Shown here piece by piece: positions 1 to 43,528 of a stretch of DNA of 43,528 bases. Position numbers and translations under genes: made by a program. The stretch covers positions 1 to 43,528 of the forward strand of contig JARRPX010000010.1 of the NCBI GenBank assembly GCA_037382465.1, written 5' to 3'. Origin of the DNA: Anaerolineales bacterium. Its GTDB lineage: Bacteria > Chloroflexota > Anaerolineae > Anaerolineales > E44-bin32. The notes beneath the pieces were generated by a model that saw only the letters and a program-made list of their open reading frames with translations, was not told the DNA's origin and did no database searches. Numbering within the stretch: the stretch's first letter is position 1; each line of letters opens with the position of its first letter.

Positions 1-798
1 GAAGTGCAGTACGGCATCCGCAGCGTGTTCGACAAATCCGGGCTGCTGGGCGATCTCAACGCCGAACAGCGCCGCGGCATCGAAGCGCAGAACCTGGGTG
101 TGATCATGACCAGCTTGAACGAGCTGCGCCAGGATCCCTCTATCCTGGTGGTGAACGAGAGTCTGGAAGGCGAGGAGGTCGATGCGGGCACCAACGATTT
201 CTTCGCCTACATGTACCCCGCCTACACGGTGATGTTCATTTTCTTCGTCATCGGCACGTGCGCGACATCGGTTCTCAGGGAGCGGGAGGCCGGGACGCTG
301 CGGCGCCTGGTGGCTTCGCCGATCCCGCGCGGGGCGGTCATCGGCGGCAAGATGCTGGCCTTCATGGTGATCCCCTGCCTGCAGACCATCGTGCTGCTCG
401 GCGTGGCGCACGTGTTCTTCGACACGCCGCTGGGGCAGCATCCGCTGGCGCTGATCGTGCTGACCGTGATCGTGGCCGCGGTGGCGACGTCGATGGGATT
501 GCTGATGGCAACGATCGCCAAATCGGTGAGCCAGGCGGACAGCTTGGGCACGATGGCTTCGTTCGTGCTGGCGGCGATCGGCGGGGCGATCCCCGTGGCG
601 CCGCTGCTGCTCACCCGGGCGGAGGGTTTCATCTCGATCCTGACGCGTTTCACGCCGCATGCGCACGCCATCGAAGCGTATTATTCCATCATGGCGGAAA
701 ACGCCGGGCTGGTGGACGTCCTGCCCGAGATCGGGTTTCTGGTAGGGATGGGCGTGATTTACTTCGTCATCGCGGTGCGGCGCTTCAAGTTTGAGTGA
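1..798 (+). CDS. ABC-2 type transporter permease, C-terminal part (5' truncated by window)
   Basis: The reading frame is open from base 1 and ends at 798, so the window holds about 265 C-terminal residues. The first visible GTG at base 4 is probably internal. After a soluble segment of about 65 residues there are around six hydrophobic helices. The first starts near YPAYTVMFIFFVIG and is followed by the cytoplasmic stretch REREAGTLRRLVASP, typical of ABC-2 export permeases (ABC2_membrane family). The product should be the membrane subunit of an ABC exporter, probably acting with an ATPase encoded upstream of the window. It converges on the two-component genes. The substrate cannot be read from the sequence. 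The family call is firm; completeness and partners are not known. Confidence 0.85.
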   Translation, partial: EVQYGIRSVFDKSGLLGDLNAEQRRGIEAQNLGVIMTSLNELRQDPSILVVNESLEGEEVDAGTNDFFAYMYPAYTVMFIFFVIGTCATSVLREREAGTLRRLVASPIPRGAVIGGKMLAFMVIPCLQTIVLLGVAHVFFDTPLGQHPLALIVLTVIVAAVATSMGLLMATIAKSVSQADSLGTMASFVLAAIGGAIPVAPLLLTRAEGFISILTRFTPHAHAIEAYYSIMAENAGLVDVLPEIGFLVGMGVIYFVIAVRRFKFE

Positions 799-812
799 GG
801 GGTGTTTGTGGT

Positions 813-838
813 GGGATGTGGGGGCAACCCCACATCCC
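813..838. repeat. Perfect 11-bp inverted repeat with GCAA loop
   Basis: GGGATGTGGGG (813-823) is followed by GCAA and its exact complement (828-838). It sits 15 bases after the permease stop. It could terminate that gene, but no T-run follows, so a dispersed REP-like hairpin fits as well. A hairpin of the same build lies at 7957-7980. Confidence 0.7.
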
Positions 839-843
839 TACTT

Positions 844-877
844 CCGTGGGTTGGTTTGATGGGGACTAAAACCCAAC
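844..877. repeat. Imperfect direct repeat, copy 1
   Basis: This stretch of about 34 bases begins CCGTGGGTTGG and ends AAACCCAAC. It recurs imperfectly at 1131-1163. Its ends are also complementary (GTTGG with CCAAC, GGGTT with AACCC), so each copy can fold. The two copies bracket the five short palindromes of this intergenic region. Confidence 0.6.
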
Positions 878-891
878 ACCTGTAAGTTGGG

Positions 892-1100
892 TGCGGATAT
901 CCATCCGCAACCCATATTAGGCAGATGTGTATCTGCCATTCTATTATTTTCACTGCATTAAGAAATTGATATGCCGAGTCACTCATTGACCTCGATTCCA
1001 ATACCGGTATAGTCTTTTGTGGATAAACATCCGCGAATTATCGGCGCCGGATGCATATCCGCCGCCAGCATCTTGAATATTGGGCAGATGTGAATCTGCC
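892..1100. repeat. Cluster of five short palindromes with 4-base loops
   Basis: Five hairpins lie at 892-909, 920-937, 1019-1034, 1043-1066 and 1083-1100. Each has the core GAT-N4-ATC. Arms vary but stay complementary: TGCGGAT/ATCCGCA, GGCAGAT/ATCTGCC, GTGGAT/ATCCGC (one G-T), GGCGCCGGAT/ATCCGCCGCC (one mismatch), GGCAGAT/ATCTGCC. Otherwise the 799-1171 interval holds no gene I can support. Confidence 0.65.
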
Positions 1101-1130
1101 AATCTTCCGTCACAAAACTGCTTCTATAAT

Positions 1131-1163
1131 CCGTGGGTGGGATTGAAGGGGTCCAAACCCAAC
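1131..1163. repeat. Imperfect direct repeat, copy 2
   Basis: This is the second copy of the 844-877 element, starting CCGTGGGTGGG and ending AAACCCAAC. It ends 9 bases before the stop of the response regulator gene, so it lies just downstream of that gene on the minus strand. Confidence 0.6.
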
Positions 1164-1171
1164 CCGCGCGC

Positions 1172-1831
1172 TTATTTCGACTCCGTTTCGGCATCGACCA
1201 GCCCGTGGCGCAGGGCGAGCACGGCGGCCTGCGTACGGTCGGAGACGCCCAGCTTGCGAAAAATCGCGCTGGTGTAATTGCGTACCGTGCCCTCGGCCAG
1301 GAAGAGCCGCTCGGCGATGTCGGCGTTGGAGAAGCCGGCGACGATCAACTGCAGCACCTGGCGTTCCCGATCGCTGAGCGAAAAGTGCGTCGGGCTCCCG
1401 CTCGCCGGACCGCTTTTCGAGACTTCGGACAACAGTTTACCCGTCACGCCGGGATCGACGAAGGCCTTCCCGCTCACGGTGCCTTTAATCGCCGCGATGA
1501 GCTCCCCGGGTGGGGTGTCTTTGAGCAGGTAGCCACCCGCGCCGCTGCGAACGGCGTCGAAAAGCCATTCGTCGTCGTCGTAGGTGGTAAGCACCAGTAC
1601 GTGCACTTCGGGATGGCTCATGTGGATCTTGCGCGTGGCGACGATGCCGTTCATGTGCGGCATTTTCAGATCCATGAGGATCAAGTCCGGCTGCGCCTCT
1701 TCCACCAGCCGGCAGGCTTCCTCACCGTCGTGCGCCACGCCGACGACTTCGATCTCGGGGTCGGAATCCAGGATCCGCTGCAGGCCTTCGCAGACGATGA
1801 CCTGATCGTCACAGATCGCCACGCGCACCAT
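1172..1831 (-). CDS. NarL/LuxR-family response regulator
   Basis: 219 residues. An N-terminal receiver domain carries the acidic pair D8-D9, the phospho-acceptor D54 in LILMDLKMP, and the conserved lysine in GYLLKD. A C-terminal LuxR-type helix-turn-helix begins at LSDRERQVLQLIVAGFSN and includes EGTVRNYTSAIFRKL. It should be a DNA-binding transcription factor phosphorylated by the adjacent kinase. I chose the ATG at 1831 because MVRVAICDDQ is the usual family start; the frame stays open 13 codons further up. Its start overlaps the kinase stop by 23 bases, so the two are co-translated. The likely target is the divergent export operon starting at 3243, by analogy with other NarL-type regulators next to ABC exporters; this is inference. 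Confidence 0.93.
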   Translation of the reverse strand: MVRVAICDDQVIVCEGLQRILDSDPEIEVVGVAHDGEEACRLVEEAQPDLILMDLKMPHMNGIVATRKIHMSHPEVHVLVLTTYDDDEWLFDAVRSGAGGYLLKDTPPGELIAAIKGTVSGKAFVDPGVTGKLLSEVSKSGPASGSPTHFSLSDRERQVLQLIVAGFSNADIAERLFLAEGTVRNYTSAIFRKLGVSDRTQAAVLALRHGLVDAETESK

Positions 1832-3068
1832 CGGGCACCTCGATCGAAAATAGGACCGTCGTTCCACCACCGGGCCGGCTCTGCACCTGGATGGTTCCCG
1901 CAGCCAGCGCGGCGCGTTCCGACATGCCGCGCATGCCCAGCCGCTCGCCGACGGTCGGGTCGTCGAGGTCGAATCCCTCGCCGTCGTCGGCGATCGACAG
2001 GCACAGGCGCGAGTCTTCCTGCGTCAGACGCAGCCAGACCGAACGGGCGTTGGCGTGCCGCACCACGTTCTCCAGCGCTTCCTGGGCGATGCGGTACAGG
2101 CTCTGCTCCGTCTGCGCGGGCAGGTCCGGAAGACGATCGGGTAGATCGATCTCCAGGCGCAGCGTGCCGCGTTGGGAGACGTCCTGAGCCAGGTGGCGCA
2201 AGGCCAGACTCAGTCCCAAATCCTCCAGCTGCTTGGAACGCAGATCCTTCAGCGCACGGCGCGTCTCGGCCAGGCCCTTGCGCGTATTGTCCAGCGAATG
2301 CTGCAGCATGGCGTGAATTTCGTCCTGCTCCGCAGGGATCATCAGCTTGATCGCCTCGAGGTTGACGGTCTGGGCGCTGAGTGTGTGCGCCAACGTGTCG
2401 TGCAGTTCGCGCGCCAGGCGGTTGCGCTCGCGGCTGGTCGCCAACTGCTCGGCCGTGCGGGCGTACTGGCCGAGCTTGACGTTGGCGTCCAGCAAGGCCT
2501 GCCGCTGAGTGCGCTGGCTGGTGACCAGGTGGGAGACGATGTGCCCCACGGTGCCGAAGGCGAAAGCCTGGATGATGGGCACGCCCAGCACCGGCAGGGT
2601 ATCGATGTCTACCCTGCCCGCCACGCGCACGAGCAGGGCCAATTCGATCCCTCCAGTTGCAATTGCAAAAATGACCACGTATCGCAAAGGATATTGCCAG
2701 GCCATGATCACCACGGGAACGACCAGGATGGGCAGCAGCAGCCAGCTACGCAGTACGATGTCCGGCAGATCGCTGACCGTGGGCTTATATAAGAAAACGA
2801 GGTTGCTCAGGAGCGGCACGGCGGTCGCCGAAATCAAGGCCACGGGCAGGTAGCTGCCGCGCATGATTCGTCGCAGCCAGGACCAGGACAGGTAGCCGAA
2901 GAGCGCCAGGTTGGTGGCCAGGTTGAGGTAGAGTTGGCTCTGGGAGGCGGAAAAAAGCCTGTGCGTGTCGAGCGCGGTGTAGGCCACCAGGCAGGCGAAA
3001 TAGACCATGGCGATGCCGTTGAAGTAGCGAAAAATCCGCAGCAGACCGGGTTCCAGACGATTGATCAT
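1809..3068 (-). CDS. Membrane sensor histidine kinase, HisKA_3 type
   Basis: 419 residues. The N-terminal ~185 residues contain about five to six hydrophobic helices and no large extracellular domain, so the signal is probably sensed in or at the membrane. The dimerisation/phosphotransfer motif RLARELHDTLAHTL gives phospho-accepting H223. A HATPase_c domain follows with an N-box near NVVRHANA and the G-boxes DDGEGF and GMRGM. This is the NarX/DesK-like class that pairs with NarL-type regulators such as the next gene. On the minus strand a TATCAT-like -10 lies so close to the ATG (about 7 bases) that the message may be leaderless. The signal is unknown. Confidence 0.92.
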   Translation of the reverse strand: MINRLEPGLLRIFRYFNGIAMVYFACLVAYTALDTHRLFSASQSQLYLNLATNLALFGYLSWSWLRRIMRGSYLPVALISATAVPLLSNLVFLYKPTVSDLPDIVLRSWLLLPILVVPVVIMAWQYPLRYVVIFAIATGGIELALLVRVAGRVDIDTLPVLGVPIIQAFAFGTVGHIVSHLVTSQRTQRQALLDANVKLGQYARTAEQLATSRERNRLARELHDTLAHTLSAQTVNLEAIKLMIPAEQDEIHAMLQHSLDNTRKGLAETRRALKDLRSKQLEDLGLSLALRHLAQDVSQRGTLRLEIDLPDRLPDLPAQTEQSLYRIAQEALENVVRHANARSVWLRLTQEDSRLCLSIADDGEGFDLDDPTVGERLGMRGMSERAALAAGTIQVQSRPGGGTTVLFSIEVPDGARGDL

Positions 3069-3102
3069 CTTCTATATGATAGCATCCCTGTCTCCCGATC
3101 CA

Positions 3103-3122
3103 TACGTGACACTCGTCACGTA
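3103..3122. promoter_or_regulatory. Inverted repeat between divergent genes, candidate operator
   Basis: TACGTGAC (3103-3110) and GTCACGTA (3115-3122) form a perfect 8-bp dyad with a 4-base spacer. It lies between the kinase gene (-) and the first ABC ATPase gene (+). NarL-family regulators bind short dyads, so the adjacent response regulator is a candidate ligand. This is inference from position. Confidence 0.4.
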
Positions 3123-3242
3123 CGGATGTGGCGGGCGTCACGGCGAGTCGTGGCGGCCGGTATCTCGCCAGGCGGGCCGCCATTCTTTACCATTTGCATC
3201 GTGAACGAAACCATTCGAAAGACCGACGACATCGTGCAGACC

Positions 3243-4196
3243 ATGATTCAGGTACAGGGACTGGAAAAACGGTACGGCCGGCGCAAGCGCCCGGCGGTCG
3301 CCGGATTCGACCTGCAGGTGGAGCAGGGTCAGCTCTTCGGGCTGATCGGCCCGGACGGTGCGGGGAAAACGACCGTCATGCGTATGTTGTCGACCGTCAT
3401 CGAGTCCAGCGCGGGGGAAGGCGTCATCGCCGGCTTCGATTTGCAGAAAGACGTGGAACAGGTGCGGCGGAACATCGGCTACATGCCGCAGCAGTTCAGC
3501 CTGTACCCCGATTTGAGCGTGATGGAGAACCTGGTGTTCTTCGCCGACCTGAATCAGGTCCCCGCAGCCGAAAAACGTCAGCGGATCGAGGACATGCTGG
3601 CGTTCACCAACCTGGCGGACTTCGAGCGCCGTGCGGCGCACCAGCTCTCGGGCGGGATGAAGAAGAAACTGGCCCTCGCCTGCGCGCTGATCCACGACCC
3701 CGACGTCCTGCTCCTGGACGAACCTTCCACGGGAGTCGATCCGGTCTCGCGTCGCGAATTGTGGGTCATCCTGGCGGAAGTCGTGCAGCGCGGGGTCGCT
3801 TGCGTGGTGACCACGCCCTACATGGATGAGGCCGATCGCTGCCATCGGGTGGGTATCCTCTACGAGGGTCACATGATCGCCGCAGGCACTCCCGCGTCGC
3901 TCAAGGCGAAACTGCCCTACGCCGTGATCGAAGTCAAGGCGAAACCGCGCAAGACGATGCGCACCATCGTGGCGGACATCGATGATGTCATCCGCTGGCG
4001 TCCCGTGGGCGACCGCATCCGCATGCTCGTCGAGGACGACGATCGGGTCGTACGCCGGGTGATGAAGCGGCTCGAGTCTGCCCTCAAGCGGGAAGAATGC
4101 GACCTGCGTCTGCTGCGGCGTGACAAAGTCTCCATGGAAGACGTCTTCGTGCACGAAGTCAGACTGCTCAACGACAGAGGTGGTAAAGATGAGTAA
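3243..4196 (+). CDS. ABC transporter ATP-binding protein (first of pair)
   Basis: 317 residues. Walker A is GPDGAGKT (36-43), then the Q-loop region (YMPQQFSLY), an intact LSGGM signature, Walker B with catalytic glutamate (VLLLDEPSTGVDP), and a threonine (VVTTPYMDEA) where the H-loop histidine normally sits. After about residue 225 comes a C-terminal extension of the DrrA/CcmA-type exporters. Paired with the next ATPase it resembles the two halves of the fused YbhF/RbbA-like ATPases, here as separate genes. I used the ATG at 3243 (MIQVQGLEKRYG); GTG codons at 3201 and 3234 are in frame, and no strong ribosome site decides between them. The stop overlaps the next start by 8 bases. The missing H-loop histidine would be expected to lower ATPase activity at one site. 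Confidence 0.92.
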   Translation: MIQVQGLEKRYGRRKRPAVAGFDLQVEQGQLFGLIGPDGAGKTTVMRMLSTVIESSAGEGVIAGFDLQKDVEQVRRNIGYMPQQFSLYPDLSVMENLVFFADLNQVPAAEKRQRIEDMLAFTNLADFERRAAHQLSGGMKKKLALACALIHDPDVLLLDEPSTGVDPVSRRELWVILAEVVQRGVACVVTTPYMDEADRCHRVGILYEGHMIAAGTPASLKAKLPYAVIEVKAKPRKTMRTIVADIDDVIRWRPVGDRIRMLVEDDDRVVRRVMKRLESALKREECDLRLLRRDKVSMEDVFVHEVRLLNDRGGKDE

Positions 4197-5136
4197 GGCA
4201 ATCGAAACCAGGCAGCTCACCAAGCAGTTCGGCGATTTCGTCGCCGTCGATGGGGTGGATTTCTACATCCCCGAAGGCGAGATTTTCGGCCTGTTGGGGC
4301 CCAACGGCGCGGGCAAGACGACGTTGATCCGCATGCTGTGTGGCATCATGCGGCCCACTTCGGGGGAAGGCCGTGTGCTCGGGCTGGACATCGTCCGCGA
4401 AGCGGAGGAGATCAAGAAACGCATCGGCTACATGTCGCAGCAGTTTTCGTTGTACAACGATCTGACGGTCGTGGAGAACGTCACCTTCTACGCCTCGATC
4501 TACGCCGTGCCGCGGGAACAGCGCCGCAAGCGTGTGGCGGAAGTGATCGAACTTACTGAACTGCAGGGGTTGGAGAACGAGCTCACATGCGATCTCTCCG
4601 GCGCCTGGCGGCAGCGGCTGGCCCTGGCTTGCGCCATCGCCCACCGGCCTCCGATTCTGTTCCTCGACGAGGCGACCGCCGGCGTCGACCCCGTTTCGCG
4701 GCGGGCTTTCTGGGATTTGATCTACAACATGGCCGGAGAAGGCGTCAGTGTACTGGCCACGACGCACTACATGGACGAAGCGGATTACTGCAACACGATC
4801 GGGATGATGTACCGGGGCCGGCTGATCGCCGTGGCCAGTCCGGACACGCTCAAGGCGCAGCAGCCGGGCACGCTCTACCAGGTGGACTGCGACCGGCCGG
4901 CGAGTGCCCTCGAGGTGCTGCAGTCGCTGCCGGGTGTGATGGAAACGTCCTTCCACGGCGCCTTGCTGCACGTTACCGTCGAGCCGAACGGCGGGGCGTC
5001 TCACCTGGAGAAATCCCTCAAACGGCAGGGGATCGAGGTGCGCAACATCGAAGACATCCAACCGTCGATCGAAGACGTATTTCTCACCCTGGTCGACGAA
5101 GAACGAGTGGCATCCCGGGGGGAAGCCGCTGCTTGA
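4189..5136 (+). CDS. ABC transporter ATP-binding protein (second of pair) with altered signature motif
   Basis: 315 residues. Walker A GPNGAGKT spans 37-44 and Walker B is ILFLDEATAGVDP. The H-loop histidine is present in ATTHYMDEA. The signature reads LSGAW (136-140) instead of LSGGQ/LSGGW, so the second glycine is alanine. The ATG overlaps the previous stop (ATGAGTAA) and is preceded by AGAGGTGG, so translation is coupled. Together with the first ATPase (which lacks the H-loop histidine), the pair may form an asymmetric heterodimer with one weak and one good site, as known for several heterodimeric ABC exporters; this is inference. It powers the permease at 5194. The substrate is unknown. 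Confidence 0.92.
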   Translation: MSKAIETRQLTKQFGDFVAVDGVDFYIPEGEIFGLLGPNGAGKTTLIRMLCGIMRPTSGEGRVLGLDIVREAEEIKKRIGYMSQQFSLYNDLTVVENVTFYASIYAVPREQRRKRVAEVIELTELQGLENELTCDLSGAWRQRLALACAIAHRPPILFLDEATAGVDPVSRRAFWDLIYNMAGEGVSVLATTHYMDEADYCNTIGMMYRGRLIAVASPDTLKAQQPGTLYQVDCDRPASALEVLQSLPGVMETSFHGALLHVTVEPNGGASHLEKSLKRQGIEVRNIEDIQPSIEDVFLTLVDEERVASRGEAAA

Positions 5137-5193
5137 AAAACATAGTCAGCTTACTTCCCTGTCCGGGAAGAGCGGACCGAAGCGGAGTAAATA

Positions 5194-6324
5194 ATGGATC
5201 GTTTATGGACGGTAGTAAAAAAGGAGCTGCTCCACATCTGGCGCGATCCGCGCACCCTGGGGTTGATCCTGCTGCTCCCCGGCATGCTCTTGATCCTGCT
5301 GGGATACGGCATCAACTTCGAACGGCGCAACATTCCGGCGGCCATTGCCGATCTCTCGAAAACCGACGCCAGCCGGGAATACATCGAATACTACACCGCC
5401 AGCCAGGATTTCGAGCGTGCCTACGACGTCCTCAGCGAGCATGAAATCCTGGATTTGATCGACCAGGATTTGGTCAGCGTGGGACTGCTCATTCCCGAGG
5501 ACTTCGGCCGCAAGGTGGCCACGGGTGAGCCGGCGAGCGTGATGCTCTACGTCAACGGCGCTTCCGACCCTTCGGAAGTGAGCAGCATTCAACTCAAATT
5601 GAACGCCATCAGTCAGATGGCGGCACAGGAAATCCTCATCAAGCGCATTCAATCCACGCCGGGCGCGGCGAGTCTGCAGCTGCCCATCGATGCTTCTTCA
5701 TTGACACTCTACAATCCTGACGGCATATCCTACCTGTTCATGATACCGGGTTTGATTCCCATCCTGCTTCAGGTGCAGGCGCTGATTCTCTCCGCGCTGG
5801 CGATCGTGAAGGAGCGCGAACAGGGAACGATGGAGCAGTTGATCGTCACGCCGATCAAATCCTGGGAGTTGATGCTGGGAAAACTCATCCCATATTTGCT
5901 CGTCAGCATACTCAATCTTTTTGCACTTCTGTGGCTTGGCGATCTGCTTTTCGGGGTCAGGATCGTGGGCAATCTATGGGAGTTGGTCGGTTTGAGTATG
6001 ATCTTCATCGTTGGGTCCTTAGGTATGGGCGTCTTAATTTCGAATCTTTCACGGACGCAGATGCAGGCGATCTACATGGCGATCTTCATCGTGCTCATCC
6101 CAGCCATCATTTTGTCCGGTTTGTTGTTTTCACGCGGCAACATGCCCATCGTAACCTACATCTACAGTGAGTTGCTGCCCGTAACGCACTATCTGGAAAT
6201 CACACGCGGCATCATGTTGCGGGGCGTCTCCGCCGCCGCGCTGTGGTCTTCCACCGTTCCACTCATCTTACTCAGCGTTATCTATTTCGTCAGCAGCGTC
6301 TTCACCTTCCGCAAACGGATATGA
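5194..6324 (+). CDS. ABC-2 type transporter permease
   Basis: 376 residues. The protein starts with a cytoplasmic helix (VVKKELLHIWRDPRTLG) and a first membrane helix around 24-40. A soluble segment of about 140 residues follows, then five more membrane helices from about residue 175. The loop KEREQGTMEQLIVTPIKSWE is the hallmark of ABC-2/YbhS-YbhR/YhhJ permeases. It lies 57 bases after the second ATPase gene; CGGAG precedes the ATG by 6 bases. It should form the export channel driven by the two ATPases, with the HlyD-like lipoprotein encoded next. By family precedent such systems export drugs or other hydrophobic compounds; the substrate cannot be read here. Confidence 0.92.
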   Translation: MDRLWTVVKKELLHIWRDPRTLGLILLLPGMLLILLGYGINFERRNIPAAIADLSKTDASREYIEYYTASQDFERAYDVLSEHEILDLIDQDLVSVGLLIPEDFGRKVATGEPASVMLYVNGASDPSEVSSIQLKLNAISQMAAQEILIKRIQSTPGAASLQLPIDASSLTLYNPDGISYLFMIPGLIPILLQVQALILSALAIVKEREQGTMEQLIVTPIKSWELMLGKLIPYLLVSILNLFALLWLGDLLFGVRIVGNLWELVGLSMIFIVGSLGMGVLISNLSRTQMQAIYMAIFIVLIPAIILSGLLFSRGNMPIVTYIYSELLPVTHYLEITRGIMLRGVSAAALWSSTVPLILLSVIYFVSSVFTFRKRI

Positions 6325-6365
6325 AGGCGACATCAAATGCGTATCGTTTATACAGGAGTATGAGA

Positions 6366-7697
6366 ATGAACCGAAAGACATCCATGACGTTTCTACTCTG
6401 CCTGGCTTTGCTCGTCGGCGGATGCAGCAGCATCAACGGCGAAGGATCCACGGCCATCCAGGCGACGGGAACGATTGCGGCGGACGAAGTCGCCGTCGCT
6501 TCCGAAATTGGCGGCAAAGTCGTCGATATCTTCGTCCAGGAGGGCGACGCGGTTTCCCAGGGCGACTTGCTCTTCCGTGTGGACGACGAACTGCTGCAGG
6601 CGCAGTACGATCAAGCCTCGTCTGCACTGGATGCAGCTAAGACGGCCGTCGAGGCGGCGCAATCCCAACGCGATCAGGCCCAGGTGCAGTACGATTTGGC
6701 GCTTCAGGCTGCCAGAATGCAGGACCCCGCCGGCCAGTCGGCTTACTGGCAAATGCGGGTGACCGGTGAGTCGGAACTGCCTCCCTGGTATTTCGAGAAG
6801 GACGAGCGCATCCAGGCCATGGAAGCGGAAGTGGCTGCGGCGCAGACGGCGCTGCAGAAGAAGCTGGACAATCTCGACAGCGAACTTGCGGATATCAGCG
6901 GGGGTGATTTCGTGGCGGCAGAGGAACGCCTCGCGCAGGCGGAAAGCGCATTCGACGTCGCAACGCAGACGCGCGATCAGGCGTATGCCGCGCTGGACAA
7001 CCAGGACCTGCGCGATGCCGCAGACGAGGCGTACGACGCCGCTTCGGCCGAGCTCGTATCAGCACAGCAGGAATACGACAGCCTTTTGAGCACGAGCCAG
7101 GCGCAGACGATCCTCGAGGCCCGCGCAGAAGTCGCCGTGGCTCGGGAGAGATTGAGCCGAGCCCGGGTAGCGTTGGACAAGCTCAGAAGCGGGGAGCAGT
7201 CCCTGCAGGTGGAGGCGGCGAAGGCCGCGTTGCAGGCTTCGGAAACCGTCATCACGCAGGCCGAGGCCAACGTCCAGCAAGCGCAGGACGCTTTGCAGAT
7301 CCTGTCGATCCAATTGGAAAAGGTCAGCGTGCAGGCGCCCATGGACGGCGTGGTGCTGATACGCAATCTCGAGGTCGGCGAGATCATCTCTCCGGGAGGG
7401 ACGGTCATGCGTATCGGCCGTCTGGAAGAGGTCCGCTTGACGGTTTACATTCCGGAGAAACAGTACGGGCGCATCCACCTGGGGCAAGAAGTGCTGATCC
7501 ATTCCGATTCGTTCCCTGAATTTGCCTTCAGCGGTGACGTGACACGTATCGCCGAAGAAGCCGAATTCACGCCGCGTAACGTGCAGACGGTCGACGGCCG
7601 CAAGACGACCGTGTTCGCCATCGACATCAGCGTCCCGAATCAGGACGGGAAGTTGAAGCCCGGCATGCCCGTCGACGTGACGTTCGTGGAACAATAG
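6366..7697 (+). CDS. HlyD/RND-type periplasmic adaptor, predicted lipoprotein
   Basis: 443 residues. An N-terminal signal ends in the lipobox LLVGGC with Cys20, so the protein is probably lipid-anchored outside the membrane. A biotinyl-lipoyl half-motif (DEVAVASEIGGKVVDIFVQEGDAV) is followed by a long alanine/glutamine-rich coiled coil from about residue 70 to 300. The second half of the lipoyl domain (VQAPMDGVVLIRNLEVGEII) and a beta-barrel segment complete the architecture. I chose the ATG at 6366 because AGGAG (6354-6358) is 7 bases upstream; the ATG at 6360 is too close. This is the YbhG/YhiI-like partner of ABC-2 exporters. An adaptor in a presumed monoderm-like lineage is notable, since such proteins usually bridge two membranes; other roles are possible. 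Confidence 0.9.
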   Translation: MNRKTSMTFLLCLALLVGGCSSINGEGSTAIQATGTIAADEVAVASEIGGKVVDIFVQEGDAVSQGDLLFRVDDELLQAQYDQASSALDAAKTAVEAAQSQRDQAQVQYDLALQAARMQDPAGQSAYWQMRVTGESELPPWYFEKDERIQAMEAEVAAAQTALQKKLDNLDSELADISGGDFVAAEERLAQAESAFDVATQTRDQAYAALDNQDLRDAADEAYDAASAELVSAQQEYDSLLSTSQAQTILEARAEVAVARERLSRARVALDKLRSGEQSLQVEAAKAALQASETVITQAEANVQQAQDALQILSIQLEKVSVQAPMDGVVLIRNLEVGEIISPGGTVMRIGRLEEVRLTVYIPEKQYGRIHLGQEVLIHSDSFPEFAFSGDVTRIAEEAEFTPRNVQTVDGRKTTVFAIDISVPNQDGKLKPGMPVDVTFVEQ

Positions 7698-7783
7698 TAG
7701 CGAGCTGTGGATTGATTTGTGAGGGCGACCCGTCGGATCGCCTTCACACTTCAACCCGCACGGATTCCTGTTTGTATGCACGT

Positions 7784-7816
7784 AAGGGCCGACCTGTGTG
7801 TCGGCCCTTTGCTTTC
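7784..7816 (+). terminator. Intrinsic terminator of the export operon
   Basis: AAGGGCCGAC (7784-7793) pairs perfectly with GTCGGCCCTT (7800-7809) around a 6-base loop, followed by a T-rich stretch. It lies 87 bases after the HlyD-like gene and is the most likely 3' end of the operon. Confidence 0.65.
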
Positions 7817-7883
7817 ATGGATTGATTCAGGCAGACACATAGGTTCCCTTTATACACGGTTTAATAATCCGTAGGCGCCGGTT

Positions 7884-7931
7884 GGGGATATGAATCCGCT
7901 ATTCCTCGGCACCGGATACATATCCGGCGCC
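7884..7931. repeat. Two more short GAT-N4-ATC palindromes
   Basis: Hairpins at 7884-7899 (GGGGAT/ATCCGC, one mismatch) and 7908-7931 (GGCACCGGAT/ATCCGGCGCC, one mismatch) share the build of the 892-1100 cluster. GGCGCCGG at 7874-7881 can also pair with CCGGCGCC at 7924-7931, giving a larger nested fold. Confidence 0.6.
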
Positions 7932-7956
7932 ATCGGAAAGCATCGTGAGTCAAAGC

Positions 7957-7980
7957 AGGGGCGGTTCGCAAACCGCCCCT
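7957..7980. repeat. Perfect 10-bp inverted repeat, REP-like
   Basis: AGGGGCGGTT, a CGCA loop and AACCGCCCCT. It lies 29 bases beyond the cysE stop and could end cysE transcripts, but has no T-run. The 7698-8008 interval otherwise holds only hairpins and no supportable gene. Confidence 0.65.
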
Positions 7981-8008
7981 ACAGATACTACTGCAAAACC
8001 GTACTGCT

Positions 8009-8719
8009 TCAGATGTGACTGCCGTCCTGCGCCTCGTAATCGACCCAGGCGTTCGCCATCATGGCGTCGTCCTCCAGCTGCAGATCGTTCAGCTTTTGTT
8101 CCAGATGGTCGATACGTTCGGTAAGCGCCTGCAGCCGCTCCATGGTGAGATCGGGCAACCGGTCGTGACGCAGATCCTCCGGCTGTGGCTCGGATAGCTG
8201 TACCCCGTTGCGGCTGCGAATCCTGCCAGGTACACCGACCACCACGGAGCGGGGTGGAATGTCCTTCACCACCACCGAGTTTGCGCCGATACGGCTGTGG
8301 GCGCCGATGCGGATCGGTCCCAGGATCTGTGCCCCGGCGCCGACGACGACGTGGTCTTCCAGCGTGGGGTGGCGCTTGGTTTTTTTGAAACTGACGCCGC
8401 CCAGGGTCACGTTGTGATACAAGGTGACGCAGCTGCCGATCTCGGAGGTTTCCCCGATGACCGTGCCCATGCCGTGGTCGATGAAGAAGCCGGGACCGAT
8501 GACTGCCGCGGGGTGGATTTCGATTCCCGTCAGCCAGCGGTTGAAGTCGCTCAGGCCGCGGGCGACGAGCTTCAAACCTTTGCCCCACAGCCAGTGCGCC
8601 AGCCGGTGCATCCAGATGGCGTGGAATCCCGGGTAAAAGAGGACGATCTCCAGGGCGTAGCGGGCTGCGGGATCGCGCTCCAGAGCGGCGCGAATGTCTT
8701 CGCGAAGCGTAGTAAACAT
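8009..8719 (-). CDS. cysE: Serine O-acetyltransferase
   Basis: 236 residues. It transfers acetyl from acetyl-CoA to L-serine, giving O-acetylserine for cysteine synthesis. The N-terminal helical part ([20 protein letters not shown]) leads into a left-handed beta-helix of hexapeptide repeats. Catalytic-type motifs are [18 protein letters not shown] and LYHNVTLGG, followed by [12 protein letters not shown] chose the ATG at 8719 because GGAGAAGG lies just upstream; the frame extends seven codons further. A C-terminal tail of about 60 residues is unlike the short tail of the Escherichia coli enzyme, so tail-mediated docking to CysK is uncertain. It follows cysK by 13 bases and must share its leader and attenuator. 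Confidence 0.95.
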
Positions 8720-8732
8720 GATCCTTCTCCGG

Positions 8733-9668
8733 TCAATCACGCAGATCGGCGAAGAGCGGGGTGCTTAAGTAACGCTCTCCGTAGGATGGCACGATGGCGA
8801 CGATGCGTTTCCCGGCGTTTTCGGGACGCGAAGCGATTTTCACCGCTGCGTGAATGGCGGCTCCCGAGCTGATTCCCACCAGGATGCCTTCCTCTTTCGG
8901 CATGCGTCTGGCCATGGCGAACGCTTCTTCGTTCGACACCGTCACCACCTCGTCGATCAAACTGGTATCCAGCACTTTGGGGATGAAGCCGGCGCCGATG
9001 CCCTGAATCTTGTGCGGGCCCGGTTTGCCGCCGGAGAGCACTGGCGATCCTTCAGGTTCGACCGCGACGATCTGCACGTCGGGGTTGCGTTCTTTCAACA
9101 CCTGGCCGACGCCGGTGATCGTGCCGCCGGTCCCAACGCCCGCGACGAAGAAGTCGATCTTTCCGTCTGTGTCGCGCCAGATTTCCTCCGCCGTCGTACG
9201 GCGATGGACTTCCGGGTTGGCCGGATTTTCAAACTGCTGCGGAATGAAATAGCGTTTATCCCCGGCGGCCATTTCCTGGGCTTTGTCTATTGCCCCTTTC
9301 ATGCCCTCCGATCCGGGTGTGAGGATCAATTCCGCGCCGAACGCTTTCAGCAGCATCCTGCGCTCGATGCTCATCGTGTCCGGCATCACCAGTGCGCAGT
9401 GATAGCCCTTCGCGGCAGATACCATGGCCAGGCCGATGCCCGTGTTTCCGCTCGTGGGCTCGAGGATGATCGTATCCGGCTTGATCTTCCCCGCCTTTTC
9501 GGCTGCGGTAATCATGCTCAATGCGATCCGGTCCTTGACGCTCGAACCCGGATTCTGAAACTCCAACTTCACCAGTACTTCGGCCTTTGCACCTTCAGTC
9601 ACCTTATGCAGGCGCACGAGTGGGGTGTTGCCGATGAGTTCTGTAACATTATCTGCAATGGCTGACAT
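8733..9668 (-). CDS. cysK: Cysteine synthase (O-acetylserine sulfhydrylase)
   Basis: 311 residues, the usual length. This PLP enzyme converts O-acetylserine and sulfide to cysteine. The PLP lysine lies in [11 protein letters not shown], the substrate-binding loop is PTSGNTGIG, and the phosphate-binding glycine loop is [10 protein letters not shown]. The start at 9668 ([20 protein letters not shown]) has AAAGGGAG 9 bases upstream. It is the first structural gene of cysK-cysE. Upstream lie a cysteine-containing leader peptide and an intrinsic terminator, so expression is probably induced by lack of charged tRNA-Cys. Confidence 0.97.
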
Positions 9669-9711
9669 TTTATTTTTCTCCCTTTGGGTCGATACCTCGG
9701 TAAAGCGCTAC

Positions 9712-9754
9712 GAAAAACAAAAGACTCATCTGGAGTGTTCCATTCGATGAGTCT
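9712..9754 (-). terminator. Attenuator terminator in the cysK leader
   Basis: On the minus strand AGACTCATC (9754-9746) pairs perfectly with GATGAGTCT (9730-9722), followed by TTTGTTTTT (to 9712). It lies 44 bases before the cysK start, after the leader peptide. A competing pairing exists: CGATGAG (complement of 9845-9851) with CTCATCG (complement of 9745-9751), which destroys the terminator's left arm. Confidence 0.8.
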
Positions 9755-9843
9755 CGGGTTTCTTAATCGGACGTGATGGAAATAGATTCTCGAAAATTCC
9801 AGCCGATATTCGATTGTTTTTAATAACAAACTACCCTGCGATG

Positions 9844-9942
9844 CTCATCGCTCGGCTCAATGGAAAGCAGGCAAGTCCGGCGTTTGGCCGGTACAATGCC
9901 TGCTAAAGACAGGAGCAGACGTGAGCGATCAGGTTCAGGGTA
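9844..9942 (-). promoter_or_regulatory. Leader RNA fold that sequesters the cysK antiterminator
   Basis: On the minus strand ATCGCTC inside the leader peptide (9929-9923) pairs with GAGCGAT (9853-9847). An outer CTACCCTG/CAGGGTAG pair (about 9942-9935 with 9838-9831) and an inner GCAGGCA/TGCCTGC hairpin (9903-9897 with 9874-9868) stabilise it. When formed, this fold hides the CGATGAG antiterminator strand, so termination follows. A ribosome stalled on the Cys codons would cover ATCGCTC and release it. Confidence 0.6.
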
Positions 9943-9956
9943 GGATTGTTTTTCAT
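9903..9956 (-). CDS. Cysteine leader peptide (17 aa) of the cysK-cysE operon
   Basis: The peptide is MKNNPTLNLIAHVCSCL. Its last four codons before TAG are TGC, TCC, TGT and CTT, giving two cysteines around a serine; cysteine is the product of the operon and serine its precursor. It starts about 20 bases after the predicted transcription start and precedes the structured leader and terminator. It has no protein function of its own in this model. Ribosome stalling at the Cys codons would let transcription continue into cysK. The peptide is too short for ordinary gene calling; support comes from its position, codon content and matching RNA folds. Confidence 0.75.
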   Translation of the reverse strand: MKNNPTLNLIAHVCSCL

Positions 9957-9982
9957 TATTCGAACGCAGTCCCTTGATTCAA

Positions 9983-10011
9983 AGTCTACCGAAAGGGGTC
10001 TGAATTGTCAA
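9983..10011 (-). promoter_or_regulatory. Sigma70-like promoter of cysK-cysE
   Basis: On the minus strand TTGACA (10011-10006), a 17-base spacer and TAGACT (9988-9983). It overlaps the 3' end of lysK, and the lysK stop codon TAG is part of the -10 element. Confidence 0.8.
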
Positions 10012-11116
10012 ACGCAGCCTTCGACTCGCCGCAGCACTCCTGAAGCAATTTCTCCAACGTGAGTCGAACGACGTCGATCGAGCGCTGGAACTCATTCAGA
10101 TCGAGGTGTTCCTGCGGCGTGTGGTCCAAGCTCGAATCTCCGGGTCCGTAGGCCGCGATGGGGCAGTTCCAAACCGGTGCGACGATGTTCATGTCCGACG
10201 TTCCGGTTTTGTTGACGAAACGCGGTCGGCCGCCGTTGGAGCGGATCGCCTGCAGCAGGGCCCGTGTGAGGAAGGTGTTCTTCTCGGCCACGTGGCTGAC
10301 CTCGCGTCTCGAAAATTCGAGACGTGCCGTCCCATTCAAGGCGCGCAAGTCGTTTTCCAGTCGCTCGAGCGGCAGGTCGGGTGGCAAACGGAACACCAAC
10401 TGCATATCGGCCTGGCCATAGCAGCCCCTTTGATGGGTATTCAAACTGCGCAGCGAAGCGTCAAGACGATCGAAGACTCCGGGGCGGTCGCGGTTGAAAT
10501 CGTCTTCGTAGCGCTGCACTTCTTGCCAGAAACGAAAGGCGCATTCTGCGGGGGTCTGGAGCGGCGCAGCGGAATGCGCCAGCGCACCGGTAAAAACCCA
10601 ACGCAGCATGAGATGACCCTTGTAGCCCAGGGTGATTCTGTCCCAGCTGCTCGGTTCACCGATCAAACAGGCCTTCGGTTGAAAGATTTTCAGGGCGTTT
10701 CGAGCGCCGCGGCTGTCCGTTTCCTCACCGGTGGCTCCGATGACGATTACTCGGGTGCCGCTGGGTGGTTCCACCTGCGTGGCGGCGATGATGAACGCCG
10801 CCAGTGGGCCTTTGGCGTCCACACTGCCCCGGCCGTAGAGCACCCGGCCGTCGACGCGTACCGGGATTTCCCCGGGTACCGTGTCGATGTGGCCCAGCAG
10901 CACGATGTCCGTTTCGCCCTCGCCGCGGATGCCCACGACGCTGTTGGTTCGATCGACGTAGGCGCGCATGCCGTGATCGCCCATCCAATGCGCCAGGAAC
11001 AGGGCCGCAGTGGCTTCGTCGCCGGATGGGCTGGGGATGGATACCAGGTCGTGGATCAAGCGTTCGCGCTCATCGAGCAGCGCTGCCTCGCTTCGGGTCG
11101 GTGCGAATTCAACCAC
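9986..11116 (-). CDS. lysK: [LysW]-lysine/ornithine hydrolase (M20 family)
   Basis: 376 residues. It cleaves lysine (or ornithine) from the C-terminal glutamate of the LysW carrier, the last step of the pathway. Metal-ligand motifs of M20 peptidases are present: [18 protein letters not shown] with the bridging aspartate, the catalytic pair in [18 protein letters not shown], and a late histidine in DHTPQEH. It starts with GTG at 11116, overlapping the lysJ stop by 8 bases, with GAGG upstream. It is the last gene of the lysWXYZJK operon; the cysK promoter lies in its 3' end. Whether it acts on lysine only or on both products cannot be told from sequence. Confidence 0.92.
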
Positions 11117-12326
11117 CGTAAACCTCTTCCAACGCCTCCATGAAGGTCGTCCGGATTCGTTCCAGATCCCCTTCCGGGATGCTCAAAGGCGGCAGAAGCC
11201 GCACCACGGTCGTTCCGGCGGGTATTGCGAGCACGCCGTTTTCTGCCATGGCCTGCAGGACGGGAGTGGCGCGTCTGCGCAGCTCGATGCCGATCATCAG
11301 GCCGCGGCCGCGCACTTCGCGGATCAGCGGATGCTCGATCGAACGCAGAGAATCGAGAAACCGTTCGCCGACGTCCGCTGCTCGTTCGGGCAAGCTCTCC
11401 GCTTCGAGGACCTGAAGCGTGGCGTTCGCCGCAGCACAGACGAGCGGGTTGCCGCCAAAGGTGCTCCCGTGGGTGTGTGGTGGAAATGTCCCCAGGTCGG
11501 ATCGCCAGGCCAGGGCACCCATCGGCAGTCCGCCGGCGATGCCCTTACCGAGACAGATGAGGTCGGGGACGACGTCGTGATGTTCGTAACAGAACCAGCG
11601 TCCGGTGCGGCCCAATCCGCTTTGGATCTCGTCGAAGACGAGCAGTGCGCCGCGTTCGCTGCAAAGCGTGCGTAGTCCGCGGAGGAATTCATCCTCGATG
11701 GGATTGATGCCGCCTTCGCCCTGGAGCAATTCGACGATCACTGCGGCGGTGGAATCATTAATTGTGGCTCGCGCCGCCTCGAGATCGTTGAAGGGAACGT
11801 GTCCGAAGCCGGGTACGAGCGGCACAAACGGTTCGCGATACTTCGCGCGCCACGTTGCGGACAGGGCACCGAGCGTCCGGCCGTGGAAACAGCCTTGCAT
11901 GGCGACGATGCCAGGACGTTGAGTCAGGGCGCGCGAGAGTTTGAATGCGGCTTCGACCGCTTCCGCGCCCGAGTTGCACAGGAAATAGCGGCCGAATCTG
12001 GGCGCCAGGTGGGCCTGCAGGGATTCGTACAGACGGGCGCGTTGATCGTTGTAGAAAATTTCGGGACAGGTGACGACGCGCTCGTATTGGCGGGTGATTG
12101 CCTCCAGGATGGCCGGATGCCGGTGTCCCAACAGGCAGACTCCGTGGCCGCCGACCGCGTCGATGTACGCTTTCCCTTCGGCGTCGATCAAATGTGCGCC
12201 CTCTGCGGCGACGATGGCGATGGGCCGCTTTCCGTAAGCGCCGGATGTGTGCAGATCCTCGGAAGCGAGGATATCTGCTTGATTTGCAGCGTCTGCTGCA
12301 GCGTGTAGGACGATTTCGTTAAGCAA
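11109..12326 (-). CDS. lysJ: [LysW]-aminoadipate semialdehyde/glutamate semialdehyde transaminase
   Basis: 405 residues from a TTG start. This class-III PLP aminotransferase converts the LysW-bound semialdehyde to the LysW-bound amine. Motifs include the PLP phosphate-binding NSGAEAVEAAFKLSR, the aspartate in LLVFDEIQSGLGRTG, and the PLP lysine in CLGKGIAGGLPMGA. No ATG gives a sensible N-terminus. TTG at 12326 has GGAGGAGG 8 bases upstream and overlaps the lysZ stop by 8 bases, which decides the start. The family (ArgD/LysJ) is certain; LysJ is assigned from the operon. Confidence 0.92.
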   Translation of the reverse strand: MLNEIVLHAAADAANQADILASEDLHTSGAYGKRPIAIVAAEGAHLIDAEGKAYIDAVGGHGVCLLGHRHPAILEAITRQYERVVTCPEIFYNDQRARLYESLQAHLAPRFGRYFLCNSGAEAVEAAFKLSRALTQRPGIVAMQGCFHGRTLGALSATWRAKYREPFVPLVPGFGHVPFNDLEAARATINDSTAAVIVELLQGEGGINPIEDEFLRGLRTLCSERGALLVFDEIQSGLGRTGRWFCYEHHDVVPDLICLGKGIAGGLPMGALAWRSDLGTFPPHTHGSTFGGNPLVCAAANATLQVLEAESLPERAADVGERFLDSLRSIEHPLIREVRGRGLMIGIELRRRATPVLQAMAENGVLAIPAGTTVVRLLPPLSIPEGDLERIRTTFMEALEEVYGG

Positions 12327-13134
12327 ACCAGGTTCCTCCTCCGGCGAGCGCAGCCTGCAGCGGTTGCGGGCGTCGTCCGTCGATGATAGCGGCCTGCGCG
12401 ACACCGTTTTCCAGCGCTTCGCGCACGCTCAAGACTTTGTGTTTCATCTGGCCATCGGCCCAGGACATGGCCGTGTCCAGCTGTCCGCGCGGTACCACAT
12501 GCACCAGACTGGATTGATCTTCACAGTCGCGATACAGCCCGACGACGTTGGAAAGCATCAAGAGCATGTCGGCCGCAAGCGCTGCGGATACCGCTGCGGC
12601 GGCGCGATCGCCGTTGACGTTGAGATAGCCATCCGTTTCGCTGTAGGCCAAGGGCGGAATCACGGGTACCATGCCCTGGTCCAGGATGCTCTGGATGCGA
12701 TCCCGGTCGACTCCGATGAGACTACCGGAGTAGTCGTCATGAATCACGCGGATGCGTCCGTCGATCACGGCGCGGATGGCGCTTTTCCGCTCCCCGCGCA
12801 GGACGCAGGCTTCCGTTGTGCCGAGGCTCAGCGTCTGTACCCCGAAACCGTTCAGTTCGCGGCAGATGTCGCTGTTGAACGAAGTCACTGCGTCCACAAA
12901 GATATCGCGCATCGCGGCGTCCGTGTAACGGCTGACGAAGTTGGACGGCGAGCGCAGGTACTGCGGCGGATGGCCCATTTCGTTGGCGAGTTGATTGGCG
13001 CGCTCCGAACCGCCGTGCACCAGGACGATGCGCTGGCCCTGGGCGATCATGGCGGCGATGTCCTCGCAGATCGGACGGAGTTGGATATCTCGGGCGCCCC
13101 CGATTTTGATGACGATGAGACGATTGTTTTCCAT
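12319..13134 (-). CDS. lysZ: [LysW]-aminoadipate (or glutamate) kinase
   Basis: 271 residues. This amino acid kinase phosphorylates the LysW-bound aminoadipate. Visible motifs are the N-terminal IVIKIGGAR, VLVHGGSERANQLA in the phosphate-binding region, and YLNVNGDRAAAAVSAAL plus LMLSNVVGLY near the nucleotide site. ArgB/LysZ are close relatives; the neighbours fix the call. I chose ATG 13134 because GGGAG precedes it by 6 bases; ATG 13146 has its AGGAA directly abutting. Its stop overlaps lysJ. A gap of 43 bases separates it from lysY. Confidence 0.92.
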   Translation of the reverse strand: MENNRLIVIKIGGARDIQLRPICEDIAAMIAQGQRIVLVHGGSERANQLANEMGHPPQYLRSPSNFVSRYTDAAMRDIFVDAVTSFNSDICRELNGFGVQTLSLGTTEACVLRGERKSAIRAVIDGRIRVIHDDYSGSLIGVDRDRIQSILDQGMVPVIPPLAYSETDGYLNVNGDRAAAAVSAALAADMLLMLSNVVGLYRDCEDQSSLVHVVPRGQLDTAMSWADGQMKHKVLSVREALENGVAQAAIIDGRRPQPLQAALAGGGTWFA

Positions 13135-13177
13135 GTTTGCTCCCATTTCCTGTAAAGTGCTTTCCGTGCGTGAGCGT

Positions 13178-14215
13178 TCAGATGGGATGTAGGCCCGGGA
13201 ATTCCAGTCCCAGGCGTTCATCGAAACCGAACATCAAATTCATGGCCTGAACGGCAGTGCCCGAACCGCCTTTCATTAAATTATCCAGCGCGGCGATGAC
13301 GATCAACAGGTTCGCTTCTTGATCGTATGCAAAACCGATGTCGCAGTAATTCGAGCCGGAAAGGATCTTGGGCTCGGGGTAGCGGTAGCCACCACTGCGC
13401 TCCGCCACGAGGCGGATGAAAGGCTCCTGCTGATACGCCTGGCGGTAGCAGGCCCAGACGTCCCGAAGCTCTTCCACCTGCGCATTTTCGTTCAGGAAAC
13501 AATGTGCAGTGAGGTGTGCGCCGCGGACCAGTTCGATGGCGGTCATGGTGAGATGAATGGGGAAACCGCCCAGTTCCTGTTCGACTTCGGCCAGATGGCG
13601 GTGCCCGCTGGGGCTGTAGACGCGCACCACGCCGCTGCGTTCGGGGTGGTGCGAGCCCGGATTGACGGAAGCTCCGGCCTCCGAAGATCCGACTTTCACT
13701 TCCGCCGTGACCCGCTCGAGCCATCCGGCGTCGGCGAGCGGCCCCAGCGCAAGGTTAATCAGCGTGGCGTTGCAGCCGACTCCGGAAGCATACTGCGCTT
13801 CCTTTAATTCATCGCGATGGCGTTCCGGCAATCCGTAAACGAAGCGCGCCAACCAATCCGGCGCGGGGTGTTCCCATTCGTACCATTTCGGATAGGCTTC
13901 TTTACGGCGCAGCCTGAAATCGGCGGAACAGTCGATAATGCGCTCGGCCAACTGCGCATAACGCTCGATGTCCGCTGCAACCTCGCCGTGGGGAAGGGCG
14001 AGGAAGAGCACATCACAGTGCTGAAGATCGTCTGCGTGGCAGTAGCGTAGACCGGTAAAGCCGCGCATGTTGGGGTGCGTGCTGTGAAGGTAGCGGCCGA
14101 TCTGGCTGCGGGAGGAGACCTGCGCCAATTCCACCTGGGGGTGCAGCGTGAGTATACGTATCAATTCACCGCCCAGGTAACCCGATCCACCGACGATCGC
14201 AGCCCGGATACTCAT
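13178..14215 (-). CDS. lysY: [LysW]-aminoadipate/glutamyl phosphate reductase
   Basis: 345 residues, ArgC family. It reduces the LysW-bound acyl phosphate to the semialdehyde with NADPH. The N-terminal Rossmann motif is AAIVGGSGYLGGEL, the catalytic cysteine lies in ASGVGCNATLIN, and a late motif is LDNLMKGGSGTAVQAMNL. A conserved histidine appears in GSHHPERSGVVRVYSPSGHRH. The ATG overlaps the lysX stop by 4 bases (ATGA). Family membership is clear; LysY rather than ArgC follows from the LysW and LysX genes. Confidence 0.93.
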   Translation of the reverse strand: MSIRAAIVGGSGYLGGELIRILTLHPQVELAQVSSRSQIGRYLHSTHPNMRGFTGLRYCHADDLQHCDVLFLALPHGEVAADIERYAQLAERIIDCSADFRLRRKEAYPKWYEWEHPAPDWLARFVYGLPERHRDELKEAQYASGVGCNATLINLALGPLADAGWLERVTAEVKVGSSEAGASVNPGSHHPERSGVVRVYSPSGHRHLAEVEQELGGFPIHLTMTAIELVRGAHLTAHCFLNENAQVEELRDVWACYRQAYQQEPFIRLVAERSGGYRYPEPKILSGSNYCDIGFAYDQEANLLIVIAALDNLMKGGSGTAVQAMNLMFGFDERLGLEFPGLHPI

Positions 14216-15090
14216 ATCTGCGCCTCCCGAACGGCGGCACTTTCCGCTGCCGTCTGGAGCGCGAACTCCACGATCGCTGCGGGGATGTCGACCCCCGTGG
14301 GCTCGATGCTGTTGCGGAATTCCATCGAGTGGTTGACTTCGTTGACCAGGTAGCCGGCGTCCGTTTCAAAGAGATCGATGGCGACGATTCCGCCGCCCAC
14401 GGCGGCTGCGGCGCGTTGGGAGATGTCAGCGATTTCCCCGCTGATCTCGCAATTGCTGGCTACGCCGCCGCGCGCCGTGTTGGTGATCCAATGTTCGGAC
14501 GTGCGGTAGATGGCGCACAACGCCTGGCCGCCCACGACGAACGAGCGGATGTCACGGCCGTTGGGTTTGCGGACGAATTCCTGGACGTAACCGGTGTGGT
14601 AGGGATAATTGCCCAGCGTGAAGCGATGTTCCAGGATCGCTTCCGCCGATTCTCGATCGTTGACTTTGGTCACCAGACGCCCCCACGAACCGGTTAGCGG
14701 TTTGAGAACGGCAGGATAACCCTGATTCTCGATCGCTTGCAGAATCGAATCTTCCGTGAAGGCAATGCTGACCTGCGCCTGCGGAACGGAATGGCGCGCC
14801 AGCGCCAGCGTTGTGCTGAGTTTGTCGCTGCAGGTGCTCGCAGTGTGAAAATTGTTCAGAGTCGGAACCCCCCAGGCTTCCAGGATCTGCAGCGTGGTGA
14901 GCGTGCGGGAGCTGCTGATGCTGCGTTCGAGGATCAGATCGTACGCCAGCCAACGCGGGTCCGGATCGAGGGGATTGAGGATGAACTCCCCGTCGTTGAA
15001 CACGTCGATCTGGATATCGCGCGCTTGAAACGCTTCCATGAGAAGCTTTTCCTCGCGCCGGACCCTCGAGACGATCATGCCGATCTGCAT
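14212..15090 (-). CDS. lysX: LysW-aminoadipate (or LysW-glutamate) ligase, ATP-grasp
   Basis: 292 residues. It attaches alpha-aminoadipate (or glutamate) through its amino group to the C-terminal glutamate of LysW, protecting it through the pathway. ATP-grasp signatures include VLKPLTGSWGRLV, VQEFVRKPNGRDIRSFVVG, the NTARGG motif, and the metal-binding VAIDLFETDAGYLVNEVNHSMEFRNS. The Ala-Ser-Asn triplet after NTARGGV lies where, as I recall, LysX and ArgX differ; I do not rely on it for specificity. It starts one base after the lysW stop. Confidence 0.93.
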   Translation of the reverse strand: MQIGMIVSRVRREEKLLMEAFQARDIQIDVFNDGEFILNPLDPDPRWLAYDLILERSISSSRTLTTLQILEAWGVPTLNNFHTASTCSDKLSTTLALARHSVPQAQVSIAFTEDSILQAIENQGYPAVLKPLTGSWGRLVTKVNDRESAEAILEHRFTLGNYPYHTGYVQEFVRKPNGRDIRSFVVGGQALCAIYRTSEHWITNTARGGVASNCEISGEIADISQRAAAAVGGGIVAIDLFETDAGYLVNEVNHSMEFRNSIEPTGVDIPAAIVEFALQTAAESAAVREAQI

Positions 15091-15091
15091 G

Positions 15092-15262
15092 CTACTCGCC
15101 CCAGTCCTCTTCGACTTCCGGGGCCAATGCCAGGGTCAGTGGGTCGAGGTCGACGATCTCCAGTTCGACGCCGCACTCGGGGCAGGGCAGGATTTCGTTC
15201 AAGACGACATCATCCGTAAGGTTGATCTCCGCTCCGCATTCTGTGCATGTTTGGTTAGACAT
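15092..15262 (-). CDS. lysW: Amino-group carrier protein LysW
   Basis: 56 residues, acidic, with a zinc-ribbon of two Cys-x2-Cys pairs (C6/C9 and C27/C30). It ends in the diagnostic EDWGE (52-56); the final Glu is the residue to which the substrate amino group is attached. The acidic surface docks onto the basic pathway enzymes in characterised homologues. ATG at 15262 has GGAGG 6 bases upstream. It is the first structural gene of the operon, so the whole pathway follows its leader and attenuators. Confidence 0.95.
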
Positions 15263-15292
15263 TCTTTTCCTCCGAAAACGTTGATTTGTTGG

Positions 15293-15332
15293 CATTGAAA
15301 TAGCCAGCGACCCTTTGGCCTGGATCGCTGGC
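15293..15332 (-). terminator. Second attenuator hairpin of the lysW leader
   Basis: On the minus strand GCCAGCGATCC (15332-15322) pairs with GGGTCGCTGGC (15313-15303), followed by a weak T-tract TATTT. It lies between leader peptide 2 and lysW. ATCCAGG in its left arm and loop (complement of 15319-15325) can instead pair with CCTGGAT at the end of peptide 2 (complement of 15367-15373). The short T-tract makes termination strength uncertain. Confidence 0.55.
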
Positions 15333-15364
15333 CTCTCATCTCCGCGTGGACGTAAGAAGCGCGC

Positions 15365-15436
15365 TTATCCAGGACCCGGTTCAGGTTGCTTGAGGCACTT
15401 CTTCTTCAAGATGGAGATGGTTTCTCGGTTCGTCAT
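15365..15436 (-). CDS. Lysine leader peptide 2 (23 aa) of the lysW operon
   Basis: The sequence is MTNRETISIL, then KKKCLK, then QPEPGPG. Three consecutive AAG codons and a fourth after CL give four lysines in six positions. It lies between the first terminator (15459-15482) and the second hairpin (15293-15332). The antiterminator strand CCTGGAT overlaps its last two codons and the T of the stop, so a ribosome that reaches the stop would block it and one stalled on the lysines would not. No good ribosome-binding site is visible. I interpret it as the second of two attenuation modules in series. Confidence 0.65.
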   Translation of the reverse strand: MTNRETISILKKKCLKQPEPGPG

Positions 15437-15458
15437 GTTTTAGAGACTCGTATTTAAG

Positions 15459-15482
15459 AAAAAACCCCGCTCGTCTGGCGGG
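15459..15482 (-). terminator. First attenuator terminator of the lysW leader
   Basis: On the minus strand CCCGC (15482-15478) pairs with GCGGG around a short loop, followed by six T (15464-15459). GCCAGAC in its left arm and loop (complement of 15473-15479) can instead pair perfectly with GTCTGGC just before the stop of leader peptide 1 (complement of 15519-15525). Confidence 0.75.
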
Positions 15483-15515
15483 TCCTAGGCAAAACCATTT
15501 CTTTGCAGGCAAAGA

Positions 15516-15584
15516 CTAGCCAGACAGGCTCCTACCCGGCTTCTTGCTGCACTTCTTCCCAGAATTATTGATTTTATTGTTCAT
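15516..15584 (-). CDS. Lysine leader peptide 1 (22 aa) of the lysW operon
   Basis: The sequence is MNNKINNSG, then KKCSKK, then PGRSLSG, with five lysines (K4, K10, K11, K14, K15). The ATG is only about four bases from the predicted transcription start, so the message may be leaderless. The last codons (TCT GGC TAG) contain the antiterminator strand. A ribosome stalled on the AAG pairs leaves this strand free, and one at the stop covers it, which is classical attenuation logic. The same TGTCTGGCTAG ending occurs in the pck leader peptide (25593-25664). Confidence 0.75.
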   Translation of the reverse strand: MNNKINNSGKKCSKKPGRSLSG

Positions 15585-15594
15585 GATCCGGCAT

Positions 15595-15623
15595 AGATTA
15601 ACAAATATTGGTGCAATTGTCAA
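15595..15623 (-). promoter_or_regulatory. Sigma70-like promoter of the lysW operon
   Basis: On the minus strand TTGACA (15623-15618), a 17-base spacer and TAATCT (15600-15595). The -35 lies inside a palindrome (15615-15630). Confidence 0.85.
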
Positions 15624-15630
15624 GACAATT
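15615..15630. promoter_or_regulatory. Palindrome over the lysW -35, candidate operator
   Basis: AATTGTC-AA-GACAATT is a perfect 7+2+7 dyad that contains the -35 hexamer. A repressor bound there would block RNA polymerase. No cognate regulator is visible in the window. Confidence 0.4.
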
Positions 15631-15673
15631 ACATTCGTAAGAGGTTCACTTTTCTTGCCTATCTCATACCGAC

Positions 15674-17269
15674 TCAGAGCGAGACTTGTTCCAGATGGAT
15701 CACCTGAGGCAAGTCGGTGATGGCCTCGAGCGCTTCTTCGTCGGCGGGTGAGTCGATGTTGATGATCGAAATCTGTTTGCCACCCGGCGCTTCGCGCCCC
15801 ATATGCCAGTGGGCAATGTTGACGCCGTGTTCGCCCAGAAGCGTCCCCACGCGTCCCATCACTCCCGGTTCGTCGTGGCTGGTCATCACCAGAGTCCATC
15901 CATCGGCGACGGCGTCGAGGCGCATGTTGTCGATCAACACGATGCGCGGTTCGGTGCGCAGAAACAACGCACCGCCGATCAGGCGGGATTCCTCATTGGA
16001 GACCACCCGGCAGAGTATGACGTTCATGTAATCTTCCGCGGCCGGATGGCGGGCCTGGGAAACCAGAATGCCGCGTTCGGCCGCAAGACGGGGGGCATTC
16101 ACGTAATTCACCGTGTCCGAAAGTATCGGGGCCAGCATGCCCTTGAGCAGGCCTACGGTGAGCAGCTTGGTGTGGGGTTCCAGCTCTTCACCTCGGTATT
16201 CCACCTCGACCCGGCTGACGCGGCCGTGAATCAACTGCATCTGCAGGGCGCCGATCTTCTCGGCGAGAGTCATGTAGGGCGCCAGTGTTTGGTAGTCCAC
16301 ACCCTCGGCGAAGGGCATGTTGACGATGTTGCGGTAGTTGTCGCCCCGCAGCGCGTCGAGAACCTGCTGGGCCACCTGTACGGCGACCCCGTGCTGGGAT
16401 TCGTGGGTGCTGGCCCCAATGTGCGGCGTTGTCACGACGTTGGGCAGGCGGATCAATTTCTGCAGCAGATCCGTCTTTGGAGGTTCATTGCTGTAAACGT
16501 CCAGGGCGGCGCCCGCGATCTTTCCGGATTTCAGGGCATCGTATAAGGCTTGCTCCTCGATGATTCCACCACGTGCGGCGTTGACGATCCTCACGCCGTC
16601 TTTCATCTTGGCGATTTCCGGGGCAGCGATCATGCCGCAGGTCTCTTCGTTCAACGGCGTGTGAATGGTGATGACATCCGCGCGGGCCAGGAGTTCGTCG
16701 AGTTCGGCGACGAGTTCCACACGGATACGTTCCGCAATCTCCTCGGCGATATAGGGATCGTAGGCGATCACGGTCATGCCAAAAGCCTGACAACGAGTGG
16801 CCACCCGGGAGCCGATGCGCCCCAAACCGACGACCCCCAGGGTCTTCCCGTTGAGCTCGGTCCCCATGAACACCTTGCGCGTCCATTCCCCCTTCTTAAT
16901 GGAATCGTTGGCTTTGGGCAGATTGCGGCACAAGCCGAGCAGGAGTGCCATGGTCAGCTCCGTGGCGCCGAGCGTGTTTGCCCCCGGCGTGTTCATGACT
17001 TGAATGCCGCGCACGGTGGCGGCGTCCACGTCGATGTTATCCAGGCCGACGCCGGCGCGCGCGGCGATTTTGAGATTCGTCGCGGCGGCGAACACCTCTT
17101 CGTCCATCGCCGTGCCGGAACGCGTGATGATGGCATCGTAGTCGCCGATGATCTCGAGCAGTCTCTCTCTTTCGGGGAGATGGATCATGTCGTAAGCTGC
17201 ATCGTCGGCTTCGTCGATCAGCGCCAACCCTGCAGGGCCGATGTCTTCGGTGATCAGAATGCGGTACAT
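15674..17269 (-). CDS. serA: D-3-phosphoglycerate dehydrogenase
   Basis: 531 residues, the long form. It oxidises 3-phosphoglycerate to 3-phosphohydroxypyruvate, the first step to serine. The NAD-binding motif is GVVGLGRIGS, the substrate arginine lies in VNAARGGIIEE, and the catalytic histidine in TTPHIGAST. An allosteric substrate-binding domain (about 320-455) and a C-terminal ACT domain (MTSHDEPGVMGRVGTLLGEHGVNIAHWHMGR) follow, so serine feedback is likely. It starts 50 bases after the phosphatase-like gene at the end of the trp operon. No obvious terminator separates its stop from the lysW promoter, so some read-through is possible. Confidence 0.97.
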   Translation of the reverse strand: MYRILITEDIGPAGLALIDEADDAAYDMIHLPERERLLEIIGDYDAIITRSGTAMDEEVFAAATNLKIAARAGVGLDNIDVDAATVRGIQVMNTPGANTLGATELTMALLLGLCRNLPKANDSIKKGEWTRKVFMGTELNGKTLGVVGLGRIGSRVATRCQAFGMTVIAYDPYIAEEIAERIRVELVAELDELLARADVITIHTPLNEETCGMIAAPEIAKMKDGVRIVNAARGGIIEEQALYDALKSGKIAGAALDVYSNEPPKTDLLQKLIRLPNVVTTPHIGASTHESQHGVAVQVAQQVLDALRGDNYRNIVNMPFAEGVDYQTLAPYMTLAEKIGALQMQLIHGRVSRVEVEYRGEELEPHTKLLTVGLLKGMLAPILSDTVNYVNAPRLAAERGILVSQARHPAAEDYMNVILCRVVSNEESRLIGGALFLRTEPRIVLIDNMRLDAVADGWTLVMTSHDEPGVMGRVGTLLGEHGVNIAHWHMGREAPGGKQISIINIDSPADEEALEAITDLPQVIHLEQVSL

Positions 17270-17319
17270 AGTTGCCTCAATTTTACCGAACGTGATGGAG
17301 TCGAATGCGATCCACCCGC

Positions 17320-18231
17320 CTAGGAGTTATAGCCAGACATGTGAAGCAGATCGATCAAGGGATCGTCAACAGCTTCGAACGACTGCAGCCGAGCGTTGAT
17401 CTGTCGTTTCAAGGTCGGGTTGTGAAATTGTACCAGTCCTTGTTTCAAAACCTCAATTCCAGCCCGGAAAACCGCTTCGTGTTCCGTTCCTTGCAAACGC
17501 TTGGCTTTGCCTTCCGCCAACGCCAGGGGAACCACGGCTTCCAGTCCCGGCGATTCGATGAACACGTCCGCTTCCTCGGCGACGCGTTCCCTGCGTACCA
17601 CGCCACCGAAGCCGACGAACAGCTTGACCGTCTGGCGCGCTTCCAGGTCGGTGATCCCGTCGCCGACGAGCATCGTGCGGGATTCGTTCCCAGCCAACTC
17701 GGCGATCACGGCGCGCTTTCCCTCCGTCTCTACCAACGGGGTCGGGGCGATGTCGAGGAAGTGCTCTTCGGGATTGCCGCCGTACTGATTTTGATCGAAG
17801 CGCCACCATTCGCCGGAAAGCTGGTCGAATTTGATGGGCACGGCGCGCACTTTGTCCGCAGAAACGCCCAGCCAACGGGCGAACTTCAAAACCGACTGCA
17901 GCAGTCCGCCGCTGATGATCGAGACTTCGCAGCCGCCAGCCTTCAAGGCGGCGATCACTTCTTTTGCGTTCGGCACGACGTTCTCGCAGTAGGCGCGGGC
18001 GATCAGGCGTAAATCCGCGCGCGTGGGCTGCAGTCTTTTCAAGCGCTCGTCGTACACCGCCTCGAGTTCGATTTCGCCTTCCATGGCTTTGCGTGTAAGT
18101 TCGGAGATGTATTCGAATTGGCCCTTGATACGCGCCAGTTCATCGATGCCTTCGACCGAAGTCAACGTGCTTTCGCAATCGAAGAAAACGTGCTGGAAAC
18201 TCTGCAATCGGGATACGGGTTTTTGACTCAT
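17320..18231 (-). CDS. serB: HAD-family phosphatase, probable phosphoserine phosphatase
   Basis: 303 residues. HAD motif I reads FFDCESTLT with nucleophile D18. The usual second aspartate (acid/base) is glutamate E20. Other motifs are VSIISGG (motif II), a basic residue region, and LVGDGITDLEA (motif IV). The stretch SVEGIDELA after motif I matches phosphoserine phosphatases. Placement directly before serA supports a role in serine synthesis. About 70 extra C-terminal residues exceed the usual ~210-residue core. ATG 18231 was chosen; a TTG nine bases upstream is possible. The Asp-to-Glu change leaves some doubt about the substrate. Confidence 0.75.
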   Translation of the reverse strand: MSQKPVSRLQSFQHVFFDCESTLTSVEGIDELARIKGQFEYISELTRKAMEGEIELEAVYDERLKRLQPTRADLRLIARAYCENVVPNAKEVIAALKAGGCEVSIISGGLLQSVLKFARWLGVSADKVRAVPIKFDQLSGEWWRFDQNQYGGNPEEHFLDIAPTPLVETEGKRAVIAELAGNESRTMLVGDGITDLEARQTVKLFVGFGGVVRRERVAEEADVFIESPGLEAVVPLALAEGKAKRLQGTEHEAVFRAGIEVLKQGLVQFHNPTLKRQINARLQSFEAVDDPLIDLLHMSGYNS

Positions 18232-18244
18232 GCTGTCCAACTTT

Positions 18245-19042
18245 TCATTCCAAGGTTAACGCTTCTCGTAAACTGCGCACCAGGTCCGCCGCGGCTTTCG
18301 GTGCATCGCTGGCGTTCCGCGCCGCATCGATGATCGCCGAGCCGACGATGACGCCGTCCACCAACGACCCAACGGTGCGGGCTTGATCGGGTGTCGAGAT
18401 GCCAAATCCGAGCGCCAGAGGTGTGGACGTGTACTGCCGCACGCGCTGGATGAACGCATCGAGATCTTGCGGCAGGGAAGTGCGTGCGCCGGTCGTGCCC
18501 GTCAGCGATACCAGATAGAGAAATCCCTTCGAACGTTCCGCTGCATCTTTTACCCGGGCCTCGGTCGAGGTCGGGGCAAGCATGTGCACGTAGGCAAGAC
18601 CTTGTTCTTCTGCGAGCGATTCGATTTCCGACGCCTCCTCCGAGGGCAAATCCGGCACGATGAAACCGTCTACGCCGGATTCTTTCGCCTCTCGTACGAA
18701 GCGCTCGACGCCGAATGCGAGGATGGGATTCATGTATCCCATGAAGAGTATGGGCTGATCGACTCCCCGCGAGCGTAATTCTAAACCAAGCCGGAAGCAT
18801 TCGGCTACGTTGATCTGATTTTCGAGTGCGACCTGGGTGGAGTATTGTATCGACGGTCCGTCGGCCAGAGGATCGGAAAAGGGAACGCCGAGTTCGATCA
18901 GGTCCGCGCCGGCGCCTGCGATGGCTTCGATGATGTCCAGCGATTGGCAGGCGGTGGGAAAACCGAGCGTGAAATACGGCATCAAGCACGCGCGTGGATG
19001 TGCGTCGGCAAAGGCTGCAGCGATGTTGTCCATACCATTCAT
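18245..19042 (-). CDS. trpA: Tryptophan synthase alpha subunit
   Basis: 265 residues, normal length. It cleaves indole-3-glycerol phosphate to indole, which is channelled to TrpB. Catalytic acids are visible in DLIELGVPFSDPLADGP (Glu and Asp), with PILFMGYMNP, IVPDLPSEE, and the phosphate-binding LGFGIS and GVIVGSAI. It follows trpB by 23 bases and ends 13 bases before the phosphatase-like gene. The ribosome site is weak. Confidence 0.97.
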   Translation of the reverse strand: MNGMDNIAAAFADAHPRACLMPYFTLGFPTACQSLDIIEAIAGAGADLIELGVPFSDPLADGPSIQYSTQVALENQINVAECFRLGLELRSRGVDQPILFMGYMNPILAFGVERFVREAKESGVDGFIVPDLPSEEASEIESLAEEQGLAYVHMLAPTSTEARVKDAAERSKGFLYLVSLTGTTGARTSLPQDLDAFIQRVRQYTSTPLALGFGISTPDQARTVGSLVDGVIVGSAIIDAARNASDAPKAAADLVRSLREALTLE

Positions 19043-19065
19043 AACACTTATATCACAATTCGGTT

Positions 19066-20252
<1,187 letters not shown>

Positions 20253-20259
<7 letters not shown>

Positions 20260-20909
20260 GCAGGTGTCTCCGTTTCTCGTTCTCGTACAGTTTGTACGAA
20301 CGCCTTCATTTTTATTACGTCTTTCTTGCCGGGCGCGCTTTCCACACCGGAGGCCACGTCCATGCCCCAGGGCCGCACCTGCTCGACCGCCGCAAGCACG
20401 TTGTCCGGAGTGAGTCCGCCGGCGAGCAGCAGCGGCGCCAAGCGAGCCAATTGGGCAGCGATCTCCCAATCCGCCACTTCGCCCGTGCCACCATAGACGC
20501 CCATTTGATAAGCATCCAGGAGCAAAGCCGGGAGTGGCACACCGATTCCGGCGTACTGCTGGAGTTGTTCGCGAGCTTCTTGCGCCGACCTGGGCCGGAT
20601 AGCTTTGTAGGCGTGTGCAGCAAGCGCCTGAACATCGGCGGGTGTTTCGTCGCCGTGCAGCTGGGCATACTGCAGGTCACACGCTGCCAACGTCCGTTGG
20701 ACCGCCTCGGCTGTTTCGTTCACGAACACGCCAACCGTCTCGACGAGCGGGTGTCGCCGGCGCAGTTCGCCGACGATACCGGCGCAGTTTTCGGTGGAGA
20801 TCGAACGCGGGCTCGGCGGATAGAAGTTGAAGCCCAGCATGTCTGCACCGCATTCGATGGCGGCCAGGGCATCCTCGAGATTCGTGAGTCCGCAGATTTT
20901 GATCTTCAA
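20253..20909 (-). CDS. trpF: Phosphoribosylanthranilate isomerase
   Basis: 218 residues from a TTG start. It isomerises N-phosphoribosyl-anthranilate to the carboxyphenylamino deoxyribulose phosphate. The catalytic cysteine is in KIKICGLT, and the general acid aspartate in LLLDAYQ. The phosphate site lies in [11 protein letters not shown] and MDVASGVES. No ATG precedes the conserved start. TTG at 20909 has AGGAGG 8 bases upstream, which decides it. It lies 4 bases after trpC. Confidence 0.96.
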
Positions 20910-20913
20910 CCTT

Positions 20914-21699
20914 CTAGCCTCCTGTAAGCTGGCGGACCTGCGCGCCGATGTCGTCTGCGCGTACGAGCGATTCACCGACCAGAATGGCGTCGGCGCCTGC
21001 GGCGTAGACTCTGGCTACGTCTTCGGGTGTGTGGATGCCGCTTTCGGCGACGACGCAAGTTTCTTGCGGAATCATCGCCCGCAGCCGGACCGTGGTTCGC
21101 AGATCGATGCTGAAATCGCGTAAGTCTCTATTGTTGATCCCGATCAACTCTGGAGACAGGTCCAGCGCACGTTCGAGTTCTGCTTCATTGTGGACTTCGA
21201 TCAGCGCAGCCATGCCGCATTGATCCACGAGGTGATAAAGCTCGGCTAGTGTGTCCTGGGTCAACGCGGCGACGATCAACAGCACTGCGGCCGCGCCGGC
21301 CCCGCGTGCTTCGTAGACCTGATAGGGATCGCAGATGAAGTCCTTGCGCAGCAGGGGGATGCCGTCGAAACGATCGGCGATGGCGCGCAGATCATCCAGC
21401 CGGCCTTGAAAGTAGCGCTGGTCCGTAAGCACGCTGACCGCCGCCGCGCCGTTATCACGGTAGATTTTCGCCAGCCGGACGGGATCGAGATCGGCGCGCA
21501 ACTCGCCACGGGATGGGGAGGCGCGCTTCACCTCTGCGATCAGGGCCGGATTTGACGATGCAGTGCGCAGCGCTTCCACGAAATCCACGGCCGCAGGCCG
21601 TTCGTCGGCCCGCCGGCGAACTTCCCCAAAGGGCAGATTCGCTTTGCTTACTGCAACTTCCTGGCGCTTGTGCGCCATGATCTCTTCCAGGAGACTCAC
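20914..21699 (-). CDS. trpC: Indole-3-glycerol phosphate synthase
   Basis: 261 residues, a (beta/alpha)8 barrel that closes the indole ring. Motifs are PALIAEVKRASPSRG (catalytic lysine), SVLTDQRYFQG, PLLRKDFI (second lysine), LIEVHNEAELERA, IGINNRDL, and VAESGI. It lies 12 bases after trpD. It is a stand-alone enzyme, not fused to TrpF. Confidence 0.97.
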   Translation of the reverse strand: MSLLEEIMAHKRQEVAVSKANLPFGEVRRRADERPAAVDFVEALRTASSNPALIAEVKRASPSRGELRADLDPVRLAKIYRDNGAAAVSVLTDQRYFQGRLDDLRAIADRFDGIPLLRKDFICDPYQVYEARGAGAAAVLLIVAALTQDTLAELYHLVDQCGMAALIEVHNEAELERALDLSPELIGINNRDLRDFSIDLRTTVRLRAMIPQETCVVAESGIHTPEDVARVYAAGADAILVGESLVRADDIGAQVRQLTGG

Positions 21700-21711
21700 G
21701 AAACCGACTCC

Positions 21712-22737
21712 CTAGTGCTTCACCATTTTCTGGCTGAACTCGATGAACCGTTCCAATTTCTCCAGGGCCTTGCCGCTGTCCAGGGATTGGCGCGCTTCTT
21801 CGATGCCGGCGGCGAGATCGCCGCTTTCGACCGCCAGCGCAGCGCCAGCGTTCAACAGGAGCACATCGCGCTTCGGACCCGTATCTTTGCCCTGGAACAG
21901 GTCCCGGATGATCTGCGCGTTTTCCGGCGGGTCGCCGCCGCGCAGGGATTCGAGATCGGAGCGCGGCAATCCCAGCGTCTCTGGATCCAGATCATAGGTG
22001 CGCACTTCGCCGTTGCGCAGGTGGCTCACCTTGTTGGGCCCGCTCGTGGCCAGCTCGTCGATGCCGCCGTGACCGTTGAGGACCATGGCGGCTTTCCCGC
22101 CCAAGGCGCGGAGTACGTTGGCGATCGGCTCGGTGAGTTCGGCGTCGTAGACGCCAAGAAGCAGGTGACTGGCGTCCGCGGGATTGGTGAGCGGTCCGAG
22201 CAAGTTGAAGATCGAACGCTGGCCCAGTTCGCGGCGCGGGCCGATGGCGTACTTCATGGCTGGATGGAAGCGGGGTGCGAACATGAAGCCGATGCCAATT
22301 TCCTCGATGCACTCGGCCACCGCTTGCGGTTCCAGGTCCACCTGCACGCCCAGTTCACCGAGCACGTCGGCGCTTCCGCAGCGCGATGATGCGGCGCGGT
22401 TGCCGTGTTTGGCCACTTTACGCCCCGTGCCGGCGATGACGAACGCACCGGCGGTGGAAATGTTGAAGGTGTGGGCGCCGTCACCGCCGGTTCCGACGAT
22501 GTCGAAAATCGGTTCCTCTCCGTTTTCCAGGGGAACTTTGCTGGCGACCCCGCGCATGGCGCGGGCGCTGCCGGTGATTTCGTCCACACATTCCCCCTTC
22601 ATGCGTAGTGCCATGAGGTAACCACCGATTTGTGCGTCGGTGGCTTCGCCGCGCATGATGATCCCCATGGCGGCTTCGGCCTCCTCAGGGGACAGATCTT
22701 GACGATCCAACACTTTCGCTAGATATGGCTTCAACAT
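21712..22737 (-). CDS. trpD: Anthranilate phosphoribosyltransferase
   Basis: 341 residues. It transfers phosphoribose from PRPP to anthranilate. The glycine-rich PRPP loop GTGGDGAHTFNISTA, KHGNRAASSRCGSADVLGELG, and the region FMFAPRFHPAMKY are all intact. The enzyme is not fused to TrpG. It follows trpG by 19 bases. Confidence 0.97.
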   Translation of the reverse strand: MLKPYLAKVLDRQDLSPEEAEAAMGIIMRGEATDAQIGGYLMALRMKGECVDEITGSARAMRGVASKVPLENGEEPIFDIVGTGGDGAHTFNISTAGAFVIAGTGRKVAKHGNRAASSRCGSADVLGELGVQVDLEPQAVAECIEEIGIGFMFAPRFHPAMKYAIGPRRELGQRSIFNLLGPLTNPADASHLLLGVYDAELTEPIANVLRALGGKAAMVLNGHGGIDELATSGPNKVSHLRNGEVRTYDLDPETLGLPRSDLESLRGGDPPENAQIIRDLFQGKDTGPKRDVLLLNAGAALAVESGDLAAGIEEARQSLDSGKALEKLERFIEFSQKMVKH

Positions 22738-22756
22738 GATTTTTTACTCCTCTTCT

Positions 22757-23371
22757 TTATTCTTCCCTGGCTGCTGCGGGCTGCATTTCTGGTTTTTGCA
22801 TCCCGTTGCGGCCAAGGGATAGGAAATTTCGCAGGATTTGCATTCCGTGCTGCGTGAGAAACGATTCGGGGTGGAACTGCACGCCGTAAATCGGATATTC
22901 ACGATGGCGAACGCCCATGATTTCGTCCGCCGCCGTGCGGGCGGTGACCAGCAGACTTGGCGGTACAGGCTGGTTGATGATCAGCGAATGATAGCGCGTG
23001 GCTTCGAATGGGCTGGGGAGACCGGCGAACAATCCGTCGCCCTGGTGGTGTATCTGCGAGGTTTTTCCGTGCATCAAACGCGGGGCGCGTACGATCTCGC
23101 CGCCGAATACGTGCCCGATGCATTGATGCCCAAGACAGACGCCCAATATGGGAGTCGATGCACCCAGTTCTTCGATGAGCCGGTTGGAAATGCCGGCATC
23201 CAGTGGTGTGCCGGGGCCGGGTGAGATAACGACGTGATTGGGCTGTAAGGCTGCGATTTGGTCGACCGTGACTTTGTCGTTGCGGAAGACTTCGATTTCC
23301 ACGCCGAGTTCGCCGAAATATTGAACCAGGTTGTAGGTGAAAGAATCGTAATTGTCGATCACTACCAGCAT
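22757..23371 (-). CDS. trpG: Anthranilate synthase glutamine amidotransferase component
   Basis: 204 residues, class-I glutamine amidotransferase. The catalytic cysteine is in GVCLGHQ, the His-Glu pair in QFHPESFLT, and the oxyanion motif is VISPGPGTP. It supplies ammonia to TrpE. Its ATG shares one base with the trpE stop (TGATG), so translation is coupled. In many bacteria the same subunit also serves aminodeoxychorismate synthase; no pabB is in the window. Confidence 0.96.
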
Positions 23372-24867
23372 CAGATCTGTCCTTTCTCTGCCATTTCCAG
23401 CGCCACGGCCAGGGCGCTTGCCTTATCGATGGTTTCCTGCAGTTCATGTTCCGGCACCGAATCCGCTACGAGTCCCGCACCGGCTTGAATGCGGACTTCA
23501 TCGCCATGCATCACCAGCGTGCGGATGGCGATGCACGAATCCAGCGAGCCGTCGTAGGAGAAATAACCGATCGCGCCGGCGTAGGGTCCCCGCGCTTCGC
23601 CTTCCAGCTCGGCGATGATTTCCATGGCCCGGATTTTCGGCGCGCCGCTGACGGTGCCGGCGGGGAAGGTGGCGCCCATCAGGTCGAAGGCATCGTATTC
23701 CGGCTGGAGGTTTCCCTGCACCTGGGAGACGATGTGCATCACGTGCGAGTAGCGTTCGACGGCCATTTTTATCGGGACGTGTACCGAACCGTAATCGCAC
23801 ACGCGACCGAGATCGTTGCGGGCGAGGTCGACGAGCATCACGTGCTCGGCGCGCTCCTTCGGATCGGCGAGCAGCTCCTGCTCGAAACGTTCATCTTCGG
23901 CTTCGCTGTCCCCCCGGCGGCGTGTTCCGGCAAGTGGACGGATCGTGGCCTCATTCCCTTCCAGACGCACGTGCATTTCCGGTGAGGCGCCGATGATGTA
24001 CAACGCAGGATCCCCGGCGAAATCGCCGAAGTTGAAGAAGAACATGTACGGCGAAGGGTTCAACGCCCGCAGCGCCCGGTACACCGAAAACGCATCGGCA
24101 CTCGTGCGGCGCGAGAAGCGCTGCGAGACGACGACCTGAAAGATGTCCCCGGCGGCGATGTATTCTTTGGCCCGCTCGACGGCCTGGCAGTAGTGTTCGG
24201 GGGACATGTTCGATGTCAATTCCTGAGGTTCGCCGGAAGGGGATGGATGATCTTGCGGGTGCAACGGACCGGAGATACGTTCTTGCAAGCGGTCGAGACG
24301 TCCGTTGGCCTCCCGCAGCGCGAGCCCTTCGTCGCCGTCCGTCTCGGCATAGGTTAACAATACCAGGCGTCCGAAGGCGTGATCGAAGGCGATGACGGTA
24401 TCGGCCTGCAGGAAAACGGCGTCCGGCAGATCGCCCACAGGAAGTGAGGACAGGCTGGGTTCGAAGTAGCGCATCATTTCGTATCCCAGGTAGCCGACGA
24501 GCCCGCCCACGAAGCGCGGCAAACCGGATGGCAGTTCGGGCCGGTACTGACGGATTTGTGCCCGAAGTGCATCGACGGGGTTGACATCTTCCGGCAGCGT
24601 AGCCGCAGATACTTCTCCTGCGTTGTGATGCTCCAAGTTGGTTCCACGCAGCACGAAAGCCTCGGAGAGGCCGGCGCCGATGAACGAATAACGGGCGACC
24701 TGTTCGCCGCCTGTCACGGACTCGAGCAGGAACCCCGGTCCGAGTTCGGACAGTTTAAGGTACACGGAAACCGGCGTTTCCAGGTCGGCCGGCAGCTCCC
24801 GCACCACCGGCACGAGGTTGGTGGGGTGGCTTTCACCGGTATGATTTCGAGACGTCGTTTTTTCCAT
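23371..24867 (-). CDS. trpE: Anthranilate synthase component I
   Basis: 498 residues. It converts chorismate and ammonia to anthranilate. The N-terminal Trp-binding region contains [18 protein letters not shown], close to the feedback motif LLES. The chorismate-binding domain includes [45 protein letters not shown], and [14 protein letters not shown]. Feedback inhibition by tryptophan is therefore likely in addition to control by the upstream T-box. Start: ATG 24867; a GTG at 24876 is also in frame and neither has a strong ribosome site. Confidence 0.96.
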
Positions 24868-24886
24868 CCGCTTCACTTCACTCTCG

Positions 24887-24926
24887 AATAAATAAACCCT
24901 CTCTCATCGTTGGGGACGAGAGAGGG
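24887..24926 (-). terminator. T-box terminator of the trp leader
   Basis: On the minus strand CCCTCTCTCGTC (24926-24915) pairs with GATGAGAGAGGG (24908-24897), one G-T pair, followed by TTTATTTATT. Its left arm overlaps the 3' end of the T-box sequence, as in standard T-box switches. Confidence 0.85.
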
Positions 24927-24974
24927 TTCCCGTGGTGCCACCCCAGTTAGGCTCGATGTTCCCGGGTACCTATG

Positions 24975-25001
24975 AAAAAACCCGCCGGTGACGACGACGG
25001 G
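24975..25001 (-). terminator. Extra terminator-like hairpin nested in the T-box
   Basis: On the minus strand CCCGTCG (25001-24995), a loop and CGGCGGG, followed by six T (24980-24975). It is enclosed by ATGTTCCC/GGGAACAT (25010-25003 with 24963-24956), i.e. it forms the tip of stem III. It may act as a second, upstream termination point. Confidence 0.5.
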
Positions 25002-25245
25002 TGGGAACATGCCAGCCTCACTTATTCCGGTACGGCGATGATGCGATCATCGCTTATACCTTCTGCCTCGATAACGGCGGCTTTCCGGCGCGGACTACTC
25101 GGTTTCAACCTTTCGGCCGGCAGCTCTGGGGTCCATTCTCCGCTGGCGTCGGGGCGGGATTCTCATCCATCTCCCGCTTTCTGTGCCTTCGTTTCAGCAG
25201 ATACTCTTCCCCTTCACGGCTTTTAGTGGATATTCGGTTAGGACG

Positions 25246-25274
25246 TTTATATCAATATCCTGGATGCGTGTCAA
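25246..25274 (-). promoter_or_regulatory. Sigma70-like promoter of the trp-ser operon
   Basis: On the minus strand TTGACA (25274-25269), a 17-base spacer and TATAAA (25251-25246), ending just before the T-box begins. Confidence 0.88.
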
Positions 25275-25553
25275 GAATGAATTCGGACGGAGTTGAATCT
25301 TGATCGCACAACTTCGCTTCGTCTATTCGAAACCTGCTGCAGGAGTTGCCGCCCTGCTAGTAGAAGAACCCGGCCAATTTCCTTCTCCAGCACTTCCAGG
25401 TTCATTCCTTATTGGGTTTATACTTGGTGTGACCTTCGTTTCGACGTGAGTCATGGTAGGCCTGCATTGGTGATTTCGAGATTACCCGGGTGAGCCTACT
25501 TCTTTTTCTCCTCCTCGGCAATAAAGTGACACATCCCAAATATAACTTGGGTC
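25275..25553. other. Divergent intergenic stretch with one large hairpin
   Basis: I see no supportable gene between the trp and pck promoters. A plus-strand hairpin lies at 25456-25499: GTAGGC with GCCTAC outside, GGTGAT with ATTACC inside (one G-T), followed by TTCTTTTTCTCC. It looks like a terminator with no gene upstream of it and could end a small RNA; this is speculative. Confidence 0.3.
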
Positions 25554-25582
25554 TTGACAGCGAAGTTCTTTTTTGCTACTCT
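25554..25582 (+). promoter_or_regulatory. Sigma70-like promoter of the pck operon
   Basis: TTGACA (25554-25559), a 17-base spacer and TACTCT (25577-25582). The leader peptide ATG at 25593 lies about four bases after the expected start of transcription. Confidence 0.8.
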
Positions 25583-25592
25583 CATCCCAATA

Positions 25593-25664
25593 ATGATCGA
25601 TAAAAACGTTACTGTTCTTCGTGGTCGTAAGCCATTGCCAGCTTCTATGGGGGTGTCTGGCTAG
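25593..25664 (+). CDS. Leader peptide (23 aa) upstream of pckA
   Basis: The sequence is MIDKNVTVL, RGRKPLP, ASMGVSG. It begins almost at the predicted transcription start (leaderless) and ends TGTCTGGCTAG, the same ending as lysine leader peptide 1. TGTCTGGC (25654-25661) can pair perfectly with GCCAGACA (25699-25706), which overlaps the left arm of the terminator at 25693. The codons 8 to 13 positions before the stop, where the lysine codons sit in the lys leader, here read G, R, K, P, L, P. The stalling amino acid is therefore unclear (Arg/Lys or Pro). Confidence 0.6.
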   Translation: MIDKNVTVLRGRKPLPASMGVSG

Positions 25665-25692
25665 TTGCTTGCGTGTATTGAAACACACCACC

Positions 25693-25722
25693 AACCCGCC
25701 AGACATATATGGCGGGTTTTTT
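25693..25722 (+). terminator. Attenuator terminator of the pck leader
   Basis: AACCCGCCA (25693-25701) pairs perfectly with TGGCGGGTT (25710-25718), and the T-run reaches 25722. It is a strong intrinsic terminator 270 bases before pckA, directly after the leader peptide. Confidence 0.85.
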
Positions 25723-25833
25723 ATTTGTGAGTGCGACATGCGGATTTTTGGAATGGGAAATTGGAAGCGGGAAGGTAAGGCGCCAGAGAGGAGACTCGGA
25801 TGGTCGTGGATTCCCAGTTCTCGGGAACATCGT

Positions 25834-25871
25834 CGGCGGTCCGGGAAAAAATACTACGACCGCCGCTTTTT
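25834..25871 (+). terminator. Second terminator-like hairpin in the pck leader
   Basis: CGGCGGTC (25834-25841) pairs with GACCGCCG (25858-25865), then C and five T. A small open frame, 25800-26003, crosses it; its ATG has AGAGGAG 6 bases upstream and it overlaps the pckA start. The rest of 25723-25989 holds nothing else I can support. Confidence 0.5.
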
Positions 25872-25989
25872 ATAAGTCGGGGTCGTGGTGGTTCCTGTCG
25901 GTATCGGTTCAAGGTGATTCGAAATTGGGTTAAAAAACGTTTGAAGCACGAAATCAGCAAGCAGCCTAACAGACCATGGGGACGAGGCA

Positions 25990-27651
25990 ATGGAAACCAC
26001 TAACAAAATGAACGAGTCGTTGAGTGCTGACTGTGAGGGACTCGGGAACGATTTTAATTTGAACAGCCTGGCGGAATCTGGCAGTGGCCGAATTCATCGG
26101 AATCTGCCCATCGAGTCACTTTACGAGCAGTCTGTCTGCCGCAGGGAGGGGATGATCGCGCGCAACGGCGCCTTGGCCGTAAAGTCGGGCGTTCACACCG
26201 CCCGGGCGGCCAGGGATAAGTTCATCGTCCGCGAACCAAGTACGCTGGGCGACGTTTGGTGGAGTGAAAACAATCAGGCCTTCTCGCCCCAGAAGTTCGA
26301 CCAGATTTTCTGCAGGATCAAACGGTACGTCGCCGATAAGGACCTGTTCGTACAGGATTGTTTTGCGGGCGCGGATCCGCAGAACCGACTTGCGATACGC
26401 ATCGTCACGGAATGGGCGTGGCACAGTGTTTTCGCCCGGAACATGTTCATCCTTCCCGCCGATCGAGCTGCCCAGAGCAATTTCAAGCCAGAATTTACGA
26501 TCGTTTGCGTACCTTCATTTGAGGCGATCCCTTCGATTGACGGCACCTGGACGGGCACTTTCATCTTGCTCAACTTCGAACGCAGGATGTGCCTGATCGG
26601 CGGAACCGGATATGCCGGGGAGATCAAGAAATCCGTCTTTACGGTGATGAACTACCTGCTTCCCCGCAAGGATGTGTTACCGATGCACTGTTCGGCCAAC
26701 GTCGGAGCGCACGGGGACGTCGCGTTGTTCTTCGGATTGTCCGGAACGGGGAAAACCTCGCTGTCCGCCGACGTCAAGCGTCGTCTGATCGGGGATGACG
26801 AGCATGCCTGGGGAGACGAAGGGATTTTCAACCTCGAAGCAGGTTGTTATGCGAAGGTCATCCGACTCAGCCCGGAGGACGAACCGCTGATCTACCGCAC
26901 CACGTCGCAATTCGGCACGATCCTGGAAAACGTGGCCTGCACTTCGACCTCGCGGGCGATCGATTTGAATGACGACGCCATCACCGAAAACACGCGAGCG
27001 TCGTATTCGCTATCCAAGATCGACAATGCGTTCGACGGCAGCGTCGCAGGCCATCCTAGGAACATCGTGCTTTTGACCTGTGACGCCTCCGGCGTGATGC
27101 CGCCCATCGCTCGATTGACCCCCGAACAAGCGGTGTATCACTTCATCTCCGGCTACACGGCGAAAGTCGGCGGAACCGAGGCAGGGTTGCGCGATGAACC
27201 CGTGATCACCTTCAGCAACTGCTTCGGTGCGCCGTTCATGGTTCATCATCCGACGGTCTACGCGAATTTGCTCCGGGAGAAAATCGAGCAGCAAGCCGTG
27301 GATTGTTGGTTGATCAACACCGGCTGGGTCGGAGGGCCGTACGGTGTGGGAGAACGCATCCGCATCGACTACACCCGAACGATGATCGAAGCAGTCTTGA
27401 GCGGCACGCTTCAGGACGGGGAGTTTGTCGAGGACCCCGTCTTCGGGTACGAAGTTCCCCGCGCTTGTGAGGGGATTCCGGAAGGGATATTGGATCCCGC
27501 ATCGAGTTGGCCCTCACGAGACGGCTATTTGGCACGTTACCGTCAATTGGCGGCGAAATTCGTCGAAAATTTCCGACGCTTCGAGCCGCGCTGTCCGATC
27601 GAGATCCGCGTTGCCGGACCTCGAATCGAATCATTGGGATCTGTATCATGA
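25990..27651 (+). CDS. pckA: Phosphoenolpyruvate carboxykinase (ATP)
   Basis: 553 residues. It interconverts oxaloacetate plus ATP and PEP plus CO2. Signatures of the ATP type are the P-loop FFGLSGTGKTSLS, the metal/substrate motif LIGDDEHAWGDEGIFNLEAGCYAK, and the late GGPYGVGERIRIDYTR. A conserved arginine-binding region near the N-terminus (REPSTLGDVWW) is present. A short non-conserved N-terminal extension of about 30 residues precedes it. ATG 25990 has GACGAGG two bases upstream; ATG 26008 is an alternative. The long leader with two terminator-like hairpins suggests tight transcriptional control, unusual for this gene as far as I know. Confidence 0.95.
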   Translation: METTNKMNESLSADCEGLGNDFNLNSLAESGSGRIHRNLPIESLYEQSVCRREGMIARNGALAVKSGVHTARAARDKFIVREPSTLGDVWWSENNQAFSPQKFDQIFCRIKRYVADKDLFVQDCFAGADPQNRLAIRIVTEWAWHSVFARNMFILPADRAAQSNFKPEFTIVCVPSFEAIPSIDGTWTGTFILLNFERRMCLIGGTGYAGEIKKSVFTVMNYLLPRKDVLPMHCSANVGAHGDVALFFGLSGTGKTSLSADVKRRLIGDDEHAWGDEGIFNLEAGCYAKVIRLSPEDEPLIYRTTSQFGTILENVACTSTSRAIDLNDDAITENTRASYSLSKIDNAFDGSVAGHPRNIVLLTCDASGVMPPIARLTPEQAVYHFISGYTAKVGGTEAGLRDEPVITFSNCFGAPFMVHHPTVYANLLREKIEQQAVDCWLINTGWVGGPYGVGERIRIDYTRTMIEAVLSGTLQDGEFVEDPVFGYEVPRACEGIPEGILDPASSWPSRDGYLARYRQLAAKFVENFRRFEPRCPIEIRVAGPRIESLGSVS

Positions 27652-27734
27652 ACAGATTATCACAATCCAGACAACGTATCTGGTATCGCTTCCTCTCATT
27701 TATATCCGTTATCTATCCATTGGAGGGTATTACA

Positions 27735-28052
27735 ATGTCGACGACGAATCTACCTTCGACCTTCGAAGAACTGCGTGCGGCCGCGCGTACGTTTGCCACG
27801 CGCCAGGGCATCAGCCAGTGCAATTCACCGAAGGATCTCAGCACGAGCATCGCGGTCGAGGCAGCGGACTTGCTCCGTCTGTTTCAGCGCCATTCGACCG
27901 AAGACAGCATCGCCATGACCGGAGACCCGATAATGCGGGCGAAAGTCGTCACTGAATTGGTCGATATCTTCATCTATACGCTGTGCCTGGCGGATCAGAT
28001 GGATATCGATTTGTGCACCGCAATCCAGTGTAGAACGGAATACGATCATTGA
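27735..28052 (+). CDS. MazG-like nucleotide pyrophosphohydrolase family protein
   Basis: 105 residues, all-helical. The motif SIAVEAADLLRLFQ and then ELVDIFIYTLCLADQMDIDL match the MazG-like (dCTPase/NTP-PPase type) pattern EAAELLELFQ..ELxDVxxYxLxLAdxxgiDL. One acidic ligand of the first ExxE motif is Asp rather than Glu, still compatible with Mg binding. It would hydrolyse a nucleoside triphosphate to the monophosphate; the substrate is unknown. ATG 27735 has GGAGGG 7 bases upstream. An in-frame ATG at 27648 overlaps the pckA stop but has no such site. It probably shares the pckA transcript. Confidence 0.75.
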   Translation: MSTTNLPSTFEELRAAARTFATRQGISQCNSPKDLSTSIAVEAADLLRLFQRHSTEDSIAMTGDPIMRAKVVTELVDIFIYTLCLADQMDIDLCTAIQCRTEYDH

Positions 28053-28119
28053 TCTGAAAGCCGATCCTGCTTTCGAGAATATCGACTTTGAATCAAACTT
28101 GAGTTTCTGAAATTCGTTG

Positions 28120-28147
28120 TTGACATTTTCGAAATGTGTGCTAGAGT
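28120..28147 (+). promoter_or_regulatory. Sigma70-like promoter of the ilv-leu operon
   Basis: TTGACA (28120-28125), a 16-base spacer and TAGAGT (28142-28147), about 36 bases before leader peptide 1. Confidence 0.75.
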
Positions 28148-28162
28148 TACGTAAATACGTAA
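28147..28162. promoter_or_regulatory. Palindrome at the ilv transcription start, candidate operator
   Basis: TTACGTA-AA-TACGTAA is a perfect 7+2+7 dyad starting at the last base of the -10 element. It covers the expected transcription start and would suit a repressor site. No cognate regulator is in the window. Confidence 0.4.
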
Positions 28163-28182
28163 GGAACGTGTTGAGTTACAAA

Positions 28183-28275
28183 ATGAGTATCTTCAACCTG
28201 GTCTTAGTTGTCAGCCCCTTGTTGCTTCTCATCCTGATTAAGAATGAGAAGTTGGTTCCGGTTGGAGCAGTGTAG
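28183..28275 (+). CDS. Ile/Leu/Val leader peptide 1 (30 aa)
   Basis: MSIFNLVLVVSP is followed by LLLLILIKNEK and LVPVGAV; 19 of 30 residues are Leu, Ile or Val, all end products of the operon. GGTTGGAG (28260-28267), just before the stop, can pair (with G-T pairs) with TTCCAGCC (28311-28318) in the terminator. A ribosome stalled in the Leu/Val/Ile run leaves this strand free (antitermination), and one at the stop covers it. The peptide is a control element, not a functional protein. Confidence 0.88.
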   Translation: MSIFNLVLVVSPLLLLILIKNEKLVPVGAV

Positions 28276-28303
28276 CTTACACGCAACAATCATGTTGAAT
28301 GAC

Positions 28304-28336
28304 AAGCGCCTTCCAGCCGGGAGGCGCTTCGTTTTT
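28304..28336 (+). terminator. First attenuator terminator of the ilv leader
   Basis: AAGCGCCT (28304-28311) pairs perfectly with AGGCGCTT (28322-28329), then C, G and five T. It lies 28 bases after leader peptide 1. Confidence 0.88.
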
Positions 28337-28352
28337 GAGGACGTTTTGTAGC

Positions 28353-28454
28353 ATGATGGGACTCGCCGATAAATTGGTTTTGATCGTCATATTGGTCCTG
28401 TTGCTTATTATCAAGCAGCAGGGATTGTCGGTTGAGCCCATCCTGGGTTCGTGA
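28353..28454 (+). CDS. Ile/Leu/Val leader peptide 2 (33 aa)
   Basis: MMGLADKLVLIV, ILVLLLIIKQQG and LSVEPILGS: a run of 13 Leu/Ile/Val residues without interruption (LVLIVILVLLLII). It lies between the two terminators. TCGGTTGAG (28429-28437) near its end can pair over 9 bases (one G-T) with CTCAATCGA (28512-28520), which overlaps the left arm and loop of terminator 2. This repeats the logic of peptide 1, so the operon has two attenuators in series. Confidence 0.86.
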   Translation: MMGLADKLVLIVILVLLLIIKQQGLSVEPILGS

Positions 28455-28507
28455 AGGCAAATGCGAGACGAATAGAAGCCAAGCGAAACCGTAAGGAACA
28501 CCAGGAG

Positions 28508-28535
28508 CCGCCTCAATCGACGGAGGCGGTTTTTT
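28508..28535 (+). terminator. Second attenuator terminator of the ilv leader
   Basis: CCGCCTC (28508-28514) pairs perfectly with GAGGCGG (28523-28529), followed directly by six T. Confidence 0.88.
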
Positions 28536-29000
28536 CGTACCGGATACATGAATCGATGGAGTGAAAGACGATGACGGCAGCAGAATCAAACTCAGATAGA
28601 AACCCGATCGAAAGCGTGGTCCCGAATTCTTGGAGCCGGCCCTGGGCGAACGAATGGTGCCTGGATGCGGACACGGATCGAATATCGGATATGGCCCTCC
28701 AAGCCCGATTTGCGTGGTCGGAAGGATCGGATCAAGTTCCGCTACGTGACACGACCGATTACCCTGCGAACTAGATCGGGAAGATGTGTGATGCATTTTG
28801 AACCGAAGCGTTCGAAGTATCAATGCACGCGTCCCCAGGTGGGATTTCCATTCCGCGCGCCGGCTCGACCGGGCGGCATGGCAACGTGTTCTTCGACCGG
28901 CGCGACTGCGATGAAAACACAAGCCAACGGCATGAATAGGTTCATTGCGAGATTACGTGAGGGCTAAAAGGCCCTCATGTATTGTTTAAAGGTGGATATG
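28536..29000 (+). other. Remaining ilvD leader, about 460 bases, no firm gene
   Basis: A small open frame at 28571-28774 (67 codons, GGAG upstream) encodes a protein with no family I recognise, with three tryptophans in the segment NSWSRPWANEW. A further hairpin at 28958-28977 (TGAGGGC/GCCCTCA) overlaps the end of a short frame MNRFIARLREG and lies 11 bases before the ilvD ribosome site. No T-run follows, so it is not an evident terminator. I cannot assign a function to this stretch. Confidence 0.3.
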
Positions 29001-30671
29001 ATGCGATCAAATCTCATTAAAAGCGGTTTCGAACGAGCGCCTCATCGAGCATTGTTAAAGGCGACGGGCGTGCGGGATGAGGACATGAGCAAGCCCTTCG
29101 TGGCGGTGGTGAATTCCTACGTGGAAATCATTCCCGGCCACAAACACCTGCAGCGATTGGGGAAACTCGTTGCTCAGGCGGTGCGTGATGCGGGGGGACT
29201 GCCCTTCGAATTCAACACCATCGGCATCTGTGACGGTATTGCCATGGGACACGAAGGGATGAAATTTTCCCTGCCAAGCCGCGAGTTAATCGCCGACAGC
29301 GTGGAAACCATGATCACGGCGCATCGTTTCGACGGCATGGTTTGCATTCCCAATTGCGATAAGATCATCCCTGGCATGTTGATGGCCGCCATGCGGCTCG
29401 ACATTCCCACCATTTTTGTCAGCGGCGGACCGATGTCCGCGGGGCGTACACCGGATGGTCGTGTGGTCGATTTGATCAGCGTCTTCGAAGGAGTCGGCGC
29501 CTACAAGGCGGGCAAGATCGACGACGCCGAACTTAAAGTCCTCGAGGATCATGGTTGTCCTTCCTGCGGTTCGTGCAGCGGTTTGTTTACCGCCAACAGC
29601 ATGAACTGCCTGATGGAAGCCCTGGGCATCGCCCTGCCGTACAATGGAACGGCGCTGGCCGTGTCTTCGGAACGCGACGAGTTGGCCATGCAAGCTGCGC
29701 AGAGGATCGTGGATCTGATCGAGACGGGACTCACGCCGCGTCAGATCGCCACCCCCGAAGCCTTTGATGATGCGTTTGCCCTGGACATGGCCATGGGCGG
29801 CAGCACCAATACGGTGCTGCATGTTCTTGCGATCGCGCACGAGGCTGGCATCGAGTTTCCCCTCGAGCGGATCAATCAGATCGCCGAGAAAGTGCCGCAT
29901 CTGTGCAAGGTCAGTCCTTCGGGACCGTGGCACATGGAGGACGTTCACCGCGCCGGCGGTGTACCCGCTATCTTGCACGAGATCGGTTCGGCGGGCAACA
30001 CGCTGCACCTCGACCGGCCGACCGTCACCGGCGGCACCTTTGGTGAAAGCATCAAGGATGTACAGATTACCGACGAGGAAGTCATCCGCCCGGTGAGCAA
30101 CGCACATTCGGACAGGGGCGGACTGGCAATTCTCTTCGGCAACCTTGCGCCGGAAGGCGCTGTGGTCAAGACCGGGGCGGTGGACGCCGCCATGCACGAG
30201 CACAGCGGCCCGGCGCGCGTTTACGAGAGCCACGATGAAGCGATTCGAGGGATTTTGGCCGGGGAAGTCCAGGCGGGTGAAGTGGTCGTCATTCGCTACG
30301 AAGGCCCTGCGGGAGGGCCGGGCATGCAGGAAATGCTCAGCCCCACCAGCGCCATCGTCGGAATGGGACTTGGCGACAAAGTCGCCTTGATCACCGACGG
30401 GCGCTTCTCCGGCGGAACACGCGGCGCATGCATCGGGCACGTCAGCCCGGAGGCGGCCGCCCGCGGGCCGATCGCCGCGATCCGCTCCGGCGACGTGATC
30501 GAAATTTCTCTGCCCGAGCGCAGGATCGACGTCCGACTCAGTGAAGAGGAAATGGAAGCGCGCCTTCAAGTGCTTCCGCCGTTCCAACCTACAACGAAGA
30601 GCAAGTGGCTGCGGCGCTACGCACAAATGGTCACCAGCGCTTCGACTGGCGCCGTGTTTCAGGATATCTGA
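29001..30671 (+). CDS. ilvD: Dihydroxy-acid dehydratase
   Basis: 556 residues. It dehydrates dihydroxy-isovalerate and dihydroxy-methylvalerate to the keto acids of valine and isoleucine. Iron-sulfur cysteines are visible in [11 protein letters not shown] and [19 protein letters not shown]. Other motifs are [12 protein letters not shown] and [16 protein letters not shown] 29001 has AAAGGTGG 5 bases upstream; ATG 28998 immediately before is an alternative. It is the first structural gene after the tandem attenuators and so governs the whole ilv-leu-phe transcript. Confidence 0.97.
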
Positions 30672-30732
30672 GTCCGGAGAGAATCCGGTCGTAGGTAGTT
30701 AAAGGCATGCATTCAAAGGAGAAGGAGAGGCG

Positions 30733-32439
30733 ATGAAATTAACCGGCGCAGAAATCATCTGGAGAGTATTCTCGAAACTAGGCGTGGACACGGTGTTTGG
30801 CTATCCGGGCGGTGCGGTATTGCCGTTGTTCGACGCCATGTACGATTATCCCATTCGCAACGTACGCGTGCGCCACGAACAGGGCGCTGCACACATGGCC
30901 GACGGATACGCACGCGCTTCCGGGAAGGCCGGTGTGGCGATCGCCACATCCGGCCCGGGCGCGACGAACCTCGTCACGGGAATCGCCACAGCGATGCTGG
31001 ATTCATCTCCCGTGGTATGCCTCACCGGTCAGGTGAACTCGTCCGTCATCGGCAGCGACGCTTTTCAGGAAACCGACGTAACCGGCGTCACGCTTCCCAT
31101 CACGAAACACAACTACCTGGTTACCCGTGCGGAAGAGGTGGGACCTGCGCTGCGGGAGGCGTTTTACATCGCCACCTCCGGACGCCCCGGACCCGTGCTT
31201 TTGGACATTACCAAGGATGCGCAGCAAGGCGTCGTCGATTTCGAGTGGGACGATTCGCCGGTTCGTCTACCCGGTTACCGGCCCGATTTGCGCGTGCTGC
31301 CCGAGGAACTCGAGCGAGCCATGGAGTTCATTCAAAGCGCCGAGCGACCGTTGATTCTGGCCGGGCACGGCGTGATGATGTCCGGCGCCATGCAGGAGCT
31401 GCGGGAATTCGTGGAGAAGACGCAAATTCCCGTCACGATGACGCTGCTCGGTCTGGGATGTTTTCCAGCCAGTCACCCGCTCAATCTGGGCATGATGGGC
31501 ATGCACGGGGAAGCCTATGCCAACTCGGCAATCCAGCAAGCGGATTTGCTCCTGGCTTTCGGCATGCGTTTCGACGACCGGGTCACCGGCAATCTGAAAA
31601 CCTACGCGCAAAATGCGCGCAAGATCCACGTGGACATCGATCCTTCGGAAATCAACAAGAACGTGAAGGTCGACGTGGGCATCGTGGGCGATCTGCGCGA
31701 AACCTTGTGCACGATCACGGATTCTCTCCCCAAACTGCGGCACGACGATTGGTTGGAGACTATCGCCGAATTGAAGAGCGACACCGAAATGCGCGACATT
31801 CAGAACGTCCCTGTGGACGATGGCAGCCTGTACGCCGCACATGTGGTCAACGATATCTGGCGTCTCACAGATGGCGACGCCCTTCTGGTAACGGACGTGG
31901 GACAGAACCAGATGTGGGCGGCGCAGTACTACAAACACGAAAAGCCGAACCGGCTCATCACGTCCGGCGGCCTGGGCACGATGGGATTCGCGCTCCCCGC
32001 TGCGATCGGTGCACGCATGGCCCAGCCGGACAGCGAGGTATGGGTCATCGTCGGGGACGGCGGTTTCCAGATGACCCAATCCGAACTATCGACTTGCCGC
32101 CAGGAGGGCATCAAACTCAACATCGCCATCCTGAACAACGGCTATCTGGGCATGGTGCGCCAATGGCAGGAATTTTTCTACGACAGACGCTACGTGGGCA
32201 CACCGATGCTGAATCCGGATTTCGTCAAGATCGCCGAAGCGCACGGACTGACCGGAATGCGCGTAGAAAAGCGCGACGACGTGGAAGATGTGGTTCGCGC
32301 TGCCCGGCAAGAAGAAGGAACGGTCGTAATCGATTTCTGCGTGGAAGGGGAGGACAGTGTTTATCCCATGGTGCCCGCCGGTGCCGACCTGGACGCCATG
32401 ATCCGTCGTCCCGAACCACAGAAATCCAAGCAGAAGTAA
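30733..32439 (+). CDS. ilvB: Acetolactate synthase large (catalytic) subunit
   Basis: 568 residues. This TPP- and FAD-dependent enzyme makes acetolactate or acetohydroxybutyrate. The catalytic glutamate lies in VRHEQGAAHMADGYARASG, the central FAD domain is around 190-340, and the TPP/Mg motif is GDGGFQMTQSELSTCRQEGIKLNIAILNN. It is of the anabolic type, matched by the adjacent small subunit. GGAGAAGGAGAGG precedes the ATG. It lies 61 bases after ilvD. Confidence 0.97.
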   Translation: MKLTGAEIIWRVFSKLGVDTVFGYPGGAVLPLFDAMYDYPIRNVRVRHEQGAAHMADGYARASGKAGVAIATSGPGATNLVTGIATAMLDSSPVVCLTGQVNSSVIGSDAFQETDVTGVTLPITKHNYLVTRAEEVGPALREAFYIATSGRPGPVLLDITKDAQQGVVDFEWDDSPVRLPGYRPDLRVLPEELERAMEFIQSAERPLILAGHGVMMSGAMQELREFVEKTQIPVTMTLLGLGCFPASHPLNLGMMGMHGEAYANSAIQQADLLLAFGMRFDDRVTGNLKTYAQNARKIHVDIDPSEINKNVKVDVGIVGDLRETLCTITDSLPKLRHDDWLETIAELKSDTEMRDIQNVPVDDGSLYAAHVVNDIWRLTDGDALLVTDVGQNQMWAAQYYKHEKPNRLITSGGLGTMGFALPAAIGARMAQPDSEVWVIVGDGGFQMTQSELSTCRQEGIKLNIAILNNGYLGMVRQWQEFFYDRRYVGTPMLNPDFVKIAEAHGLTGMRVEKRDDVEDVVRAARQEEGTVVIDFCVEGEDSVYPMVPAGADLDAMIRRPEPQKSKQK

Positions 32440-32459
32440 CACATTGAGGAGTAGATCTC

Positions 32460-33038
32460 ATGATGATGAACAACAATGGTAATCCGGCCGCGGTGACGCC
32501 CATCGAACGCACGTTTATCGCCTACGTCGAAGACAAACCCGGCGTTCTCAATCGCGTGGCTTCGCTCTTTCGGCGGCGCGCCTTCAACATCAAATCACTC
32601 GCCGTCGGGCACACCGAAATCCCCGGCGTTTCGCGGATGACCATCGTCATCGACGTGGACGCCTACACCGCCAAACGCGTGGAAGCGCTGCTGTATAAGT
32701 TGGTCAACGTCCTGCGCGTCCTGGAAGTCACCGAAACGCCTTCGGTGATGCGCGATCTGGCGTTGATCAAAGTGGCCGCCGATTCGGAAGCGCGCGCCCA
32801 GGTGCTGCAGATCTGCGACGTGTTCCGCGCCCGCGTGGTCGACGTGGCACAGGATGCCTTGATCGTCGAGATAACGGGGACGGAAGACAAGATCGAAGGG
32901 CTCATGGAAGTGTTGGAGCCTTTCGGCATCATCGAGATGGTACGCACGGGACGCGTGGCGATGACGCGTGGTTCCCACGCACCTACGGCGGATCCGGAAT
33001 TCGTCTCGGCGCGCGTGCCGGAATACAGCGGGAAATAA
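32460..33038 (+). CDS. ilvN: Acetolactate synthase small (regulatory) subunit
   Basis: 192 residues. An N-terminal ACT domain ([31 protein letters not shown]) binds valine in homologues and gives feedback control. A C-terminal domain (about 85-165) follows, ending with a non-conserved tail. Three methionines start the protein; ATG 32460 has GAGGAG upstream. It lies 20 bases after ilvB. Confidence 0.96.
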
Positions 33039-33078
33039 CGGTCGCAATACGGCCGACACTCTAAGAAGGAGTTATCCA

Positions 33079-34092
33079 ATGGCGAAGATTTATTATGATA
33101 AGGATGCCGATCTGTCGCTGATTCAGGCCAAGAAAGTGGCCATCATCGGCTACGGATCGCAAGGCCACGCACATGCCCTCAACCTGACGGACAGCGGCGT
33201 GACGGTTAAGGTCGCTGAACTCGAAGGCACCAGCAACTACGAAAAAGCCGTCGCCCACGATGTGGACGTGACCAACGCCGCCGAGGCCGCAGCCTGGGCG
33301 GACGTGATCATGATGCTGGTACCCGACACGGCCGCACCGAAGGTATACGAATCCGCGATACGTGAGAATCTCAGCGAGGGGAAGATGCTCATGTTCGCCC
33401 ACGGTTTCAACATCCGTTTCGAGACGATCCAGCCGCCGGATTTCGTCGACGTCAGCATGGTCGCCCCCAAGGCGCCCGGGCATCGCGTGCGTGAGGTTTT
33501 CCAGCAGGGCGGCGGTACACCGGCGTTGTTCGCCGTGGAACAGAATCCGAGCGGCCAGGCACGCGAGCTGACGCTCTCCTACGCCAAAGCGCTGGGCGCC
33601 ACACGCGCCGGAGTGCTCGAGACCACCTTTGCCGAGGAAACCGAGACCGACCTCTTCGGCGAACAAACGGTCCTCTGCGGCGGCATCAGCGCCCTGGTCA
33701 AGGCGGCGTTCGAGACGCTGGTCAAGGCGGGGTACCAACCGGAACTGGCTTACTTCGAATGTATGCACGAGTTGAAGCTGATCGTAGATTTGATGTACCG
33801 CGGCGGTTTGAACTACATGCGCTACTCGGTCAGTGATACGGCGGAGCACGGCGATTACACCGCCGGACCGCGCATCATCACCGAAGAGACTCAGGGTGAA
33901 ATGCGCAAGATCCTGGAAGAGATTCAAGACGGCACCTATGCCAAGAAATGGATCGCCGAGAACGAAGCCGGGCGCCCCTGGTTCAACGAACAACGTCGTA
34001 AAGAGCAGGAGCATCCTATCGAGAAGGTGGGTGCGAAGCTGCGCGAAATGATGCCGTTCTTGGATCCAGTTACGATCAAGCCCGGCGAATAA
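33079..34092 (+). CDS. ilvC: Ketol-acid reductoisomerase, class I
   Basis: 337 residues, short class I. It isomerises and reduces acetolactate-type intermediates. The Rossmann motif is [15 protein letters not shown], and the metal/catalytic region includes [21 protein letters not shown] and [18 protein letters not shown]. The cofactor loop reads [15 protein letters not shown]. The arginine and serine that bind the NADPH phosphate in common KARIs are replaced (L48, N53), with acids at 47 and 49, so NADH use is plausible. ATG 33079 has AAGGAG upstream. Confidence 0.97.
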
Positions 34093-34118
34093 TCGCAAGA
34101 GAGAATTGGGGTAGGGAA

Positions 34119-35756
34119 ATGGTTGATCAGAAAAATAACTACGTCCGCATTTTCGACACGACGCTGCGCGATGGCGAACAGTCGCCAGGCGCGACGATGA
34201 CCTCCGCCGAAAAGCTGGAATTGGCGCGTGCGCTTGCGCGCATGGGCGTGGACATCATCGAAGCCGGCTTCCCGGCGGCTTCGCCGGACGATCTTGAGGC
34301 GGTGCGCCGCATCGCCGAGGACATCGGCCAGGTCGCCGGACCGAGTGGGCAGCCGCCCGTCATCTGCGGCCTGGCGCGTGCCACCAAAGCTGACATCGAT
34401 AAATCCTGGCAGGCGATTCAATACGCCGAACGGCCGCGCATCCACACATTCCTGGCCACGTCTGAAATCCACATGAAGCACAAGCTGCGCATGAAACCGA
34501 AGCAGGTGCTGGCCAGCGTGAAGGAAATGGTGGCCTACGCCAAGGCATACTGCGAAGATGTCGAGTTCAGCCCCGAAGATGCAGGCCGCAGCGATCCCGA
34601 ATTTCTCTACGTCGTTTTGGAGGCTGCGATCAATGCCGGCGCGACAACGCTGAACATACCCGACACCGTCGGTTACACCACGCCGGATGAATTCGGCGCC
34701 TTGATCAGCGGCATCGCCGAAAACGTCCCGGGAATCGAGGACGTGATCATCTCGGTGCACTGTCACGACGACCTGGGCCTGGCGACGGCGAACACGCTGG
34801 CCGGTATTCGCGCCGGCGCTCGCCAGGTAGAAGTCACGATCAACGGCATCGGCGAGCGGGCGGGAAACAGCTCGCTGGAAGAAGTGGTGATGATCCTGCA
34901 CACGCGCCACCCGGTGCTCGGCCTGGAAACCGGTATCGTCACACCGCAGATCGCGCGCGTGAGTCGCCTGGTGAGCAACTACACGGGGATCGTCGTGCCG
35001 CCGAACAAGGCCGTCGTCGGCGCCAACGCCTTTGCCCACGAAGCTGGCATTCACCAGGACGGCATGCTCAAGGAAAAGACTACCTACGAGATCATGCGCC
35101 CGGAAACGATCGGTTTGACGCAGAGCACGCTGGTGCTGGGCAAGCACTCCGGCCGGCATGCTTTCCGTGTACGGATGGAGGAGCTGGGCTATCTGCTCGA
35201 CGATGCGGAATTGGATGAAGCGTTCTACCGCTTCAAGGATCTGGCCGACAAGAAGAAGACCGTTACCGATGCCGATCTCGAAGCGTTGACCACCGACGTG
35301 ATCTACCAGCCGGCGGAAATCTATGGGCTGGACGGTTTGCAGGTCGCCTGTGGGACGATGGGCTTGCCGACGGCCACGGTGCGTTTGCACGGCCCGGACG
35401 GTGAGGAGTATGTGCAGGCTGCCGTCGGGACGGGACCCGTGGACGCGGCCTACGCTGCCATCGACCAGATCGTCCGGGTTCCCAACAGGCTGCTTGAATT
35501 TTCCGTGCAGGCTGTGACTGAGGGGATCGATGCGCAGGGTGAAGTAACCGTCCGCATCCAGGCGCAGGACGGCGATCATTCAACCCATGCGCAGTGCGAC
35601 GAAGAACATCAGCGTACCTACGGCGGTTACGGTGCGGATACGGACATTATCGTCGCCAGCGTTAAAGCCTACATGGCGGCGTTGAACAAGCTGTTGAGCG
35701 TGCAGGGCGACGAGACGAAGGAACCCAAACCCGCACCTTTGGGCGCTGTGGAGTAA
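34119..35756 (+). CDS. leuA: 2-Isopropylmalate synthase
   Basis: 545 residues. It condenses acetyl-CoA with 2-ketoisovalerate, committing carbon to leucine. The HMGL-like barrel starts with [19 protein letters not shown]; the metal histidines are in [18 protein letters not shown], and NGIGERAGN is present. A C-terminal LeuA dimer/regulatory domain (from about 395) implies leucine feedback. The related cimA is three genes downstream; [12 protein letters not shown] here versus DTTLRDGSQREG there separates the two families. Confidence 0.96.
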
Positions 35757-35765
35757 AGATAGGCA

Positions 35766-37196
35766 ATGACGAATTCCAAGACACTTTTCGACAAGGTCTG
35801 GGACGCCCATGTCGTCGAACAGGAACTGGGCTATCCGGCCGTGCTGTACGTCGACCGGCATCTGGTGCACGAAGTCACCTCGCCGCAAGCGTTCAGCGCG
35901 TTGCGGGCGCGCGGTCTCCAGGTCCGTCGTGCGGACATGACGTTCGCCACGATGGATCATTCCACCCCGACCTTGCCATTGAACCAGATCGAATTCGAGC
36001 CGCAGGCGAAGGCACAGCTCGATTTGCTCGAGGACAACACACGTCGCTTCGGGATCACACTTTTTCCCATGGGCACGGAACGCAACGGCATCGTGCACGT
36101 GATCGGTCCGGAATTGGGACTGATCCATCCCGGCATGACCGTCGTCTGCGGCGACAGCCATACAGCGACTCACGGCGCCTTTGGCGCCCTGGCGTTCGGT
36201 ATCGGCACCAGCGAGGTGAGCCACGTGCTGGCCACGCAGTGTCTGCTGCAGTACAAACCGAACACCCTGGAGGTCCGTTTCGAAGGTACGTTGGGTCCGG
36301 GGGTTACGGCCAAGGACCTCATCCTGGGCTTGATCTCCCGGATCGGCGTGGAAGGCGGCACGGGCAACGTGATCGAGTACACCGGCGAGGCGATCCGCCG
36401 GCTGGACATGCAGGGCCGTATGACGGTTTGCAACATGAGTATCGAGGCGGGCGCGCGTGCGGGGATGATTGCGCCGGACGACGCCACGTTCGAATATCTC
36501 GCCGGGCGGGAACATGCGCCCAAAGGCGAAGATTGGGATCGTGCGCTGGAGCACTGGCGCAAGCTGCCGTCGGATCCGCAAGCGACGTACGATAAATCGA
36601 TCACGATCGACGTTTCCGGTCTGGAGCCGATGATCACCTACGGCACCCATCCGGGCATGGGCATTCCCATCAGCGCACCGATTCCCGATCCAAACCGATT
36701 TGGCGATGCAAGCGAACGTGCTGCTGTGGAGAAGGCGCTGGCGTACATGGATTTGCAGCCGGGCGCGCCGATCTTGGGCCAGAAAATCGACGTGGTTTTC
36801 GTCGGCTCCTGCACCAATTCCCGTTTGCCGGATTTACGCATGGCCGCATCGCTGCTTGAAGGCCGCAAGGTGGCCGAGGGGGTGAGAATGCTCGTGGTTC
36901 CGGGTTCGCATCACATCCGCCAGCAGGCCGAAGCCGAAGGCCTGGATCGGATTTTCACCCAGGCCGGTGCGGAGTGGCGTCTTCCCGGCTGTTCGATGTG
37001 CATCGCCATGAACGGGGACCAGCTCGAGCCCGGTCAATACGCCGTCAGCACCAGCAACCGCAATTTCGAGGGTCGGCAGGGCAAGGGCGGCCGTACTTTC
37101 CTCGCTTCTCCGCTCACCGCGGCCGCTGCGGCGGTGATGGGCTGCGTAAGCGATCCGCGTCCGTTGATGGCTGGGAGGGAGTTAATCGATGCCTGA
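35766..37196 (+). CDS. leuC: 3-Isopropylmalate dehydratase large subunit
   Basis: 476 residues, the bacterial (long) form. It isomerises isopropylmalate with LeuD; in organisms of this type it can also act on citramalate. Iron-sulfur cysteines are in [15 protein letters not shown] and [11 protein letters not shown]. Substrate motifs are [25 protein letters not shown] and [10 protein letters not shown]. It starts 9 bases after leuA and overlaps leuD by 8 bases. Confidence 0.97.
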
Positions 37197-37768
37197 ATTC
37201 ACGCGTCTGACCTCCCGGATGGCGTACATGCCCCAGGAAAACATCGATACGGACCAGATCATACCGGCCCGTTATCTCAAACTCACTGACCGAGAGGGCT
37301 TTGGCAAACATCTCTTTGCCGATTGGCGCTATTTGCCGGACGGGTCGCCCAATCCGACGTTCTTACTCAATCAACTGCAGCCCGGACAGACGAACGTGCT
37401 CCTTGCAGGTGATAACTTCGGATGCGGCTCATCCCGCGAACACGCGCCCTGGGCGTTGTATGACTGGGGCTTCCGGGCAGTGATCTCGACGTCTTTTGCC
37501 GACATCTTCAAAAATAACGCATTGAAAAACGGCTTGCTGCCCATTCCTGTGGAAGCGGGTGATTATCAGAAATTGGTGGCTTTGATCACCGCTGAGCCGC
37601 ATGCGGAAATCAGCATCGATCTGACGGAGCAGACCATCACGCTGCCCGACGGTTCGAAAATAGACTTTCCCATCGATCATTTCTCCAAACATTGTTTGTT
37701 GGAAGGAATCGATTCACTCGATTATCTACTCTCTATGAGTGAGCCGATCGAGAGGTACGAGGCGAAAC

Positions 37769-37791
<23 letters not shown>
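37189..37791 (+). CDS. leuD: 3-Isopropylmalate dehydratase small subunit
   Basis: 200 residues. The swivel domain supplies substrate-binding residues to LeuC; the core motifs are [31 protein letters not shown] in the N-terminal part and [33 protein letters not shown] in the middle. Overlaps on both sides (leuC by 8 bases, cimA by 23 bases) point to coupled translation. Confidence 0.96.
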
Positions 37792-39367
<1,576 letters not shown>

Positions 39368-39481
39368 TCGCCCGAGGGTTTGAAACGAAAATTAGAACGA
39401 GGAGGAAAAAGCGCTCCGCTTCCACGGATCTGAATTCTGGATCCGACGGGAGTGATTCCCGCGTCACGTGGAGCCAACATC

Positions 39482-40546
39482 ATGCATAAAAAAATTGTTG
39501 AACTGCCCGGAGACGGGATCGGAGTGGAGGTCGTTCGTGAAGGCCGGAAGGTCCTGGAAACGGTGGCCGAACGCTTTGGGCATGATTTTGAATTCGAGGG
39601 ACATCTGATTGGCGGTGCGGCCATCGATGCCACGGGCATTGCCCTGAGCGACGAGACTCTCGCGGCATGCAAGCAAGCCGATGCGGTGCTTTTGGGGGCA
39701 GTGGGCGGCCCGAAGTGGGACGATCCGCAAGCAGCCGTGCGCCCCGAGCAGGGGATATTGAAGCTGCGCTATGATTTGAGATTGTTCGCCAATCTGCGCC
39801 CAGTATTCGCCTATCCGGCGTTGATCGATGCCTCTCCGCTGCGTGAAGAGAGAGTGCGCGGCGTGGATCTGCTCATCGTGCGCGAACTGACCGGCGGCTT
39901 GTATTTCGGCGAACCGCGCACGCGCAAACAGATCGACGGTCTGACGCAGGCCATCGACACGCTGGTTTACAATGAAGTCGAAATCCGGCGCATCGTCGAG
40001 CTTGGCTTCCGACTGGCGCAAGGGCGCAGGCGAAAGGTTACATCCGTGGACAAGGCCAACGTCCTGGAGAGTTCGCGGCTGTGGCGCCAGATCGCGCACG
40101 AGGTGGCGGCGGAATTCCCTGCAGTCGAATTCGAAGACCAATTGGTCGATTCGGCGGCCATGCGCATGATCGCCAATGCCGCCAGTTTCGACGTGATTGT
40201 CACCGAAAACATGTTCGGCGACATCCTCAGCGACGAAGCCTCCGTGCTCACCGGCTCGCTGGGCATGCTGCCCAGCGCTTCACTGGGTGAGGGAAGCTTG
40301 GGCGTCTACGAACCGATCCACGGCTCTGCACCGGACATCGCCGGGAAAGGTATCGCCAACCCGTTAGGCACGATTCTCAGTGCGGCCATGCTGCTGCGCC
40401 ACTCGCTTGGAATGGAGGAGGAGGCGCAGGCTGTCGAATCTGCAGTCTCGGCAGCCATCGAAGCCGGGGACCGCACGAAAGATCTGGGCGGTGAGTTGTC
40501 CACGCAGGCCATGGGTGATTCGGTCTGCGCACGTCTTGGGTCGTAA
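39482..40546 (+). CDS. leuB: 3-Isopropylmalate dehydrogenase
   Basis: 354 residues. It oxidises and decarboxylates 3-isopropylmalate (and probably methylmalate from citramalate). The motif [14 protein letters not shown] is typical of LeuB and separates it from isocitrate dehydrogenase. The metal-binding region is [30 protein letters not shown], and the NAD loop follows at [32 protein letters not shown] 39482 has GTGGAG 8-9 bases upstream. A gap of 114 bases separates it from cimA; I see no terminator there. Confidence 0.96.
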
Positions 40547-40593
40547 GGCGCAGGCGTTACCCGGTTTGTAATAGGGGAGGTTGAATAACCAAC

Positions 40594-41430
40594 ATGACAT
40601 CGATCGCATTTCAAGGTGAATTGGGCGCTTACAGCGAGGAAGCGGCGCTGGCTCTTTTTGGACCCCAAGTCGAGCCTGTGCCCTGTCCCACTTTTGAGCA
40701 AGTGTTTATCACGGTCGAAGAAGGTAAAGCGGATCAGGGATTGATTCCCATCGAAAACTCGCTCGCGGGCAGCGTTTACCGGAATTACGACCTGCTATTG
40801 CAATACCAACTTCACATCGTCGCTGAATATCATCTACGCGTACGCCACTGTTTGTTGGCTTTGCCGGGCGTGGAGGTGGCTGACCTGCGCCAGATCCTCT
40901 CCCATCCGCAGGCGCTGGCGCAGTGCCGCCAGTGGTTGGAGCAGCATCCGGACATAGAGATCGTTTCTGCCTACGATACCGCCGGAAGCGCACGCATCAT
41001 TTCGGAGGAGGGGCGGCGTGATGCGGCGGCCATCGCTTCTCACCGAGCGGCGGAAGTCTATGGCATGCACATCCTTGCAGAGGGAATCGAAAGTGATACG
41101 GCCAATTATACGCGCTTTCTGGGCTTGAAGAAGACGGCCGTCGATCCGGGGGACGATGCCAAGACTTCCATCGCTTTCGCTTTGCGTAACCGCCCCGGAG
41201 CTTTGTATGAGGGCTTACACACCTTCGCTGCGCGGGGCATCGATCTGACCAAGATCGAATCGCGGCCTATCGTGGGCAAACCCTGGGAATACCTGTTTTA
41301 CCTCGACTTCGCCGGTTCTCCGCAGCAGGAGGCGGTGGGTGAGGCGCTGGAGGAGTTAAAAGCCCTCTCCACGATGTTCCGCGTACTCGGTGCTTATCCC
41401 CGGCATCATTGGAAATCATCGGCCGGATAG
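40594..41430 (+). CDS. pheA: Prephenate dehydratase
   Basis: 278 residues, monofunctional. It converts prephenate to phenylpyruvate. The dehydratase domain begins [16 protein letters not shown] and includes [13 protein letters not shown] and the catalytic [10 protein letters not shown]-terminal ACT domain carries [24 protein letters not shown]; the ESRP motif is the phenylalanine-binding element, so feedback is likely. It lacks a chorismate mutase domain, which is supplied by the next gene. Confidence 0.96.
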
Positions 41431-41483
41431 CCCTGAGGTGGGTTAATTGTTAACATCATCACATCATCTAAAAAGGAATTACG

Positions 41484-41843
41484 ATGGCGACACGAGCTTT
41501 GCGGGGCGCAGTGCGCGTCCCGGAAAACACCAAGGAATCTATCTTTTCAGCCACGCAGGAATTATTGCGGGCCCTGATCGAACGTAATGATCTCATCGAG
41601 GAAGACATTGTTTCAATCATGTTCTCGGCGACTCCGGATTTGAATGCGGCATTTCCCGCAGAAGCCGCACGCTTGATCGGTTGGACCCAACCTGGATTGC
41701 TTTGCTTTCAGGAAATGGCCGTGCCGGGCAGCATGACAATGGTGCTGCGTATTCTGCTGCTTTGGGAAACGGATAAGACGCAGGCGGAGATGAAGCATTG
41801 CTACCTGGGAGAGACGCACAGCTTACGCGACGATCTCGATTGA
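41484..41843 (+). CDS. aroH: Chorismate mutase, AroH type
   Basis: 119 residues, trimeric AroH fold. It rearranges chorismate to prephenate, the substrate of PheA. Active-site residues known from the Bacillus enzyme are present nearly in register: R7, E77, R89, Y107 and R115. AAGGAATT precedes the ATG. With pheA it gives a two-step route to phenylpyruvate at the end of the branched-chain operon; a role in tyrosine synthesis is also possible. Confidence 0.95.
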   Translation: MATRALRGAVRVPENTKESIFSATQELLRALIERNDLIEEDIVSIMFSATPDLNAAFPAEAARLIGWTQPGLLCFQEMAVPGSMTMVLRILLLWETDKTQAEMKHCYLGETHSLRDDLD

Positions 41844-41932
41844 ACTGTGGGAGTAGAGGGACGCGAGATTAAGCTATGATTGAATAGCAGTTTGGGGCAA
41901 TATCAACACCACTCGAGATGCAGGAGGAAGTC

Positions 41933-42226
41933 ATGGAACTAAAACGTATCGGTCCACTATCGGCTGGGAAAATTTTGGGAGTAATGGGTTTTATCGTGGG
42001 GCTGCTGATGGGCGTGTTCACGATCGTCGTTTCTATGGCGACCAGCGCTTACTTCGGAGATTCCTTCAGAAATTCCTCGATAATGTCGGCGGTGTTTGGC
42101 ATCGGTTCCATTCTCGTCATGCCATTCATCTACGGCATCATCGGTTTTTTACAGGGTCTCGTCGGGGCCTGGCTCTACAATCTGATCGCCCAGTTTCTGG
42201 GTGGCGTACATTTGGATTTGGAGTAG
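41933..42226 (+). CDS. Small membrane protein of unknown function
   Basis: 97 residues. Two long hydrophobic helices (about 14-42 and 54-86) are joined by a short polar loop (YFGDSFRNSS). The second helix is glycine-rich (FIYGIIGFLQGLVGAWLYNLIAQF). I do not recognise a function. ATG 41933 has AGGAGG 5 bases upstream, a strong ribosome site, so it is a genuine gene. It lies 89 bases after aroH and may be co-transcribed. Confidence 0.8.
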   Translation: MELKRIGPLSAGKILGVMGFIVGLLMGVFTIVVSMATSAYFGDSFRNSSIMSAVFGIGSILVMPFIYGIIGFLQGLVGAWLYNLIAQFLGGVHLDLE

Positions 42227-42247
42227 CAAGCAGATCGACGTCAAATC

Positions 42248-42270
42248 AACCCCGGTGAACTGGGGGTTTC
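42248..42270 (+). terminator. Weak intrinsic terminator candidate
   Basis: AACCCC (42248-42253) pairs with GGGGTT (42263-42268), with a poor T-tract. It lies 22 bases after the small membrane protein gene and may end the long ilv transcript. The rest of 42271-42427 shows no gene. Confidence 0.4.
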
Positions 42271-42427
42271 TCGGCTTTCGGCGAAACTGATTTCAATGTC
42301 CGCCAGACGGTACAATCCGGACGATTCTGAGTAGCTGAGTCATCGGTTACAATAAAGCAAGATCGCAATAAGCCGTGATATGCAAGCATCATGCAGATTT
42401 TCATTACGCCTCTAGTTAAAATCAGTA

Positions 42428-43039
42428 ATGAACCGATTTAATCTCGATAACTATAACTTTTTCCACGTCGTAATCATCCTCTGCATCTTCATTTTCGGGG
42501 CTGCCGGGCTTTTGTTTTTCCTGTCCCGAAAAGGACCTTCGGTGCTGCTTTCCGATGAAAAGTGCGCGCCACCTTGCTGGAACGGTATAAGTCCCGGTGA
42601 GACCAAGACGTGGGAGGCTGTCGATATCCTTCTCGATACGCCAAAAGTAGGCGGAATTCATGAAACCGGCAATGCAAGAGAAAGAGCAATTCAGTGGTTA
42701 TTCATGCATCCGGTCCAGGAATCTGGAGGCTATCTCTATCCTATCGATGATCTCGTTGGGGCGATAAGTTTCCAGACCTATGACACTTTTTCACTCGCCG
42801 CGATATTTGATCTGCTGGGTGAACCGGATGAATTCTGGCTGAGATATAAAAAGACTGAATACCGTCGATGGATCGAGGTCGTTTTTGTATATCCGCTTGA
42901 GGGATACGTCGTTAGAGCCGATGTCGAGCTTAATCCGAACGTAGACACGTCAACGATTGAGATCGCACCAAGCAGTCCTGTGACAAGAGTTATTTATTTC
43001 ACGACTTATCGAGTCGCGAGTTCTCTTCATCGAAGATAG
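42428..43039 (+). CDS. Membrane-anchored protein of unknown function
   Basis: 203 residues. One hydrophobic helix at about 12-32 is followed by an outward-facing domain that begins near CAPPCWNGISPGET. That Cys-rich motif resembles small extracytoplasmic domains I associate with Chloroflexota proteins, but I cannot name a family. No lipobox is present. The base composition is more AT-rich than the neighbouring biosynthetic genes, so it may belong to a separately acquired stretch. No ribosome site is obvious. Confidence 0.65.
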   Translation: MNRFNLDNYNFFHVVIILCIFIFGAAGLLFFLSRKGPSVLLSDEKCAPPCWNGISPGETKTWEAVDILLDTPKVGGIHETGNARERAIQWLFMHPVQESGGYLYPIDDLVGAISFQTYDTFSLAAIFDLLGEPDEFWLRYKKTEYRRWIEVVFVYPLEGYVVRADVELNPNVDTSTIEIAPSSPVTRVIYFTTYRVASSLHRR

Positions 43040-43174
43040 AGATACAATCGAAGAGCGCCTGCAGTTGTGGAATGGCTTTGGGGAGATCGGAATAGATCAA
43101 GTTCTTCCCCATGAGTAGCGATGGGAAGATTCTATAAGTCAACGAGATACGGTCGTTATGAATATATCGAAATC

Positions 43175-43528
43175 ATGCATGTAAGACAGTTTTCTCCGGA
43201 CGATGCAGAGCGATTGAGCCGCTTGATCGTTCGAAATCTGAAGCTCGTGAATATCCGCGATTATTCGCCCCGGGTCATCGAAGCCTTGATCCCTTCCCAC
43301 ACGCCGGAGCGGATTCGGGATCTGGCCCGAAACGGGTATACACTCGTGGGCGTCGACGCGGATGTGATCGTGGGCACGGCATCCTTGGACGGTGATCGCG
43401 TTCGAAATATGTTCGTCGCCGTCGAAAAGCATGGTATGGGAGTCGGCAGGAAGTTGATGGCTGCAATTGAAGCCAAAGCTCTCGACCGTCGACTGCGGCG
43501 GATCTACCTGCTTTCTGGTTTAACGGCT
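43175..43528 (+). CDS. GNAT-family N-acetyltransferase (3' truncated by window)
   Basis: 118 residues are visible and the frame is still open at the window end. The start MHVRQFSPDDAERLSRLI matches the usual GNAT N-terminus, and the acetyl-CoA site is RNMFVAVEKHGMGVGRKLMAAIEAKAL, close to the Q/RxxGxG/A motif. An in-frame ATG at 43121 would add 18 residues (MGRFYKSTRYGRYEYIEI); neither has a clear ribosome site. The substrate is unknown. Confidence 0.75.
   Translation, partial: MHVRQFSPDDAERLSRLIVRNLKLVNIRDYSPRVIEALIPSHTPERIRDLARNGYTLVGVDADVIVGTASLDGDRVRNMFVAVEKHGMGVGRKLMAAIEAKALDRRLRRIYLLSGLTA

Follow-up and report, generated by a model that had tools for sequence, protein, structure and literature searches.

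How is cysteine synthesis controlled in a bacterium whose cysK and cysE genes are preceded by a tiny, cysteine-ended reading frame? The question is raised by one locus in the stretch of DNA analysed here, 43,528 nucleotides from an Anaerolineales bacterium (Chloroflexota; contig JARRPX010000010.1), which we call the window. Two features by which an attenuator is recognized are found before cysK: Cys codons within a short open reading frame (ORF) ahead of cysteine genes, and mutually exclusive pairings that connect those codons with an intrinsic terminator. We suggest, from sequence comparison, that the leader is very probably a ribosome-mediated transcription attenuator sensing the supply of Cys-tRNA(Cys) for cysK-cysE. 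Comparison of the locus with its relatives shows the ORF with its Cys codons, the promoter, pairings that exclude one another and a link to cysteine genes.

The promoter, the 17-residue peptide ending Val-Cys-Ser-Cys-Leu and the terminator with its T-run before cysK-cysE, all named in the preliminary description, were found at the positions given in Table 1. The Shine-Dalgarno spacing of the leader ORF is long, about 13 nt. Transcription starting downstream of 9903, which that description had set against its own reading, is not supported: no consensus promoter was found there on the same strand, and the upstream promoter is kept in 18 of 23 relatives (at least 9 of 12 matches at a near-constant distance; 1.6 loci expected). 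A generic terminator scan of the window did not flag the hairpin at 9754-9722, because the simple pattern used by the scan permits short loops only.

Table 1. Features of the cysK leader and the genes that follow it in the window
Feature	Position	Strand	Remarks
-35 element TTGACA	10006..10011	-	Inside 3' end of upstream gene; TTGAC-like -35 and 17-nt spacer kept in relatives
-10 element TAGACT	9983..9988	-	Spacer to -35, 17 nt; TANACT in relatives at near-constant distance from Cys codon
Leader peptide ORF, 17 codons, MKNNPTLNLIAHVCSCL then stop	9903..9956	-	ATG at 9956, TAG ending 9903; counterparts in relatives end CSCL, CSCP or CICL at the stop
Control codons TGC-TCC-TGT (Cys14, Cys16)	9909..9917	-	TGC 9917-9915, TGT 9911-9909; TGC-N3-TGT in 27/29 loci of the window's type
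Anti-antiterminator outer helix, 5' arm CTACCCTG	9936..9943	-	Inside ORF; fold and comparison
Anti-antiterminator inner helix, 5' arm ATCGCTC	9923..9929	-	Inside ORF; complement GAGCGAT at 9853-9847
Post-stop hairpin P1, GCAGGC...GCCTGC	9867..9903	-	Arms 9903-9898 and 9872-9867; arms co-vary in relatives
Antiterminator strand GCGATGAG	9844..9851	-	Conserved; pairing with terminator 5' arm shows compensatory changes
Anti-antiterminator outer helix, 3' arm CAGGGTAG	9831..9838	-	Partner of 9943-9936
Terminator stem, 5' arm AGACTCATC	9746..9754	-	Window sequence and comparison of relatives
Terminator stem, 3' arm GATGAGTCT	9722..9730	-	Window sequence and comparison of relatives
T-tract TTTTGTTTTT	9712..9721	-	Window sequence; T-rich tract after stem in nearly all relatives
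cysK, cysteine synthase A (regulated gene)	8733..9668	-	TIGR01139 cysK above curated NCBIfam cut-off
cysE, serine O-acetyltransferase	8009..8740	-	TIGR01172 cysE above curated NCBIfam cut-off; 8-nt overlap with cysK

The leader RNA is strongly structured. Its minus-strand fold, a check proposed at the outset, has an energy of -95.3 kcal/mol, compared with a mean of -63.4 for shuffled sequences (z -7.2), and none of 200 shuffles is as stable. The switch had been drawn as a set of 7-bp pairings, in which CGATGAG (9850-9844) is complementary to CTCATCG of the terminator (9751-9745). The complementarity is exact and is conserved with compensatory change in relatives, but the window's copy is the weaker one (its antiterminator core has 7 bp, whereas most relatives have 8-13) and would be unconvincing alone. 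The anti-antiterminator proposed there also stands in part: the ATCGCTC/GAGCGAT arm holds, whereas the Cys codons pair with the antiterminator strand as well and a longer outer helix has to be added. Thus, the element is somewhat bigger than first stated, since the outer helix (9943-9936 with 9838-9831) and hairpin P1, which begins at the final base of the stop codon, belong to it. About 90-100 nt separate the antiterminator strand from the terminator. The antiterminator strand could also form a small hairpin of its own at 9851-9838 (GCGAT-GAGC-ATCGC; GCGA-TGAG-TCGC in many relatives).

We propose the following cycle. RNA polymerase is expected to start near 9976, and a ribosome would translate the leader. 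When cysteine is ample, the ribosome would complete the leader and depart; the leader codons would then pair with the stretch containing the antiterminator strand, the terminator at 9754-9722 would form and transcription would end before cysK. When charged tRNA-Cys is short, a ribosome stalled at Cys14 or Cys16 would cover the leader half of the helix, so that the free antiterminator strand could capture the emerging 5' arm of the terminator and polymerase would read on into cysK-cysE. The steps that we infer are translation of the leader, stalling of the ribosome, termination, and the response to cysteine through Cys-tRNA charging.

Covariation supports this proposal. The regions in front of CysK orthologues were collected from the class, the order and a species-level genome set, and 29 of these loci (the window and 28 others), chosen by sequence anchors, form the set of the window's type. 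The leader-codon/antiterminator pairing, the post-stop hairpin, the antiterminator/terminator pairing and the terminator are all conserved or co-vary in this set, so that the Cys codons and pairings are conserved, with the compensatory changes in relatives that the preliminary description had called for. The helix between the antiterminator and the terminator 5' arm is paired in 85% of cells, while slid controls reach at most 44%; these percentages are inflated because the anchors select for resemblance, a bias that bears less on the swap and double-change counts. Seven pairs of this helix are changed on both sides, with 28 double-change cells against 15.7 in shuffles (0 of 500 as high), and the terminator stem has nine such pairs. 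In two loci all three strands are altered together: GCGGTGAG / CTCACCGC / GGTGAG in L117 and GCAATGAG / CTCATTGC / GCAATGAG in L125.

Swapping partners between loci gives the same picture. The leader-coding region pairs with its own antiterminator domain at -28.7 kcal/mol and with swapped domains at -22.7, and the P1 arms give -17.2 and -13.6, respectively; in neither case were any of 5000 swaps as good. An earlier swap test on all 56 loci with any hairpin had been weak (44/56), because two architectures were mixed, and was repeated on the 29 loci. When 38 aligned sequences are folded together, a helix joins the antiterminator's 5' side to the first Cys codon (its UGC) and the nucleotides that follow; two of its pairs have 12 and 11 double-change cells. 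Both Cys codons are paired in a second alignment from which the window was left out, and a model built from it finds the window at 9921-9839 with an E value of 3.5e-10, the next match having 0.53. By comparison of sequences, then, the Cys codons themselves are part of the anti-antiterminator helix, and RNA pairing accounts for at least part of the constraint on the TGC...TGT order. L112, the closest relative by CysK (82%), was kept out of the counts; inspected by eye, it shows ...TCSCLKR... as the leader, together with GCGATGCGCC and, as the terminator, CTCATCGC.

Stalling at the Cys codons had been predicted to free the antiterminator and block the terminator, and folding models over the 29 loci agree. 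Each nascent leader was folded up to just before the 3' arm of the terminator, with a ribosome footprint masked around the first Cys codon. A mask at -18..+12 raises the mean antiterminator probability from 0.30 to 0.84 (Wilcoxon p 9e-9), with an increase in 22 of the 29 loci. When a 30-nt mask is slid along the leader, the probability peaks at 0.95 for -24..+6 and is about 0.5 once the mask is beyond the Cys codons. For the window alone the values are 0.00 free, 0.08 with the mask at -18..+12 and 0.78 at -24..+6 (Cys14); thus, the outcome for its own switch depends on where the edge of the footprint is set. At full equilibrium the finished terminator of the window outcompetes the antiterminator even with a stalled ribosome, so antitermination would have to be kinetic here, as in other attenuators.

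The leader recurs among related bacteria. The signature TGC-N3-TGT-N5-GCRG lies upstream of 67 of 139 non-redundant Chloroflexota-type cysK orthologues, where shuffles expect 0.25; it is missing from 64 of the 139, does not occur on the opposite strand of these regions and is found in 0 of 51 cysK loci from records named for other phyla. It falls inside short ORFs ending CSCL, CSCP, CICL or CxCLRRG at the stop, and outside the Cys-x-Cys end the peptide is not conserved. Most of the nearest relatives by CysK come from metagenome bins of Anaerolineae. A whole-DNA search for the leader within the genus returned the window's own genome only, and a model search of 400 genomes of the phylum returned three matches, two of them strong; that number reflects the few candidates scored per genome and is no proof of absence elsewhere. 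SAM riboswitches (Rfam RF00162) lie shortly downstream of cysK in two relatives (L008:3469-3567 and L059:4131-4233).

The same leader also precedes a second operon. In a pattern scan that covered 396 genomes of the class, it was found, with the ends TCSCP, TCLCR or SCLCL at the stop, before a gene for a ThiS-family protein (loci L233-L248, L250 and L251-L253). By family matches, this gene is followed by those for a rhodanese-MoeB-like protein, a CysM-like protein and a CysK protein, and in its families and gene order the operon resembles a sulfur-carrier (CysO-type) route to cysteine. The presence of the leader before an independent cysteine operon strengthens the case for cysteine as the signal. 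A JAMM-like protease ORF is apparently located just upstream in L252 and L254.

A sister architecture (for example L101:2752-2994, L187:22-207 and L032:2804-2994; alignment A3) has the peptide MxTCxCLRRG, ending at the stop codon. Here AGGCGGGG after the Cys codons has two possible partners, CCGCCT immediately past the stop and CCCCGC farther downstream, and one or two terminator-like stems lie between the pairing strands and cysK. Judged by sequence, the sensor appears to be the same here but to be joined to a different switch. Two further Cys-rich leader ORFs, ...CMCICLGQG... and ...CMCSCES..., mostly without the signature, precede cysK in L005, L008, L012 and in L067, L188, L189, L194, L200; they are probably other attenuator variants. 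About 170-120 nt before cysK in L040, a Mycobacterium record, an ORF ends HSCCPCCC, which fits the known mycobacterial polycysteine leaders.

Could the hairpin merely end the operon that precedes it, with the peptide and pairings there by chance? The genes at 9986-15090 on the minus strand resemble a LysW-type cluster of the lysine/arginine pathway (ArgC-like, kinase, aminotransferase, M20 peptidase, RimK/LysX-like), and the cysK promoter sits within the 3' end of its last gene. Transcripts of that gene, lysK, would run into the hairpin, since the gene ends at 9986 on the same strand. We rejected this reading on gene context and covariation, and give it next to no chance. The architecture recurs in 28 other loci, and leader, antiterminator and terminator co-vary; among the 23 other loci with enough flanking sequence, cysE is near cysK in 20 and lysK in none, which speaks strongly against a hairpin that serves only to end the upstream operon. 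It is also very improbable that the switch works at translation, by hiding the cysK start, or through Rho. Other cysteine leader peptides do without terminators (PMC1262725), but here the stem, with a T-rich tract behind it, is conserved, co-varies and pairs exclusively with the antiterminator, and the ribosome-binding region of cysK lies outside the pairings.

A different sensor is the remaining alternative: the Cys-x-Cys end of the nascent chain might react to sulfide, thiol, redox or metal and stall the ribosome, in place of a shortage of tRNA-Cys. The switch would then read sulfur status, not tRNA-Cys charging only. Cys-x-Cys spacing, and not runs of Cys, is indeed kept in two operons and two switch architectures. 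However, pairing of both codons in the RNA accounts for at least part of this spacing, the peptide is not conserved elsewhere, and stalling by starvation requires no special peptide, so that we consider such a sensor very improbable.

Attenuation by tRNA-Cys supply, the reading that we prefer, has consequences for how these genomes are interpreted. It adds, with comparative support, a family of cysteine-sensing leader-peptide attenuators to a phylum whose reported RNA regulators are T-boxes and riboswitches. Since two separate routes to cysteine, cysK-cysE and the ThiS-like sulfur-carrier operon, come under the leader, it helps to assign sulfur-metabolism genes in uncultured bacteria. A 17-codon ORF that is unlikely to be annotated is put forward as functional, and cysteine control in these organisms becomes directly testable with a reporter.

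T-box leaders (RF00230) act without a leader peptide, by direct binding of uncharged tRNA. As the window leader would, they use tRNA to gauge the supply of an amino acid and have a terminator under their control. The window leader differs in that it has a peptide and matches no Rfam family: a search of 9700-10020 returned none at E of 1 or below, the T-box covariance model was unmatched, and none reached its gathering score in related leaders. T-box identity was therefore rejected. The window does contain a T-box leader (Rfam RF00230, 101 bits) at 24909-25226 on the minus strand, directly 5' of trpE-trpG-trpD, so that this genome has a T-box for tryptophan and a leader peptide for cysteine. 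This is consistent with the T-boxes reported for ile and trp genes in Chloroflexi (PMC2494555).

The preliminary description had called a peptide attenuator for cysKE unusual, yet leader-peptide control of cys genes has precedent (PMC8632094, PMC1262725). In the part of PMC8632094 that we draw on, the uORFC-8-2 motif upstream of cysS in Rhodobacterales is a predicted Cys leader peptide with an intrinsic terminator, read as ribosome-mediated attenuation. These two elements are shared with the window leader, whereas the motif is alphaproteobacterial, with tandem Cys-Cys at positions 14-15, and that part of the source describes no separate antiterminator strand; the window has Cys-x-Cys before cysK, not tandem Cys before cysS. 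Mycobacterial polycysteine leader peptides likewise come from short ORFs that precede cys operons and have their Cys codons close to the stop (PMC1262725), and are described as cysteine-responsive in the passage of PMC13236596 that cites Canestrari 2020. These ORFs are leaderless and carry Cys codons in runs, and a conserved terminator was not found for them (PMC1262725), whereas the conserved promoter of the window leader implies a 5' UTR and its terminator is conserved.

The cysK family itself is where the claim of novelty stands, as a literature search outside subscription journals returned no description of this cysteine leader family before cysK. Trp/his-type attenuators of Proteobacteria work by alternative pairings of regions 1:2, 2:3 and 3:4, and the window leader has their counterparts in the leader/antiterminator helix (1:2), the antiterminator/terminator-arm helix (2:3) and the terminator (3:4). 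It differs from them in amino acid, phylum and sequence, and in having a hairpin between regions 1 and 2 and the long spacer between 2 and 3. Thus, the cysteine leader attenuator before cysK in Chloroflexota-type bacteria appears to be an undescribed family that uses a textbook type of switch.

Follow-up and report, generated by a model that had tools for sequence, protein, structure and literature searches.

Two putative lysine attenuators in series ahead of the LysW operon of an Anaerolineales bacterium, and related leaders in Chloroflexota

Introduction

How is the lysW operon of this Anaerolineales bacterium controlled, and does the operon make lysine? The locus lies in a stretch of 43,528 nucleotides (contig JARRPX010000010.1, called the window here), and a preliminary description had read two lysine attenuators in series in the leader of lysW; the gene upstream of this leader is serA. 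Control of lysine genes at the RNA level is commonly attributed to the L-box riboswitch, and ribosome-mediated attenuation is established in enteric bacteria. Our answer, held with a probability of about 0.85, is that two ribosome-mediated lysine attenuators in series would sense lysyl-tRNA supply and control lysW-X-Y-Z-J-K.

Organization of the leader

All elements of the leader were found on the minus strand, where the order from 15623 to 15262 was promoter, leader frame 1, hairpin 1, leader frame 2, hairpin 2 and lysW, as had been described. The promoter (15595-15623) was composed of a -35 hexamer TTGACA (15623-15618), a 17-nt spacer and a -10 hexamer TAATCT (15600-15595), which is weak (3/6). 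A strict promoter scan of the window listed no promoter here, and relatives carried TTGACA-16/17-TATAAT at the equivalent position.

Leader frame 1 (15516-15584, 22 codons, MNNKINNSGKKCSKKPGRSLSG and a stop codon), for which equivalent frames existed in relatives, had its ATG 10 nt past the -10 hexamer and was nearly leaderless. The reading frame stayed open upstream to 15899, so the start codon was placed from the promoter and the relatives. Eleven loci, one of them the window's, had a first-frame ATG 7-10 nt past the -10 hexamer, so that, going by the promoter consensus, translation would begin almost at the first transcribed base. The frame held the lysine codon run KKCSKK (15540-15557), and within its last codons lay antiterminator strand 1, GTCTGGC (15519-15525), which was an exact complement of GCCAGAC (15479-15473) in the left arm and loop of terminator 1 (duplex z -2.84 against shuffles). 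Terminator 1 (15459-15482) consisted of a 5-bp G+C stem, CCCGC-loop-GCGGG, followed by GTTTTTT, and qualified as an intrinsic terminator.

Leader frame 2 (15365-15436, 23 codons, MTNRETISILKKKCLKQPEPGPG and a stop codon) was identified from the sequence and from relatives. Its lysine codon run KKKCLK (15389-15406) can pair with a strand after the stop codon (15362-15355; 1:2 pairing, z -4.4). Antiterminator strand 2, CCTGGAT (15367-15373), overlapped the stop codon and was an exact complement of ATCCAGG (15325-15319), so both 7-nt complements of the preliminary description were confirmed. Hairpin 2 (15297-15333) had a 12-bp stem at about 15333-15302, which contained ATCCAGG, and then ATTTC to 15297.

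Translation, stalling, termination and the serial logic, as we infer them from these elements, would run as follows. In each module RNA polymerase would be trailed by a ribosome on the short lysine-rich frame. When lysine is ample, the ribosome at the stop codon would mask the antiterminator strand, the hairpin would form and transcription would stop; when lysine is short, the ribosome would stall on the Lys codons, and the antiterminator would pair with the hairpin's left arm and loop, giving read-through. Because the polymerase must pass both modules, their basal read-through rates would multiply.

An unlikely reading, though the strongest of the alternatives, is that only module 1 attenuates transcription in the window genome; module 2 would then be decayed or have another role, for example in weak pausing, Rho-dependent termination or RNA stability. 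Frame 2 had no clear Shine-Dalgarno sequence in the window genome, and hairpin 2, with a strong stem and the weak U-tract ATTTC, was a weak canonical terminator there, which qualifies the second of the two terminators proposed earlier. The U-tracts of second hairpins were poor in family relatives too, but good in more distant relatives. In addition, frame 2 and its lysine run were intact, the antiterminator duplex of module 2 had a z of -3.16 against shuffles, and CCTGGAT/ATCCAGG was a compensated variant of the usual TCTGG/CCAGA, all of which speaks against this reading.

Lysine made up 2.9% of the residues in 22 window proteins, against 4-5 lysines per 22-23 residues in the leader frames, and the probability that a given 6-codon stretch holds at least four Lys codons was about 1e-5. 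Among the 315 short frames scanned in the window, only frame 2 had such a stretch; frame 1, being open further upstream, did not belong to this set. This estimate counts for much less than the conservation in relatives.

Product of the lysW operon

A GGAGG sequence (15273-15269) stood ahead of lysW (15092-15262, minus strand), which encodes a carrier protein of 56 aa with an EDWGE end (TIGR01206, 68.7 bits, cut-off 53.2). It was followed on the same strand by lysX (14212-15090; TIGR02144, 316 bits, cut-off 275.6), and then by lysY, lysZ, lysJ and lysK (9986-14215), which were all above a curated cut-off and matched argC/lysY, [LysW]-aminoadipate kinase, the argD family and [LysW]-lysine hydrolase. 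With the order lysW-lysX-lysY-lysZ-lysJ-lysK, the full LysW/alpha-aminoadipate gene set including the EDWGE end was present.

The earlier claim that this pathway makes lysine was supported, with one gap. No lysA above cut-off was found in any genome of the window's family, so the diaminopimelate route seems to lack its usual final step; ArgJ adjoined ArgH in the window genome, so arginine does not need LysW. Meanwhile, a dedicated homocitrate synthase (TIGR02146) was not found in the window genome (a 95%-complete assembly), where LeuA and CimA were the only matches, and the operon is therefore called lysine-type by its genes and leader. Homocitrate synthase was above cut-off in only one family member (G019). 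Candidate routes to aminoadipate in the window genome are a bifunctional LeuA and uptake, or the homocitrate synthase may have been lost from the assembly. Four genomes (G000, G015, G017 and G022) had a lysine-type LysW operon with lysine leaders, and neither a homocitrate synthase nor a lysA above cut-off.

The missing homocitrate synthase would also fit an operon that makes ornithine for arginine, in which the Lys codons would just tune translation, or respond to basic amino acids as a class; some archaea do use LysW systems for ornithine (PMC10433800). This is improbable, since arginine has its own genes here and lysA is missing, LysZ and LysK were above the aminoadipate/lysine cut-offs, the leaders were rich in Lys and not in Arg, and in other genomes this leader stands before homocitrate synthase (see below). 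The gene content thus supports the view that the LysW pathway of the window genome would make lysine.

The LysX signature motif was considered as a separator of lysine and ornithine types and rejected; ITNTARGG was nearly invariant in all loci, those with Arg-rich leaders included, and so was uninformative. As a separate observation, three LysW clusters of the same order (L017, L020 and L124) had Arg-rich short frames (containing LKRARRSPK) upstream of lysW before a terminator, which suggests arginine-sensing leaders on ornithine-type LysW operons.

Conservation of the modules in relatives

The preliminary description would have been refuted by a lack of conservation in relatives, and it survived this check: relatives kept the Lys-rich frames and the paired strands, which covaried, and in most cases they kept the tandem order as well. 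The sample of the window's family comprised 27 genomes, six of them with a real LysX, and a Lys-rich short frame followed by a hairpin stood before lysW in all six, in tandem in 5/6. The sixth (L004) had a single module about 141-31 nt before lysW. Its lysine frame (MATANLPVTKKSKHQL and a stop codon) ended before a GTCCGGC strand, and a +1 shift would restore the usual SG-stop end; a natural variant and an assembly or sequencing indel are both possible.

A wider sample, made of the upstream regions of LysX matches from the order together with named genomes, gave 45 modules at 27 lysW/lysX loci, with tandem modules at 18 of the 27; the modules were partly selected by eye on lysine runs, so these counts are minima and not rates, and the related genomes are not independent. 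A nineteenth tandem locus (L210) came from the model scan described below. The upstream hairpin was shorter than the downstream one in 17/18 tandem loci, so the two look like module types in a conserved order instead of recent copies.

Many leaders ended in KKPDxRSG, and the antiterminator strand, close to or at the stop codon, was often GTCTGGATAG, with its partner in the left arm or the loop of the hairpin. Such a common end could point to regulation by the nascent peptide or by small-molecule arrest (a KKP-type pause) as the role of the conserved frames, in place of a response to lysyl-tRNA shortage. Against this, the leader peptides varied widely outside the Lys codons, and the TCTGG strand was kept even when it was read in another frame or located after the stop codon, which points to a function of the RNA instead of the peptide. 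The conserved thing would then be the RNA and the Lys codons, and peptide-mediated arrest has little probability beside sensing of lysyl-tRNA.

Pairing, covariation and folding

Automatic hairpin picks were wrong in several modules, and the stems were corrected by hand before the duplex test. The antiterminator duplex then had a mean z of -2.54 against dinucleotide shuffles over the 45 modules, with 84% below -1, and pairing with the own partner had a mean of -18.8 kcal/mol versus -13.8 kcal/mol with permuted partners (p<5e-5). The 1:2 pairing was rejected as a general feature, with a mean z of only -1.1 and no signal in module 1 and many others.

When upstream and downstream modules were aligned together, MAFFT blended the two hairpin types, so only the downstream type was modelled. 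RNAalifold yielded the antiterminator unprompted from 14 downstream modules. Among 38 model-aligned sequences, 95.5% of the cells of the antiterminator helix were paired and changes on both sides occurred in 20 cells versus 7.1 expected from shuffles; the alignment had been fitted to this very helix and contained a small number of weak matches, which biases these figures in its favour. Pairing fell to 45% or less when the partner was slid by one column.

The RNA left free by the ribosome was also folded in silico. For both window modules the probability of the hairpin was 0 with the ribosome on certain Lys codons and 0.98-0.99 with the ribosome on the stop codon. Over all 45 modules, 12 differed by more than 0.2 between the stalled and the released state, and none did so in the reverse direction (Wilcoxon p 7e-7). 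At folding equilibrium the terminated state prevailed in many modules of relatives even when the ribosome was stalled, which means that these modules would need to switch kinetically.

Covariance model scan and lysine genes elsewhere

A covariance model (R1) was built from the 14 downstream modules of lysW leaders. It gave one strong match in the window genome, which was the lysW leader (15412-15297); a second match (25756-25873) was weak (24.7 bits) and was not counted. In the phylum, 28 of 400 genomes were matched. In two families (f36 and f72) the gene next to the match was a homocitrate synthase above cut-off (L216) or a homoaconitase-family gene (L212), and the leaders were Lys-rich, for example AKQNKQAKKPDERSG and a stop codon. 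On one contig of 66,674 nt the element stood at 49.7 kb before homocitrate synthase, with lysX following at 54.3 kb in the same orientation; a single leader may therefore head the cluster. Judged by the genes that follow it, the association of the element with homocitrate synthase and homoaconitase-family genes is independent of lysW, although R1 contains AAG-rich columns.

The claim of lysyl-tRNA attenuation twice in series thus gained support from conservation, covariation and the association with lysine genes. It is also likely, if less so than for the window itself, that the aminoadipate/LysW pathway of Chloroflexota is under the control of an undescribed, phylum-wide family of lysine attenuators, in which a near-leaderless module with a short hairpin is often followed by a module with a longer hairpin for the same amino acid, and two serial ribosome decisions would set lysine expression.

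Two further observations concern other genes. R1 also matched three loci of another family (L227, L232 and L236, family f59) at about 1501-1620, where Gln/Arg codons replaced Lys, for example TSQQRGQQQPDRRSG and a stop codon; in L232 the gene after the match resembled an RhtB/LysE-type amino-acid exporter. These leaders may be versions of the switch adapted to a different amino acid. In the window, a look-alike leader (25554-25723, plus strand) stood before a PEP carboxykinase gene (25990), with TTGACA-17-TACTCT, an ATG 10 nt later, a frame MIDKNVTVLRGRKPLPASMGVSG and stop codon ending in TCTGGCTAG, and then AACCCGCCAGACATATATGGCGGGTTTTTT with an arm complementary to the frame end. This leader was not lysine-rich and was not seen before the same gene in relatives.

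Search for known RNA elements

No match to the lysW leader was found in Rfam at the gathering threshold (Lysine riboswitch, T-box, Trp_leader and others), the best being Trp_leader with 18.1 bits versus 41, and twelve related loci gave no match except a CRISPR repeat. A lysine riboswitch, a T-box or a chance arrangement, for which the leader position is the sole point in favour, is extremely improbable, since only chance-level matches appeared at a relaxed threshold and conservation and covariation exclude chance. Elsewhere in the window, a T-box leader (RF00230, 101 bits) was present before trpE (24909-25226, minus strand); leaders of the T-box kind and, apparently, of the ribosome-mediated kind thus occur side by side in this genome.

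Discussion

In several families of this phylum, lysine genes seem to be under peptide attenuators and not the L-box, which makes it easier to tell lysine-producing LysW operons by their sequence. The analysis also exposes a gap, namely lysine-type LysW operons in genomes that have no recognised homocitrate synthase. Two attenuators for the same signal in series raise the question whether the pair lowers leakage or widens the range compared with one. The conserved order of the modules, together with a first frame that starts almost at the transcription start, suggests selection on the arrangement itself.

The classical attenuators (trp, his, leu, thr, ilv, phe) likewise have a short frame rich in codons of the product, an antiterminator covered by the ribosome at the stop codon, and a terminator hairpin, and module 2 resembles them further in that its codon run pairs with a strand after the stop codon. 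Here, in contrast, the signal would be lysine, two modules for the same amino acid stand in series, the first frame is almost leaderless, the pairing strand lies at the stop codon, and the 1:2 pairing is not general. The preliminary description knew of no leader-peptide attenuation for LysW pathways, but the lysine cluster of Thermus thermophilus, of the alpha-aminoadipate/LysW type, is reportedly under such control (Tsubouchi et al. 2005). That system shares the pathway type and, reportedly, the leader-peptide attenuator; it belongs to another phylum, and its leader is reported to be single.

A single attenuator is normal for nutrient biosynthesis genes, and the tandem attenuators of Salmonella mgtCBR respond to two signals, ATP and proline (PMC3641672). 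The mgtCBR leader also holds two short frames, each coupled to alternative RNA structures, but its signals are distinct and it serves a virulence/Mg2+ operon (PMC3641672). The L-box lysine riboswitch and the T-box are alike in controlling amino-acid genes at the RNA level, and differ in that the lysW leader had no Rfam match to either. A survey of Actinobacteria listed lysine genes elsewhere as being under riboswitches (PMC1262725), and a Sinorhizobium frame with threonine and lysine codons was suggested as a leader peptide (PMC10117765). A search of the open-licence literature turned up neither the Chloroflexota element nor two amino-acid attenuators in series for the same signal. The mechanism itself is classical; what appears to be new is the arrangement in tandem for one signal, the first frame with almost no leader, and the family itself, which spans the phylum and is absent from Rfam.
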